In this document: positions 1-64,000 of the stretch, piece by piece
How positions within the stretch are numbered: position 1 is the stretch's first letter
Layout: every line of letters starts with the position of its first letter
Source: Massariosphaeria phaeospora
Lineage: Eukaryota; Ascomycota; Dothideomycetes; Pleosporales
NCBI GenBank assembly: GCA_011032825.1
Contig: JAADJZ010000009.1
Coordinates: forward strand, 124,001-188,000
Direction of reading: 5' to 3'
Length of the DNA: 64,000 nt
Notes under the pieces: generated by a model
What the model saw: the letters and a program-made list of their open reading frames with translations, nothing else
Told to the model about the DNA's origin: nothing
Databases searched by the model: none
Made by a program: the position numbers and the translations under genes

Positions 1-208
1 GATGAATTGTTGCACGAATGCCGCAGCATGCCAAGCTCTCCCGCCTTTCCAGGAACATGCGGGGTACCAGTAAGTCAGCGAAAATCAAGCTTCCATCTGA
101 ACCGGACTCAGACGGCGACCAAACCACAACCACGCTAGATTACCACCGGACCGAATTGCGATATCCGCTATTACTTAGGTGCATACCAAAAATCGTTGGT
201 CGGCTGTA

Positions 209-1008
209 ATGAGTTCGAACAGCAAGGCGCTTGTCGTTGTCGGGAGTCGCGGCTCCGGGAGAGCGACGGCTGTCGGTAATCTCATGTACAAGGTATGGAA
301 TAACAAGCGAAATCAATAATCTACCCAGCTGCTTATCCAACTTTAGTGTGGAGGTATCGATATGCCAACCCTAGCGAGGCTCGAGAAAGGAGGCAATAGC
401 ACGTACCCTAAAGCCTTCAAGGAGATGCAAGCGAGAAAAGAGACAATCCACTTTTACACTCCCAAGAACACAGTAACTGTAACCGGTTGGTTTGCCGTCC
501 CTTTCCACCGAGGGTGTTGATGCTAAAGCAATCCCGAGACGACATTTCCAGCGCTGACGGTGTCCTTTTGGTCGTCACACCCGAGAAGATAGACGAACAG
601 CTCCAGGAGATCGGTGCGGTCTTGAACGAGTTGCGTACGTTCTTCGCGCAGAAGAAGGCAGTCATTTTGATCAACAAGCTGTATGCTTCACCCATATACT
701 CAACCACATCTTCTGGCTCATATGCTCATGTCCGTAGGGATGAACACGGGTGGGCCGCTGGAAAGTTCACAGTCGCCGTCCAGGTCGTCGAAGAGGCACT
801 TCACAACCTCGGACTTTCAGACGACCAGTTCTGGCATAGTCGACTCTGCGTACCGGCTTCCGGCCTGAAGGGCGACAATCTCATCGAGGGGTCTGCGAAT
901 ACTGCATGGTATGCTGACTTGGTTGGGGATAGCGGAGTGGAAGCCGGAAATGGGGTCACGGTTGTAGCTGCGCTCGATAACATGTTTGGGCAGGCTCATG
1001 TTTTGTAG
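209..1008 (+). CDS. EF1A-like truncated G-domain protein (putative pseudo-GTPase)
   Basis: Proposed exons 209-292, 347-472, 529-680 and 738-1008 give 210 codons in one frame. The product aligns by eye with the GTP-binding domain of translation elongation factor 1-alpha. It has a P-loop-like GSRGSGRAT near residue 12, then CGGID, a region like the ERGIT/KFETPKY stretch, an ADGVLLVV strand, and VPASGLKGDN matching the EF1A VPISGWNGDN segment. Removing the 681-737 intron creates NKLD, the G4 motif, across the junction, which strongly supports that splice. The usual Lys of the P-loop is Arg, and the DAPGH switch-II motif is missing if 473-528 is an intron; the same bases also read as a frameshifted remnant of it. 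EF1A is about 460 residues, and domains II and III are absent here. It may be a nucleotide-binding-impaired paralogue or a decaying gene. Family assignment is fairly sure; function is unknown. Confidence 0.6.
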
Positions 1009-1353
1009 GCCCACGGTCTAGGGTAGAAATTGTGTCAGAATTGCGTGGGATCTATGGATTATATATCTCCGAAGAAAGCTCAGTCGACACGGCCATGACG
1101 TATCCATCCATCTGCAGAGCTCCAGATTCCCTAACTAGCTTCAGGACACCAGGGCTGCTGAAAACTACCGCCGATACGCTTGGTGCCAATGAAGGGGCCG
1201 GCGCTTAAAACCGCCTCGTTGTGGACTAGCGCTGAGAAAAGCAAGCCGCGGACATGGCACGGCTACGCCATGTGGCCATCTCTGCAACACTCACCTCAAC
1301 ACCCCTCTTCTCGACTCATCGCAGACGTCGAGGCGTCATGACCAGACAGCGAG
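1009..1353. other. Intergenic region upstream of the NLR gene
   Basis: 345 bases between the EF1A-like stop and the NLR start. No coding signal or repeat is visible. It presumably holds the NLR promoter; an out-of-frame ATG at 1338 lies 16 nt before the chosen NLR start. Confidence 0.4.
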
Positions 1354-4300
1354 ATGCTCAAGATATGCAGCAAGAGCTTTCGGTGGAAGCCTAGGCGGCT
1401 AGCTCCCGACGCCAGCCAAAGTCAGGTTAGTGGCTGCCAAGCTCGAGCCCCAACGCAAACTCAACCTCCGACGTCTCATCTGATCGGTGACCAGCAGCTC
1501 CACCCAAGCAATGCCCTCCAGCCGCAGTCCCCGCCACCTCGCCCGGTCGCCCACAGCTCCAAATCCCCGAGTCGGAAGAAGGGCTATGGGCTCGAGCTTC
1601 TGTACGACGGCACCGACTGCCAGGATGGGATGGGAGTGGATATAGTCGCGATACATGGCCTGAACGGGAATGCCTACACGACGTGGAAATCTAAGAATGG
1701 CATACTGTGGCTCAGGGACCTTCTGCCGCAGGACCTCCCGGGTGCGCGCATCTACACGTATGGATACCCGGCCGAGGTCCTGTTCAGCAAGTCCGTGGGT
1801 GACATAATCGATTTCTCGCGCCGGTTCCTGAGCGAGCTCAAGGGCCAGTTGATGGCGTCTTCGCAGAACAACGTAGGGTGGACGGAACCGTCTGGGGACA
1901 GTTCTCTGACCTGATCGTAGAAGGCCCCACGCCCCATCATCTTCGTATGTCACAGCTTGGGCGGACTGGTGTGCAAGCAGGTACGAGTGTTTGCCGTGCT
2001 GTTATCCGAGCTAATATCTCCAAAGGCACTTCTTCTAGCGAGCGAGCAGAACAGTCACTACGAGGACATTTTGGGAGCTACTTCGGCCGTGGTATTCTTG
2101 GGAACACCACACCGCGGCTCGAAGATTGCAGATACCGCTAAAGCTGTCGGAGACCTCGCCAACTCGCTTTTGCGTGTAACACAAGTCACAGCCTTCACCG
2201 GAGCCATTCGGAGCGACCTCGTTAGTACTCTGAGTGCGGGCTCCGACAAGCTGCAAGTACTCGCCGAGTCCTTCCATGACCGGCTAGACCACCTGGGGAT
2301 TGTCACTTTTTACGAACAAGAGATCACATCGCCGCTCTCAAGCGTAGTAAGTATCCCTTTAGCTGATACTCAGCATTATGATTTAATCCGCAAACTAGGT
2401 CGTCGATCGTGAATCGGCCATAATGGGGATCCCAGGGGAGCAAGTCATACCACTGCATGCAGACCATAGGAACATGTGCCGGTTCGATGAGAGGAACAAG
2501 GAGTATAACACTGTTGTTACCGAAATTCGACGATTGGCACAAGAAACAAAGCCGTCCAGGAAGTCAGCCACGATGTGTAAGTATCTGAATGTGAGCATCT
2601 TCGACCCAGCTAAACAATTACATCAGCACTTCAATCCACGGAGAAGCGGTGCATGAGCCTGCTGTACTCAACGAATTTAGCAGACTACAAGACTTCATTG
2701 CCGAAGCCCGTTCGAGGGACATGCAGTTGGATTCTTAGTGACCCACAGTACATATCCTGGGTAGAAACTGAGGAGACCGGTCTGCTCTGGGTTACGGGCG
2801 AGCCGGGCTGTGGGAAAACCATGCTTTCTGTGTACCTGACCGAGAACATGATGCTTACTCCAACTGTTCCCCCACATTCCCAGGTGTTTTACTTCTTCTG
2901 CGACGACAAGGTTACGGCACAGAGAAATGCAAAAGAGATCTTACGAAGTATACTACATCAGATCCTGCAACAAAATCGGAAACTCATCAAGTACGCCAAG
3001 TCACGGTGGGAAGCTACTGGGTCCAGCCTCGTGGAATCGTTTGCCGCTCTCTGGGAGATTTTCTTAAGAATCGTGGTCGAGTCAAGATTAGGTCCGGTTG
3101 GCATCATTGTTGATGGCATCGATGAGTGTGAAGCTGACACTCGGCGAACCTTTCTACAGGCCATCAAGCAACTAGTGCAAGACTCACGGACGGCGGTTAG
3201 TCGTCCACGCAACTTCGTCAAATTTCTTGTAACCAGCCGCCCTTCACTCCAGGACCTTGGCGCCCTCGATGGCCTTCGAGAGAGTATCTTGCCAATCGAT
3301 GAAAATCAAGCAAGGATCAGCCAAGACATCAGCATCGTCATTAGAAGCCGGTTCGGGCAGATTGCGAAGCGGGCGGCCCTCTCGGACGAAGCGAGAGTGG
3401 AGATCGAAGATTTGCTCAATGCCAAGGCGGAGAAGTCGTTCCTATGGTTGAATATCGTGCTCCAGTCCCTGGAAAGCAGTGCGTCAACCTCCAGAAGGGA
3501 CTTTAAGCGGATCATCGACGAATTCCCTCGAGAGCTGGAAGCGACTTACGCGGGGTTCTTGTTCCAGATCCCAGAGGGAAGACGCAAAGCTGCCAGAGAT
3601 CTCTTACGTTTACTTATCGGAAGTTCCCGACATCTCACCCTAGACGAGATAAACATTGCGTACACGATACATGGGCAGGACTACCGAACCGTGACGCAAG
3701 TCACCGACGACCATCAAAACGCTATGGAACGAATGCTCCTTGATATCGTAGGCCCTTTTATTCGCGTGGAAGAGTCCAGGGTGTCCCTTATCCACCAGAC
3801 TGTAAAGGACTTTTTGGCTGATGGCGCACCACTCTCGTCAGATAACACGATCCGAGAATTTGGCATCCCTCCCGCTGTTGCAGCACTCAACATAGCTTCA
3901 ACATGCATCCAGTACCTCCTACTGGACGATTTTACCACCGATATTTTCGTGGCCGATTCGTATCCACCCGACCCTATTATGGAGGAAAACGACAGTGATC
4001 TAGACGTGGATTCCTCTGACTTTCCGGATTTGAACCTTGGACCTTTGATGTATGACGGTGAAAATCTAGACACGGATTTTAGCGTGTTGATTTCGCAGCG
4101 CTACGTACTTTTCGACTATGCCGCCACGCACTGGGCAAAGCACTTCTCACAATGTGAAAGCATTGCTCCGAAGGAGACTCGGCAGGCTGCTCAAAGGCTT
4201 CTGCAAAGCAACACCTGCGTACTGAAGAACTGGCTGAAATTCTTCTGGTTTAAAACCGACATGGAATTCGCCGTACCGGACGACTTTGACGACATCATGG

Positions 4301-5415
4301 TTGCGGCTTTCTTCGATTGGCCTATCCTGCTCGATGAGTCATTGGGCGGCCCCAACTCTATCGACCAGGCCCGAAAAGATAGAGCTTTGTTTTGGGCGGC
4401 GAGGATGGGTTCTGCGAGGACGTTGGGGGTACTGCTTGCACATGGCGCCAATCCTAACTCCCGTGAGCCCTATGAACAGACCCCGTTGGCTATAGCCTCA
4501 CACCACGGTCACCTAGAGGCTGTGAAAGTGCTGCTAGTCGATACCCGCACGGATATCAATGCCAGAGGCAAGTCTGGCCGTTCCCCTCTATCTTTTGCAG
4601 CCGGAAACAGTCACCTGGAGGTTTTCCAACTGCTATTCAAGCACGAGCACTGCCGTCCCCACGCCCAGGATGACAACCACTGGACGCCGCTTTTCTGGGC
4701 CATCGAGCGAGATCACACGACGATTGCGCGCACGCTGCTCGGTCACGCAGCTGTCGATATCAACCACGTCGACCGTCACGGCCGCTCCGTGCTTTCGTGG
4801 GCGGCCGGCGAAGGCTTCACCCAGGCGCTGCACATGCTGCTGCGGCATCCAGGCATCGACGTGAACCTGAAAGATCATGACGGCCGCTCGCCCCTGCTCT
4901 GGGCCGCAGCCAACGGCCAAGAGACGGTCATCGACGCGCTCATGCAGGCCCCGCACCGCGTCGACCGCCGCAGCAAAGACGCCGACCACCGCAGCGCCCT
5001 CTCGCTCGCTTGCCGCGGCGGCCACGCCAACACGGTCAAGGCGCTCCTCAAGTACGGCTGCGGCGCCGACGACGAGCCGGACGTCGACGGCTGGCGCCCG
5101 CTGGCGTGGGCCCTCGAGTGCAATTCGCCCGCCACCGTCGCCGCCCTGCTCGCGGGCCGCGGCGTGCAGCTCGACCACCAGGACCCGCGTGGGCGTACCG
5201 CTCTCATCTGGGCGGCGAATTACGGCCATGCGGATGTGGTGCGCATGTTATTGGAACAAGGCGCTGATGTGCGTGTTGTGGATGATAGGGGCTGGACGGC
5301 GCGGGACTATGCGGGCATGTTTGGGCGGGCGGAGGTGTTGCGGTTGTTCGAGGGGCGCGATGCTGGCGATGGCGGTAGCGGCGCGCTGGTGGGAGGGGCG
5401 GATAGAGAGAAGTAG
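1354..5415 (+). CDS. NLR: alpha/beta hydrolase (SesB-like) - NACHT - ankyrin repeats
   Basis: Five exons (1354-1872, 1921-1980, 2026-2346, 2399-2576, 2627-5415) join in frame into 1288 residues. Every intron is GT..AG and 45-52 nt long. Residues ~80-345 form an alpha/beta hydrolase like the lipase-type N-termini of fungal NLRs: AIHGLNG, nucleophile elbow CHSLGG, GTPHRGS and a late ADH histidine. The linker CMSLLYSTNL..TCSWIL is the conserved lead-in to fungal NACHT domains. Walker A GEPGCGKT is at ~417-424 and Walker B GIIVDGIDECE at ~518. Ten ankyrin repeats occupy ~944-1272. This architecture belongs to the fungal STAND/NLR group implicated in non-self recognition and heterokaryon incompatibility; the hydrolase would be the effector and the repeats the sensor. 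The ankyrin exon is clearly more GC-rich at third positions than the NACHT part. No stop or frameshift is seen. The start ATG is the first in frame but unproven. Confidence 0.88.
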
Positions 5416-5540
5416 ATAGTGGTGTGGAGTAGGTAGATAGGACGGCAAAGGGATGGAGTTCAGCGGAGGAGTGGCGCTTGAAGGTAGTTGTGGGATGGAT
5501 ATTAGGCCTGCGTACATACGTGCGTGGTATCTGCTACATA

Positions 5541-5595
5541 ACGTAGATACTAAGCGAGTCGCGCATCCAAGCGAGTCGCGCACCCTACCAACTTT
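5541..5595 (+). repeat. Left terminal inverted repeat of Fot-A
   Basis: Matches the reverse complement of 8960-9014 with one or two differences. It contains two tandem GCGAGTCGCGCA blocks separated by five bases, probable transposase-binding sites. Confidence 0.9.
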
Positions 5596-5794
5596 GAGCA
5601 CCTCTTTAAGCGTGCAACTCAACCACATTCAGGGATAATACATAGATATTAATACAGTAGATTAAGCAGTAACGTAAAGTACTAGCGAACCCGACAGACC
5701 AGTGAACCCAACAAAATTTGCCAAGACTACTACCTCCCCCATCAACGCGATATGTCTCAACTAACTAACGCGTTATTACACTAACACGAAGAGA

Positions 5795-6780
5795 AACTTT
5801 AGCTTGCCCTTAAAGCTTATAATTCTGGCTAATTCTAAAGCTATCAAGCTGCTGCTAGTGCTTTTAACGTTAAACACTATACTCTTTTTAAACGCGCTAG
5901 AGAAATTCTATTTTAAGCTTAAACACAACTTACATTTTCAAAACTTACTACGACTAAAGAGCAAACGATTATCTAATATATTCTTAATTTTAACTCGCAA
6001 GGATTTGCTCTTCGGCTGTCTGAGGTAGAAGATATAAAAGATAAACTAGTAGCTGCGCAAGGTAAAGAGCTAGTAGGCAAAAACTAGGCTAAGAAATTTG
6101 TAACGCGTTCAAGCGAGCTTAAGATAGCTTTTAATTGAGCAAAAGATCGGCAGAGAATACAATAGAAAGATTCTAAAGTAATTAGCGCGTAGTTCAAGCT
6201 TGTTAGGGATACCAAAGCTAAGTACGGCATCTACGCTGGCGAATAGGTAGAGAGTACCTATCGTTGGGTATAAGTTGAGTTAGAGTCGCACAGACCTAGG
6301 GTTAAAGTTAAGTTAGAGTAATCAAAGCGTAGGTTAAGGTTAAGTTATAGGTACTACCTTTAGGTTAATAAACCTGTTATAACTAGCTGTTATAATTATA
6401 AAGAGAAAATATATTAAAATATAGAATTGTAGAGGTCTGTGCTAACTCAACCTATACCTACGCTAAAACGTTTTAGCGTAGGTATAGGTTAGGTTAGCAC
6501 TAGAGTCTTACGTAAGCTAACTTAACTTTAACTCAACTTATACCTATTTACTACTCTAGATTTAAATAGGTAGCATAATAGAGTATAGTAATGGATTAGC
6601 GCAGGTAGCTGCTAAAGCGTCTATAGCACTTTAGCTATTAAAGAAAGCGCGTAGTAAAGAGAGTTAAGAAAAAGCACAAGTAGCTCTACGGCGCTGTAGA
6701 AACTGTAGTAATACAAGGCACAATGCTCGAACCTGCTAAAAGAATATAAAAGAAGCTTTTAAATCTAGAGCTAGCACGAC
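5795..6780 (+). pseudogene. Fot-B transposase relic (N-terminal HTH and C-terminal zinc knuckle)
   Basis: Translated through stops, ~5800-6235 reads like the N-terminus of Fot1/pogo transposases: the AYNSG start of the psq-type HTH, an SAFNVKHYTLFKRA stretch, then TTTKEQTII..ILN..GFA of the CENP-B-type HTH, ending at TKAKYGIYAGE. The coding trace stops where a MITE begins (about 6232). Beyond it, ~6690-6740 reads RRCRNCSNTRHNARTC, a CX2CX4HX4C knuckle found at the end of these transposases. The catalytic core is gone. Stops are mostly TAG or TAA explained by RIP. Confidence 0.7.
6232..6560 (-). repeat. MITE-C copy 1 (RIP-altered), inside Fot-B
   Basis: Starts TACGCTGGCGAATAGGTAG, and its interior matches, in reverse orientation, the copy at 8399-8791: the same order of GGTATAAGTTGAGTTA, GTCGCACAGAC and CTTACGTAAGAC blocks, with C-to-T and G-to-A differences. 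The far end is approximate and no clear target duplication was found. It interrupts the Fot-B transposase. Confidence 0.65.
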
Positions 6781-6894
6781 GTACGCAGGTTTCTTGTTTG
6801 ATAGCAATTAATTTAATGTTCTTTAAGATGAGTTGGTTGTGCCAAGATATTTTGTCGGGTTCACTAGTCTGTCGGGTTCGCTGGTACTTTACGT

Positions 6895-8390
6895 TATTTA
6901 AAGTATCTTTTTTGCATGTACGTAAGTTGTGCTAGTTTCTCTGCACCTCTTGCAGCGCGCTAGAGCCTAGCGGCTGAGGCCTAATCGCTCTCTATCTTAA
7001 CGCTGTTCACGCTCAATCTGCTAGTCAGCCTCCTTTTGAGCTAGTATATTCTCTCTCTCTCTCTTTGTTAAGGTCCTGCGCTTCTGTATTCGCTTCTTTT
7101 TGCGCTGCCTACGCTTGCTTGCGGCTTCGTTAGCTCTTTTAAGGCTAGTAATCTGATCGCGCATTAGCTTAGCTGAGAGCATCATTACCTCTGCTCCCTT
7201 CTTAAGCTAGCTAATTGCTTAAATAATTAAAGCAGGTATTGAGCTCTTGTGCCGCTGTATGCGATTACGTATTAATGTTAATTAAGCCTCAAGCTTACGT
7301 ACGTTACTCAGCGTTTTGGCTTTTTAGAGAGCCTCTGTTAGAGCATCTAGTGTAGGTGTACGAAGCCGCACATTTAGCTTTGACAGAACAACGTCTGGCT
7401 TGAGTAGGACAAGGCCTGCGTCTCGAAAGGCTAAGCAGATATTAGCTAACGTAAACGATCGCGTTAAGGCTGCCTTAAAGGCTGGCAGGAATTCAAGCTT
7501 CGTAATGTGGTTAATGTGGTGGCGGATCAGCGCCTCGATTTCCCGGCTGTACGCGCGCTTCAACGGCGAGAAGCAGCTAACGTCAAGCGGCTGCAGTAGG
7601 TGGGATGAGTAGGGCGGCATGCAGAGCGTGTAGATATTGTTCTCCTTGCAAAGCTCTTGAAACTCAAGAGAGTAGTGGCTCTCATGGCCATCGAGGATAA
7701 GCAGCTGACGCGCCTTAACTACCTTGCCCTCTGTATGCTTGATGAAGTGCTTCAGCTAGTTAACTCTTATCTCGTTGGTCGTCCAGCCGTTGTCGCTGAC
7801 TGCGATAGCCCAGTCGCGCGGGATATTCTCCTCGTACTAGGCAGATAGGTAGTGCTTGCTAGCAAAGATAATGAACGGTGGGATAGCCTAGCTAGCAGCG
7901 TTGATTCCCTAGATCACCGTCGTCCATTCGCGATTGCCAGGCTGGATAGCTTTTGGTCGGCCTCTCCTCTCTAATCCTGTTACGACGAGCTAGGTCGTTA
8001 TCTTGCCTATTATAAAGCTAGCCTTGTCGAAGTTGTAGACGTCATTATCACAGATGCTGTACTTGGCCTTTGTCTGCTCTACGAGCTTAAACTAGCTTCT
8101 AATTAAGACTAGGTCTTTGCAGAGAGCTCTCTGCCTATCGTAGGCTCGATTGAAACGCGTCGTAAGACTGTCTGTACGCTTGACAAAGTTGCGCGGCCAG
8201 TCTCTGCCTACCGGAGAGCCACCACGCGCCGAGAGCAGCTTATTAGCCATATCACGTATAGCTGCGTATGTAGGCGCAAATCCACGTTGATTTAGGTCGA
8301 GTATATAGCTAACAATTACCTCCTCTTCTAGCTAGGTAAGCTTCTTTGAGTTAAGCTCACAATCGCGTTAGGCAGGCTTTCTAGCGCGTT
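6895..8390 (-). pseudogene. Fot-A transposase (DDE_1 / pogo type), inactivated
   Basis: The best open part (7324-7620, minus) reads [20 protein letters not shown] followed by KRAYSREIEALI and HHINHITKLEFL, hallmark segments downstream of the third catalytic residue in Fot1/pogo transposases. Upstream, with stops, are [15 protein letters not shown] (second Asp) and YNFDKASFIIG (first Asp; the usual DETGF reads DKASF, a G-to-A change). TAG replaces the conserved Trp of the N-W-L-K-H-F segment near 7760. The C-terminal basic/coiled region runs towards ~6900. It could not make a functional transposase. Confidence 0.82.
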
Positions 8391-8398
8391 AGTCGCGC

Positions 8399-8791
8399 TA
8401 GGCTGGTAAATGGGTAGAGGTTGGGTTAGGGTTGAGTTAGCTTACGTCAGACCCCAACCCAACCCTAGCCTTAACCCGCGCTAGTTACTAAGCAGCTTGG
8501 GTTGGAGTTGGGTTAGAGTGGTTAAAGCTTAGGGTTGTGGTTGAGTCTTACATAATATTTACAACCTATATTAACATTAAGTTTTCTATGTATATTTATC
8601 ACATTTATTTATTACAGTTTCTTAACTATTTAGGTAACCCTAACCCAACTCCCAACCTAGAGCTTTGACCACTCTAACCCAACCCCTACCCACGCTAGGT
8701 TAACTCTAACCCAACCTTAACCCAAGGTCTGTGCGACCCATAACCCAACCTATACCTATCGATGGGTACCTCCTACCCATTCGCTAGCGTA
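8399..8791 (+). mobile_element. MITE-C copy 2, 393 bp with 8-bp target duplication
   Basis: Imperfect 19-bp ends, TAGGCTGGTAAATGGGTAG on the left and the reverse complement of TACGCTAGCGAATGGGTAG on the right, are flanked by AGTCGCGC at 8391-8398 and 8792-8799. An 8-bp duplication points to hAT-type mobilisation. The interior is rich in GGTTGGGTTA-like blocks in both orientations. This is the least mutated of four copies in the window. Confidence 0.78.
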
Positions 8792-8959
8792 AGTCGCGCA
8801 GTGTGCTCTTAAAAACGCTAAAGATTGTAGCAGCACGTCAATTGCTCTGTAATTAGCTAAAATTAAGAGACATAATAGCAAGCTAAATATCGCCTTTAGC
8901 TGAAGGCAATATAGTGTTGTGGTGTAGAGCCATTGCAGGTTAAGGTGAAATAGGCTTAG

Positions 8960-9014
8960 AAAGTTGGTGGGGTGCGCGACTCGCTTGGATGCGCGACTCG
9001 CTTAGTATCTACGT
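8960..9014 (-). repeat. Right terminal inverted repeat of Fot-A
   Basis: Reverse complement of 5541-5595, ending CGCTTAGTATCTACGT directly before a TA dinucleotide. Confidence 0.9.
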
Positions 9015-9016
9015 TA

Positions 9017-9576
9017 TACAACAACATACATAACATCATTGATCTACTCACTTCTCTAGGGAGATTTTGCGTGTTGATAGAGAGAGAGGTACAATAATAC
9101 CGGTATTAATTTTTGTTCTCTCGCCTCGCTTCGCTTCGGGATAACTTTGCGCCAGCTCCATCCAGATCGGCAAATATTTCTTCCTCCGTAGTGGAAAATC
9201 TAGCGTCTGCGCCGCAATTCCTCATTCCTACCTATCAATCAATCAAGTCAAGTGTGTGTGAAGAGATGAGGAGGATGAAAGAAGCGAAGGTCCTATAAGA
9301 GTCATCTTGATGAAGCATAGTTTGTGCTGAAAGTGCGGCTCCACGGAACAACGCAAACGCACCCACGCCGCTCACGTTGAAATCAATCAAAGCTCCCCGC
9401 AGCAAGTTTGAGTTTTGCGAATACTTCTCTGCAGCTCTAGCTACCTGCAAGCTGAACACGTGAGCGCTGCGCGACCTATAAGACTTTGGCGCTTTTTGAT
9501 TGCGTTTACCGTGTGCCCACCGAGGGTTGCGGGGAGTCTGATCTCCGTGCCCACCAGCAGCACCAACACCACCACC
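9017..9576. other. Intergenic, upstream of the 9577 gene
   Basis: 560 bases with no coding signal that I can support. It lies between the right end of Fot-A and the next start codon, and presumably contains that gene's promoter. Confidence 0.4.
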
Positions 9577-10653
9577 ATGCTCGTCCCCCTCGTCCCCCGA
9601 ACCCTCAACCCCCTCGCACGCTGCACCCTCCAGCGCACCTACGCCAGCCTTAGCACCGCGCTCGCGCTCTCCGCCCGCCAAGTCCTGCAGCTCGACCCCG
9701 CCGCCCTCGCCGCCATCTGCACCTCCACCGTCTCGCTCACCACCGCCACCACGTGGTCGAAATGGCCGTCTGCATCCCCATCCCCGGCGGACGGTGAAGT
9801 CCCCCACGACGAGGACAAGTGCGCCGCAGAGCTGCCGCGCGTCCTCGCGGCTCTGGACCGCGCGCCCAGCGTGACGAGGACGAGTATCGCCTTGGACGAC
9901 GTGCTCGACCTGCCCGTACGCCATCGCAAGCGCGAAGGCGGGGACCATGAGCACCGCGGCCGCACGCCCGTTTCGATTATGCGTGCCGTGGGGCTGCGCG
10001 CGCGCTGTCGCGACGTCGGGCTCTGGCGCATCGACGAGTTTCCCTCGGTGGAAGTCGAGCACGCGCCGACGCGGCTCGCTCTAGCGAAAGCGCGGGCGGT
10101 TGCGGGCACTGGGGATGACGGCGGCAGGGCGAGTTGGCACGCGTTCGTCGCCGCACGGAAACATGAGCTCGACCCCGATCACGCCGTGTACAAGGCCTTC
10201 GACTGGACCGCCGACTTCCACTCGCGGGACCTCGACGGCGCCGCCCACGACGCATCCGAGCGCATCGATCTGGGCGTTATGGGCAACGGCTACTGGCGCA
10301 TGCAGCCGCGCAGCCTGGACGACTTCAGCGTCGACTTCGCCGCCGACGTCGACCACAACGCGCAGTTCTTCCGCAACGCCGACGGCGCGCACGAGTGGCA
10401 GCCAGACATGTATGCCCGGTTCCGCAAAGAGGGGAAGAGCTTCATCGACGTGCGTTTAAGGGATCGGGATGAGGAGGAGAAGCAGGGGCGGGAGCGGGAG
10501 CGGCCGGCCTCGGTGGTGTTGAATTGTGAGGTTTGCGAGTTGCCGGACGATGTGCGGGAGCGCGTTGTGGCGATGCTGAGGGTGGGTGAGGGGGAGGAGG
10601 TGGTGGTGGAGGGGAAAGTCATGCGGAGGGTGAAGAAGGCGGGGCAGGCGTGA
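9577..10653 (+). CDS. Hypothetical protein with possible mitochondrial presequence
   Basis: A single open frame of 358 codons starts at an ATG in a good context (accaccATG). Residues 1-30 are rich in Arg, Leu, Ser and Thr with no acidic residues (PRTLNPLARCTLQRTYAS), which resembles a mitochondrial targeting peptide. The rest is soluble, strongly GC3-biased and charged. Landmarks are RTPVSIMRAVGLRARCRDVG, a WTADFHSRDLDG stretch, and a basic tail after ~330. I recognise no domain. No intron is needed. The reverse strand has long open frames that are side effects of high GC3. Confidence 0.6.
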   Translation: MLVPLVPRTLNPLARCTLQRTYASLSTALALSARQVLQLDPAALAAICTSTVSLTTATTWSKWPSASPSPADGEVPHDEDKCAAELPRVLAALDRAPSVTRTSIALDDVLDLPVRHRKREGGDHEHRGRTPVSIMRAVGLRARCRDVGLWRIDEFPSVEVEHAPTRLALAKARAVAGTGDDGGRASWHAFVAARKHELDPDHAVYKAFDWTADFHSRDLDGAAHDASERIDLGVMGNGYWRMQPRSLDDFSVDFAADVDHNAQFFRNADGAHEWQPDMYARFRKEGKSFIDVRLRDRDEEEKQGRERERPASVVLNCEVCELPDDVRERVVAMLRVGEGEEVVVEGKVMRRVKKAGQA

Positions 10654-10849
10654 TGCTGCGCTGTGTGTGCTGTGATAGGTGGAAGGTGTATTATATCTCC
10701 ACTCTTGATGATCTCTCCACACTGACATCTTGTATAAGAGGATAAAGTCCACATCTCCCCCTTTTGTCCTAAGCTCTGGAACCTATAGGCGAGATCGGTG
10801 ACTGTCTGATAGCATACGTGATGCCGTGTAATTTGAAGCTTGGTAGCTC

Positions 10850-11605
10850 TCAACCCCCACCGTTAGTTGCCTTTCTTTTCGGCTCCTTCGTTCCATAATG
10901 CTTCAGTGCTTCTTTAATAGAGGTAAGACGGTCGGCTCCAGCAAAGTCGATGATGTTCTTGATGATTTCCCTGGCCCTATTCATTGAATCGACGTCCCGC
11001 ATCGAGGCCTGGAAAAACATCTCCGTATGGTGGACTAGATGGCCCGCTTCGTCGCCACTCCGCCAGTGCACCCAGAAGAAGATGGGCTCAATATTGCAGG
11101 TAATGGAGAAGTGGCTCGTCTCGATTGTCGAGGGTGGACGATCGTACGCGGCGTGGTATAGGCGGTAGAGATAATTGACAATGGCAGCTCCGTCGCGCGC
11201 GCCCTCGCATCGAGCGTGGAGCTGGGTCTGGCTAGATGTAGGCACTGTCTATTGGTTAATGAGAAAGAGGAAGTGCATAATTGGAGTTAGGATCGCGTGG
11301 TGGATAAGTGTCTCCTTGGCTGCTGTGAATGGTCTGCTCTTTGGAAACATGACATCGGCGTCCCGGCGGGCGGGGTAAGCTAGGGATATATCAGGTATTG
11401 GTTACGTGAAAGACTTGTGGCTCGCATTGAGCTCCGTGGACGGAACAGGTGGTAGAAAGACATCCTCAAGGTCGACTTGAGGCCTGGCAATGATGTGACA
11501 GCAATTTGACTCATCATATTCGGCTTCAGGGAAGAGACATGGCTTCAGCAGATCGATCGCAGCCTGTTTGTTCCGCAGTGCAGCAATTCTTTGCCTTCTA
11601 ACCAC
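10850..11605 (-). pseudogene. Nonsense-mutated PD-(D/E)XK-like fungal hypothetical gene
   Basis: One reading frame runs from 11605 down to 10850, interrupted by TAA at 11404-11402 and TAG at 11248-11246. Continuity across the stops is convincing: KSFT*PIPDISLAYPARRDA and FLINQ*TVPTSSQTQLHARC. Both stops become CAA/CAG by one T-to-C change. The C-terminal part (FSITCNIEPIFFWVHW, then HHTEMFF and NIIDF..DRLTSIKEALKHY) resembles the end of fungal PD-(D/E)XK-type hypothetical proteins, where the nuclease-like domain is followed by a helical tail. The 5' end above 11605 is unclear because another TAG is met. It is either a pseudogene or a gene with very short unseen introns; the family call is tentative. 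Confidence 0.55.
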
Positions 11606-12096
11606 CTTCTAGCCCCGCGGAGTTGCCAGGCCGCGGGATGCCACGATTGGACTCTCAACGTGTGCCGCCAAGTCGGCTGGGAGAGGCGTGCCCCGGTCAA
11701 CCTCGATTTTGTAGGCCCGGCCGTCTCCATTGGCGGAATTGCGCTGTTGCTGGTGCTTGAACCGGAACATCTGCTGTGGCGGCCTTCAAAGGCGCGAAGG
11801 TTCTTGGAGGTGAGTGGAGCAACAAGAACCAAGGACAACTGGGCGGGTGCAGAGCCATAGCGTCGTTTGAAGAGTGTTTGCGGTGGGAGAAGAGCGAGAA
11901 GCGGAGCGATGATTGCGGGGTTGCCGTTGAGACGCGTCTCGGACTTAAGTTATGCCAATCTCCGACGGCGCGTAGGCACGTGCGCCAAGCCTCCCCGGCC
12001 CCGCTCACTCCCACTGCGAAAAGGCTCCAGCCCGCATCCACTCCCTCCCATTCTGTGACTGTCAACGTCCGGCAGTCACGTCTGGCGATCCTGACC
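11606..12096. other. Divergent intergenic region
   Basis: 491 bases between the minus-strand pseudogene and the plus-strand 2EXR-like gene. Open frames exist on both strands but none looks convincing. It may hold an unresolved first exon of the pseudogene. Confidence 0.35.
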
Positions 12097-13377
12097 ATGG
12101 CTTCCCGTAGTACCCGCCTGCGTGCTGCCCAACTTCCTCAGGTCATTGCAGACCCAGATTCGCCTCTCAACTACACGCCTCGCCTCTCACGACGAGCCCA
12201 CCACACCTCCTGGAACCATTACACGATAGGAAACCACGTCATCAGCAGTGATGCAGAGCGCAGTACTGAGGCATATCCTTCTGTCATCGTCGACATCTGC
12301 ACCAAGGGGGCTACGCTCGTGTATGCCGTGGTCGCGAGGCTTTATGACCACAGCGCAGCTCTGGATAGAATCGACCAGGGCGTGTCTGCGGGACCCGGTG
12401 TCTCGGCCTTATCCTGCCCTCACCAGTCGCACTTCGTTATCAGCAACGACTTTGAAGCGGTACATTTCCAGCATCTTGCACCGTGGAACCAGAACCTCTT
12501 CCTCCAGCAATCTGTTTCATCTGACGTCTATTTCAATCTCTCCACCCAATGCGTCGACAGACTTCCAGACGCCGCATCGGATATCAAGAAAGGCCTTGAA
12601 GGCCAGCCTCACCAGTTCGCCTATTTCATGAAACTACCCCGCGAGATACGCGACTTGATTTATCAGGCTGCTCTTGAGAATCCGGAGGATTCCACAAACC
12701 ATTTCCTGGCCTATCGTCATTCGCGTCCTGTCCAGTTCTTCGAAACCCCCGGGCTTCTGGGGCCGACGACAAAACAGGTCCATCATGAAGTTATGGATTG
12801 TCTCTATCGCACGAAGACACCAGTGCTCGTTCAATTGTCGAGAGGCCGCACACGTGATAAACTCGGGCGCCGGTTACTTCATGAGTCTACACGATTCCAA
12901 AACCATTGTGCCCAGTTGACTCTGGCCTATGATCAAGTTTTCGACATCACCTACCAATATGGGAAGAGCTTGATGAGATTCAACCTTCCGCTGCTTATCA
13001 TGCGCTATCAAAGTTTCAAGTTTCGCCATACGCGGGCTTCTTTACACGTCTGCATTGAGCTGGAAGGGCGTCAAGCTAGTGAGGCGTCGCTACACACATT
13101 GAATATGGCCCTGCATCTTGCACCAGGCATGTGTAGTCTCGCCTCTCTTGCTGAAAAGTCCGGCTTCGAGGTCACTTGGGGTCCGTACCGCGATTATCGA
13201 GAAGAAGCCATACAGCCTTTTGACAAGGTATTCCTGGAGCGCGTGTACGATTGCATCCGCACGCATTCCAAAAATGGACCTGATAGCTACAACCAGAGTG
13301 AAAACCTTCGTTGCTTGAGTTACCTGGCAGATGATGATACCGCAGTCTCTGAGGAACGAGGGAGTACTACGGCATAA
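12097..13377 (+). CDS. 2EXR / F-box-like domain protein
   Basis: A 426-codon open frame starts at ATG 12097 (gaccATGg). Upstream in-frame sequence to 11776 is open but lacks a convincing start. Around residue 177 is FMKLPREIRDLIYQAAL, the LPxEIRxxIY signature of the 2EXR/F-box-like family expanded in filamentous fungi. It is followed by the usual pattern of an aromatic stretch (FLAYRHSRPVQFF), a KQVHHEVMDCLY segment and a Leu/His-rich tail. The N-terminal ~170 residues are unlike the family and Ser/His-rich. Members are thought to act as substrate adaptors, but function here is unproven. No intron is required. Confidence 0.72.
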   Translation: MASRSTRLRAAQLPQVIADPDSPLNYTPRLSRRAHHTSWNHYTIGNHVISSDAERSTEAYPSVIVDICTKGATLVYAVVARLYDHSAALDRIDQGVSAGPGVSALSCPHQSHFVISNDFEAVHFQHLAPWNQNLFLQQSVSSDVYFNLSTQCVDRLPDAASDIKKGLEGQPHQFAYFMKLPREIRDLIYQAALENPEDSTNHFLAYRHSRPVQFFETPGLLGPTTKQVHHEVMDCLYRTKTPVLVQLSRGRTRDKLGRRLLHESTRFQNHCAQLTLAYDQVFDITYQYGKSLMRFNLPLLIMRYQSFKFRHTRASLHVCIELEGRQASEASLHTLNMALHLAPGMCSLASLAEKSGFEVTWGPYRDYREEAIQPFDKVFLERVYDCIRTHSKNGPDSYNQSENLRCLSYLADDDTAVSEERGSTTA

Positions 13378-14084
13378 GGGGAACACAAGCTGACTCCGGC
13401 GCAGAGGGTTCCATGCACTTTTTCCGATTCTGGTCGTACGCTAGCATTTTCCCTGAACATTGCCCGCTTCTACTCACTGGTAGTAGGCGCTATGTGAGAT
13501 CGAGCTCATCTCATTGTTTCTTATTTCTCTTGCCTGGAGCACGGCCGCCGATTAACCGGTACAAGTGTCAAATACCTCGACACTCCTCTTTGTACATCAA
13601 CGGGTCTCACTCGAGCCGCCAATTCGATATAATCCATCCTATCAGTTAGTAGAAATTCTCATGAGGGGTTGATAGTACTCCAGTCAAACATCTTGTTATG
13701 CTCGCATCTCAGTGCACTCGCCACCGATACCGGTGGATTCACTGTCTTTGCGATCTCGCGCCTTACATCACGAGTAAGTATTGAATTGTATTCTCAGAAA
13801 TGGAAAGCTCACATGGATTAGCTTGCACGGTTCAGTTTAGTTTGTGTGAATTGCTTCATTGCACTATGGTTCTTCTTTAATCTCCCCTACGGCATCTCTG
13901 ACGGGCGGGCTCTGCTCTTCTCCGAAGGGCGGCGAGCCTTCACGTCTTCCAACTTCGCTCTTTCGTCTCTCGCTTTTCGATGGAATCACACACGATGTTC
14001 ATTTGTTGAAAGTTTGCACATCTATTATGACATGAACTGTTTTCCTTTGAGTTTCCAGCGTTCCAATACCTACAGGCTAGTAGA
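13378..14084. other. Convergent intergenic region
   Basis: 707 bases between two convergent genes. I see no supported gene, RNA or repeat. Confidence 0.4.
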
Positions 14085-14951
14085 CTAGTCAGTAGGGGTG
14101 CAGAGAACTATGGATAGCCAGTCGCTGCGGGCGCGCGTAGTCGGGTTCGACGGGGCGTTATTTAGCGACGACGAAGATGCCATGCTGCTCTGGCGGATGG
14201 TCGACAGTTGGCTGGGGACGCTGCTCAGCGTCGAGGACGACGCAATACTGCTCTGGCGGACCGGGGAAGATGCCCGTTCGCTGGGAGCACGCTGACTCAG
14301 GTTCGACGGCACGCTGCTCAGCGTCGAGCCCGAAGAAAGAGACTGACTGCGAACTAAGTTAGCCTGCCCATTCAAGGAGTTTGGCGGCATGCTAGGAATC
14401 GAACGTTTACCATCTGATGATGGGCCCGGAGATTTCGGACTGCCGACACCTCCACCATGATTCGGATCGTCGTCGTTATCCACACTGCCTTCGTCATCCA
14501 CGCTGCCGTCGTCATCCACGCTGCCCTCGTCCCGCGGAAGGTGCCCCGGCACGATACCGCAAAACTGCACGCCATTCCGATCGAGAAAGTACGCAGGCCG
14601 CCAGCACTGGTGCCCAGCCTGAATGCGCACCTCGCACCGCCGCGAGTACTGCCTGAACGTAAAGTGGCGCAGCGTCGGCGCACCCCAGTCCTGATACCCG
14701 GGCTCGGCCAGAGCCTGCGCGCGCGTCCACCAGTTGTCGTGCTCCTTCGGGTAGCAGTGCCGGAAGCACAGCTGGCGGCCGTTGACATCGAAGGGCGCGG
14801 GCCGCAGGCATTGGGTTTGCCGCGGGGGGTGGAATTCGCAGCGCAGGGCGCCGTTGCGGAAGGTGAGGCGCGTGGCAGCGTTGGGGACGTTGTAGTTGGG
14901 TTCTTGGGCGGCGTAGGACCGGGACCACCATTGGGGGTGGCAGCTGCGCAT
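14085..14951 (-). CDS. Cys-rich protein with two tandem Cys/His modules and Ser-rich tail
   Basis: 288 codons from ATG 14951; the frame stays open ~50 nt further upstream without another ATG, so a longer start via an intron is possible. Two similar ~65-residue modules are visible. Each runs RCE, then 7-8 residues, QCxRPA, then DxNGxQxC and a His, preceded by a Tyr/Trp-rich part. The repeated Cys/His spacing suggests metal binding or paired disulfides; no signal peptide is evident. After ~165 the sequence becomes acidic (DEGSVDDDGSVDDEGS), then a low-complexity tail with repeated SSSTLSSVPS units. I know no named family with this pattern. Confidence 0.6.
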   Translation of the reverse strand: MRSCHPQWWSRSYAAQEPNYNVPNAATRLTFRNGALRCEFHPPRQTQCLRPAPFDVNGRQLCFRHCYPKEHDNWWTRAQALAEPGYQDWGAPTLRHFTFRQYSRRCEVRIQAGHQCWRPAYFLDRNGVQFCGIVPGHLPRDEGSVDDDGSVDDEGSVDNDDDPNHGGGVGSPKSPGPSSDGKRSIPSMPPNSLNGQANLVRSQSLSSGSTLSSVPSNLSQRAPSERASSPVRQSSIASSSTLSSVPSQLSTIRQSSMASSSSLNNAPSNPTTRARSDWLSIVLCTPTD

Positions 14952-15511
14952 TTTGCAGTAGAGTGGTGTGTCTGTCTGTGGGTGGAACGGTGGGTTTTGC
15001 AATAGGAGGAGTGCGGAGCTGTGTGCGGAGCTGTGTGCGGAGCGTTGCTTGGTAACCCCTAGGGTGTGAAGGGAAAGTGGAATCGAAATCTCTGTGCTTG
15101 GGTTGAATTATATATGGTGGTTGAGAAAGTCGAGATATATATGCATTGTGCACGCACAGGGCCGGTACAGTATTGTCGACCAAGTGCGCGTACATGGTTG
15201 AGCTGCGGACGGACGCGGCGATAGTTGTATATGTGCATGCACAATGTTGGAGAGAGGTGGGGAAGAGGAGAGGGTGGTTGTGAGAGTATACTGCGCGTAT
15301 GCATGTGTGGCTGAGGACGATCAGAGGAAGTACAGACGGACGGCGGTAGATACTATTGGGTTTGGTTTGGTTCAAGTTCGGGGATCGAGACAAAGTGGCG
15401 GGGGAAGACTGTAGGTTGGCTCTCATCTATCCAAAGGGGAACTTGGAAAAAATCAATCTGTAGTTTCTATACGCTCAAAACAGGTACACTGCGTGCAGGA
15501 TACCTAGGGCC
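14952..15511. other. Intergenic region
   Basis: 560 bases separating two minus-strand genes. A long antisense-looking open frame is not supported by codon pattern or homology. GTGCATGCAC-type palindromes occur near 15233 but nothing certain. Confidence 0.35.
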
Positions 15512-16184
15512 CTACGGGCATCGATCGCGTGCCTGCCAGCACTTTCCCTCCCCATGCTCATGAAACCTGCACCGCCCACTCCGCAAGAACCGCTCCCAAG
15601 TCTCCCGTCCAGCCTCCCCCTCCGGCAGCTTAGCCAGCCCTTCATCGTACGTCCGCTCCAGCTCCTCAACCATAAACGACGCGCGATTGCGCCGTGGATC
15701 ATGATTCAACGCCCACACGAAGCCCAACAGCCGCTCCATCTGCGTGACCGGGTGCGCGTGCGCAATGTCGTCGAAGTACTGGATGCGGAAGAACTGCGTG
15801 CCGTACCAGTCGAGGTATTCGGCCATGGCGTCGACGAGCGCGTTGCGGAAGTCGGCGGCGCCCGGGGTGTCCGGTTCGAGGTCCTCCAGCGCGTACCGGT
15901 ATGCGGCGAATAGAGCTTTCGTCTCAGTGTGTATCTCATGGGCTCGCTGACATCTTTGGTCGGGCGCCGAGACTACGCGCGTTTGGATCGTGCCGGTTAG
16001 GGTCCAGTGGTCGAAGGTAGCGCGTGGTGAGGCGTCGCTGGGCAGTGGACTCGAGCGTACGATGTGGGGGCGCATCGGGTGCGTGGAGGGAGGAGCGCGG
16101 TTGAGGGGCTTGGGCTTCGAACGCTGATGGTTCCTCGTCGCTGTCATCGTCGACGTTGTAGTAGGGGTTGAAACACGAACCCAT
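15512..16184 (-). CDS. Predicted N-myristoylated small protein, two exons
   Basis: Exon 1 16184-16061 and exon 2 15972-15512 join to 194 residues. The 88-nt intron (GTACGC..CTAAC..GTAG) has a textbook fungal branch site and resolves an otherwise unexplained frame change. The protein begins MGSCFNPYYN: Gly2 and Ser6-like spacing with Cys4 fit dual N-myristoylation and palmitoylation, so a membrane-peripheral location is inferred. An acidic DDDSDEE follows, then a helical domain (AYRYALEDLEPDTPGAADF, MAEYLDWYGTQFFRIQYFDD, MERLLGFVWAL) and a Cys/His tail (CRFHEHGEGKC). The family is not recognised. An alternative unspliced frame reaching 16432 has a low-complexity N-terminus and is less likely. 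Confidence 0.68.
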
Positions 16185-16593
16185 GCTGCTGAGAGAGAGG
16201 GGCACGCGAGCTGAGCTGAGCTGAGCTGAGCTGGAGGCGTGTGGTGTGTGGTTTGTGAGGTTCTGGCGTAGCGTGCGTGAGGTGTGTAGATGGGGAGTTT
16301 GGTAAAGGCCCGCGAGGAGGTGGTATGCGTTTGAGGCGTGGTTGCAGTGTTGAGTGAAGATGATTGATTTTCGGCGGAGGGAAAGAGGGAATGGAGCGAG
16401 TTGAATAGTGGACCTACGCTAGTGATTTTCATCGTACCATGGGTGGGGAAATGGCTACCGGAGCGGAGTCATCACTATTCCATTGCCCACATAAGATCTC
16501 TGCAGCGAATGCGATGAGTGTGATTTGTTTCTCGTGAGTGTTGCGAAGTTTTCGATTTTTTCGTGCGAGCTAGATTTTCGCGTTGATATGCAT
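16185..16593. other. Intergenic region
   Basis: 409 bases upstream of the MGSCF gene, with a short (AGCTG)n run near 16210-16232. No gene is seen. Confidence 0.4.
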
Positions 16594-17058
16594 CTACCGC
16601 GACTCGACTTTAGTCCTCGACGACCTCTCACATACTTGACTCTCCTGCACGCTAATCTCCCTCAAGAACGCAGCCAACTCGTCCTCGTCCCACATACCCC
16701 TCGCAACCAGCACCGCAGCCTCTATTATCCGGCCATTCCCTGCATCTAGCATTTCCATCTCCACCAGCACCTCCGGTCGTATGCGCCACCCGTTCATCTT
16801 GAGCAGTGCATGCGCGGCCAGCATGCCGACACGCTTGTTGCCATCCATGAAGGCGTGGTTGGTGATGAGTCGCGTAGCGAGGATAGCGGCGAGAGCGTGG
16901 ATCGACGTCGTGGCGCCGAAGTGGAAGTTGTTGGCCGGGGCGTCGAGGGCAGAGGCGAAGAGCGTGGGCTGGGTGGGGGAGGCGGCGAGGATGGAGCGGC
17001 GGTAGAGGTGCGAGAGTTGGTGGGCGGTGAGGAAGCGGATGGGCGTGAGGGCGGGCAT
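16594..17058 (-). CDS. Doc/Fic-family protein
   Basis: An intronless 154-codon gene starts at ATG 17058. It contains HAFMDGNKR (residues ~68-76), the complete Fic motif HxFx(D/E)GN(K/G)R in the form typical of bacterial death-on-curing (Doc) proteins. The N-terminal FLTAHQLSHLYRRSI and downstream GMLAAHALLKMNGW also follow the Doc pattern, and the length is close to bacterial Doc (~126). Fic proteins transfer AMP, phosphate or related groups to target proteins; the Doc subclass phosphorylates EF-Tu. No antitoxin-like partner is visible beside it. Small size, lack of introns and bacterial-type sequence suggest old horizontal transfer, as for other fungal Fic/Doc genes. Activity and target are unknown. 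Confidence 0.85.
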   Translation of the reverse strand: MPALTPIRFLTAHQLSHLYRRSILAASPTQPTLFASALDAPANNFHFGATTSIHALAAILATRLITNHAFMDGNKRVGMLAAHALLKMNGWRIRPEVLVEMEMLDAGNGRIIEAAVLVARGMWDEDELAAFLREISVQESQVCERSSRTKVESR

Positions 17059-17443
17059 GCTGGGCGTTGGATGGGTTTGAAGGGCTCGAAGAGTGGCTTA
17101 GTGGGCTGTTGGTAGGTGGTGGTGGGGAGATTAGGAGGTTAGGGGTTGGGGGTTGGGGTGGCTGGATAGAAATCGAAAATGAGACTTGTAACGCCTTTAC
17201 TAAGCCGTTAGTATTGTTAGCAGGACTGACTGCCTGCGCGCAGCTTCGCGTTCCAATGGCCACAATACACACGGTTGCCTCGCGAATGTCATGAACCTAT
17301 AGAGCAGGAAGTAGAATCGCATGTCTTCATTTCATGTTGGATCAGAGTCACTTAGAGGGGTTGAGAGATCGCCAAGGAAGAACATTGATCGTAGTTGAAG
17401 TCCACTGCCTCGATATCAGCACTATGCGCTAGTCTTCCACCTT
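17059..17443. other. Intergenic region
   Basis: 385 bases between two minus-strand genes, with no supported feature. Confidence 0.4.
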
Positions 17444-18065
17444 TCACATGTCCTCCAGCTTTTTCAAAACGTGCCGCATTTCATGCCAGCTCTCATGTGC
17501 AAACTGGGTGAACCTGTCTGTGCACTGTTAATACACGGACCGACGCTCCCAAACTTACAATGCATACCGTCAGGCGTTACATTCAAAGCCACCGAGTGCG
17601 TCTTGCCAAAGAGGTACAATGTCGCTGGGCTCGTGTTCGCATTTGACGGACGGGGCAGGTCGTGCTGGATCACGAACCGCGGATACGGCGCCATCGCTGA
17701 ACATCCATCAGGATCAGTTCAATGCCATAGAGTAGAACTGAAAGCAAGCTAGTTCATCGAAACTCACCATGCGCAAAGTGGCGCGTGTCGTGGTAGAAGA
17801 TCAGCGGCAGAATCTCCGAGTCCGAGGACAAAGACAGCCCCTGGGCCGCGCACGAAGCGCGAAATGCATGTCCAGCATCGACGGGGAGCATGAACGAGGA
17901 CTGGTATGGGTCGTCGGCCGCTGAGAGCGTGATGTCGACTTTCTGGGTTACCAGACGGTTCTCAGGGGTCCGGACGATGAACTCCGCTGACTTGCTGTAG
18001 AAGGACCGACGCATGAAAGGGGTGTGCAATCGTCTAACGGCCGGTCTGGATATGGTGGATAGCAT
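17444..18065 (-). CDS. Small hypothetical protein, three exons, likely mitochondrial
   Basis: Exons 18065-17768, 17696-17559 and 17517-17444 (minus) join in frame to 169 residues. Introns are 71 and 41 nt with GTGAGT/GTAAGT donors; the last exon (RFTQFAHESWHEMRHVLKKL and a short tail) would be missed without splicing. The N-terminus is basic and Ser/Arg-rich with no acidic residues for ~25 residues (AVRRLHTPFMRRSFYS), like a mitochondrial presequence. The body contains LPLIFYHDTRHFAHG and FVIQHDLPRPSNANT. I do not recognise the family. Acceptor choice in intron 2 was made because it alone gives a long sensible ending. Confidence 0.65.
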
Positions 18066-18592
18066 GGTGCTGGCTGACGTGTTTGGGCGTGGGTGTCGTG
18101 GGTAGAGGGTTGCGGTAGAAGCGTGGGATGATCGCCCAATTAGCGGGCTTGGCAGGCACGATGGCGGTACAGCCAATTAGGTGGGGAGAGGGGATTATCG
18201 CTTTCTAGCAACGCAGCATCCTCGATATTTCTATTGAGGACCCACGGCAGCGAGTCTAATCCACCGAATAGCGGTAGAAAATTATGCCTTGCATGTTTGA
18301 TTCGGCTGAAGAGTAAGACAGCCGGATCGAAGGTTCAGCCGCATAGCGTCATCCCACGCTCTTGGCTGCAGCTCCTGCAGGAACCGCGCGAGGCAACGCG
18401 GGGCAACGCGGGGTAGTTTGCACTGAGCGGAGCGACTTCCCATTGGCCGGGCAGGGGCTCTGTGCCAAGCACTGTCGACGACAACCCAAGTTGCTGCCTG
18501 CTTAAAAGCTCTTCTCTGCCCCACTTCACCTCACAACACCTCACAACACCTACCTCGCAACCACACACCTGCGCCGGCCGAGTCTACGATCA
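18066..18592. other. Divergent promoter region
   Basis: 527 bases between divergently transcribed genes at 18065 (minus) and 18593 (plus). A repeated CCTCACAACA run lies at ~18529-18550, just before the plus-strand start. No gene is seen. Confidence 0.4.
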
Positions 18593-19876
18593 ATGTCGAT
18601 GTCCAACGTTGAGGGCTCGCCATTCTCTGATCACGCCCGTTCGGAACGCCCCTGGACTCGTGGTATCGAGTTGCCCGATTCTGGTCACACTCGTTCGGAA
18701 CCCCGCTGGACTCGCCCAGATACTCCTGAAATCGAATTGACTGATTCTCCGACTCCGTCGCCTCCGCAGGACGTCTTCAAGGTCTTCAAATTAATTTCAA
18801 GCATCTATCAAGGGCTCCACAATTCAGAGATCGACGAATACCGCTTTCCCTTCTCGCCTGTCCAATTCGAACAGTTGCAGAAGGAGATTTCCCGGGATTC
18901 GAAGCTCGAGGACTGGGTTGAGTGCAAGTTGCGCTGGGGCTACAGCTCACTGAATGGCGAGCTCGTTATTCGTATGGCTCAGACAATTCATGAGATTGTT
19001 GGGGGTAAACTTGCAGACGTACTCTTCGACGCATTGCGTGCATGCGCCCAGGCTAGTCGCCATGTCACCAACATCGCCAAGTGGTATTCATCCCCCGTCA
19101 AGCTTAGTGACGACTCAGACAAAAGGCATCCCGACGCCTCATTTGCGTATGCGTCAGCCACCCGCCAGCCATTGGTCGTAGAAGTCGCGCATTCGCAGAA
19201 GTACGAAGATGCACGTAAGAAGGCCGAGTGGTACGGTTTCGGCTCTGGGGGTTTGGTTCGCACCATCTTTCTCGTGGACATCGAGTACTGGAACCCTACC
19301 ATGCGACAGAACCCTCCGCCCCGAGTCCGCCGCATCACCTACCAGATCTACCGCATGCGAAATATTCCTCTCCCCAGTGGGGGATTCCGGCTTGAAATGG
19401 AACGTGATAGCGTGCTTCTTCGCGACTCAAGCGGAATCGTCACTCCGGGCAACACGTCCTTCAAACTTTCCGATTTCGTCCCGCATCGCAATTGGAGTGC
19501 GACCGATGTTGATGCCGACATTACGCTTCCACATGCGGACTTTATCGCCCTGATTGAGGCCGCGGAGAAAGTACAAGCTAAGCAGGATAGCGGATTCTCC
19601 CCTGTACCGGTCCCAGCTGAGATAGTGCGTCTTCCGAAATCGCCTCCTACAAAACGATATCGCGACGATGATGATGACGAGGACAACCCCGAGGTGATAC
19701 CGTCGAAGAAGCCAAGGGTCTTTCGAGGAGAGGAGCCAGCCAACCTGGTTGGGCAACAAGATGGTGCGAACCAGGTGGAGCAAGAGGAGGGCGACCAGGA
19801 GGCTCAAGAAGAGGATGGCAGTGAAGAGGAACCAGAATCCGACACTGTCGACGGTGAGACTGATCAGGATGCCTAG
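18593..19876 (+). CDS. PD-(D/E)XK-like fungal protein (paralogue 1)
   Basis: A single 427-codon open frame starts at an ATG right after a C-rich leader. The core reads HPDASFAY, then LVVEVAHSQKYEDARKKAEW, then LVRTIFLVDIEYW. This matches the fungal family with a PD..E-V-x-x-S-Q restriction-endonuclease-like core, where the Lys of ExK is replaced; nuclease activity is therefore uncertain. A helical domain precedes it (WVECKLRWGYSSLNGELVIR). The C-terminus is strongly acidic with KKPR-type basic patches (possible nuclear localisation). The first 50 residues hold an imperfect duplicated RSE(R)PxWTR..IEL(P/T)DS unit. A related, damaged copy lies downstream at 20718-22297 in the same orientation. 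Confidence 0.72.
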   Translation: MSMSNVEGSPFSDHARSERPWTRGIELPDSGHTRSEPRWTRPDTPEIELTDSPTPSPPQDVFKVFKLISSIYQGLHNSEIDEYRFPFSPVQFEQLQKEISRDSKLEDWVECKLRWGYSSLNGELVIRMAQTIHEIVGGKLADVLFDALRACAQASRHVTNIAKWYSSPVKLSDDSDKRHPDASFAYASATRQPLVVEVAHSQKYEDARKKAEWYGFGSGGLVRTIFLVDIEYWNPTMRQNPPPRVRRITYQIYRMRNIPLPSGGFRLEMERDSVLLRDSSGIVTPGNTSFKLSDFVPHRNWSATDVDADITLPHADFIALIEAAEKVQAKQDSGFSPVPVPAEIVRLPKSPPTKRYRDDDDDEDNPEVIPSKKPRVFRGEEPANLVGQQDGANQVEQEEGDQEAQEEDGSEEEPESDTVDGETDQDA

Positions 19877-20717
19877 GGTCGCCAGAAGTGGGGGCCTCTT
19901 TCCCGTGTCCAGTCCATGGTGTCTCGTCCAGAGCTTGAACAATCGGCGTCTTATTTAGCTAGAATCTTGCATGGTACCCGGGGGTAATGGCGTTTCGGGT
20001 GCAGAGCGGCAGCATGTGTTTAACTAGTTCTTGTGGAGCTTGACTGCTTTCAATACATGATGATTATGCGAATGTTTTCTAATGCAGAATTTAAATGAAA
20101 GGTCGCATAGGGATGTACACAGGCGATACGTAAGAGCAGCACTATAGATTAGCATCGAGGAACGCAGGGTCACGGTTCGAAGCATCATTTTGAAACTTCG
20201 AGGACAAACTCAGCCTACAAACTGTTGTTGCGCAGTATCTAGTGCCTAAACCAACAAATGCGGTCTAGGCTTGGCATGGAAAGGGTTTAATTAGTAGCTC
20301 TCTTAACTTTTCCATTCTAGCGTGCCAAAGTCTCTACTCGCAGGAACCTAGTAGATTTGAAGTGCCCACACCGCAGAGCTTAAATGCTTAGTAAAGGAGA
20401 CTGGAATATGTAATGTATGTTCTGCACTATGACCAAGCTCGCTATAACGACAGGCTCTTCTAGAAACAGAATATCTAGAGCTAAAGCGATAATTAGCGCG
20501 CCAATCTAATATAGTAACTTAATACAACTATAAAAAGCTATAACTAATTCTGTATAACTATAGTGTTAACACAATTCTACAAGATATAAGATAAAATCTA
20601 AGTAGCTAGAAACTCTATTTCTATAAGAAGTAGGCATAAGTTAAGTTAGTTAACACTAGAGCTCTGCGGCTAATACAGCGAACCATAGTTCTAATAGCGC
20701 GCTTTACTAAATTTGCG
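19877..20717. other. Intergenic, partly AT-rich
   Basis: 841 bases between the two paralogues. The segment ~20400-20690 is AT-rich with TAG/CTA-dense sequence resembling RIP-altered DNA, and may have removed the 5' end of the next gene. Confidence 0.45.
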
Positions 20718-22297
20718 TTGCCAAGGTATTGCCTATTCAGGCAGCACTTCCTATTTGGCTTAGCGTTCGACCACTGCCGATTACGCACCGCCTCGACCCT
20801 CTCATATCCACAAATTCGCGAATCAGCGACACAACCCGACACAAAGTCCGAATTCAGAGACCCTCGGTCTCTATCTCAGCCAGTTCAACACAATGAAGAG
20901 GTCCAGAGCACACACGTTGGTGATAAGAAGGGAGTTGCGGAGGTGCGAGAGACAGAGGAGGGCCCCATCTCAAAGCCAGAAGAGTACGGGGTTGACTTCC
21001 TCTTTCAAGACGGCGCTCCAGTCCCAGCAGGGCTTCACAAAGCTCTTCAAACTATAGCCCGGATTAGCGACGAGTGGTACCGCGAGGAGATGCAACGATA
21101 TGTTGGAAAATTCATCTACCCGTACCCCAACCAAGACCTGGACTTTCACACCATTCATATTTCCCGTACTGGATGGGATGATCTCCATCGCTACATCGAG
21201 AAAGTCCCTCACCTCGATGTCTGGGTCGAACACAAACTCCGCTACGAATACAGCGTTGAAGACTCCCAACTCTCTATCAAATTCGGCACAGCGATGCAAC
21301 AGCACACCACCTTTGGGCTTGTCAACTATCTGAAAAAAAAATTCGGCATCGCGAAAAAGCTAATCCGATACTTGCTCCTGCTCTTGGAAAACTTATGCTC
21401 CGCACGGCTCCCCCTGTATTTGGACTAGGGACTGACCCTGGATGGAAGTATCCGGATGCTGCGGCCGTGGACTTTGACGAGAGCTGGTCTTGCAAACCAG
21501 CCTTCGTTATCGAGGTCGGCTTCTCTCGTCAGCCGAGCGACCTGCTCGAGAAAGCCGGAAAGTACTTCTACCACTCAAGAGGGGCGATCCGCACCGTCCT
21601 TGCAGTAGACATCGAGTTCTGGGACGCCCAACAGCGCAAAGAGGCGCGGATCTCCGGCAGGTACGCTTGTGTGGGCTACGAGATCTATCGCTACGAGCCA
21701 GTACTTCGATGTGCGAGGCGCAATGAGAGGAGGGATCGAAAATACTTCAATGTCAATCACTATGGATTCCAGGGGGTGAGCAAGTCGGACGGCACGGCGT
21801 GCAAAGGATCTGTCGAGCTGCGCCTTTCAGACTTCTTATCCCGGGATACAGAGGCCGAGCTGAACCTTCCGCTGCTCCTAAAATTTGGTGTAATTGGAGC
21901 CGTGGGAGAGGAGATAGGCCACACGCAGCATGACGATACCAACAGGGACAGCGATGGTCGGTCCCAATTCGAGGTGGATACCTCCAGCGTTTCTATCGAC
22001 GACATGAATGAACTCGTCGCAAAGTTATACGATGAGATGACGTCTGGGGTTCTAAAGGACAGACTACGAAATGATACTGGCGAGCAGGACATAATGGATT
22101 TGCCGATAACGTTCTCTCACGAGGCCTTTGTAAAGATCTTTCACAGAGCAGAATCACGTCAGACGTCATCGGACGAGTATTTGGCGAGTATTAAGACTGA
22201 AGGCGGAGAAGGCAGGGCTGGTCAAGACGAAGTTGGCGGGAGTTCAGGGACAGTGCGGACCGCGGAACCTCCGCAGAAGAAGCAGCGGCGAGAATGA
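20718..22297 (+). pseudogene. PD-(D/E)XK-like paralogue 2, frameshifted at an A9 run and 5'-incomplete
   Basis: The first frame (to 21428) encodes WVEHKLRYEYSVEDSQLSIK, matching WVECKLRWGYSSLNGELVIR of the upstream paralogue. The second frame (from ~21342) encodes WKYPDAAAV, FVIEVGFSRQPSDLLEKAGK and IRTVLAVDIEFWD, matching its nuclease-like core. The two frames meet at a run of nine A (21333-21341); a one-base length difference there would make the reading continuous. No ATG opens the first frame, and the preceding 300 bases are AT-rich. The tail is acidic and ends PPQKKQRRE. It is either a decaying tandem duplicate or a real gene hit by a homopolymer assembly error plus an unseen first exon. 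Confidence 0.65.
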
Positions 22298-23191
22298 AAG
22301 CGATGATGAGGTTATGTGTACGGCCTACTCTATGCAAACGTGTATATGAAGAGCCCGGTCTCCTAGCTACACAATGCGATTCAATTCTGACCACCAAATA
22401 TTATCAGAACTGTTCCTTGCTGTTGTGACTCGAGTGTTCACTTTCACAAGGGTGCGGTAGCCGATTGCGTGCTGGGCGCGAAACCTTCGTCCCAAACTGT
22501 AGGACATACAAACTCTACATCATTTCCCACGACACTACCATTTTTTCTGAACCGTATCTTTACTAGAACCTCCATCACATTCTGGTTAACATTCCTGTTC
22601 AACAGCCAGCTTGCGAGGTTTCACATGCCGGCCATTCAAATCACGTGAAAGCGTGTCGTTGAAAGTAATGTGCAGCCAGTTTGAACTGCGATGTCTTCTA
22701 CGTTCTTCGTATCTCGGTCTGATAGCGACTCATAACCCGCTTTGTGCAGCCACCATGATTCCAGAATAGGCTCCTTTTCTCCAAACCAGACTGGCTCCCC
22801 TAGCTTGCACAATGCGATATAGTGACGCTGTCCTGCCGAGTTACTAGTCGATCCTATCGAGCCATGGCACTTCGATCTGAAATCCATTTGGAGCTTACAA
22901 CACACCATCACTTACGTGCACTAGGAACTTATTCATTGGAAATCTCAATTCAATTACACATCAACCAGCTATCGCGCAGCACGCGAGGTGGTAAAACAAG
23001 GCTATTTGTGTTATAGCCAGAACAGCCAAAATATTCTCGTAGAAGCCTACAAGGGGCCATTTGGTCGCTCGGTTGGGGAAGAACATCGGATAAGCCTCAG
23101 TTCATGGAAAAAGCACTGACACCAGGTTTTCGCAATCTATCTCCGCATGTATCATGCGCAATCCACACTAAAGCACGAGCTCTCTGCGCTT
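22298..23191. other. Intergenic region
   Basis: 894 bases between convergent genes. Short open frames on both strands have no support. No repeat is recognised. Confidence 0.4.
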
Positions 23192-24037
23192 TTACTCGTA
23201 TCCAGCCTCAAAGGCAGCTTCCCAATCCATCATATCAGCACGCTTCTTAGCGTCAAGCATATTCTTGTGCTTCTCAACCTCCATTAGCGTTTCGATCTTC
23301 ATGAGTTGTGCAAGAACACCATCATCCTCGAGGACTCGTAGCGGACAGTAAGCCTCGCAGTAGATCTGGTTGGCGAGGTCAGGATGTAGAACCAGAAGAC
23401 GAAGCAACTTCTGCTCGAGAATCTGCGCCCGATTTAGGGCCGGGGAGACAGGTGAACCCTCGGTAAGTGGTGTCATCTTGAGCTGATGCCCATTGCGCTT
23501 TAGGACCTTCCACATGTTTGTCCGCGCACGTATGACGATAGCCTCCTCTTTTGTAGGGTCTGGGGCGACTTGCGAACCAGCCCCGTCTTGCTCTGTGGAC
23601 GCAGTCTTGTCTAGCTCGCGCGAGTCAGTCGTAGGCCTGAAGGACTCAGGCACAACAAGCATAGCACCCAGAACAACCCAGAGAACGATCCACAGGATGC
23701 TCCAGTCATTGAAGAGCCATTGCATAGTCTTGATAGATCGATTTCCGATATATGAGACGAGCTTCAGGGTCTTGTTGGCGTAGCCTGTGTGTGCGAAGTT
23801 GCGGAAAACTAGCGCAGGCTGGTAGACGTGGAATGCATCGAGATCAAACCCCTCAATCGCTGGAGTTAGCATGGACACATAGAATGCGGTGACTTTCTCG
23901 AGTTCTAGAATGCCAAAGCCGGGCATATTCGCGACGATCGTATGCCAATGGTATTTGATAGCCATGGAATACGCCACAAAGATGACGGCTCGTAGAAGCA
24001 CCATCACAGCGCGAAGAAAGCCCCGGGAAGTTGGCAT
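23192..24037 (-). CDS. Hypothetical membrane protein
   Basis: 281 codons if started at ATG 24037; in-frame ATGs at 24094 and 24245 would extend it. Two hydrophobic segments are evident, near the N-terminus (GFLRAVMVLLRAVIFVAYSM) and at ~125-145 (ILWIVLWVVLGAMLVV), leaving a charged cytosol-type tail with KMTPL, QILEQKLLRLL and a helical KHKNMLDAKKRADMMDWEAA end. An upstream frame at ~24361-24235 (MSSQTPFIRSLDPLQPDLL..) followed by a GTATGT donor could be a first exon spliced to 24037; this is not resolved. The family is not recognised. Confidence 0.5.
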   Translation of the reverse strand: MPTSRGFLRAVMVLLRAVIFVAYSMAIKYHWHTIVANMPGFGILELEKVTAFYVSMLTPAIEGFDLDAFHVYQPALVFRNFAHTGYANKTLKLVSYIGNRSIKTMQWLFNDWSILWIVLWVVLGAMLVVPESFRPTTDSRELDKTASTEQDGAGSQVAPDPTKEEAIVIRARTNMWKVLKRNGHQLKMTPLTEGSPVSPALNRAQILEQKLLRLLVLHPDLANQIYCEAYCPLRVLEDDGVLAQLMKIETLMEVEKHKNMLDAKKRADMMDWEAAFEAGYE

Positions 24038-24809
24038 CTTGGATTTGCTCAGTGTCGTATGGGTGCGGGTGGTGCGGGACTCGAGAGGAAGCATATGTCG
24101 AATACGAAAGGGTAATATATACTCGTGAGGAACCCCAACATTAAATTCCCACGTCGATATTCGGTGAAACCCTCTTTCAACACATCCGACAAGCAGTAGC
24201 TTTGAAGAGCAACATTGAACGACGAGGTGAATACTGCTCCGATACATACTCGTGGAACAATGTCGAAGGGAAAAAGGTCTGAGATCAAGAGGTCAGGTTG
24301 AAGCGGATCAAGGCTTCTGATAAAGGGGGTTTGTGAGCTCATGGTGACAGTCTCACTTATTTTCAGCGTGCGCTGAGTGGTTCGTTTTGTGGAACGAATC
24401 ATTAAAGATACGAATCGTCAAGAGTAGCCTATTGAATTCCAGAGGTTGACTTCTGGGACCACGTGGTAAGATATAATGGAGAGGATGGATACATGCGTAT
24501 TAGAGTTAGAGAACACACTAGTAGAAGGTATAGGATTACATAAATATTAGAAGAATCAAATAGTCAAAGCGTCTCAAAGCATCTTTATTTGTTGGAATAA
24601 AAGCGCAGTATAAGCCATGTGCAGTGAGTGCAGTGGCTGTCTTCGTCTTGTGCAATGAATTCATCAAAACGGACGTAGATAGATAATATTTTGACTGCAA
24701 CAATGTGACTGCAACAATAATTATCCAGATAGGCAACAATCTAGCGAAGGGGATGATATCTAAATACTGAAACATTGCTATCGCGGGGGAACCTTGGTAT
24801 CCGTAGCAA
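24038..24809. other. Intergenic / possible first exon of the 23192-24037 gene
   Basis: 772 bases. The only coding-like part is the minus-strand stretch 24361-24235, ending at a GTATGT donor. The remainder shows nothing supported. Confidence 0.35.
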
Positions 24810-25568
24810 CTACTCAAGGAGAGTACGCGCACGTATAGTTCCCCCAGGGCCCCGACAGTTCGGGCACTGGCTGGCGTTGTCTTGACCAGAGTTCCTCCAA
24901 CGATTGATGCATGTTTCATGAAACTTATGAAAACAGGTATAGTTGAAGCAAGTTACCCACGAGCTAGGATCCACACCATAGCCTTCTTGACAGATGCTGC
25001 ATAAGAAATCATTGGCAGGTAGTTGAGCTTCATCCCAGATCCACTGAGGTCTACCCATCGAAGACAGTATCTGCCCCACAAGCTTGTGTGGGAGATCAAG
25101 TAGCTGTTTGTGGACTCGCCAGAACTTTTCTCGCGTTAGCGGTGGCTGCGATAGTGATGGCAGCTGCGTCAAGTCAATTACCGGTCTAGCGCACAGACTC
25201 AGTAGGCATGTAACGACAATGACCATAGTGATAGTAGCGGTGACTGGAAAGTTACGCGTATGTGCGATGTCTACTAGTCGGGGAATGTAATAGCCAAAGC
25301 CGAAAACATATACAGTAACTATTGTAGGGACTGCGGACACCCGCAGAGCCACTATAAGGACTGTGAGAACTAGGCAGACGAGTTGCCAACCGTGCTGAAG
25401 TAGAGAAGCTATGCTTAGATTTAGATGCGCAATCCAGACGACAACGTCCCAGGCTGCTCGATAAGCAGTGACATTGGGATACCTAGATAGCATAAATAAG
25501 GCCATGTTGAGCGCAAGTAAAGCGAGAAAGGAGGGTTTCGGACTCTCGTATAGAATAAGCCAAATCAT
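24810..25568 (-). CDS. Membrane RING-H2 protein, putative E3 ubiquitin ligase
   Basis: An intronless gene of 252 codons starts at ATG 25568. Four hydrophobic segments lie in the first ~145 residues. Near the C-terminus is CSIC, 15 residues on a CFHKFHETC block, then CPNC: the C-x2-C..C-x-H-x2-H-x2-C..C-x2-C ligands of a RING-H2 finger. Such multi-pass RING proteins usually act as E3 ligases on endomembranes. The N-terminus faces a short intergenic region, and the next minus-strand gene (23192-24037) also encodes a membrane protein, though no functional link is shown. No stops or frameshifts are seen. Confidence 0.75.
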   Translation of the reverse strand: MIWLILYESPKPSFLALLALNMALFMLSRYPNVTAYRAAWDVVVWIAHLNLSIASLLQHGWQLVCLVLTVLIVALRVSAVPTIVTVYVFGFGYYIPRLVDIAHTRNFPVTATITMVIVVTCLLSLCARPVIDLTQLPSLSQPPLTREKFWRVHKQLLDLPHKLVGQILSSMGRPQWIWDEAQLPANDFLCSICQEGYGVDPSSWVTCFNYTCFHKFHETCINRWRNSGQDNASQCPNCRGPGGTIRARTLLE

Positions 25569-26524
25569 AGCGTAAGATCAGGCGGAGTTGCTTGATCAAG
25601 ATCGGAAAAGGGTGTTGGAAGAGAAGTCATGGACTAGAGTTACCTGCCTTATATAGAGAGACACCTGGCATTGTTTGATCTGCAGCCTCAGCTTGTTGTT
25701 GTAGAATGTAGGACGCAAACATATTGTATGCACAACGTGACTAGGAGAGAGCATTAGTCTTTAACATTTGTTGTCGTGGTGGGTAAACAATCCAGATCGC
25801 GGCTGGTTTTCTCGATGGGCGGCCGAGACCTGGCAAAGCCATCCGGGTGTTGAGTCTGATTCAAGTGCCTTCAAGCTAAAAGGTTTTCGCGGCGATGAGC
25901 CCTGCATGTTTCTAGTGGAGCGCGGTATCGGACCATTGTTCGTTGGGATGACACATAGATTCTTCGCTTCTTTCGTCCTCATTAATTCTTCTCACAGGCG
26001 CACGCTCCGTAGTGGACGTCAGGTTGCCATATTTTCTGACTTCATATCAGGCTGCATCTTTTCCCTTACCACCAATCACATCCGTATGCTCTCTCATAGT
26101 TTACAGGCATGTCAATTTAAGTCTTTGCCGTCCTCAGCGACTCCTACCGCAGGTTTGGATATCACCCAGGAACCCAACAATGCGTCGCGATTGGTGCCAC
26201 CCGCCAGAACTTGCGGATCCCCCTATATCGCAATGAGCCGTCGAAGTGCTTTTATCTCACCGATATATGCCTGTATCTCAGGCATTGGCCAATTTTCACG
26301 CGTGTCCAGATGTTCTTTCATCAGCTTAGTTCAAAATAAATCGGCATAAAGATAACAATTTTATTCCTATATGCTATCATATCTAGGATATCCTTCTCGT
26401 ATCTCAGACTTCCGACCCCCAAGTTTCTCTGGCCTAGAGTCCTGCACTGCGAATATCTACGGAAATCTTTCCTTGGGCAGCACTGGGGTTTTTACAGCCC
26501 ACTTATCTGAGAGCTAAGTCCGTC
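25569..26524. other. Intergenic region
   Basis: 956 bases. A 193-codon plus-strand frame (25768-26349) has no convincing composition or homology and was not called. Confidence 0.4.
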
Positions 26525-27083
26525 CTACGTAAGATCCAGGGCCTTGATTGTCCTTTCCAGATACTTGATGAGGTGCTCAGTGTCTTGCAGACGGTCTTTT
26601 GCGTTCTGCAGTCTGTCCGGTCGTTGCGTATCCCAGTCCCTAACGCAGGACTCCTCCTCCAAGATCCTTGCCTCCCAATCCCCCTTCTTTTCCACCAAAC
26701 GCGCCTTTTCCCGCTGCGCATACTCCGCATCCGATTACGCAGGTTCGCCGTCGAGAAGTCTATCGCGGCAGAACAGACAGTGAGTGAGAAGTTGGTTGTC
26801 GCCGTACTGGGCCTTCACACAGTCGACATGAGCGATGTGGCGGCTATGACAGTGCAGAGCGACGACGCGCGAGTCTCGAACATAGTCTTTGCAGCAAATC
26901 GGGCACCTATCTGCGGGGTGAGAGACTGGCGGCGCGACGGAGGTGCATCCGGATCCGAATAGGAAGATTCACTTTGGCTTGCACAGGCAGGTGGTTCGCG
27001 CTCCACGACTCTTTGCACTTCCAGCATTTGTGGCGCGAGTGCAGACTGGCGATATAGACCTCTCTCGGCGGGAAAGGCGGCAT
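26525..27083 (-). pseudogene. RING-finger / coiled-coil gene remnant with in-frame TAA
   Basis: On the minus strand ~26915-26740 reads CPICCKDYVRDSRVVALHC, then HSRHIAHVDC and CLFCRDR, a RING-type Cys/His series. The same frame meets TAA at 26737-26735 and then continues for ~70 codons of charged coiled-coil (DAEYAQREKARLVEKKGDWE and onward) to TAG at 26527. The stop is one C-to-T change from CAA. A likely first exon starts MPPFPPREVYIASLHSRHKC at 27083, with a further CxxC, and ends at a GTGAAT donor, but the phase does not fit the RING exon cleanly. It could encode a truncated RING protein or be a pseudogene. Confidence 0.5.
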
Positions 27084-27602
27084 ATCGAAGACGCAGTGTG
27101 TGGGCGTGTTGTGTCTGCTAGCTAGCAGTACTCAAGATTGTGTGGTGGGCACGGCGTCTGTAGACACTGGCAACGGCAGGTCTTATACAGTCCGTGACTC
27201 GAACACGTCTCAATCAATCTGAGACATAGCTCTACACGTAGAAGCTCTAGGATCATCAACAAGGTGAAGTTCTCTGCGAAACAAAGCGGGTTCTTTCATA
27301 CGGTCTCGCATCTGCCTTAAAGAGCACGCTCTGCTGTTTGGCTTCACTGCGAAAACTCCGAACACCCACGGAACCACGCAGGAGGGTTATCGCCCAAACC
27401 AAAGCACCCTAAACGCCTGACGCTGGAAAACACGATAACTCCAGGATGATGAAAGAAATACGGCTGAAAAGGGCCTCAAGCAAGCAATGCTCTGGACCAT
27501 GCCACATTTCGAGGTATGGCAAGAGGTTGAAGAAAAAGATCATACATGGGGCACAGGGCCCTCGGCACATTTCGCGTAGGAAGAGGCCACGCTGCTCCGC
27601 CA
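27084..27602. other. Intergenic region
   Basis: 519 bases, nothing supported. Confidence 0.4.
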
Positions 27603-29026
27603 TCACCCTCTGCGCTTGGGTGGCGGCATGGCTCTTGCTAGCTCATCGGTTGAATCCGATTCTGCAGAGGTCTGCCTGTTCAGCGGAGGCTCTGGCGGCA
27701 GAGAGAATCGAGTCCTGGCGGTATTGATAGCTGCGGTTCTAACCTCCAGCGTCCACTCCAGCGCATTACGGTACGCGCTCAGTCCTTCGCGGCAGGATCT
27801 CGCTCTACCGGCCGAATCAAAGCCGGTAAGATGAGCAGTGACGAAGACTGGTCGATCGGGCTTCGCCGGGGTAGGGGGCAACACGTAGGTACCATAGAAG
27901 CGCATGAACCCGTTATAGAAGTAGACGGAGATGGCCTTGACGTTACCATCGAATACCGGAGAGGCCAGTCCGTAGTTCTCCAGGGCATGTATCGCTCTGG
28001 CGCCTATCGCGCCGTAATGAACGGCTTGCAGCTCAGCGACAGAGGTACTGCCGTCTTTGCCTTTGTATTCAAGAAACATGTTTGGGGCCACAGGTCGACT
28101 GTTATCCGTTGTCGGTTCAACTATGTTGGAAAGGGCGGTCCGCATTTGTACCGGGACCAATTCGGGCGCAGCGCCATAGTAGAGGTCAGGCTTGGCGTGA
28201 GTGACTTCAGGGTCGGTGAGTGGGGTGATGTTGCCGAAAGGCACATTGCCGCAGCGCCTCTGCTGTAGCTCTACCTCGCCCTCGAGGTATCTTGTGAGAT
28301 CCATTGAGACCAATGTTTCCTCATGGCACGCCGCCACGGTCTTTCTAAATTTCAAATACTCGTCTTCGCCGAAAACTTCCGGTGACAGCGACGGTCGCGC
28401 ACGATCTAGTCGTTCCATAACCTCATCTTGGTTGTCTGGGGGTGCAGGCGTGGGACGATCGACAAAATTATAATCGGGGGGGTAGATCTGATTGTCTATG
28501 AGGGCCTGTTTGTATTCGGCTTCGTATGGCGATGTGCGGGAAGTACGTGAACTTGGCGTGCGGTCTGAACTTGCCGGTCCCGCACCATTCTTCGCAGGTC
28601 GGCCTCGTTTCTTGGGGGGCATGTCGAGGTTGGGGTACTATGCGCTATTAGCAAGACACGAAGCCAACACATGGGTGTGTAATTGAGACATACAGATATA
28701 ATATCTCTCAGATCAGGGCCGCCGTGACGGGCAAATCGACTCAGCGCCTGCGGGTCGAGGGAACCGCGGCGAGCCCTTGATGGCTTCTTGCGGCGAGTGA
28801 GAGAGGACGGCGGGGGGGTAGCCTGCGCAATTTGGTGTTGGAGCTCCCGGAGCGCGCTTCTGGTGAGACGTGGAGGCTGCTTCTGCGGATCGGAGCCGCT
28901 GTCGTTGGCGCTGTCAACTCGCTTCTGCTCGCAGCACAATGGCCCGGTCTCCGCTGGCTTATCGTCGGCCTCGTCGCGCGTAGAGGGGCTCCGTTTGCGC
29001 TTTAACGAACTGTTCGGCTGCGGCAT
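27603..29026 (-). CDS. Fungal PD..ExK-type hypothetical protein, two exons
   Basis: Exon 1 29026-28694 and exon 2 28637-27603 join in phase 0 to 455 residues; the 56-nt intron has GTATGT, a CTAAT branch and CATAG. The N-terminus is basic and disordered (SSLKRKRSPSTRDEAD), then FARHGGPDLRDI. After a basic MPPKKRGRPAKNG stretch (AT-hook/NLS-like) comes YKQALIDNQIYPPDY and a core PDLYYGAAPE..MFLEYKGKDGS..AVHYGAIGARAIHALENYG. This PD..ExK plus Gln/His-x-GA-GAR arrangement recurs in a large, poorly characterised ascomycete family with an expected restriction-endonuclease-like fold. Asp and ExK residues are all present, so catalysis is possible. Role unknown. Confidence 0.72.
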
Positions 29027-29832
29027 GCCCGTCCGAGGGATCGGCGATATGGGGCTTCAGAGAGCGTCGTGGCCGGGAGTGGTGTCGCGGGCTGGTATTG
29101 TGGAGGACAGGTAGGCAGCCGGTAGGCAGCAGGCATGCAGCAGGGTGAAGTTGGGCTGTGAGGCGCGGACGAGGACGCGAGGTGCCCGGGCCCGTGCACG
29201 TCGGCACCGCGTTCTCTTGGCGCCGACCCCGCGTTGCCTTGTCGATTTGGCATCAACTCGACCCGCCCGAGACGTATCGTCGTCGGAATTTTGTCCATCT
29301 TCAAATCCGAAATATATAATCTGGTGCCCTAGCAGAAAGCTATTTGCATAACCAAATCACCACGTCCAACGCGCATGCCCCGGAAAGGTACTGTCGTGCA
29401 ACAATTCAACCGACCGAGTCCATCCCTACCACTAGACAATAAGCGCCCACCCACCTCCAGTGCAACCATACTCTATCTCCTCTGTCCCTCCTCCAACCAC
29501 ACGTCGACGAGTTCTGTAGCCGGTATCCGTGACAGCTGGCGCGGCTTTATTTCCCATCGGGCGGTGCCCATCCGCATTTAGCCCTGCTGCTGCCTCATCT
29601 AATGATCCCCGCCGCCCGGTCACGAGTAGGCGCGCCCCAATATCATGTCGCACGAAACAGCATATGTGAGCTCCATGAGCAGCGGAGGTGATCCTAGACG
29701 ACTACATCGCAATATAGGTGTGCGCATGCCGTACGAGAGAAACCTGGAGTCTGGCGTATAAGATATGCGTGCGAGGGCTGATCTCAAGGCCGGTATCGTT
29801 CGTGGACACCAAGAGTTGGGAGTATTGCAATC
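29027..29832. other. Divergent promoter region of the LPMO gene
   Basis: 806 bases between the minus-strand gene at 29026 and the LPMO. A TATA-like GTATAAGA lies at ~29757, about 75 nt before the LPMO ATG. No gene is seen. Confidence 0.4.
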
Positions 29833-30725
29833 ATGAAGCACTCTACAATTGCTGTTTCTGCCGCGCTCCTGGCGCAAGGCGCAAGTGCTCACTGTACGTT
29901 CGCCAACCCCCACCTCCCTCGGTGCCTTCTCTTAACCATTACACCCAGATGTCTTCAGCCGACTCGTCGTGAACAACACCGTGTCCAGTGATTTCCAGTA
30001 CATCCGTGACGTGGCCGCAAGCCCCAATGGCCAGCCCGAAATATTCGGGAAAGGCTTCCCGCTCTACGGACTGTCGAACCCGGAGCTCGTTTGCGGCCGT
30101 GATGCTTTCCCAGTACGCAACCCGGCCATCTCAACAGCGACTGTTCTTGCCGGCGACGACGTCGGCTTCCACCTTACGGGTCCGTACTCGGACGATGACG
30201 GATACCAGCCCACCATCTTCCACACCGGCCCGGGCCAGGTCTTCCTTTCCAAGCTGCCCGACGGCATGACCAACCTGAATGATTATGATGGGAAAGGCGA
30301 CTTTTTCAAGATCGCCTATGCGGGCGTGAAGGACAAAGAAAACGAGTGGGTTCTGTTGGGCAACCTCGCCATGAACTTTACCATACCACCGACAACGCCA
30401 CCGGGGAAGTACTTGATGCGGCTTGAGCACTGGATGGCAGACTACCGGAAAGGGAACAGCCAGTGGTACGTTAGCTGTGCGCATGTGGAAATCAAGGGCA
30501 AGGGCGGCGGAACACCGAGCGAGTTTATCAGGTTCCCGAACGCGTACTCTGAGGAAGATCCTAGTAAGTTTGATTCTGCACAAAACCATGGCGGAAATAG
30601 TGGCTAACAGTGTTGTAGGCATATGGTTCCACGATCCAAATACAGGTGACTTCCCTAAGAACGCCAACGGGGACGTTGATCTTAGCAAATACGTTGCGCC
30701 TAAGCCGGACGTGTGGACGGGGTAG
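29833..30725 (+). CDS. AA9-type lytic polysaccharide monooxygenase
   Basis: Three exons (29833-29893, 29949-30563, 30619-30725; introns 55 and 55 nt with CTAAC-like branch sites) give 260 residues. Residues 1-19 are a signal peptide ending ASA, so the mature protein starts with His20, the N-terminal copper ligand. The second brace histidine is His112 in FHTGPGQVFLSK, matching the HxGP..YLSK motif of AA9. Gln192-Trp-Tyr194 in QWYVSCAHVEI gives the axial Tyr. GKYLMRLEHW and the late AYSEEDPSIWFHDP also fit AA9. There is no CBM1 or GPI signal, and the C-terminus is short. Such enzymes oxidatively cleave cellulose or hemicellulose outside the cell. The active site looks complete; substrate cannot be told. 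Confidence 0.85.
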
Positions 30726-32137
30726 ATATTCTTGGTCGAAAGACTCGTAGTATAGATGCGGGAATCCCTTTGCTGCAACAAAAGCTCCTCCAGGTGGCAT
30801 GCCAGCGTCTAGTTTGCTTCTTCTGCTTTGCTCCGACCGAATATAATCCATCGAAGATCTTGAGCTGTGCTAGGGAGCCTGGGGCGAACTCAGTAAATAG
30901 GTTAACCGTTCCAACCTACGCGAGCAACCGTCATCAGCATTTTCTTGGTCTCCAATTGTAGAGCAGTTCCTCGTCTGTGTCTCGCAGCTTTGAAGCGTGC
31001 ATGGCAGTCTGGACGAAGAATTTTAACCGTTGTATCCAAGGTTGTACAGTTGCCCAATATTGCCGAAAAAGGGCTTGTTTGAATCATGTGTGACCCTGCT
31101 CCATTGTACCAGTGTCATCCTAACTCGGTGAGCTACCGTTTGGGCGCTCGCAAGTCGATCGTCCTAATGTTCGGTTCCGGACCTGGGAGTAACCCTCATC
31201 AACGACGCTTCCGCGAGAGCCTTCACACCAGCAACATCTCCGGGTCGTGATTCTTCTTCGATTCTCCTGTATTGTCGACGAGTGCGAGTCAGTCGAGCGG
31301 GGGTACTTCAATTAACCCCTTCGTTAAATGCAGCAACAACCCACTCGCGCGCTTGGTAATCTTCCAGGCATCCACGCCGCCGTCGTGCCGATCCAAAAGA
31401 GTTTCATGATGTTCCCCCTGCTATCGAAGACACCAAAACGGATTGAGATGTGTTTCCTAGTGAGCAGACGAATAGAACATAGAAGCTCCAAATTTGGAAA
31501 GGCTGAAGGAGAGGTTCGAGGGGGTGACAATGGAAGTCAACGCGTTTGATGCGCAACCGACACGCGATACCTGTAGGGAGTACTGTGAGATGCAGTGTGG
31601 TCTGACATGCAAAGAGTGGGAGGAATTAGAAGGGAAAAGTCGTCTGAGAAGATCCGAGGTCGATGACGTTCGGATGAGGTCCGTGCCCCACAGTCCGAGA
31701 ATGTACCACATGTAACACCGAGAGATAAAAACTGTATGGGAAGAGGTGGTAAGACCACACTACAACGTCAGCGTGCCCTGACACATTATTATCAACACTT
31801 TAGAAAGGATGGGAGCGGAAGGCGGACATCAAGTTCGTCGTCGATATAACCTCAAAGCTAATTCAAGCTAATTCTCCGGCCAACCGCCGCGCAACGTCAC
31901 CCACAACTAGTCCCCACTCCACCCGTTCGCTAGGTCCCTTCACATGACACGACGTGCTACCTACCTACAAAAGTCGTCGCCCTCCCATCATTTTAACCCC
32001 GAACGACGTTCAGTCACCAGTGCGCTTCTCCCGTCCAGTCGGGGAATCATCGGGCCGTGGCGGCTTCAGATTTCGTCCTCACCGGCCGGCCAGGCAACAA
32101 CCTCCACAGCGCGCGTCTCGTTTGCGCAACAACGACC
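30726..32137. other. Intergenic region
   Basis: 1412 bases between the LPMO and the ΨKxE-repeat gene. Several short open frames on both strands lack support. No repeat or RNA gene is recognised. ATG 32138 of the next gene is preceded by an AC-rich leader. Confidence 0.4.
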
Positions 32138-33709
32138 ATGGCGAGATACGATCTGCGAGCGCGCATGCGGGACCCCACGACGGGTAGCATGCAGAATAAT
32201 CCGAGAATAGCAGTGGGTTGCTGGGCCTGCCGTGCGTGTCGCGCTGGTCGTCAAGCCGGTAAGCAGCCATGGTCGACCCCGCCGTGTGCCCAATCGCCAT
32301 GGCCGCAGAGACAACAACGTCCATTAACATTTATTACTTGCAGCAGACCTGACTCGGGCCGAGCGGGTCGCTACTAGAGCTACTAGAAACACCCCCACCC
32401 CGTACGTGTGTGAGCTCCACAGTCGCCCGGTGGGTCGAGCGGGTAAGCTGTCACAAGAGCATCCACCAACGAAATGGCGACTGATGCGTCGATAACAGGA
32501 AGGCACAGTCGAGCCGCGCACGCCCTTCCTATACTTCCCAAAGCCAACAGCTCGTCTCTATCACGGGATCCGCCTATCAAACGCGAACCAGCGGGTTTCT
32601 CGCTCACGCCCTCACATACACCTGCGCTCGTCAAACGGGAACCAACTGTCAAGCGGGAGGCTTCGGTCAAGCGGGAGGCTTCGGTCAAGCGGGAGGCGAC
32701 GGTCAAACAGGAAGCTGCCGTTAAACAGGAGTCTGCCGTCAAACGGGAGCCGACGATTGAACAAGAATTTACGGTCGAGCGAGAGGTTACGGTAAAACAG
32801 GAGGCTACGATTAAAAGGGAGCCGACGATCAAACAGGAGGCTACTGTCAAAAGGGAGTCGATGATGGAACCAGTCGTGAAGAGGGACACAAGCGAACACA
32901 ACAACTCGACGATGAAGGTTGAGCCGATGATCAAGCGGGAGCAAGATACCAGGCGTGAGCTTGTTGTGAAGCATGAGAAGATCGAAGACCGCAAACCGGC
33001 AGTGAAGCAAGAGCTGAGTATCGAGCGCGAGCCGACGGCAACCCATCGGACGACGATAAAGCGCGAACCGGCAATCAAACAGGAGACGATGATCAAGCGC
33101 GAGCCCCGTGTGAAGCATGAGCTAGATGAGGAGCGCGGGCTGATGGTGAAGGAAGAACCGAACATCAAACTTGAGCCGGAGATTCGGCAGACGTCAACGA
33201 TGGAGCGCGAGTTCATGGTCAAGGAAGAGCCCAGCATCAAACTTGAACCGGCTATTCGACATGCGTCAACGATGGAGCGCGAGATGGTGAAGGAAGAGCC
33301 GAACATCAAGCTTGAACTGGCTATGCGGCATGCGTCAACGACAGACCGCAAGCCGATGGTGGATCACGAACCCAACATCAAGCGCGAACCGACGTCAAGG
33401 ACGGAGCACAAGCCGTTCATAAAGCGGGAGCCGGATACCATTTGGCCGAACGTCAAGCTCGAAGAAACAGTTAAGCGTGAAATTAAGCATGAGTCGATAT
33501 CCGCTTCCTCACTCATCAAGCGCGAATCTTTGACTCGATCCGCCCCTTCCTCGGACCTAGGACTCGACGAAGCTTGGGAGTACCCCGAACGCAAGCGGCG
33601 AAAGCGCGATATCAAACCCGAGCTCGAGACGTCTGCCCGAAATATCAAGGACGATGCCTGGCGCGGATTCTCCCTAGCAGACATCCCGCTCAAGGTGGAG
33701 GACTATTGA
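32138..33709 (+). CDS. Protein with ~34 SUMO-consensus (ΨKxE) motifs
   Basis: Exons 32138-32258, 32344-32442 and 32499-33709 join in phase to 476 residues; both donors are GTAAGC. Acceptor 1 is a tandem TTGCAGCAG, so one residue may vary. If unspliced, ATG 32474 would still give 411 codons. From residue ~95 on, almost the whole chain is built of VKREP, IKQEA, VKEEP and IKLEP units: about 34 matches to [VILM]KxE, the acceptor consensus for SUMO conjugation by Ubc9. A 23-24-residue higher-order unit (MVKEEPNIKLEPEIRQTSTM type) is repeated three times at ~33140-33350. A basic ERKRRKRD near the C-terminus is a probable NLS, and the N-terminus has CWACRAC. It is probably a disordered nuclear scaffold heavily open to sumoylation. 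No known family. Confidence 0.75.
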
Positions 33710-34374
33710 TACACAAGACACACAAAGAGTGATTCGCTAAGTGCGAAACGGGTTATGGGTTTTCTGGTCGTGACTTGGCTTCGGCTTCATAGCGCAGATA
33801 TATGGTCGAACAAGCGCTGGCAAGACCGAGAATAGGTACGCGTTTGTTGTGTTTTGGGAAGCCCACGGGCCTAAAAGAAGGAGACCGGGTATCCTAGGCG
33901 CGACTGATAGTAATACTCTATCTATTGGTCAAAAAGTACAAGAGATCATTTGGTTGTTTTTACGGTGTTGCCGTGAGGCGGGGACGGTGGGCGTGGTGAG
34001 AGCAACGGTCGCACCTCCTATCATACGCCGAGTCGTGTTCAGTACAACCATGATATGCACGGCAGAATTGACTCGCTGGATTGTCTGTTGGCAGTGCTTC
34101 GTGTGTCGCGCAGGATTTCAACATGTAAAATGTGGCGTCGGTGAGGGTGGCGTTTGTTGCTGTGGCGCTGCTCGCCGCGCGCACGTGAGCGCGCGCTGAC
34201 ATAAGTGATGACTAAACGCCTGGAGGCCACACAACTCGCAGCCTCGACGCCGAATTTTCTACACCTGCCCTACCCTACAAACAGTCAGACTTCGAGCCAC
34301 ACCTCTTCAATCGGAACCCACCCAACCACGAGACTGAGTCGGTCTTCTCGGCTACTCAGCATATACTGAGCGAG
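33710..34374. other. Intergenic region
   Basis: 665 bases. No supported gene. The short repeated GAGATGAACGA / GAGCGAGATG run begins just before the next start (34369-34405). Confidence 0.4.
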
Positions 34375-35662
34375 ATGAGCGAGATGAACGAGATGAACGA
34401 GATGGACGACGCTACATCCGTTGACAAGACTCCTCCAGACGGGCAGGCTACTACCAGTATCCATAAATCTACTGCCCCGCCTAGTAAGGAGACGGAGGTT
34501 CCGTCCCTCGACACCGACCCTGCGTTCGTCGAAGAGCTCTGGCAAGAAGTGCGCGGCATGTCGGCATTGTCGATAAAGAGCCAGACACCGAAATCGAACC
34601 CTGCCCAGCCTACGAAAGTTTCCACAACCCACTCGGAACCGGAGTCAGGTGAGAGTCTACATTCGGGCCCGTCCCACCCGGACTTTGACCAGCGCGTCCT
34701 TTCAACCACATGGCATTGTGATCGATTATCAACTTCGTGTTATGCAACCTTTCGTGTATTTCGGCACCAGCGAACGCCCCGCTGAGTACAAACAATCGCC
34801 AGGCCTGGACCATGCCACAGTATTTCTTGCCTTCACGTCCACTGAGTTTGAGAGGCACCAGAAAGAATTCGACCACATGTTACTCTTGCGCCACGAGGAT
34901 CCTCAGTACCGCGTCTACGTAATGGTACACTTCCTCAAGGCCGAATGGCGTTCCAAAATGGTCATCCAGGATGGTCGCTTCTATGTCCAGTTCTTCACTC
35001 AACATTCCTTCGAGCCTGCATGGGATAAGTCGTACTGGAAAGCGCCGCCTCGTGTCAAGCCTTCACATGCGCCTGCTCCGTGGACCTGGGATATCCAACC
35101 TGATTTCACTTACTGGCTCACAGCCCAAGACTTTAGCGTCTCAGAGTGTATCGTCGCGGCAGTGACCTACGTCGAGTGCTTCTCGGCGAGCCCCTATTTC
35201 ACTATCGAGTTTGAGAACGACACTCACACGTTGAGATCTCAAGATGAGCGGGGCGATGTCCACAGCCCGGCGGTCAAACGGCTGGCGGCGGCTGGTGCAA
35301 TCGCGCTCTACAACCGCTTTCTACTCTGGGAACGTGCCCGACAACACGACTCGACGGATTGGAACGTGACTCCCGAAGAGACGATTCGCCACTTCGGCTT
35401 GACTGTCCACCAGCACCTATACACATTTTGGGTCTTCAGGCCGCATTTCGATGTGCATTGGAAGTGGGCCGGTTGCGGCATGGCGTACCTTACCTTTGGG
35501 AAATTCAATTCTAATACATGGGGGTTGATACGCTTCGCGGATTGGATCAACGAGATTCATCGCTGGGGAATGACGGTGCATGCGCCGGCTGTGAAGGAAG
35601 AAGTCAACGTTTGCTTGAAGGCGGAGCGACCTATTAGGCTATGGCCGATTGTGCTTGCTTAG
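34375..35662 (+). CDS. Hypothetical protein, probably two exons, junction unresolved
   Basis: The first frame (from ATG 34375) encodes an acidic, Ser/Thr/Pro-rich leader containing SEMNEMNEMDD and is left near 34648 at a GTGAGA donor. The main frame to 35662 encodes ~310 residues of folded-looking sequence (YFGTSERPAEYKQSPGLDHA, HQKEFDHMLLLRHEDPQYRV, FTQHSFEPAWDKSYW, and a Trp-rich FWVFRPHFDVHWKWAGC). The obvious intron 34649-34692 leaves the frames one base out of register, so the exact splice is unknown; an internal ATG at 34742 is an alternative start. No domain is recognised. No stop codons interrupt the main frame. Confidence 0.55.
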
Positions 35663-36377
35663 ATGTGTGGGTTTCATGCGTCCCGGGGATCGATTTGTAA
35701 AGGCGGTCGTGTGTTAGTATGTATTTAGTGATTCTCGGGCTTCTAGGCGTGGTTTCGGCACTCTTGCGGCCAGGGATCGATTACCCATGAGAGAGGCTAC
35801 AAGCAAGACAACGTGTAATAATATGCTCTATGCATGCAGTTATTTCCCGTGCCACCTGTCATGGACAGCGTGCATTGAAGAGCGGAATCTCTAGAGTTGG
35901 CTAGCAAGGAAGAATTCTACAGTCACTAACATTGCAAGGTGAGAAGAGTAGGAGACTATGATTGCGCTCCTGAAGAGAGAAATGGAGGTGTTACTTGGAT
36001 AATGGTTTGCATTTCTAGTGTGTTCGTTAGATTGTGTTTTGTTTTATTTGGGTATTGCACGCCATGATCAGCGGATGGTTCTCCTACCGAGATTACAAAC
36101 TCGCCGAAACCACGCGACCCGAATGCACTCAAACATTGCACACCAGTTCACTGGCAGTGATCGTTGCTGGGCGAAGATGGTTGTCTTGATGTGGTTCATT
36201 GGAGAGCTATTTGCCTGCGTGATCTCATGTGTAAGTGGAATCAAATTGAATTTATGATATTGAAGAAGTCTATTGAGACTGCATCGCGATAACGATTCTC
36301 TCGCGTTGTTAAGAAGTGCACACCATGACACTGATGGAAGTGCTTGAGGGTACTTCTAGTAGTGACAAACTAAGCTA
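35663..36377. other. Intergenic region between convergent genes
   Basis: 715 bases, moderately AT-rich, with no supported feature. Confidence 0.4.
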
Positions 36378-37067
36378 CTATTCCTCAGGACTACTAATTC
36401 GAGTAGCTTCTCCCTTCTCAACTGACTTTTGAGCACAGTACCGCTGGTAGAGGTAAGTGAGGCTACAATGGCTCCAACAACTAGACTGGCGTTTGCATCT
36501 ACATTTGGGGAAAGCGTGTTCTGAAGGAAGAGGCCGATCTAGGTCTAGGACAACGTCTGCCGCTTTGTAAAGAGCTCTGGCCAATGTAACAAACGCAGGC
36601 CCATGACCGGCACACGCATTCCATCTCCACCATTCTCCGTTATGTTCAAACTTCGTCCACTGACTAACGAGATGAATAGATAGGTATGCGCATAGCAGTC
36701 GTTGGGCCAGCGTGCCAGAGCACTTACCAAAGCAAAGGTAGAGCTTGGAATAAGCATGTATCTGTTCGTGCAAAAGAATGCTGAGGATATGATGTGCTAA
36801 CCCGTCCGTGTTACCGTCGGCACAATCCAAGTATAATGTCTTTGGATACAAGCGGATCTTAGCGACGATCTTAGCGCCCCCTCCGCGTAGTAGAGAAGTC
36901 ACGCCATATACCTTCAGGTTCAGGTTCGATTCTGTCTCCCAATTGTACACTGTATGGGAAGCTAGAAGTCCCTGGAAGAAGATAGCATCAAGCGGCCGCG
37001 CTAGTGCGGATAGTTCGGGGAGGTCTTTTGGCAGCGTTCTGCATGGACGGGGGCGGAATCCGCCCAT
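36378..37067 (-). CDS. SprT-like zinc metalloprotease domain protein
   Basis: 229 codons if started at ATG 37067; the frame stays open to about 37097. SILLHEQIHAYSK carries the HExxH zinc-metalloprotease motif, and GHGPAFVTLARAL downstream supplies the third histidine, the spacing of SprT-like domains (as in Spartan/Wss1-type DNA-protein crosslink proteases). The C-terminus (CRCKRQSSCWSHC) resembles the Zn-ribbon-like tail of fungal SprT family proteins. The first ~20 codons fall in a ~70-bp segment also found, inverted, at 42645-42715 beside hAT-2, so the true N-terminus may be recent or misread. The Copia element inserted only ~95 bp upstream of the ATG (37162), probably into the promoter. 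Confidence 0.7.
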   Translation of the reverse strand: MGGFRPRPCRTLPKDLPELSALARPLDAIFFQGLLASHTVYNWETESNLNLKVYGVTSLLRGGGAKIVAKIRLYPKTLYLDCADGNTDGLAHHILSILLHEQIHAYSKLYLCFGKCSGTLAQRLLCAYLSIHLVSQWTKFEHNGEWWRWNACAGHGPAFVTLARALYKAADVVLDLDRPLPSEHAFPKCRCKRQSSCWSHCSLTYLYQRYCAQKSVEKGEATRISSPEE

Positions 37068-37156
37068 AGCCCATGGAAAAAATCCATGGATTTCCAAGGG
37101 CGCCGCGCCGGATATCCCGCCTATAGTAATTTGTATAGGCTAGCTATCTGTACAGT

Positions 37157-37161
37157 CTAAG
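37157..37161. repeat. Target site duplication CTAAG, left of Copia
   Basis: CTAAG directly precedes the LTR start and is repeated at 42489-42493. Confidence 0.92.
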
Positions 37162-37330
37162 TGTCGGGGATTGTGGGCAACGCGCATGTGCGGAATATTG
37201 AAGGATTGAACTGAGGTTGTATTATCTAGAAGCTGCAGAATTTGTAGGTGCGAAAGCACAGACAGCGCTAGTCCTAGATAAGCGTAGTATCCTTATCCAT
37301 CTCATAGGGTAAGAGCTATAAACCGTGACA
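37162..37330 (-). repeat. 3' LTR of the Copia element
   Basis: 169 bp, identical to 42320-42488. It is the downstream LTR because the coding strand is minus. Confidence 0.95.
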
Positions 37331-37385
37331 CACCCCCCAGCTGGCGTAGACTCAAAGGCAGGGAGTCGACGACAGCTGATCAGTA

Positions 37386-40300
37386 TCAGTGCATATAGAG
37401 AGTGTTGAAGTCGTCCCAATCAGCCTGTCGTAGGCCCTTTAGGCGCTCAGTGATATCAACGAGATTGAGTTGGCGGACGAACTCTGTAAACTTCTGCTTT
37501 GGTAGTATCTTTGTGAGTCCATCAGCAGGCATACGATCAGTAGGAACCCATTGGACGTTGATTCGTGAGGCAGTGACCTCCTGTCGAATCCAGAGCTGGT
37601 GGATGTCGACGTGCTTGACCTTTGTATGAAGCTTGTCGTGCTTTTTCGTAACAATACCAACAGTCTGCTGATTGTCACACCAAATTGTAGGTGTACAGTC
37701 GAGCGTAAGGTTGATTCTAGTAAAGAATCGCATCCATTCCTCCATTTGCGAGGCAGCGAGAGATAACGAGAGCAATTCAGACTCTGTAGTTGATTTTGTG
37801 ACTGTGCGCTGTATAGTCGATTTCCAGTCAATCATAAGTCCACCGAATTTGAACGCGTAACCCTGAGAGCTCCGGCGAGTCTCAGGCTCGTCAGCGTACG
37901 AGGCGTCAGATGATCCAAAGAAGAGAGGATCGCGATATAGAGGATCGTCAGAGAGATACTCGGCCATGTCCTGTGCGCTAGCAGAGGCTTCAAGAGCGAG
38001 AGCCTTCGTGCTAAGCAGGTAGCGCCAGGTTTGGCGGATCTTCGAGACGTGTGACTGTCCTGGGTTGGTAAGGTGGCAGGCAAAGACGACGTGCGTTCGG
38101 GCGACGTCAGGCCTGCCCCAGACAGCAATGTATGCTAAGGAGCCAACTAGTTGCTGATAGAGCTTCGTTCGAGTAGCGTCAGGCTCCTCGATAGACTGCG
38201 GCAGCCAGTTCTCCATTAGTGGGACGTCTGGAGCCTTGCCTACAGCCTCAATACTAAATCGAGCGCACACCTTGTCAATGAAGGCGTCTTGGACAAGCCA
38301 AGTCTTGTGCAGAGCTCGATCGCGAACGATGCGGATTCCGAGAAACCAGGTGAGGTTTCCTATAGCTTTGATGTTGTATAGGTTCACCAGATCCTTCTCA
38401 AAGGACCTGTGGAGATGAGCGTTTGATTGATGAAATGCCATAACGATGTCGTCAACGTAGACGAATAGGATGAGCCAGCGATTCGTGTACAGACACGGGA
38501 AGCCCTCAACCGGTTTCAGGCCTAGCTTGATGAGCTCGCGGCGTAGCTCGTTGTACCATAGTACAGGTGACTCTTTTAGGCCGTACAAAGCGCGGAGCAC
38601 TATTATGATTTCGCCTTCGATTTGGCGGAAGGCCTCAGGTGTTTCAGCGTATAGCTTGCGATCGATCTAAGCGTTCAGGAAGGCAGTAGGGACGTCGTAC
38701 TGCTTCAGCTCTAGATCGAAGTAATTGGCGATCGCAATTAGAGCGCGAAAGTTGCGGATTGCGAGTGTAGCAGCGTACGTGTTCTCAAGCGGAGCTTGGA
38801 GGTCGCCTCGAACGACTAGTCGAGCCTTGAAGCGTAAGAGATATCCATCTCCGTCTGTTTTGTAGGTGAAAACCTACATCAGAGGTAGCACCTCAGCGTC
38901 TGCAGTTGCCTTCGACTGATCTGTCTGGCCAAAGACGTCTTTAGCGCGTAGGTCTCGCCATTCGATTTCCATAGCGCGTCGGAATTGATCGCTAAACATG
39001 TGTGTACCAAGCTGCTTTACTGCCTTCGGCGGAGGCGGCAGCTGTGATTGATGGATTCGCGGTATCTCATCTACTCCAGCGGGTATTGAGTGAATCTCGG
39101 TTGAAAACGCTTGCAGGTAATTGACTAGAGGCTCAGGTCCTAGCCTCGTAGCGTAAGACTGAATAGCAAAGTTGTCTAGATTCCTTGGTTTTCGACTGCG
39201 CTTGCCTGTAATAATAAGGCTTGTGTCGGTTGGGTCGAGATTGACGTCCTGTGGAGCTCTCTGGCCTCGTCGGCGATAATTCTCAGGTACCATCAGAGTT
39301 GAGTCAACCTTAGAGGGTTCAGGAGTTGGCAGCTGTTGCTGAGTTGATTCGAGTACGTCGTCATTCGTTTCACCCCCCACATGGGAGCTTCCAGCTGTTA
39401 GAGCTGAGGTCACAGGTGCTGTCGGGCGGCTGCGTTGACGAGCTGTCAGCAGGTCTTCGATGCTAATATCGTCGTCCTGTGGCATCTCTGGATATTCGAG
39501 TAGCTCGATTACCTCCTCGATTACTGACGTAGAGGCGTAGCCGTCCATTTTCTCGAAAAAGAGCGTAGGTTCGAACACAACGTCACGTGTAACGATGACA
39601 GTATCCTTTGTAGGCAGCCATATACGGAAGATATTAGTGCCTTGGTAGCCAACTAGGTGGCCAATAAGAGTACGCGATTCGAGCTTGTTAGCAGCTCTCA
39701 AATTGCGGTTGTAGACGTAGGCGCGACAGCCGATAGGCCTCATATGAGCGACGAGTGGCTTTCGTCCCCATACGACCTCGTACGGTGTCTTCCAACCTAG
39801 TGCTTTAGTAGGCGTTCGATTGAGAATGTACGCGGCTGTGCGATACATCTCATGTGATAGATCCTTTGGTAGGTTCGCGTGTATGCGCATAGCGCGAGCT
39901 CGCTGAGTAAGGACTCCGCCTGCGCGCTCAATGAGTCCATTCGGCTCCTTTGTGCTGGGCGGAGCTGGCTCGTACAGCATTCCCAGTTCGTCTGTGGTGT
40001 TGATCAGATCGTTGCCAAATCCCTTTTCGTTGTCGCATCGGATAGCGACTACGTCAGCATTGTACACGCGCTGAATCTTGCGAATCAAGGCCATGAACCA
40101 GCGTGTGAGAGTCGGCTTGTCCTTTCGCTTGATTGTAGCTATCTCATGCCATTTTGAGTACTCGTCCATGGAGTGCGAAGCGTATTTGCTACCGTCTATA
40201 CACTCCTCTCCCATAGGGATAATGTAGATCAAGTCTATCGCGATTCGATAGAATGGTCGTTGTGCACGGCTCTCAGCCGGGCGCCTCGAGATGATATGAG

Positions 40301-42143
40301 TCATTCGAGCTTCGATACACGTCTGGCAGAGACAGTCTATATAGTCTCCTGTCAGTTGGACGCCAGTGACGTTTGGTTCGAGTTGATCGATAGCCTTCCG
40401 GCCTGGGTGGCCCCATATCAGATGAGCAGCACGTCGATCGACGACATTGGTAGGCTTTGGCGCGTACGACGGGCGGTACGATGCTCCAAAAGTACTCAAT
40501 CGTGAATGTAGAAGTGATAGAGGGGGTCGGCGTGATGGCTCTGCATCAATGAGCCAGTGTCCCCTATTGTACTCGAGTTGCGCGATGACGTTCGATGTCT
40601 GTCGCATGTACAGGACGTCGCGGCCAGAGTCGAAGTGAATTGACTCTGTACGGCAGCGAGCGAGTCCTAGGACGCTTGTGAGAAAGCCTTCGACGTACGC
40701 AACGTGCGTTAGCTCTAGCGTTAGCAATCCATGTGGCGTACGGGCTACGAGGTCCATCGTGCCCCAAGCTGTAATAGGAATACAGCTATTGCCAGCATTG
40801 ACAGAGCGGCGCTCTGGGTTGTCGCTCGTCCTCTTCCAGCCTTTCCATGTCTCTGAGTTGACAACGTGTGTGTTGGATCCAGGATCAACAATCCATCGAT
40901 TAAGTAGGTTAGTCTGAGTAGTGTCATCAACAGCCATTGTTGTGAAAGTTCCGACAGACTCGGTGAGAGCGTCGATCGCGATACCGTCATGACCGTCGTG
41001 ACCGTCGTGGCCAAGTGTCATGAGTGATGGGCCAGTTGATATCACGAACGTGTCGGTGTTGGCAGGTGGCTTGCCGTCGTCAACCCGTAGTGAGCCAGCG
41101 CTCTGAGGTTGGCGAGCTGCCCACTTCTCAAGAGCAGTCTTGATGCGCGCGTTGATCTTAGAATCCTTCCGCGCTTCCTCAACCTTGCGTATAGCCTCAG
41201 CTGCAGGTTGATAGGACTTCGGACGCTCCGGGTGGCGGGTATTTAGGATGAAGCAGTCGGTGTACCAATGCTTCTTTCCGCAGATACAGGTTGGCGTTGG
41301 TCGTGGGCCATCACGATGACCTCGACCAGTTGATGTAGCCTCAGTCGGCTTCGTGATTCCGAGCTCAGCAGCAGACACTGCTAGGCCAGTAGAGTGAGGC
41401 TTTGTACGACGTAGATACGTGGTCATCTCGGCGACGTACGTCTCAAGAGATGAGATCTCAGCGGTGGTGCCTCGCGCTTCATGCTTGAAGATCTCGCGCA
41501 GGCAGGATGTAGCGTATTCTTGATCGAGCGCTTTGCAGGCGATTAGAAAGTCCTCTTGAGGTCGGTTGCCGTCAGTCTCCGGCAGCTTGATTGATTTGCC
41601 CTGGGCGGTGATATATACCCAGTCAGTCAGCCATTGCTCGACCTTCTTCGCAGCTCGTGGAGCAGTCTTGAGTGCAGTGTATTTATCAGCGAGCTCGCGG
41701 CGGCGAGTCGCGTCTGTTGGGCAAAGGAACTTCTTGAGAGCGACCAGTCGGTCGTAGGGTGTCTCGTGATCCTTGATCAGGTGTATGTGGCGTACAGCAA
41801 TCGTCTTGCTGATGTCCGTGTTCAGGTCGGCCAAAGCCTTCTTCTGGGTGCGGTACTCAGAGCGGCGTCGCTCCCATCGATCGCATTCCCATCGGTAAGA
41901 CTCTCGGTCGTCTGCATTAAGGTCAGAGAGCCTAATAGCTCCAGCCTTGTAGTCGATGAGTTGAGGCTCGATAGCCTCCGTCAGCTCAGGGAGAAGCTCC
42001 CTAGCTACGTTAGGATTGATATACTGCCAGAGACCGTGGCGATTGGCAACGTCTCGGCGAATGAACAGCCAGGTAAACCAGTCGTCAGGCGTGTTCAGTA
42101 TGACTGTGACGCGCGTCACAGCGGGGTCAGACTCAGCAGCCAT
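37386..42143 (-). pseudogene. Copia gag-pol with two amber codons
   Basis: Starting at ATG 42143, a single frame of ~1586 codons is interrupted only by TAG at 38876-38874 and TAG at 38669-38667. Gag shows a short CIC..H..C knuckle-like motif. Protease: VDPGSNTHVV. Integrase: H-x4-H then CLCQTC, catalytic Asp residues in AIDLIY and RCDNEKGF and a Glu in NGLIERAGG. RT: LFVYVDDIVMAF (YVDD). RNase H: GSSDASYAD and TTESELL. The first TAG stands where copia RTs have Trp in the PLxWVFxYK segment, so TGG-to-TAG is likely; the second lies in the FLNA-x-IDRKLYAE segment. Everything else is open. Described only; no repaired version is given. Confidence 0.88.
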
Positions 42144-42319
42144 TGCAGATAGCTGTAGTCGTATATGTGATGCGTCGTGGGTGAACGCGGTAACAGGTGC
42201 GTTGTGGTGGACGCGGTAACAGGTGCGTTGTGGTCGACGCGGTATAGCAACGTGCGACTCGAATAGAGTGACGATTGCAGCAGGTGAGAACAATCCTAGG
42301 TTGCAGCCGGGCTCATAAC

Positions 42320-42488
42320 TGTCGGGGATTGTGGGCAACGCGCATGTGCGGAATATTGAAGGATTGAACTGAGGTTGTATTATCTAGAAGCTGCAGAATT
42401 TGTAGGTGCGAAAGCACAGACAGCGCTAGTCCTAGATAAGCGTAGTATCCTTATCCATCTCATAGGGTAAGAGCTATAAACCGTGACA
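42320..42488 (-). repeat. 5' LTR of the Copia element
   Basis: 169 bp, identical to 37162-37330. CTAAG follows at 42489-42493. Confidence 0.95.
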
Positions 42489-42616
42489 CTAAGAGGCAAA
42501 GAGGCAAAAAGGAAGAGAAGCGTGGGGAGGGGTAGAGAGGGGTAGAGAGGCTAAGGCAGCTAAGAAGAGAGGCTAATCCTATTAAAGCTAGATTATATCC
42601 TACTACAGTTAAGATA

Positions 42617-43541
42617 ATGACGATATATGAGCTTAGTACCCATGGAAATTCTCCATGGTCAACGGGCGGAGGTGGGCGGAGACGGAAGCTATGGAATGTC
42701 CGTCCATGCAGAACGCTGAAACCAGGTTGGATTTACTACTACGGCTGGCCAGTTTGGCATCGCGAGCTGCAGAAGAAGTATGTTCTCTGCAGGTACTGTC
42801 ATCAACATAATACCAGTGGCGGGGAGTTCAATGTCGAGAACGCAACAAGCTCTGCAGGCTCTCATCTCTAACAAAGGAAACGCGGTCACGGCTTTAATAA
42901 AGACGGCAAGATTAACTTCTCCAACAAAGATACTAGCCAGCCGTCAATCCTCGCAAACATAACTGTTAAATACGGCGAGGAGCTACCGCAGCAGGTAGCT
43001 AACGATGTAGCTAGCAGCTTTAATCGACGCAGATTCCTCACCTCTCTTCTACACTGGGTCGCTGACGACAACCAAGCTCTTCGAGTAATTGAGAAGCCTT
43101 CTTTTCGCGCTTTTGTAAAGACCGCCAATTCTCTTGCCGAGTCCTCTTTATAGAAGGATCAGGTCTCTTAAAGACCACCTTGTTGCTGAATACAAAGCCT
43201 TTGTGCCAGCTGTTAGAGAGCACCTTCGTAAGTCTACGTCGCTTATCCACATAAACTTTGACAATTGGACGTCGCCAAATAGCAAGAGGGCAATTACGGG
43301 TATCTGTTGCTATCACTTAAACGAAGATGGCAAACCGCAGGACTATATCATCGGCTTGCCGGAACTCCTAGGCCATCACTTAGGCGAGAATATTACCTCT
43401 ATCGTCGCTCTCACGTTTAAAGATTTCGAAATATATAAAGAGAAACTTGGTTACTTTGTACACGACAACGCTACCAACAGCGACACTGCTGTAAAAGCGA
43501 TGACTGAGGCCTTTTACTTTTGCTCTGCGCATCGTCGGCTA
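42617..43541 (+). pseudogene. hAT-2 transposase, 5' half (decayed)
   Basis: Frames in this stretch read YGWPVWHRELQKKYVLCRYC and NVENATSSAGSHL (BED-type zinc finger), then WVADDNQALRVIEKPSFRAF-like sequence with a frame change, and an open frame 43134-43541 with HINFDNWTSPNSKRAITGIC and YFVHDNATNSDTAVKAM, the first catalytic-Asp region and DNATN segment of hAT transposases. It is homologous throughout to hAT-1 (47747 onward). The coding trace stops abruptly after AHRRL at 43541 and resumes at 50551, so a ~7 kb insertion splits the gene. Several stops and frameshifts also occur. Confidence 0.78.
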
Positions 43542-44344
43542 GACTTGCTATCAATCAAATCTATCAATCTAAGTGCCCTGGATTGATTTGATTGATGTCA
43601 CTAGCCTAATATGAATTGATTTGGTTGCCTTGAAACACGTGATAGCTATGGATTGATTGAGAATTGATTGGATAATTGGGAACTAGGTCCGGAGATCTCC
43701 GGGGGGTCCGTTTTGTATAAGGATCGCTAGTAATCCTCTCCCTAGTCTAATTTCTATTCTATCATAAAACATCATCTATATAGCTATTGTACGTGACTGT
43801 AGAGCCTCGTTTTTTGGGCTGCACTTATGGTGTTCGGCAGAGTACGATATGAATCCGGGCATGGTGTGCGCGAACAAGTTACCTACACGAACACGGACAT
43901 CAGACGCATGGACACGCACGGTATTAGTATGCTTCGGCAATAAAAAACCTTAGAACTAACACTCGACGAGATTATAGGAATCGCGCTAGAAGCCCTTTGG
44001 GGGAGCCTCTTGTCCCAATTTAATCCCGCTTCTGCATGCCAAGGGACAAGAAAAGGCGTTAAGAAGGCGAACGAACAGGTTCTGTCGCTCAGCGAAACTG
44101 ACGCATGCAGCCAAAGCTAATGAATTCCTGCTTTAAGTTTCTTTGTTCAAAGAACAAATAGAGCCTGTTGTTTGTGATGCTGAAAACAGCTAGAAGCCTA
44201 GCTTCTTTGTAACAAACTTCCACCGACGCAGAACAAAGGATAGAGAAACATAACTTATTACATTACTAAAGGAAGAAGGATCTATTCTCATCTACCTCCT
44301 AGACACTTCTACTACAGCCTCGCATCGCACCGCAAACGTAAAAA
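43542..44344. other. 5' flank of the NTPase-nuclease gene inside the insertion
   Basis: 803 bases. The first ~140 contain ATTGATTTGATTGAT-type repeats and a TCCGGAGATCTCCGG palindrome (~43690). The rest is non-coding leader with no recognised gene. Confidence 0.5.
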
Positions 44345-47198
44345 ATGCCTGTAACTACTAGAGCGCAGAGTCGTCGACAAGCTAGAGAGTTACAGCTTGC
44401 TCGCAAACCGTCTAAAGCAATCCATCAACATCCTAAAAGCACAAGATCTACTGCTTATAAGCAGCCTCCTACGTTAGAAGAAACCCAGTCTTGTTCACAG
44501 AGCCTATCTCAAGCCTCCAGCGATAGAAGCCCATCTCAAGAGTCCAACAATAGGAGCCTATCTCAAGCCCCCAGCGATAGAAGCCCATCTCAAGAGTCCA
44601 ACAATAGGAGCCTATCTCAAGCCTCCAGCGATAGGAACTTATCTCAAGCCTCTAGCAACAGACGCCCGTCTCAAGCCTCTAGCAACAGGAGCCCGTCTCC
44701 AGCCTGCAGCAACAGGAGCCCGTCTCCAGCCTGCAGCAAACAGCAATCACGTCAAATACCTGCTAAGGCTGGTTTAATCAATCTCCCTAGTGCTATCGAA
44801 AAACACTTCTGGCCTTGCCAAAAGTGCTCCTGCCAAGAAGGGGTGTTCGAAGGTCTAGTCAACAGCTGCATTATATGTAAGCATACTATGGATGACCATG
44901 AGCCGGATCTCAACAGCATCTGGAAGCCGAGCTGCGGATACCTATGCATGCGAGAAAAACTAGTCGCATCCCTTTTACAGCATACACGTGAATACGGAGT
45001 AATGGTAATTCGTGCAACGCCTATGGTTGGCAAAACTTCTCTCCTTAAACTACTCGGCTACCACATTCTACACAACGAGCGAGATCTAGAGCCTGTCTTC
45101 GTTGAATGGGAAAAGAGAGAAAAGCGCAACGATCAACCATATGGGGAATTTCTCCGGCGCCACAGAGAAAGCTGTCAGAGAGACAATGCAGAAGCTCGCC
45201 CTCGCAATAAGAATGCCCGAATAATATATCTCATTGATGAGGCCCAGAACTCATACGAAGAACAAAGCTTCTGGTCACAGTTGAAAGATTACCACGCTAC
45301 AAGACAGCAGGCTTTGTTTGTACTTGTTTGTGTCTTTGGTGCTACTGGGGTTTCTTCTTATTACGACCCGGACATTGAGTCACAGGCACTGAGAATGCAT
45401 GCTCTACATCGTATAGAACTACGCCCTTCGACATCCTCTAGTCTGTGCATGCTCCTCCGGCAAGACGAGGTAGCCTTTATGGTTAACAAATTTGCTACTG
45501 TTCATGGCTATCAGCTTCACAACAGGGTTGCTGAATACCTTTATTCCGCCACTAATGGCCATCCAGGGATGGTTGGGCTGCTTCTTGACCATGTAGCAAA
45601 TATGACTAAGGGCGTAAGTTATGTTCCTATTAGAATTTACGTTTAACTAACTTTTAGTAGGCTATGATTAATGTACCTCAGACGTTGACGCTAGAGTTCT
45701 TCCATAACTTGCTTGTCGAACGTGAGGACAGCTATGTGGAATGGCTTACTAAGTGGGGTAGAGGGGTCTGGTCGCCTTATTGTGAGCAGATGGTTGAGAA
45801 TGCTCTCCGATATTTCAAGTACCGCCACCTCAAGCTCCTGGACATTAAAAAAGCGCTTCGCGAAGTTGCTATTCAACCTCAAGGCCTACTTCGCATACAG
45901 ACAAACTTTGACGCTTTTGCGTTCTGCCACAAATGGGGATTACTACATACTGAACAGCCAATAGTTGGAAGCGGAGAGACCTTGTTTACCTTTGCATCCC
46001 CATTACATCGACGGGTCGCCTACCGCCGCCTCTATCCAGGCCGAGAACCAGATGCTGTTGTAAAAAATACAAGTCTCCAACAGGTTTGTACGAATGCTAT
46101 TGCTCGATTTAGCCCAGCAGCATTCCAGAACCGCACGCATTCCCGGTCTGATAGGAGCTGGGGCATCCCAGAAGCTGCATTTCAAGATGAGCTATATTGC
46201 TGTTTAAGCCATGAGCTTAATTATCTTCCTATTCTGTCGCAGTACTCTCACACTAAAGACGGCAGGATTGATCTCTTTGTTGCGGCTCGAAAATGGGGGA
46301 TCGAAATTCTACAATGTGGGAGTAACACAGCACTTACTAAGCATATTTCGCGATTCGCACCCGGAGGAAATTATCACAGCTGGGACCTTATGGACGACTA
46401 CATTATCTTAAATTTCTGCACTAGGTCTGCACTCGCAAGCATCAAAATCTCAGGTACGTTTTCTTGCTAACTACTTATAAAAAGGTAATGCAAATAAGAA
46501 TACATTACTAACTAACGTGTTAATTAGATAAAACGACACAATCGAACCTCTTTCATGTAATTATCGAGCCCGACAAGCTGAGTGCGGAAATCTATACGCA
46601 TGACAAACAGCTGCATATGTCTTGGTCCTTAAGCGAAGGGAGACAACGAAAGAACTTGGACGACTTCTGCGGCATTGACGAATCACTTTCTAATGAAGAC
46701 AGCGAAAGGATGTTGACCCAAGAAGATCTAATAGAAGATAACCACGCGATGACAGAAGTGATAGAATGGATGAAGGAGCGAGAGGAGGAGCGAGAGAAGG
46801 AGATGAAGGAGCGAGAGAAGGAGATGAAGGAGCGAGAGAAGGAGATGAAGGAGCGAGAGGAGGAGCGAGAGAAGGAGATGAAGGAGCGAGAGGAGGAGCG
46901 AGAGAAGGAGATGAAGGAGCGAGAGGAGGAGCGAGAGAAGGAGATGAAGGAGCAAGAGGAGGAGCGAGAGAAGGAGAGGAAGGAGATGAAGGAGCGAGAG
47001 AAGGAGATGAAGGAGCGAGAGAAGGAGATGAAGGAGCGAGAGGAGGAGCGAGAGAAGGAGATGAAGGAGCTAAAGCTGCAAATTGAGCAAAGAAAGGAGG
47101 AACGGCGGCTACAGAGAGAACAAGGTGAAGACCAGAACGAAATAGCGCACGTGCAGGACAAGTCAGTAAAGGGAACAGGCTCGAAAAGGAAACGGTAA
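44345..47198 (+). CDS. Crinkler-type P-loop NTPase / REase-like nuclease protein
   Basis: Three exons (44345-45613, 45661-46453, 46528-47198; introns 47 and 74 nt, both with CTAAC) give 910 residues without a stop. Order: a basic start; Ser-rich 12-residue repeats (~50-140); a treble-clef-like CQKCSC..CIICKHTMDDH (~158-185); P-loop ATPMVGKTSLL (~224); Walker B IIYLIDEAQ; a helical NTPase lid; then a nuclease-like domain with HTKDGRIDLFVAARKWGIEI, the GRIDF..KWGIE core of Crinkler (CRN/CR) effectors, continuing HISRFAPGGNY and DDYIILNF; finally a long charged coiled coil of KEREKEM units. CRN-type NTPase-REase proteins are known as eukaryotic effectors and have been traced to transposons. Here the gene sits inside a transposon-borne insertion. 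Ubiquitin-like N-terminus absent. Function inferred only from family. Confidence 0.72.
44497..44745 (+). repeat. Tandem 36-bp repeats coding Ser-rich 12-residue units
   Basis: Units of the type AGCCTATCTCAAGCC plus TCCAGCGATAGG repeat about seven times with small changes, encoding SLSQASSDR / SPSQESNNR series. Confidence 0.85.
46768..47070 (+). repeat. Tandem GA-rich repeats coding the KEREKEM coiled coil
   Basis: Units built from GAGCGAGAGAAGGAGATGAA (and a GAGGAGCGAGAG variant) repeat about fifteen times. All indels are multiples of three, so the frame is kept. Other frames are open over the same stretch only because of this periodicity. Confidence 0.9.
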
Positions 47199-47305
47199 AG
47201 CAGAAGAAGCAGGAGATATTGATGCGAGACACATTTAATAACACTTGGCTAAGGTGAGATTGCAATTCTAATGTCACGATATAGAGTAATAAGATGTGTT
47301 GGATC

Positions 47306-47470
47306 CAGACTTGTCAACAATCCGTCCGGATTGACAGATTGATTGGACGGATTGATTAATAAGCAATCCGTCCAATCAATCCGAGACCTTGATTACTAGC
47401 AATCCATTCAATCCAGAGGTCCCAGATTGATTGGACGGATTGTTTACGGATTGATTGTTTTGCGTACAGA
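47306..47470 (+). repeat. Subterminal repeat array, 5' end of hAT-1
   Basis: Several direct and inverted copies of GATTGATTGGACGGATTG lie behind the terminal repeat, likely transposase-binding sites. Confidence 0.8.
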
Positions 47471-47746
47471 GGTCCTTCAAGATTCTAGGTGTTGATAGCT
47501 AGCGGAGGCGTAAAAATATAAAATATAATATACTCTCCAGTTCGAATCCTGTAAAATTACTTTCTCGCCCTCGCTCAACCGGCCGTATTAGGCCTAGCCG
47601 CCCCGGAAAATCGATTACGCCGCCCCGAAATATCTCGCGACCCAAGATTTTCGACGCGCTGAGATTAACGCGCACTCACTACGTTCGCCCACACCCACGA
47701 AAGTACGTATGTTTATCGCGATTTTTCGCCCAAACTGACCTCGCAG

Positions 47747-50254
47747 ATGAATCAGCAGCTTAATGAAGTATTTGGGCGGGTCCTTGACTCCCAGTCCACG
47801 CAAAACGCCGCCGGCGCAGCCTCCTCGTACCAGGCAACCGATGCACAGTCAACATCTGACGCGCCACTCGATCTCGATCCTCTCGCTGTCTCTGCCTCCG
47901 CCGACGATGATGAGGACTATGAAGGCCTTGTTTGGTCGCGCGTACCTAATTTACAGAAGCCTCAATACGCTGCTAAACGTGCCTTAACAAGCTGGGTTTT
48001 TCAATACGGCTGGCGCGTATACCATCGCAAGCATGAAGCGCTGTATTGGCTGTGCAAATACTGCCATATACACAAGCAAAACGGGCTGTTTAAAGTGGCA
48101 ACTTCAACCTCTGCTATCCATCGGCACCTCGAGGCGCGGCGACCTGGCCACGGAGTCGGCAAAGATGGCCCAATTCGGTTCAAGAAGGAGGCATCTATCA
48201 TCTCCGCCCTACAGCGACAGGGCGTTGATGTGAGTCAAGAGGTAGCAAACGCCGTCGCCGATACCTTTTCGGCGCCCGCTTTTCAGCAGGCGCTTATCGA
48301 GTGGGTGGCTGCTGATAACCAAGCTCTGCGCGTTGTAGAGGTGCCTGCCTTTCGAGATATGATCAAGGCTGCTAATCCGCTCGCTGAGCGCGTTTTGTGG
48401 AGCAGCCACAACACTCTCCGGTCGCACATTATAGATGAATACAACGCCTACCTACCCGCCGTCGTGAGCTACATAAAGGCAGCCAAATCCGCTATACACG
48501 TATCCTTTGACAACTGGACCTCATACGGCGGCAAACGCGCTATTACCGGAATCTGCGTACACCACTTGAACGCAGCGGGTCAACAAGTAGATTACTTCCT
48601 TGGCCTGCCGACGCTATCGGGCGACCACTCTGGTTCAAATATCGCAGCAATCGTGAGCTCAACTCTCCACCGGTTTCATATACGAAAAGAAGCCCTAGGT
48701 TACTTTGTGCTTGATAACGCGACAAACAACGATACTGCCGTCAACGAGCTAGCGGAGGAGTACGGCTTCAACCCGAGCCACCGGAGATTGCGCTGCAGCT
48801 GCCATATACTCAATCTCGCTGCCCAAAACGTTATCTTTGGCCAGGATCGCGACGCGTTTGAGAACTCGCAGGAGAATTTAGTAGTACGTATTGCCCTTTC
48901 CCTTCCTGCCGCCGTCTCTCGCGCAGCACCTGCTAACTCGCCCCAGGCAGAGGAACAGTACATGAACGAGTGGCGCAAAGCTGGCCCGCTAGGCGTACTG
49001 TTTGATGTCATCGCCTCAATCTGTACGCCGCAGGCGCGCGAGCTTTTGGAGGGATACCAGCGAGATGAGGCAACGTCGCTAAATCTCACGAACTTTACGC
49101 CAAGAGAACTCAAAAAGCCAGTCAAAACTCGCTAGAACTCTTACTACGATACGTTTGAGCGCGCCGTCGACCTCAGGGTGCCTCTGGACGATTATATGGG
49201 CTACAAAATCGGCGAGAGCAACCGCCCCGCAAACCGACAGCGATCTCGGGCGGGAGCTCGCCCTCCGGAGGCCAGCCAGCCACGCCTGTATATACGTGAG
49301 GGAGGGCTTACTGGCAAAGATTGGGCTACTATTACTGAGTATATCGAGTTGCTCAAGCCTTTCAAGGAGGCGACTAGCTGGCTCGAAGGTCGGGGCAAGG
49401 CTGGTCGCCACGGCGCGATTTGGGAGGTTATCCCTACGTTTGAGTGGCTCCTCGCTACGCTACAGGCTCAACAGGATCGCGTAGAGGCAGTGGATTACAA
49501 CGATCCTGACGCGCCTGAGGATCACGTCAAAACAAACCTCAATCTCGCTATTAGTAAGCTGGAAAAATACTACGCCAAATTCAAAGACGCCCCGGCGTAT
49601 TACTGTGCCCTACGCCTCCACCCAGCGTACAAAAACTTTATCGATACTGCCTGGCGAGTACCCGCCGAATACGATGACGTAGATGGCCCCCATCCCCGCG
49701 AGGGGTGGCTAGAGGCAAACAACAAAGGCTTTCAATCACTTTGGGCGGGCGCTAAGCTAGCATCTAAAATCGCCGCCGCCGATTCAGCTACGCCGCCGCC
49801 TGCTAAGCGGCAACGTTTTGACTACGCCGTCAACCGTACTGAGTTTATGCTAGCCTCTATGAGAGAGGCGGAGATTGCGGAGGAGATTACTGACGAGTAT
49901 GAGCTCTGGAGCGCGGAGAAACCAATTGATCCAGCTCACAAGCTTGCTCAGCTGCCAATTGCCTACTGGTTGTCAAAGGAGCATCAATACCCTGTTTTGG
50001 CGCGGTTTGCTATGAATATATTGAGTATCCCAGCCTCAGCAGCCGATTGTGAGAGGACTTTTAGTGAATTGGCTGATCTTTTAGGCGTACGGAGACTCAA
50101 TATGAGGCCAGATTTACTATCCGCTTTACAGAGCCTCCGATCCTGGAAACGCCTTGGGATTGAGCGCTTCAAAACGCCTTACAAACCTACGAACACGTAC
50201 GATATCACTATCCATGAGATCGACGAATATATTGGGCAATTCACCAATAGTTAG
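47747..50254 (+). pseudogene. hAT-1 transposase, one amber codon
   Basis: ATG 47747 opens an 835-codon frame interrupted only by TAG at 49133-49135 (codon 463), in the segment KPVKTR-x-NSYYDTF where hAT transposases have Trp (hAT-2 reads KTRWNSYY at the same point). N-terminal BED-type finger: WLCKYCHIH..STSAIHRHLE. Catalytic region: VSFDNWTSYGGKRAITG and YFVLDNATNNDTAVNEL; SCHILNLAAQNV follows. C-terminal hATC dimerisation domain: LSIPASAADCERTFSELADL and LLSALQSLRSW. A TGG-to-TAG change explains the stop. As it stands it would yield a 462-residue truncated protein lacking hATC. Confidence 0.88.
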
Positions 50255-50550
50255 CTTACTAATCAATCCATCCAATCTATCAATCCGTCCACCCCCCAAA
50301 TCCCTAAACAATCCATTCAATCCAATCCAGGAGAGATTTCTTGTCAATCCATTCAATCCGGGGACCCGGATTGGATTGGACGGATTGTTGACAAGTCTGG
50401 TTGGATCCCAGCCCACGCCCACACATATACATCAAGCCGGGTCCCCAAGTTCAAAGCGGTTGTAGTTTGATTATGTAGCCCGCGCTTAGGAATGCTAGTT
50501 AATCTATCTTAGATTTATTAGAATCACCAGCCTCCCCGCATCAAACAATC

Positions 50551-51880
50551 TCGGCTACGTTGTACTTGCCATATCCTTAATCTAGAAGCCCAGATAGTTA
50601 TATGGGGCAAAGACCGAGACGCCTTTGAGAACGAGGACGCCAATTTTCAGGTATAATTCACCCTTTTACTTCGTCCTGCTAGTCACTTACACAAAACAGG
50701 AAGAGGAAGCGCTTAAGACCAAGTGGCGTACCTATGGCCCTATAGGCATCCTCTTTGACATCATCTTGTCAATCTCCTCCTCTCCACAGACTCATCAACG
50801 CTTCGTCGGCTTTCAAGAAGGCGAGGCTAAACGACTTAACGTACCTTTCAAGCCTCTCGAGCTCATTAAGCCGGTAAAGACGCGATGGAACTCCTACTAC
50901 AAGATCTTCTAGAGAGCTATCGTCCTCCAACAATCTGTTAACGCTTACGCCTACCTCAAGATCGCAGAATACAGAGCGAGGCCCTCTAGTGAGCCGCCGC
51001 GCAAGTTCATCACTGAGGGCGCATTGACGGGTAGTGATTAGGCTACAATCTGTAAGTATGATGCTCTGCTCAAGCCCTTTGACGAGGCAACAGCTGCTAT
51101 GCAAGGCAGAGGCTCTTCCAGTACTCACGGTGCGATCTGGGAGGTAATTGTCACCTTTAAGTGGCTGCTTGATCAACTCGAGGAGCAGAAACAACGGCTA
51201 GAAGCCATTGATTATAGCGACCCCAATGCGCCTCAGGACCACCTTAAAACAAACGTTACTGCAGCTCACAAGAAGCTTACTGAGTACTACAGTAAGCTCA
51301 ACGATTCCTCAGTTTACTACACGGCTACGATACTCCGTCCCCAATACAAGCACCTCCTCAAAAGCATGTGGGAGGTCCCCGACGATCACAACGACGAGGC
51401 TGATAGCCCACACCTGTTTAAAGGATGGTTGGTGAACAGTCACGAAGGCTTCCTTAAGCTGTGGAGGGCGTACAAAGAGGGAGCAGCTGTAAGAGCCTCT
51501 GGGCAGGCATCTCCTCCGTCAGCGGAGAGAGCAGCTAAACGGCAGAGGATAGGCCTATCTACGAGCCGTGATGAGTTCCTCCGGAGCTCTATGACAGCCA
51601 GTAAGCAGGCAGTTGAGAGATCTCTTGACAACGAGTATGACTGCTGGCAGCCTCTTTTGCCAGAGAACTCTTTTGCGGATAACCCTATAAAATACTGGGT
51701 CCTCGCTCGTACGCCTTACCCTATTCTTAGGCAGCTTGCTCTTGACATCTTATCGATCCCCGCCTCTTCTAGAGAGGGTATTCAGCGAGCTAGGGGATCT
51801 ACTCGGCCAGAGGCGCTTTCAAATCAAGCCGATGACGCTCTCCGCTCTTCAATCTATTAAGTTATAGCGGAGGATAGGCC
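50551..51880 (+). pseudogene. hAT-2 transposase, 3' half (decayed)
   Basis: Continues exactly where 43541 stops: CGGCTACG begins RLRCTCHILNLEAQIVIWGK. A GTATAA..ACAG intron-like gap at ~50652-50699 precedes EEEALKTKWRTYGPIGILFD, then KPVKTRWNSYYKIF* with TAG at ~50910, another TAG near 51040 (GSD*ATI), and a long open part to ILSIPASS. A frameshift around 51770 puts the hATC end (RVFSELGDLLGQRRFQIKP and LSALQSIK) in another frame. At least two ambers and one frameshift make it non-functional. Confidence 0.78.
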
Positions 51881-52089
51881 TGAAAACAGCAGTTATTAAG
51901 TAAATAATCGATCAATTGATCAATCAATCAACTAATCAATCAATTAACTCAACTTTCACACACTATCTTATCAACTTAGGCAACTCAACTTGACGCCAAC
52001 GATAGCAACTCAACTCAATCAGAGGTCCTTCAAGAGCTCAATTAATCAACTCAACAGCTCCAAAATTGATTAATTGATTGATCTCTAGT
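51881..52089. repeat. Subterminal repeats of hAT-2 (3' side)
   Basis: Many ATTGATTAATTGATTGATC-like blocks in both orientations and a CAGAGGTCCTTCAAGA block shared with hAT-1. The end may be near CTCTAGTCTG at ~52083-52092, but no duplication was confirmed. Confidence 0.6.
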
Positions 52090-52660
52090 CTGCTTATTTG
52101 CGACGGCCTTGCTCCGTTAGATTACCAACAAAGCAGCGACAAAGCGTTACTACTAGCTTACTAGCTTACCAACTAAGCAGCGCTAGAGCAGCGTTCTACT
52201 AGCTAGGCTGTATCAAGCTAAACTATAAAAACGCAAATAGAAAGAACTAAATAAAAAGAATAGAAGCTACTAGCAAGTTCCAAAGTCAAACTACAGCTTA
52301 AAGTTGCTATTAGTTAGTTTAGTTCGTTTAAAAAGCTTCGAACTAACTAAACTAATGTCGTAAAGTTACTAAACTAAACTAAACTAACTACTAAAACTTT
52401 TTAATTAAGTTAAAACTAACTAATTGAACTAACGTCGCCGCTGCCTGCGGACTAACTAGACTAACTAAACTAAGTTACCTAACGTTAAACTAAGATAATT
52501 GCTTTTGTACTTTTAAATTTATTTTTTTCGATAGTATACGCGCTAATTTTAAAGCTAACGTAGTTGTTAGCTGTATACTAAGCTTCTTCTAGCTCTTTAA
52601 ACTTTGCAAAGCTAAAATAAGCTTTAGCTTTATGTAAAGTTTTTGCGTGCTTAACATTAG

Positions 52661-52870
52661 GCTAGCGAATAAGTAGAAGTTGAGTTAAAGTTAAGTTGCT
52701 TTTTTTATAACTTTAATTTAACTTTACTTATATACTTAATCTTTTAACGCTAGTATAAAGTTATAGTTAAGTTAAGTTGCATAAATTTTAAGTTAAAGTT
52801 AGATTATCTTGCATAGGCTCTAGATTATAGTTAGGTTATAGTTAAGTTATAGTTAGGTTGTTATATTTAG
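52661..52870 (+). repeat. MITE-C copy 3 (heavily RIP-altered)
   Basis: Begins GCTAGCGAATAAGTAGAAGTT, like the MITE-C end with G-to-A changes, followed by GTTGAGTTAAAGTTAAG and the characteristic alternating GTTAAGTTATAGTT blocks. The right limit is approximate. Confidence 0.5.
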
Positions 52871-53954
52871 AGTTTACATATTGTATTTTAACGTTAGCAA
52901 AGTACAAGTTGCTTAAGTTTATTACAAATTGTTATTACAGCGTAAAATTAGTTGCATTTTAATAGCTAAGTACAAAGCAACGTTTACGCTAGATATTACT
53001 AAAAAAATTTAAATTATAATAGCTTTATACTACTAGAATAAGTAGTAACTAAACTTTAGCTTCTACGTTTGCTGCAAACTTTTTTTGTACTTTCTATAGT
53101 ATTTTTTTGCTAGATCTATGTTCTTTGTGTTAATTGTTACTCGTTTTGCGTGTATAGCGTTAATATTAGTATCTATTAAAGTTAGTTTTGCACTTAGCAA
53201 CAAGTAGAAAGCTATACTTTTAAAAATGCTAATTAAAAAAGCTTTTGTTACTTTTTGTATAGCTTTAATTGCACTAGCTTAGAAGCGTAGATTAAGCTTA
53301 AACTTTTGCGCAATTTTGCAAACTAACTAACTAAATAGCAGTTTGCGCATAAAGAGCTTAGTTAATTTCTAGTATTATTGAATTTTGCGCAACGCAATAG
53401 CTGCATGTTGTTAAAAATTAAGCTGTAATTAACTACTATAATACTTTACTTTTTTACTTTTAGTAGTAAAGCTTTTTTATACTACTTATTGTTAGTTTAT
53501 TTTTATTTTTGTATAGATTGCTAGATTTGCGAGCTACTTTTGCTGCAAAAAGCTTTTGCAAAGCTTTGCTGCTAGTAGCAAAGTAGTAGTAGTTAGTTTG
53601 CTTAGTACAAGCTATTGCGAAAGAATTGCTACGTAGTAAGTATAGTATAAAAAGTAAAAAGTTGTAATAATTATTTATAATAATTATAGTAAGTAAAGAA
53701 GCTACAAAAGTTGTAGTAGAAATGCGTGTTTTAAGTAGCTAGGCTAGCAATAAAGTGCTAGCGCATAAGCTACTTTAGACAAAATTTAGTCTATAAATTC
53801 GCTACTTAACTTTCTACTACTTTACTTTTTGCTTTTACTTACTTACGTACTACAACTAGCTTTATTATTACCTACATTTATTACAAATACAATAACCGCA
53901 ATTAAGTAAAAGCTTAACAATAAAATAAACTACGAGCTTAATAATAAGTTGCTT

Positions 53955-54230
53955 ACGCTAGCGAATAAGTAGAAAGTACTTATTAATAGGTATAAGTTAA
54001 GTTATAAGTTGCATAAACTTTAAGTTAAAGTTAAGTTATAGTTACTCTAGCGTAGGTAGAAGTTAAATTAGAAGTTATCAAAGCGTTAAGTTATAGTTTA
54101 GTTAGAGTAATTAAAGCTTTAAGTTAGAGTTAAGTTAAAAGTTACATTTAAGTTATAGAGTTATGTGTTAGCTTAGAAAGTTACTAAATTTTATAAAGTT
54201 ATTACAGCTAGTTATTACATTTAAGAACGC
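53955..54230 (+). repeat. MITE-C copy 4 (heavily RIP-altered)
   Basis: Begins ACGCTAGCGAATAAGTAG, then AAAGTACTTATTAATAGGTA, which tracks the AGTACCCATCGATAGGTA order of copy 2 after C-to-T and G-to-A changes. The end is approximate. Confidence 0.55.
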
Positions 54231-56129
54231 GCAAATAGTATTTACAAAGTTTTGTTACTATAGCTACTATATACGTACAAGAACATAAGTAAAGTAAAAA
54301 AAATTGTATTATTACAAATATTAATTACGGTAGCGTAAAAGTTAAGCGCGCTTTTGTAGCAAAAGTAGCAAATTCTTTTTTTCTAAATTATTATTCAACA
54401 AAGTTATTTTTAATTGTAAAAGCCTAGATGTAGGCTTAGATATAAGCCTAGATAACAAGCTAAGTATAAGTTTAAGTATTAGCTTAAGTATTAACCTATG
54501 TGTTAGCTTAGATAACAAGCTAAGTATAAGCGTAGGTATAGGCCTAGAAGTAAAGTTTACATACTACGCTTAAAAGTTAAGTAAGTTTTCAACTTTGTTA
54601 CATAGTAGTTTTTTATTATTTGCTTTTGCAAACTAAGAAACGCTGTTCTTTTCTTTTTTTTAAGCAATATAGTTTTTTAATATTATAATCTACTAAATTG
54701 TTTAGGTAGCAAGTTAGTACTTTTTATTGCTAATAACAGTTTTAGCAACGTTAAGTTCGCGCTTAACTCTAACCTAGGCAATTGTTACAAACAAAAACAA
54801 TACTAAGTATCGTAAACTAAGCAACGACGTAGAAAAGTTGTTTGAACTTACAAGTTTGCATAATAAAAGTACGAAAACGCGCGAAGCAGAATTAGGTTAG
54901 TAGTTACGTAATAGCGCTTAGTTTTAGCGAACTAAGCAGAACAAGGCTTAGTTTTAGCAAACTAAGTAGAACTACGCTTGAAGTGCTTAGAGCGCTTAAG
55001 CTAAGCACACTAAGTAAGCAAAGCAAAACGCTTTTAGCAAAGAATTATAGTAATTAAAAAGTATGCTATTAACTTTAACGCGCGAAGCTTTCTACTTAAG
55101 TATTATTAGAAGTATTCTTTTACCAAAGGTACTAGGTATTAGACTTAGAAATTCTGCCTAAGAAATTGTTCTATGTTTAGAAAGCTTAAAAACTAAAAGA
55201 GAATTGCCAAAGATAGCTAGTTTTAATGTAGAATATAATAAATTCGATAGAGTTTATCTACAGCGCGGACAAGAAAGTTTTATATACTTTATAGTTAGTT
55301 AGCTTTCGAAGCACTTGCGAAGCGCTTTCGAAGGCTATGTAAAAACTCAATACCGCAAGGCCTTCGTTAACCGGAAACTAGCGAAGCTTTTTTAGGTATC
55401 GTCGAAGCTGTTACGTACAGCGTTAATAGCTACTAAAGTTCTACGACCGAAGCAATCCATAGGGCTTTCAGCCCATTACAAAGACAACGTAAAAAAACAA
55501 TTTTAATTTTATCTCGAATAGAATAACAAAGTAACAATTTGTTGCCTATAGATCTAATCTATGTATAAAATGTACTTAAAAGAGTTAACTACAAAGAATT
55601 AAAACTATAAAAGAAATTTTGCTAATCTATATAGTTTTTTGATTTCTTGCTAAAAGCAGCTTGCTTTGTAATTTTCTCTAGAGTAGAAATCAAAGCTGCT
55701 TCGTTAATCTCGCTAGATTCTAAGATTACTCTCGAATTTCTATTCTTAGCGAAATTGCGGTTACGTAATTGCTAACTTAATCTTGCTTCGCGCATTGCTG
55801 TACTTTTATCTTGCAAACTTGCAAGCTCTAACAACTTTTTTGCGCTACTACTTAGTCTACGATACTTAGTATCGCTTCTATTTGTAACATTAAGCTTGCT
55901 AAGTTAGAAAATAAAGCTAACCTACTACTCGCAGCGCGAAGCTAGCTACTAGTTAAAAAAAACTAGGTTACGTTGTTCGTTAAGCGTTACTCTAAGCTTT
56001 AGATTAAGTTTAATTAAAAGTACAACTATAAAAAAGCTCTTTGTAAAGATTTTAAGCTTGTAGCTAACTAGTTTAAGCTTGTAGCAAATATAAAAGCTAA
56101 GTACAACGTAGTAAACAAGAAAGCAGCTT

Positions 56130-56220
56130 CTAATCGAATACTACTTTGGCTATTCGAACACTACCTAGCATTATTCCCAAAAACACGCTTGAAAAGTTAA
56201 AAAACGCAGTTACGTAATTG
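56130..56220 (+). repeat. Left TIR of the MULE (RIP-altered)
   Basis: Inverted match to 58325-58414 with transition-type differences. Confidence 0.8.
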
Positions 56221-56727
56221 AGCGAAAGTTGAGCTAGCAGAAACTAGCTTATAACTAAAACCTAAGGTTGCAACGCTAACTTGCGTAGAAAAGTTGCCAA
56301 AGCAACTAAGCTAAACCTAAATAGGCAATAATAGCTATGTTAACAGCTATTAGATTAGTTGATTTCTACCTGCGCTAAGCCTAAACAGGCAACTAACAAG
56401 TGTTAAAATTAGCTAAAATCGAGATTTGCGAGCAGCAGATCGGCGGCTGCTAATTAAGCCGCGAAAACGTAATGTTAAGCGAAAGCAGAACATTTAACGC
56501 TACGTAGCGACACTAGCGCTGCATTTTATATGCTGCTAGCTGCTCTTAGCAGAAGCTAGATTAGAAAGCGCAGCAAGTAAGCGCTAGTTAGCGCTAGACT
56601 TGCGCTAGCTAGCGCTAGACACTTGGCAAGGAACACTAAACTCGCGCAATAAGCTGCAGATTGCGATTAGTCGTGAAATAATATTGCAACGCGCTGCAAC
56701 AATTTCTCTAAAAGTTAAATAATACTA

Positions 56728-57151
56728 ACGTACCTCACGAGTTCGCGGGCCACACGGGTTCGCGAGCCACTTAATTTTACTAAGGAAAATCAATAATCTA
56801 GAGCTTAATAACTCTACAACTGCTTAATAGAATTCTCTAAAAATCAAATATGCTATTTCTGTATATATAAGCTTTATGTAACTAAGATTACTAAGCTATA
56901 GCGTTAGTACTTAGAAAGTTATTTAAGAAAAGTTAAAAACGTCCGTGCGTTTTTAGCTATCTACTCTTCTAGACTAGCTAGAGCTTAGTAATCTTAGTTA
57001 CATAAAGCTTATATATACAGAAATAGCATATTTGATTTTTAGAGAATTCTATTAAGCAGTTGTAGAGTTATTAAGCTCTAGATTATTGATTTTCCTTTAG
57101 TAAAATTAAGTGGCTTGCGAACCCGTTGGCTCGCGAACCCGTGAGGTACGT
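56728..57151. mobile_element. 424-bp fold-back MITE with TA duplication
   Basis: Two arms of ~175 bp are near-perfect reverse complements around a ~75-bp loop. The ends read ACGTACCTCACGAGTTCGCG and contain tandem GGGTTCGCG(A/G)GCC blocks. TA flanks both sides (56726-56727, 57152-57153). Terminal design matches the Fot1-type elements in this window (ACGTA plus a doubled ~13-bp motif), so it is probably mobilised by a Fot1-type transposase. It has no coding capacity and lies inside the MULE. Confidence 0.88.
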
Positions 57152-57169
57152 TACAATTACTAAATAAGC

Positions 57170-57912
57170 AACTTAAGCTATTAAAAGCTAATGACTACAG
57201 CAGTGCCTGTTTAGGTGCGTTTACTAAGACGTATAGGTTGCCTTGCAAACACTAGCTTTACTATATCATCCACTTTGGCGACAGCAAGGTTCTAGTAAAC
57301 GAAATTCACGATCACTAGCGATTATACCCCCTACGGAGTAGCTGCCCAGAGCCTCCACCCCGCCTAGAGGATCCCGCTTGGGTCAAAGGCAAGGGGCGCC
57401 CTAAAGGAGCTACTGCGCGGACGATCCCCACTGGCCTGGTTACCCAGGAGGCCCGTGACCCTTCACTGTTTGAGACAGTTCGGGCTACCCAGGTGCCTCC
57501 CGCAAGTGCCGAGTCATCTCAGCCGAGTGCCAGCTCAGCGGCTAACACCCAGCGCACCACTCTCCCGGTTCGAGGCAGTCAGGCAAGCTGCCCAGCGGTC
57601 ACCCAAACGACGACAGCTGCCTCCCCTCCGCCAACTCCGCCAGTGACGCGCTCTGAGTTGAACGGCCCTGAGTATGAGGCGGCACTGGCGCTAGGCTACG
57701 AGGCAGATGAGCTGATGAACGTTGACCAGTTCAGGCGGGCGAACGAGCAGGTTGTAGCGCGAGATGAGGCGCCTGGGGGGGCAAACAGTACCCAGCAGGA
57801 CCAATCTCGCCCTAAAAAACGGGGGAGACCCCCAGGGGCAAAGGATAAGCAGCCGCGGCAACGGAAGCGAGGTGGCGGGCCTAGCGGGCGTGGGCGTAGC
57901 AATGAAACATGA
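57170..57912 (+). pseudogene. MULE transposase C-terminus (SWIM zinc finger, GRPKGA)
   Basis: Read through stops, ~57205-57300 gives CLGAFTKTYRLPCKH, a SWIM-type C-x-H finger context, then IHDH*RLYP with TAG where HWR is expected. From ~57320 the sequence turns GC-rich and open: PPPRLEDPAWVKGKGRPKGA, then a long Ser/Pro/Gln tail (57455-57912) ending in a second KKRGRPPGAKDK AT-hook and RG-rich end. GRPKGA boxes after a SWIM finger are usual at the end of fungal MULE transposases. The upstream catalytic domain is missing or unrecognisable. Confidence 0.65.
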
Positions 57913-58324
57913 CTCTCGACTTAGCGTTTATGCGTGGCGTGGGCTTGCCCTAGCGTCACCCACATAGGGGCGCTGAATCGCCAAACCGTCAGTGTACAAA
58001 TAGCTGACCACCCCGCCATCAGAAGAGTCCCAAATTTGGACTGTCAATTCACTGAAACTGTACCTACTTGAGTCTTCAACAGCGCGCCCCTGCGTGGCGT
58101 CGTTGTCGAGCGGTATCAGTTCGGGGGTGCCAGAAGTTCGCCGCAAACATGTCGCCCGCGGCCGCCAAATGCGCCAGTTAGGGCGATGATTCCTGGGTGC
58201 AGAGCCTCAGTTCGCGATGCCTGGCGTTCGACGCAGCTGGGGCGAGATCAGACGATCGATTTTCGCACGACGTCGGCGATCGGCGCCTTGCAGCCCTACC
58301 GGCGTTTCGTTGTTCCGGTCGTCC
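57913..58324. other. MULE 3' non-coding part
   Basis: 412 bases between the transposase tail and the right TIR, GC-rich and apparently not RIP-altered. No gene is seen. Confidence 0.5.
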
Positions 58325-58414
58325 GATCACGTGACTGCGTTTTTTGACTTTTCGAGCGTGTTTTTGGGAATAATGCTAGGTGGTGTCCGAATAGCCAAAG
58401 TAGTGTCCGATTAG
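58325..58414 (-). repeat. Right TIR of the MULE
   Basis: Inverted match to 56130-56220. It retains CpA/CpG-containing bases changed in the left copy. Confidence 0.8.
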
Positions 58415-58469
58415 AGGCTGCCTTTATTAATAGCTATAAAAGCTATAACTCGCTTGCTTTTTAGCAGTA

Positions 58470-60350
58470 ACGTAGATCTCTAGCGAGTCGCTTACCTAGG
58501 CGAGTCGCTTACCTGCGCCAAGCTTTCTTTCTACTACCTACTTCTTTCTTTCTACTACTTTCTCTCTAGCACCTAGTACAGGTCAAGATAACTTAAATTA
58601 CTTAGAATTAACTGCTGCATCTAACCTACACGTGCGCCTATTGTGCCTTAGCTCGCCGCAGCGTCCACAGCGTCTTGAAAGCTAGCTGCCCTAATTACTA
58701 GCATTACTACGAGCTCTTTTCTTCGCTTTTTTTTTATCACTGCGCGCTTTAAACGCTTTAAGGGCTGTTAAGCGCACGCCCTTTTTAACTGTAAGAGTAC
58801 TCTTTTGCTGCACACGCTTTCTCTTGTGCGATTTTCGTTGCGAGGAAGCCTTGTTGGCAGCTTAAAGTTTAGCGACTTGGTTGCGCAGTAGCAGCATAGA
58901 AGCTGCTGCATACTCTGCGCCTTTAGAGAGCTTTGCAAAGGCATCAACTATTAAAGTAAAAAAGCTATCTACATGCCTTTGAATTTTCTCTCGAATTAGC
59001 GTTGATTGCGACCCAAATTTTAGAGTATTGCTTAGGGTTTGAGACTGCTAGGGACTGTTCTCTACGGTGGGTAACAGTAGAGTGCAAAGCCGCACGTCAA
59101 GCTTCGAGATCACCGCCTCTAGGTCGAATGGAACTAATCTAGCACTTTAAAAGCTTCCTTGGATATTGCTTTTTGTAATAGAAGCGTTGTAAGCGCTAAT
59201 AAAGCATAGCAGGAACTCAAGTTTGGTAATGTGGTTGATCCGGTTGCGCATCAGATCCTTGGCTTGGCAGCCGTACGCCTTCTTCAAAGGCGCAAAACAG
59301 CTAACATTAAGAGGCTGTAGAAGGTGCGACGAGTGAGGAAGCATGCAAAGAGTAATAATGCTGTTATCCTTGCAGTACTGCTAGAAGGCGAGCGAGTTAT
59401 GGCTCTTATAGCCGTCGATGAAGAGTAAACGTACTGTCCTAACAGTACGTCTCTTTGTATAGGCGTCAAAGTGCTTTAACTACTCTAGACCTAGCTCGTT
59501 GTTTGTCTAGCCGTTCTTAGAGACTGCGATAACCTAGTCGCGAGGTAGGCCATCCTTCTCGTACCAGGCAGAGAGGTGGTTCTTGCCCTAGAAGATGATA
59601 AAGGGTGGGATAGCCTACTCTATCGCGTTGACGCCTTGTACCACCGTCGTCCACTCTTTGTTACCCTGCTGCACCGTTTTCGGCCGTCCTCGACGCTCTG
59701 AGCTAGTGATCACTGCACCCGTTGAGATCTGGCCTATTATAAAGCCCGTCTCATCAAAGTTGTAAGTGTCCTTGTCTACTACGTCGTACTTGGCTTTCAT
59801 GTTTGCTACAAGCCTGAACTAGTCGGCTACAAGCTTAGGATCCTCACAGAGGGCTCTCTTATAGTCGTACTTTCGATTGAACTTGATCCGGAGCTTAGGG
59901 TGACGCCTGACGAACGACGTAACCTAGTTCTTTTTAACTAGTAGCTGGCCCCGCGCTGCGAGCAGTAGGTTAGCTTTATCCTCTAACCTAGCAGGCCTGA
60001 GTGGAAAGCCTCGCGCGTTAAGGTCGACGGCATACTCCTTGATCACTGTGTCTTCTGTTGAACGGAGCCTTATTGAGTTAGGTGTGCAATCGCGTTGTAG
60101 GAGTTTTCCAGCAAGCCGATTGCTTAGTGTTTTTTAAAGAACGTTGTAGATTGATGCAGCGCGTCGATGAGAGAGTGTTGCGTTGCGTTGGATAGCCTGG
60201 ATCGCAAGCTGTATTTGGCTCTCGTTTGAAGCGCGTAGCGCGTTGTGTGGTTGAGCCATCGCGTAGTAGAGAGAAGGAAGCAGGTGTTGGTAGGGGGCTT
60301 GGCGCAGGTGAGCGACTCGCCTGGGTGAGCGACTCGCCAGGGATCTACGT
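58470..60350 (-). mobile_element. Fot1/pogo-type transposon Fot-D, 1881 bp
   Basis: 54-bp inverted repeats (58470-58523, 60297-60350) begin ACGTAGATC and each hold two tandem GCGAGTCGCT blocks. TA flanks both ends (58468-58469, 60351-60352). Length matches classical Fot1 elements. The left repeat carries TTACCT where the right, read inverted, has TCACCC, i.e. C-to-T changes. Transposase is on the minus strand and broken. Confidence 0.9.
58620..60120 (-). pseudogene. Fot-D transposase, inactivated
   Basis: 59800-59615 (minus) encodes YNFDETGFIIGQ (first catalytic Asp intact) and ERRGRPKTVQQGNKEWTTVV. About 59430 reads LFIDGYKSHNSLAF (second Asp), and 59344-59147 reads MLPHSSHLLQPLNVSCFAPL with NHITKLEFL. 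In-frame TAG codons lie between these blocks, including at conserved Trp positions. A basic C-terminal region extends towards ~58700. Related to but distinct from Fot-A. Confidence 0.85.
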
Positions 60351-60382
60351 TAATCTTTTTATCTTCTGCGATTAATAAATAA

Positions 60383-61014
60383 GGCAGGCCATCAGCAACA
60401 TGCCTGCGCGGCACCCCATGCCTCAATGTACGCAGGCGTACCCAGCGTACGCGTACACCCAACTACCGAGGTTCGCCCGGCGAACATCAAACCTTCGGAC
60501 GAGAGGCACGCACCCGCACCCGCTGCACTACCTCCACAGCGATTCAAAATACCTGCGCTTTGAACAAAGCTGTAAAATCTGTATGCGACGGCTATACAAA
60601 CTCTCGCAGCTTTTTTCTATCGCGTGGTTACTGTGGGGGTCGCTGCAGGTGCGCGCGCAGCCACCGAGTGCCGCCGCGGGTGCCTCTGCGGGTGCCTCTG
60701 CGGGTGCCTCTGGTGGCGGCGCACCTGCAGCGATCGCATTCAACAACCACGCGATGGAAAAAGGCTGCGAGTGTTTGGATAGCCGTCGCATACAAATCTC
60801 ACAGCCTTATTCAAAGCGCAGGTATTTTGAGTCGCTGTAGAGGTGGTGCAGCGGGTGCGGCAGCTCGCCTTTGGGTGCCTCTCTTGGGCGACTCGTCCGA
60901 AGTTTTGGTGTTCTTCGGGTAAACCTCGGCAGTACGCAAATTACGCCGGCGGCAGGCGTACGCCGAGGCATGGGGTGCCGCGCAGGCATGGTGGGGTGCC
61001 GCTGATGGGCTGCC
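60383..61014. mobile_element. 632-bp fold-back element with perfect 8-bp target duplication
   Basis: Arms of ~290 bp are imperfect reverse complements (terminal GGCAGGCCATCAGC versus GGCAGCCCATCAGC inverted; inner TCAAAATACCTGCGCTTTGA on both). The centre is a GGGTGCCTCTGC triplication. ATAAATAA occurs at 60375-60382 and 61015-61022, immediately outside both ends, an 8-bp duplication of hAT type. Open frames within are mirror images on the two strands and not genes. Confidence 0.88.
60667..60705 (+). repeat. GGGTGCCTCTGC tandem repeat at the fold-back centre
   Basis: Three successive 12-bp units lie at the loop of the palindrome. Confidence 0.85.
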
Positions 61015-61022
61015 ATAAATAA

Positions 61023-61559
61023 TAAAGAACACAATTCCATAACGACACGTGAAAGTGCATGACGAATTGAGAATAAATATAGTTAGGTAGAAAGAAAAAG
61101 GAACGCAGTTGCGCAGCGTTGTAGAAGCTTTAGCTGCCAATCTGCGCCCTAGCAGCGCTTCTGAGCTGCGGCTCAGCCTCGGCCTAGTTGCCTCTAGCGC
61201 TAGTAGCGCCCCGCCTTCTGATGTAGATTCTGGTTACCTTGTAGTTGAATTCTCGTTACATCTGCTACCTATGCTCTCTCTGCCTACGCTCTCTTTACCT
61301 ACGTTCTCTCTGCCTACGCTTTCTCTGCCTACGGTAGATCTCTTACACAGTTCGTCTATCCATCTACTACACCTAACACGACGCCCATTTCCCTCCGCTC
61401 GAAGCAACGAAGCCAGCGCTATCTATAGCTAGTTGAAGCTTCGCGCAATCCGAGCTGTACGAGCAACGCTAGCGATCGATCGATGTCGTAAAACTGAATA
61501 TCTGCTGGTATAGTGTTGGAGGTGAGCTGGCACCTGTAAAGGCAACGCTAGCACTTAGT
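61023..61559. other. Spacer with short TCTCTGCCTACG repeats
   Basis: The only structured part is four ~15-bp units of CTCTCTGCCTACG type at ~61274-61332. An open frame across it has a repeated LSLPT product and no other support. Confidence 0.45.
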
Positions 61560-62014
61560 GCTTGAGCTGAGTAAGGTGCACAATTTGGCAGCGGGCCTTC
61601 GTCACCTTACTCTTGAAGAGATCGCTATCGCTAGTGATTAGTCGGTTACAATCACCAAGGACGGCGGCGCTACAGTCGCTATTGACGACGCCACGGGGAC
61701 ACTTATCTCTCATCAAGGACAACAATCGCCTCCGGCGATCCCGGAGGCAATAACAAGCGGTACCCGGATCTACGATGCCTCGACACTATCGAATGTATGC
61801 CGACACCTCTGCCTAGGTCGCCTATACTAATCGGCCGGTAACGCTCGCATACACGGATTAGACGCTCGAAGACACGGAAGTGAACGAGGCGCTCAATACG
61901 CATGCAGGTGCCCAAGGTCTTAGCCAGGCAGACTAGGGCCTATGGCTAAGGCGGACCTCGTCCAAATTCGTCGACGATGACGATAGCGACGATGACAACA
62001 GCGACGAAGACTAG
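61560..62014 (+). pseudogene. Decayed open frame of unknown retroelement-like origin
   Basis: With stops, it reads LRHLTLEEIAIASD*SVTIT, then ATVAIDDATGTLISHQGQQS and GTRIYDASTLSNVCRHLC, then in another frame EDTEVNEALNTHAGAQ and an acidic DDDDSDDDNSDED end. TAG codons replace probable Trp or Gln codons. Coding origin is convincing, family is not; a Gag-like or domesticated protein is possible. Confidence 0.45.
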
Positions 62015-62669
62015 GAGAAATCATAACGCCTACTCTACAGCAAAACAAGCTCCCGTAAGTTACGAGGTGTCCGGCCACTTTCAAAAAATCTATCTACTCT
62101 CTGATCGTACTTCCCACTCTATAACTTTATATGGATATCAACGAGGCTGCTACCAATAAGCTCAATGCGAGTGTTTTTACGAGCGAGTGCGCTATTACAA
62201 AGGCGTACAGCGTCTCTTGAACGACTCTACAGAATCGCCGTAGAGTCGCGTCCAATAGCGCGATATCTCATCAACACTATCAACGATTAAGCCCTTATTA
62301 GGAAGGAACTACTTTGACGACAACGGGCTGCAGCTTCTTCGTTCCGCAATTTGGGAACACGGAGAGAGAAGCAAGCCACTCAATAGTGTCTAATAATCCA
62401 TTAAAGGAGGCACGAGCGTTCAAGCACATGAACTGCGCTATTAGGATGTAGGTACTACGATTAATTACAATTGATAAAACTCTGTGCTGTCTGTGCTAGC
62501 GCTAGACGAACGTTAATTCAGATAACGTTATTAGATCTACCAAAGGCCCGCTGAATGAACCGTTCTGAAAGCCAAGACGACTTGAATCCTATAGGCCTGG
62601 ACTACTTGCCGCTGCACAGTAGAAGTCGGCCATAGCTAGGGAGCGGATATCGGCATGACTAGGGGATTC
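62015..62669. other. Decayed sequence without recognisable gene
   Basis: 655 bases between two relics. No supported feature. Confidence 0.4.
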
Positions 62670-63010
62670 TCACGGTGTCCCGCGTCCTGCATGTGACCTC
62701 TGAGGCTCGTCGTCGTCAAAGTAATAGTCCGCATCTCTATCCTCCCGAAAACACTTTACCTACTCTTCTAGCCTTTTCGGGGGCCCTAGGTGCACAGGGT
62801 TAGCGCTGTGAAACCTAAAGAGCTTGTACAGGCTATTTTTAAAGTTAGATGCGAGGTACCACTTCCGATCGACCGTATGATATCCACGCCATTTAACACG
62901 GTATTGTAGCTTTCTGCGATAGACACGGGCGTCGAGGATCTGCCCTACCTTATATTCGTCGTCTTTAACTGCACTGTAGCAATCATGCTTCCGCCTTTGC
63001 TTACTTAAGG
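62670..63010 (-). pseudogene. Ty3/gypsy integrase chromodomain relic
   Basis: On the minus strand: YKVGQILDARVYRRKLQYRV then KWRGYHTVDRKWYLASNFKN, a chromodomain with its aromatic cage-type residues, then HSANPVHLGPPKRLEE*VKC with TAG at 62770-62768 where Trp is expected, and DRDADYYFDDDEPQ before TGA. This is the usual C-terminal end of chromoviral gypsy polyproteins in fungi. No integrase core or LTR was recognised nearby. It is a fragment. Confidence 0.72.
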
Positions 63011-64000
63011 GTTAGACTGACTTTAGTCGCTTGTTGCTTTCAAGATAGCAGCCGCTGCTGCCAACGCTGCTGTTATTACTGTAGTCGTTAGTATCGTACT
63101 CGCTATGTTGCGCTGCCGAAGGCAGTTTAGAACCAGATAGGCAGCTGGCGAGCGGTCGGCCGCGGGAGAGAGGCTTTCGTTGCCCTGCTAAGTGCGCGGC
63201 GTGCTTAGGACGCGGCTTCGATTTTCTATTTGAATTTCGGCTGTGCCGCTTGGCTGGCAGAGAGCGTTCTCGCTTGCGCTTTGTGCGATTGGTGCTGTGC
63301 TCGTCGTCCTCGTAGTCGTTAGTGTTGGTATTACCATTAGATCCGTTGCTACCGCTGCCGCTGCTACTGCTTGTGATTACGAGTGGAGCGTATTTGCCTT
63401 ACTAGTATCAGACAGAAGAAACACATATGCAACAGAATAGGCTTACCTTGCCTCTCCGCTATTCTATGCACTAGCTGCTGTGACTAATGTGTTCTAACTT
63501 TTAGATAAATAGCGCTGTCCTTTTGCGTTGGCTGCTAGATCTTCATAATTAACGATCTAGTTAACGGTGTTAGTAGTGTTAATAGGAGTTCGCGACGTAA
63601 GAGCTCAATAGCTTGAAATTTAGGTTTCTTAACTAGTTCTAAGCTAATAGCGTCGTCTGTGCAGTCTATGCCGCGATAGTTACAAGTCGCTACACCTAGA
63701 ACGTTAGAACGAGCGTGTGTCTGCGGAACTAAATTGTCTTCGGCAGTAGTAGCATCTAATTCGGGTTAACTGCCTACGACGACAACCGCATCCTCTACGC
63801 AATGTTAGAAATAGTACTTTGAGCTACTATCCAGATAGCGCTAAGGGCTTACTTTGACTGCTATCCTCAAAAGAGGGTGGACCTAAGCTGCCCTCATGTA
63901 GGACCTCTTCAGAAAACTACCTTGAGACGAAATGCTCGACTTCTACGCTTTGTTCGTCAGGAGGAAAAAAGCTGCCTACACAGCCAACATCGCGACGTCT
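63011..64000. other. Decayed, unassigned sequence
   Basis: 990 bases upstream (on the minus strand) of the chromodomain, probably more of the same gypsy relic, but no domain could be read with confidence. Confidence 0.35.

What the first reader, a model, noticed from the sequence alone, without database searches (positions are those of the whole stretch)
32138..33709. A protein built almost entirely of SUMO-acceptor motifs
About 34 copies of [VILM]KxE, the SUMO conjugation consensus, lie in ~380 residues, often directly in tandem (VKREP/IKQEA/VKEEP units), with an NLS-like ERKRRKRD. A 23-24-residue unit repeated three times and an exact 18-nt tandem duplication show that the array grows by duplication. 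Such density suggests selection for multi-site sumoylation: a poly-SUMO scaffold, a SUMO sponge, or a nuclear-body organiser. I know of no described family like it. The motif count is seen; SUMO function is inference.
Basis: partly seen in the sequence, partly recalled or inferred. Interest (0 to 1): 0.88.

Follow-up and report, generated by a model that had tools for sequence, protein, structure and literature searches.

The report
Fungal protein of tandem SUMO-acceptor motifs
A fungal gene encodes a protein, probably floppy and nuclear, made almost entirely of repeated short motifs of the kind to which the small protein SUMO is attached; the repeat copies keep the motif residues while their neighbours drift, which suggests a many-site SUMO platform, although no experiment has tested it.

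Summary
The open frame 32447-33709 (ATG 32474, 411 aa) has 34 [VILMF]KxE motifs (33 in its last 371 letters against 1.5 in shuffles), 17 of 33 intervals being 6 residues. Among 133 sampled ORFs of this 42-Mb fungal genome it is the extreme outlier. Duplication built the array, so shuffles prove little. Better: in 13 strict-register units, codon positions 1+2 of psi, K and E deviate in 5 of 78 cells, those of the other codons in 20 of 78, third positions 11 of 39 each; neutral array growth seldom gives this. No orthologue was found. Shorter arrays occur at C14 in this genome and in the linker of another ascomycete family, where K and E of a psiKxE site are the least variable columns with x free; that family's member here lacks the array. 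SUMO and MIZ-domain genes are present. Best reading: a disordered nuclear multi-site SUMO platform whose valency changes by repeat copy number. Sumoylation, expression, location and gene start are untested.

The parts
32474..33709 (+). Coding sequence (single-exon model), 411 aa, 34 psiKxE motifs; the open frame runs from 32447
   Evidence: codon score 0.190 per codon against -0.014 for the antisense ORF
32630..32863 (+). 13 six-residue units in strict register (psi-K-x-E then mostly A/P/S and T); 11 of 13 keep K, 13 of 13 keep E and psi
   Evidence: TRF period 18
32648..32683 (+). Exact 18-nt tandem duplication (two identical VKREAS units)
33143..33352 (+). 23-24-residue unit x3, each with two psiKxE motifs (VKEE, IKLE); copies differ by a 3-nt in-frame indel
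33587..33610 (+). Basic cluster ERKRRKRD, nuclear-localisation-like (pattern recalled, not tested)
   Evidence: sequence
33611..33709 (+). C-terminal tail with two more motifs (IKPE, LKVE), ending in VEDY; no relative found
32138..32473 (+).
   Evidence: 155 models pass, at most two introns tried

Best explanation
An intrinsically disordered, probably nuclear protein whose job is to present many SUMO acceptor lysines. Ubc9, helped by a SIZ/PIAS-type E3, would conjugate Smt3/SUMO to several of the 34 psi-K-x-E sites; the multiply modified protein would bind proteins with SUMO-interacting motifs and so seed or tune a nuclear assembly or a repressive complex, and could be cleared through SUMO-targeted ubiquitin ligases. 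The array lengthens and shortens by slippage or unequal exchange of 18-nt and 72-nt units, so valency can change in single steps. Shown by computation: the motifs, the duplications, constraint on psi, K and E, no predicted fold, SUMO and MIZ-domain genes in the genome. Inferred: conjugation, disorder, nuclear location, partners, effect and the way the array changes length.
For: Motif excess 33 against 1.5; extreme among 133 sampled ORFs. Strict-register units: positions 1+2 of psi/K/E codons deviate 5 of 78, others 20 of 78 (Fisher p 0.0018; 18 of 78 and p 0.0058 if two silent arginine cells are left out), third positions 11 of 39 in both. In the 72-nt unit motif codons show 0 amino-acid and 4 silent changes, other codons 9 and 2; combined table p 0.0022. 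Simulated neutral array growth matched for third-position divergence keeps 1.5 to 3.5 psiKxE units on average; 11 or more units in a fraction 0.006, 0 and 0 of matched runs at three rates; 5 or fewer motif deviations in 0.037, 0.006 and 0. E over D 34:2 and K over R 34:0. A separate protein family has 403 psiKxE in 89 linkers against 25 shuffled, while psiRxE (6 against 7.1) and psiKxD (11 against 8.7) are not enriched and psiKx without an acid is depleted (177 against 368); its aligned site A is psiKxE in 43 of 46 with ten different x residues, and K372 and E374 are the least variable of 75 linker columns. A SUMO ORF on C49 (best match SUMO-2, E 7e-31, then Smt3) and MIZ domains on C20 and C10. 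AlphaFold2 without alignment gives mean pLDDT 42 and no residue above 70.
Against: No orthologue, so no between-species test of this protein. No expression or modification data. K is E in 2 of 13 strict units and in 6 of 47 psi-x-x-E frames. Units are copies of each other, so the Fisher values overstate independence; at column level psi/K/E is only the lowest of 20 possible triples (read off), p 0.05. Only 6 of 34 lysines meet the full synergy-control spacing, and there is no phospho-dependent motif. In the other family KxE without psi is also common (197 against 164) and inverted motifs are enriched (113 against 25.5). That family's member in this same genome has a K/P-rich linker without array. 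A weakly matching locus at C17:3495-3665 has T-x-E-R-K-[LP] hexamers with similar charges but no KxE spacing. Six-residue spacing is probably too tight for SUMO on every site at once (from recalled size of SUMO).
Confidence: 0.6

Rival explanations
1. A charge-balanced disordered (polyampholyte) tail encoded by a coding minisatellite; the KxE spacing is inherited from the founding unit and SUMO is irrelevant.
For: The array plainly grows by duplication; array presence is labile, since the C31 member of the array-bearing family has none, and C17 has a charge-like hexamer array without KxE.
Against: Founder inheritance does not explain why psi, K and E resist change while third positions diverge equally, nor why K is replaced by E but not by R although both are single transitions (6 against 0, not independent), nor the same constraint in another family, where x takes ten residues.
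Confidence: 0.2
2. The lysine motif is read by something other than covalent SUMO: an acetyl/SUMO switch of the psiKxEP type, non-covalent docking of Ubc9 (a decoy), or an unknown peptide-binding domain.
For: 14 of 34 motifs are psiKxEP, the form named in the title of a cited paper on an acetylation-SUMOylation switch in HIC1 (reference list of PMC3395311, passage seen).
Against: The conserved set (large aliphatic, K, free x, E strongly over D) is the SUMO consensus [IVL]KxE as summarised in PMC3395311 (passages); no other reader is indicated by any search.
Confidence: 0.12
3. Not a working gene: a chance open frame over a decaying minisatellite.
For: No orthologue, no expression data, transposon-like ORFs nearby (by eye), synonymous codon score only weakly above random frames (0.044 against -0.014, s.d. 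0.038; the antisense ORF scores 0.048).
Against: 420 codons open, 3-nt indel between copies, constraint at codon positions 1+2 of the motif codons but not of the others, total codon score 0.190 against -0.014 antisense.
Confidence: 0.06
4. A left-handed beta-helix of hexapeptide repeats (period 6, aliphatic every sixth residue).
For: Weak Pfam match to LbH_EIF2B, E 0.013, far below its cut-off (15.9 against 54 bits).
Against: The residue after the aliphatic is K, P is frequent, no solved chain matches at E up to 10, and AlphaFold2 gives no confident structure (mean pLDDT 42, single sequence).
Confidence: 0.02

Closest known systems
Array-bearing family of P0001 (the hits with an organism name, such as Imshaugia, Xanthoria and Sticta, are lichen-forming ascomycetes as far as I recall; no Pfam match above cut-off in the five members scanned)
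   Same: Same 6-residue register psi-K-x-E-P/S/A-x, psiKxE 16-fold over shuffled linkers, conserved psi, K and E with free x; P0118 has 21 motifs.
   Different: There the array is a linker between a helical N-terminal part and a C-terminal beta-barrel (model of P0016); the window protein matches only through the array, and x at the aligned site is mostly K there (29 of 43), mostly R or Q here (21 of 34). This genome's own family member (C31) has no array.
C14 locus of the same genome (C14:235528-236196)
   Same: SVKNEP-type units in tandem, 7 psiKxE in 223 aa, a basic cluster after the array, EDY near the C-terminus.
   Different: Units alternate with VDDEP; the matches to the window protein lie in residues 2-108 of the C14 frame, where its array is.
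Synergy-control / psiKxEP SUMO motifs of animal transcription factors (listing; passages of PMC3395311)
   Same: The same core motif, often followed by proline.
   Different: From recall those factors carry one to a few sites; here 34, of which 6 meet the full P-flanked spacing.
PML and other multi-SUMO scaffolds of nuclear bodies (passages of PMC8138125)
   Same: Proposed way of working: several SUMOs on one scaffold recruit SIM proteins.
   Different: PML is a TRIM protein with RING, B-boxes and coiled coil; no such match here, and one SIM-like match only (LPIL).

Membership tests
SUMO substrates with the canonical consensus | psi-K-x-E sites in excess of chance | tested here: met
   33 against 1.47 +- 1.20
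SUMO substrates with the canonical consensus | constraint on psi, K and E rather than on charge | tested here: met
   with the caveat that units are related and that no orthologue could be used
SUMO substrates with the canonical consensus | sites in a flexible, exposed region | tested here: inconclusive
   pLDDT 42 from a single sequence fits disorder but is also what a poor model gives
SUMO substrates with the canonical consensus | SUMO conjugation shown | not testable with these tools
   needs protein
SUMO substrates with the canonical consensus | SUMO system in the organism | tested here: met
   SUMO ORF at C49:69043-69207, zf-MIZ on C20 and C10; Ubc9, E1 and proteases not searched
Synergy-control motif proteins | P-x(0-4)-[IV]-K-x-E-x(0-3)-P (pattern recalled) | tested here: inconclusive
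   6 of 34 lysines
P0001 family | conserved N-terminal helical part and C-terminal barrel | tested here: not met
   only the array matches (42% over 16% of the window protein; P0001 residues 230-310); the family's member in this genome is C31
PML-type scaffold | RING/B-box/coiled coil | tested here: not met
   no such Pfam match at E up to 1; coiled coil not tested separately
Hexapeptide beta-helix proteins | score above the family's cut-off | tested here: not met
   15.9 bits against 54 for LbH_EIF2B, the one such family that matched

The most novel reading that the evidence does not exclude
Tandem psiKxE arrays are a recurrent, minisatellite-encoded SUMO platform of ascomycetes, built on at least two unrelated protein frames (this orphan with C14, and the P0001 family), kept by selection on psi, K and E and tuned in valency by repeat copy number; the window gene is the densest case seen here, an orphan that is little more than the platform itself.
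Probability: 0.4. Interest if true: 0.8.

Novelty: new variant of a known kind. Interest (0 to 1): 0.62.

Why it matters
Most known SUMO substrates have one or a few sites (recalled), and multivalent SUMO is mostly studied with chains or engineered polymers (recalled). A natural protein that is an array of about 34 acceptor motifs, with arrays of different length at other loci and perhaps between strains, would let SUMO valency be tied directly to condensate formation, repression or turnover. The strict-register units also offer a rare internal test of which residues of a SUMO motif selection sees.

Full report
What is there. The window is 64 kb of contig C51 of a 42.08-Mb genome in 51 contigs. 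The frame 32447-33709 (+) is open for 420 codons. From its ATG at 32474 it encodes 411 residues.

Count. The frame holds 34 [VILMF]KxE; in its last 371 letters there are 33, with 1.47 +- 1.20 in 2000 shuffles, and the inverted form is absent (0 against 1.48). In 133 non-overlapping ORFs of at least 150 aa from 253,901 bases (the window, 18 stretches of 10 kb and the C14 stretch) the gene has 8.1 motifs per 100 aa; the next are the C14 locus (3.1) and the neighbour at 34577-35659 (0.83). Without this gene the sample has 31 motifs against 31.3 expected.

Duplication or selection. Seventeen of 33 intervals are 6 residues and TRF sees 18-nt and 72-nt periods, so copies share ancestry. The informative comparison is between codon columns of the same units. 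In 13 units in strict register (residues 62-139, chosen without demanding K), third positions have drifted equally in motif and other codons (11 of 39 each), while positions 1+2 deviate in 5 of 78 cells for psi, K, E and 20 of 78 for x and the two spacers (Fisher p 0.0018); two of the 20 are silent, and without them p is 0.0058. E is kept in 13 of 13, psi in 13 of 13 (V or I), K in 11 of 13 (two are E). In the three 72-nt copies the six motif codons show 4 silent and 0 replacement changes, the other 17 codons 2 silent and 9 replacement (p 0.011; combined 0.0022). The cells are not independent; at column level the triple psi/K/E is simply the most conserved of 20 triples (read off). A simulation of neutral array growth, matched for third-position divergence, gives 11 or more intact units in a fraction 0.006 of matched runs at the lowest rate and in none at the two higher ones; 5 or fewer motif deviations in 0.037, 0.006 and 0; and a motif/other gap of 15 or more in about 0.02 at all three. 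Over the whole frame psi-x-x-E has K 34, E 6, V 3, D 2, T 1, S 1, R 0; psi-K-x-? has E 34, D 2.

Relatives. The full protein finds one protein at E up to 0.001, P0001 (4e-4, 42% identity over 16% of the query); the C-terminal 80 residues find none. In the same genome the array matches C14:235456-235905 and, weakly, C17:3495-3665. C14 has alternating VKNEP and VDDEP units and a basic cluster. C17 has T-x-E-R-K-[LP] units: similar charge, no KxE spacing. P0001 belongs to a family reached with a three-sequence profile (198 hits, 120 listed). In 89 of those 120 whose linker could be cut, psiKxE is 403 against 25 shuffled, tandem pairs at six residues 154 against 0.1, psiRxE 6 against 7.1, psiKxD 11 against 8.7, KxE without psi 197 against 164, inverted 113 against 25.5; 58 of 89 have at least one tandem pair. 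In an alignment of 46 members, site A is psiKxE in 43 of 46 with ten different x residues, and its K and E are the two least variable of 75 linker columns. The family's member in this genome (C31) has the terminal parts but no array: its second-exon frame has 0 psiKxE and 1 KxE with 17 lysines. Arrays therefore come and go, but where present they keep the SUMO consensus.

How it probably works. A SUMO gene and two MIZ-domain loci are present. [IVL]KxE is the commonest SUMO motif according to PMC3395311 (passages read), and SUMO can act as glue that recruits SIM proteins to nuclear bodies according to PMC8138125 (passages read). With a basic NLS-like cluster, no domain found in Pfam above cut-off, no PDB match by sequence and no confident AlphaFold2 structure, the simplest reading is a multi-site SUMO platform. 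Conjugation, location and partners are inferred.

Limits. No orthologue, transcript or modification evidence; the gene start is open (155 trial models pass); synonymous codon bias is weak in this genome and does not by itself separate the frame from its antisense ORF (0.044 against 0.048).

Noticed in passing
L003 (C17:3495-3665): A 98-residue open frame with T-[VIA]-E-R-K-[LP] hexamers, similar in charge and period to the window array but without KxE spacing; possible counter-example or unrelated minisatellite.
   Followed up: partly
window 36378-37139 (-): ORF with an HExxH-like stretch and a weak SprT-like match (E 0.0089, below cut-off), 2.7 kb from the array gene.
   Followed up: no
window 18506-19873 and 21260-22294 (+): Two related ORFs (27% over 158 aa) with a weak Uma2-nuclease match in the first (E 0.0037, below cut-off) and basic clusters towards their C-termini (by eye).
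   Followed up: partly
window 46524-47198 (+): ORF with a long REKEMKERE-type charged repeat, looks like a single alpha-helix or coiled coil (by eye).
   Followed up: no
window 47669-51860 (+): Two related broken transposase-like ORF sets, hAT-like by eye (45% over 246 aa between copies), beside AT-rich DNA at 52-56 kb (29-31% GC) that may be mutated repeats.
   Followed up: no
[not shown]
   Followed up: partly
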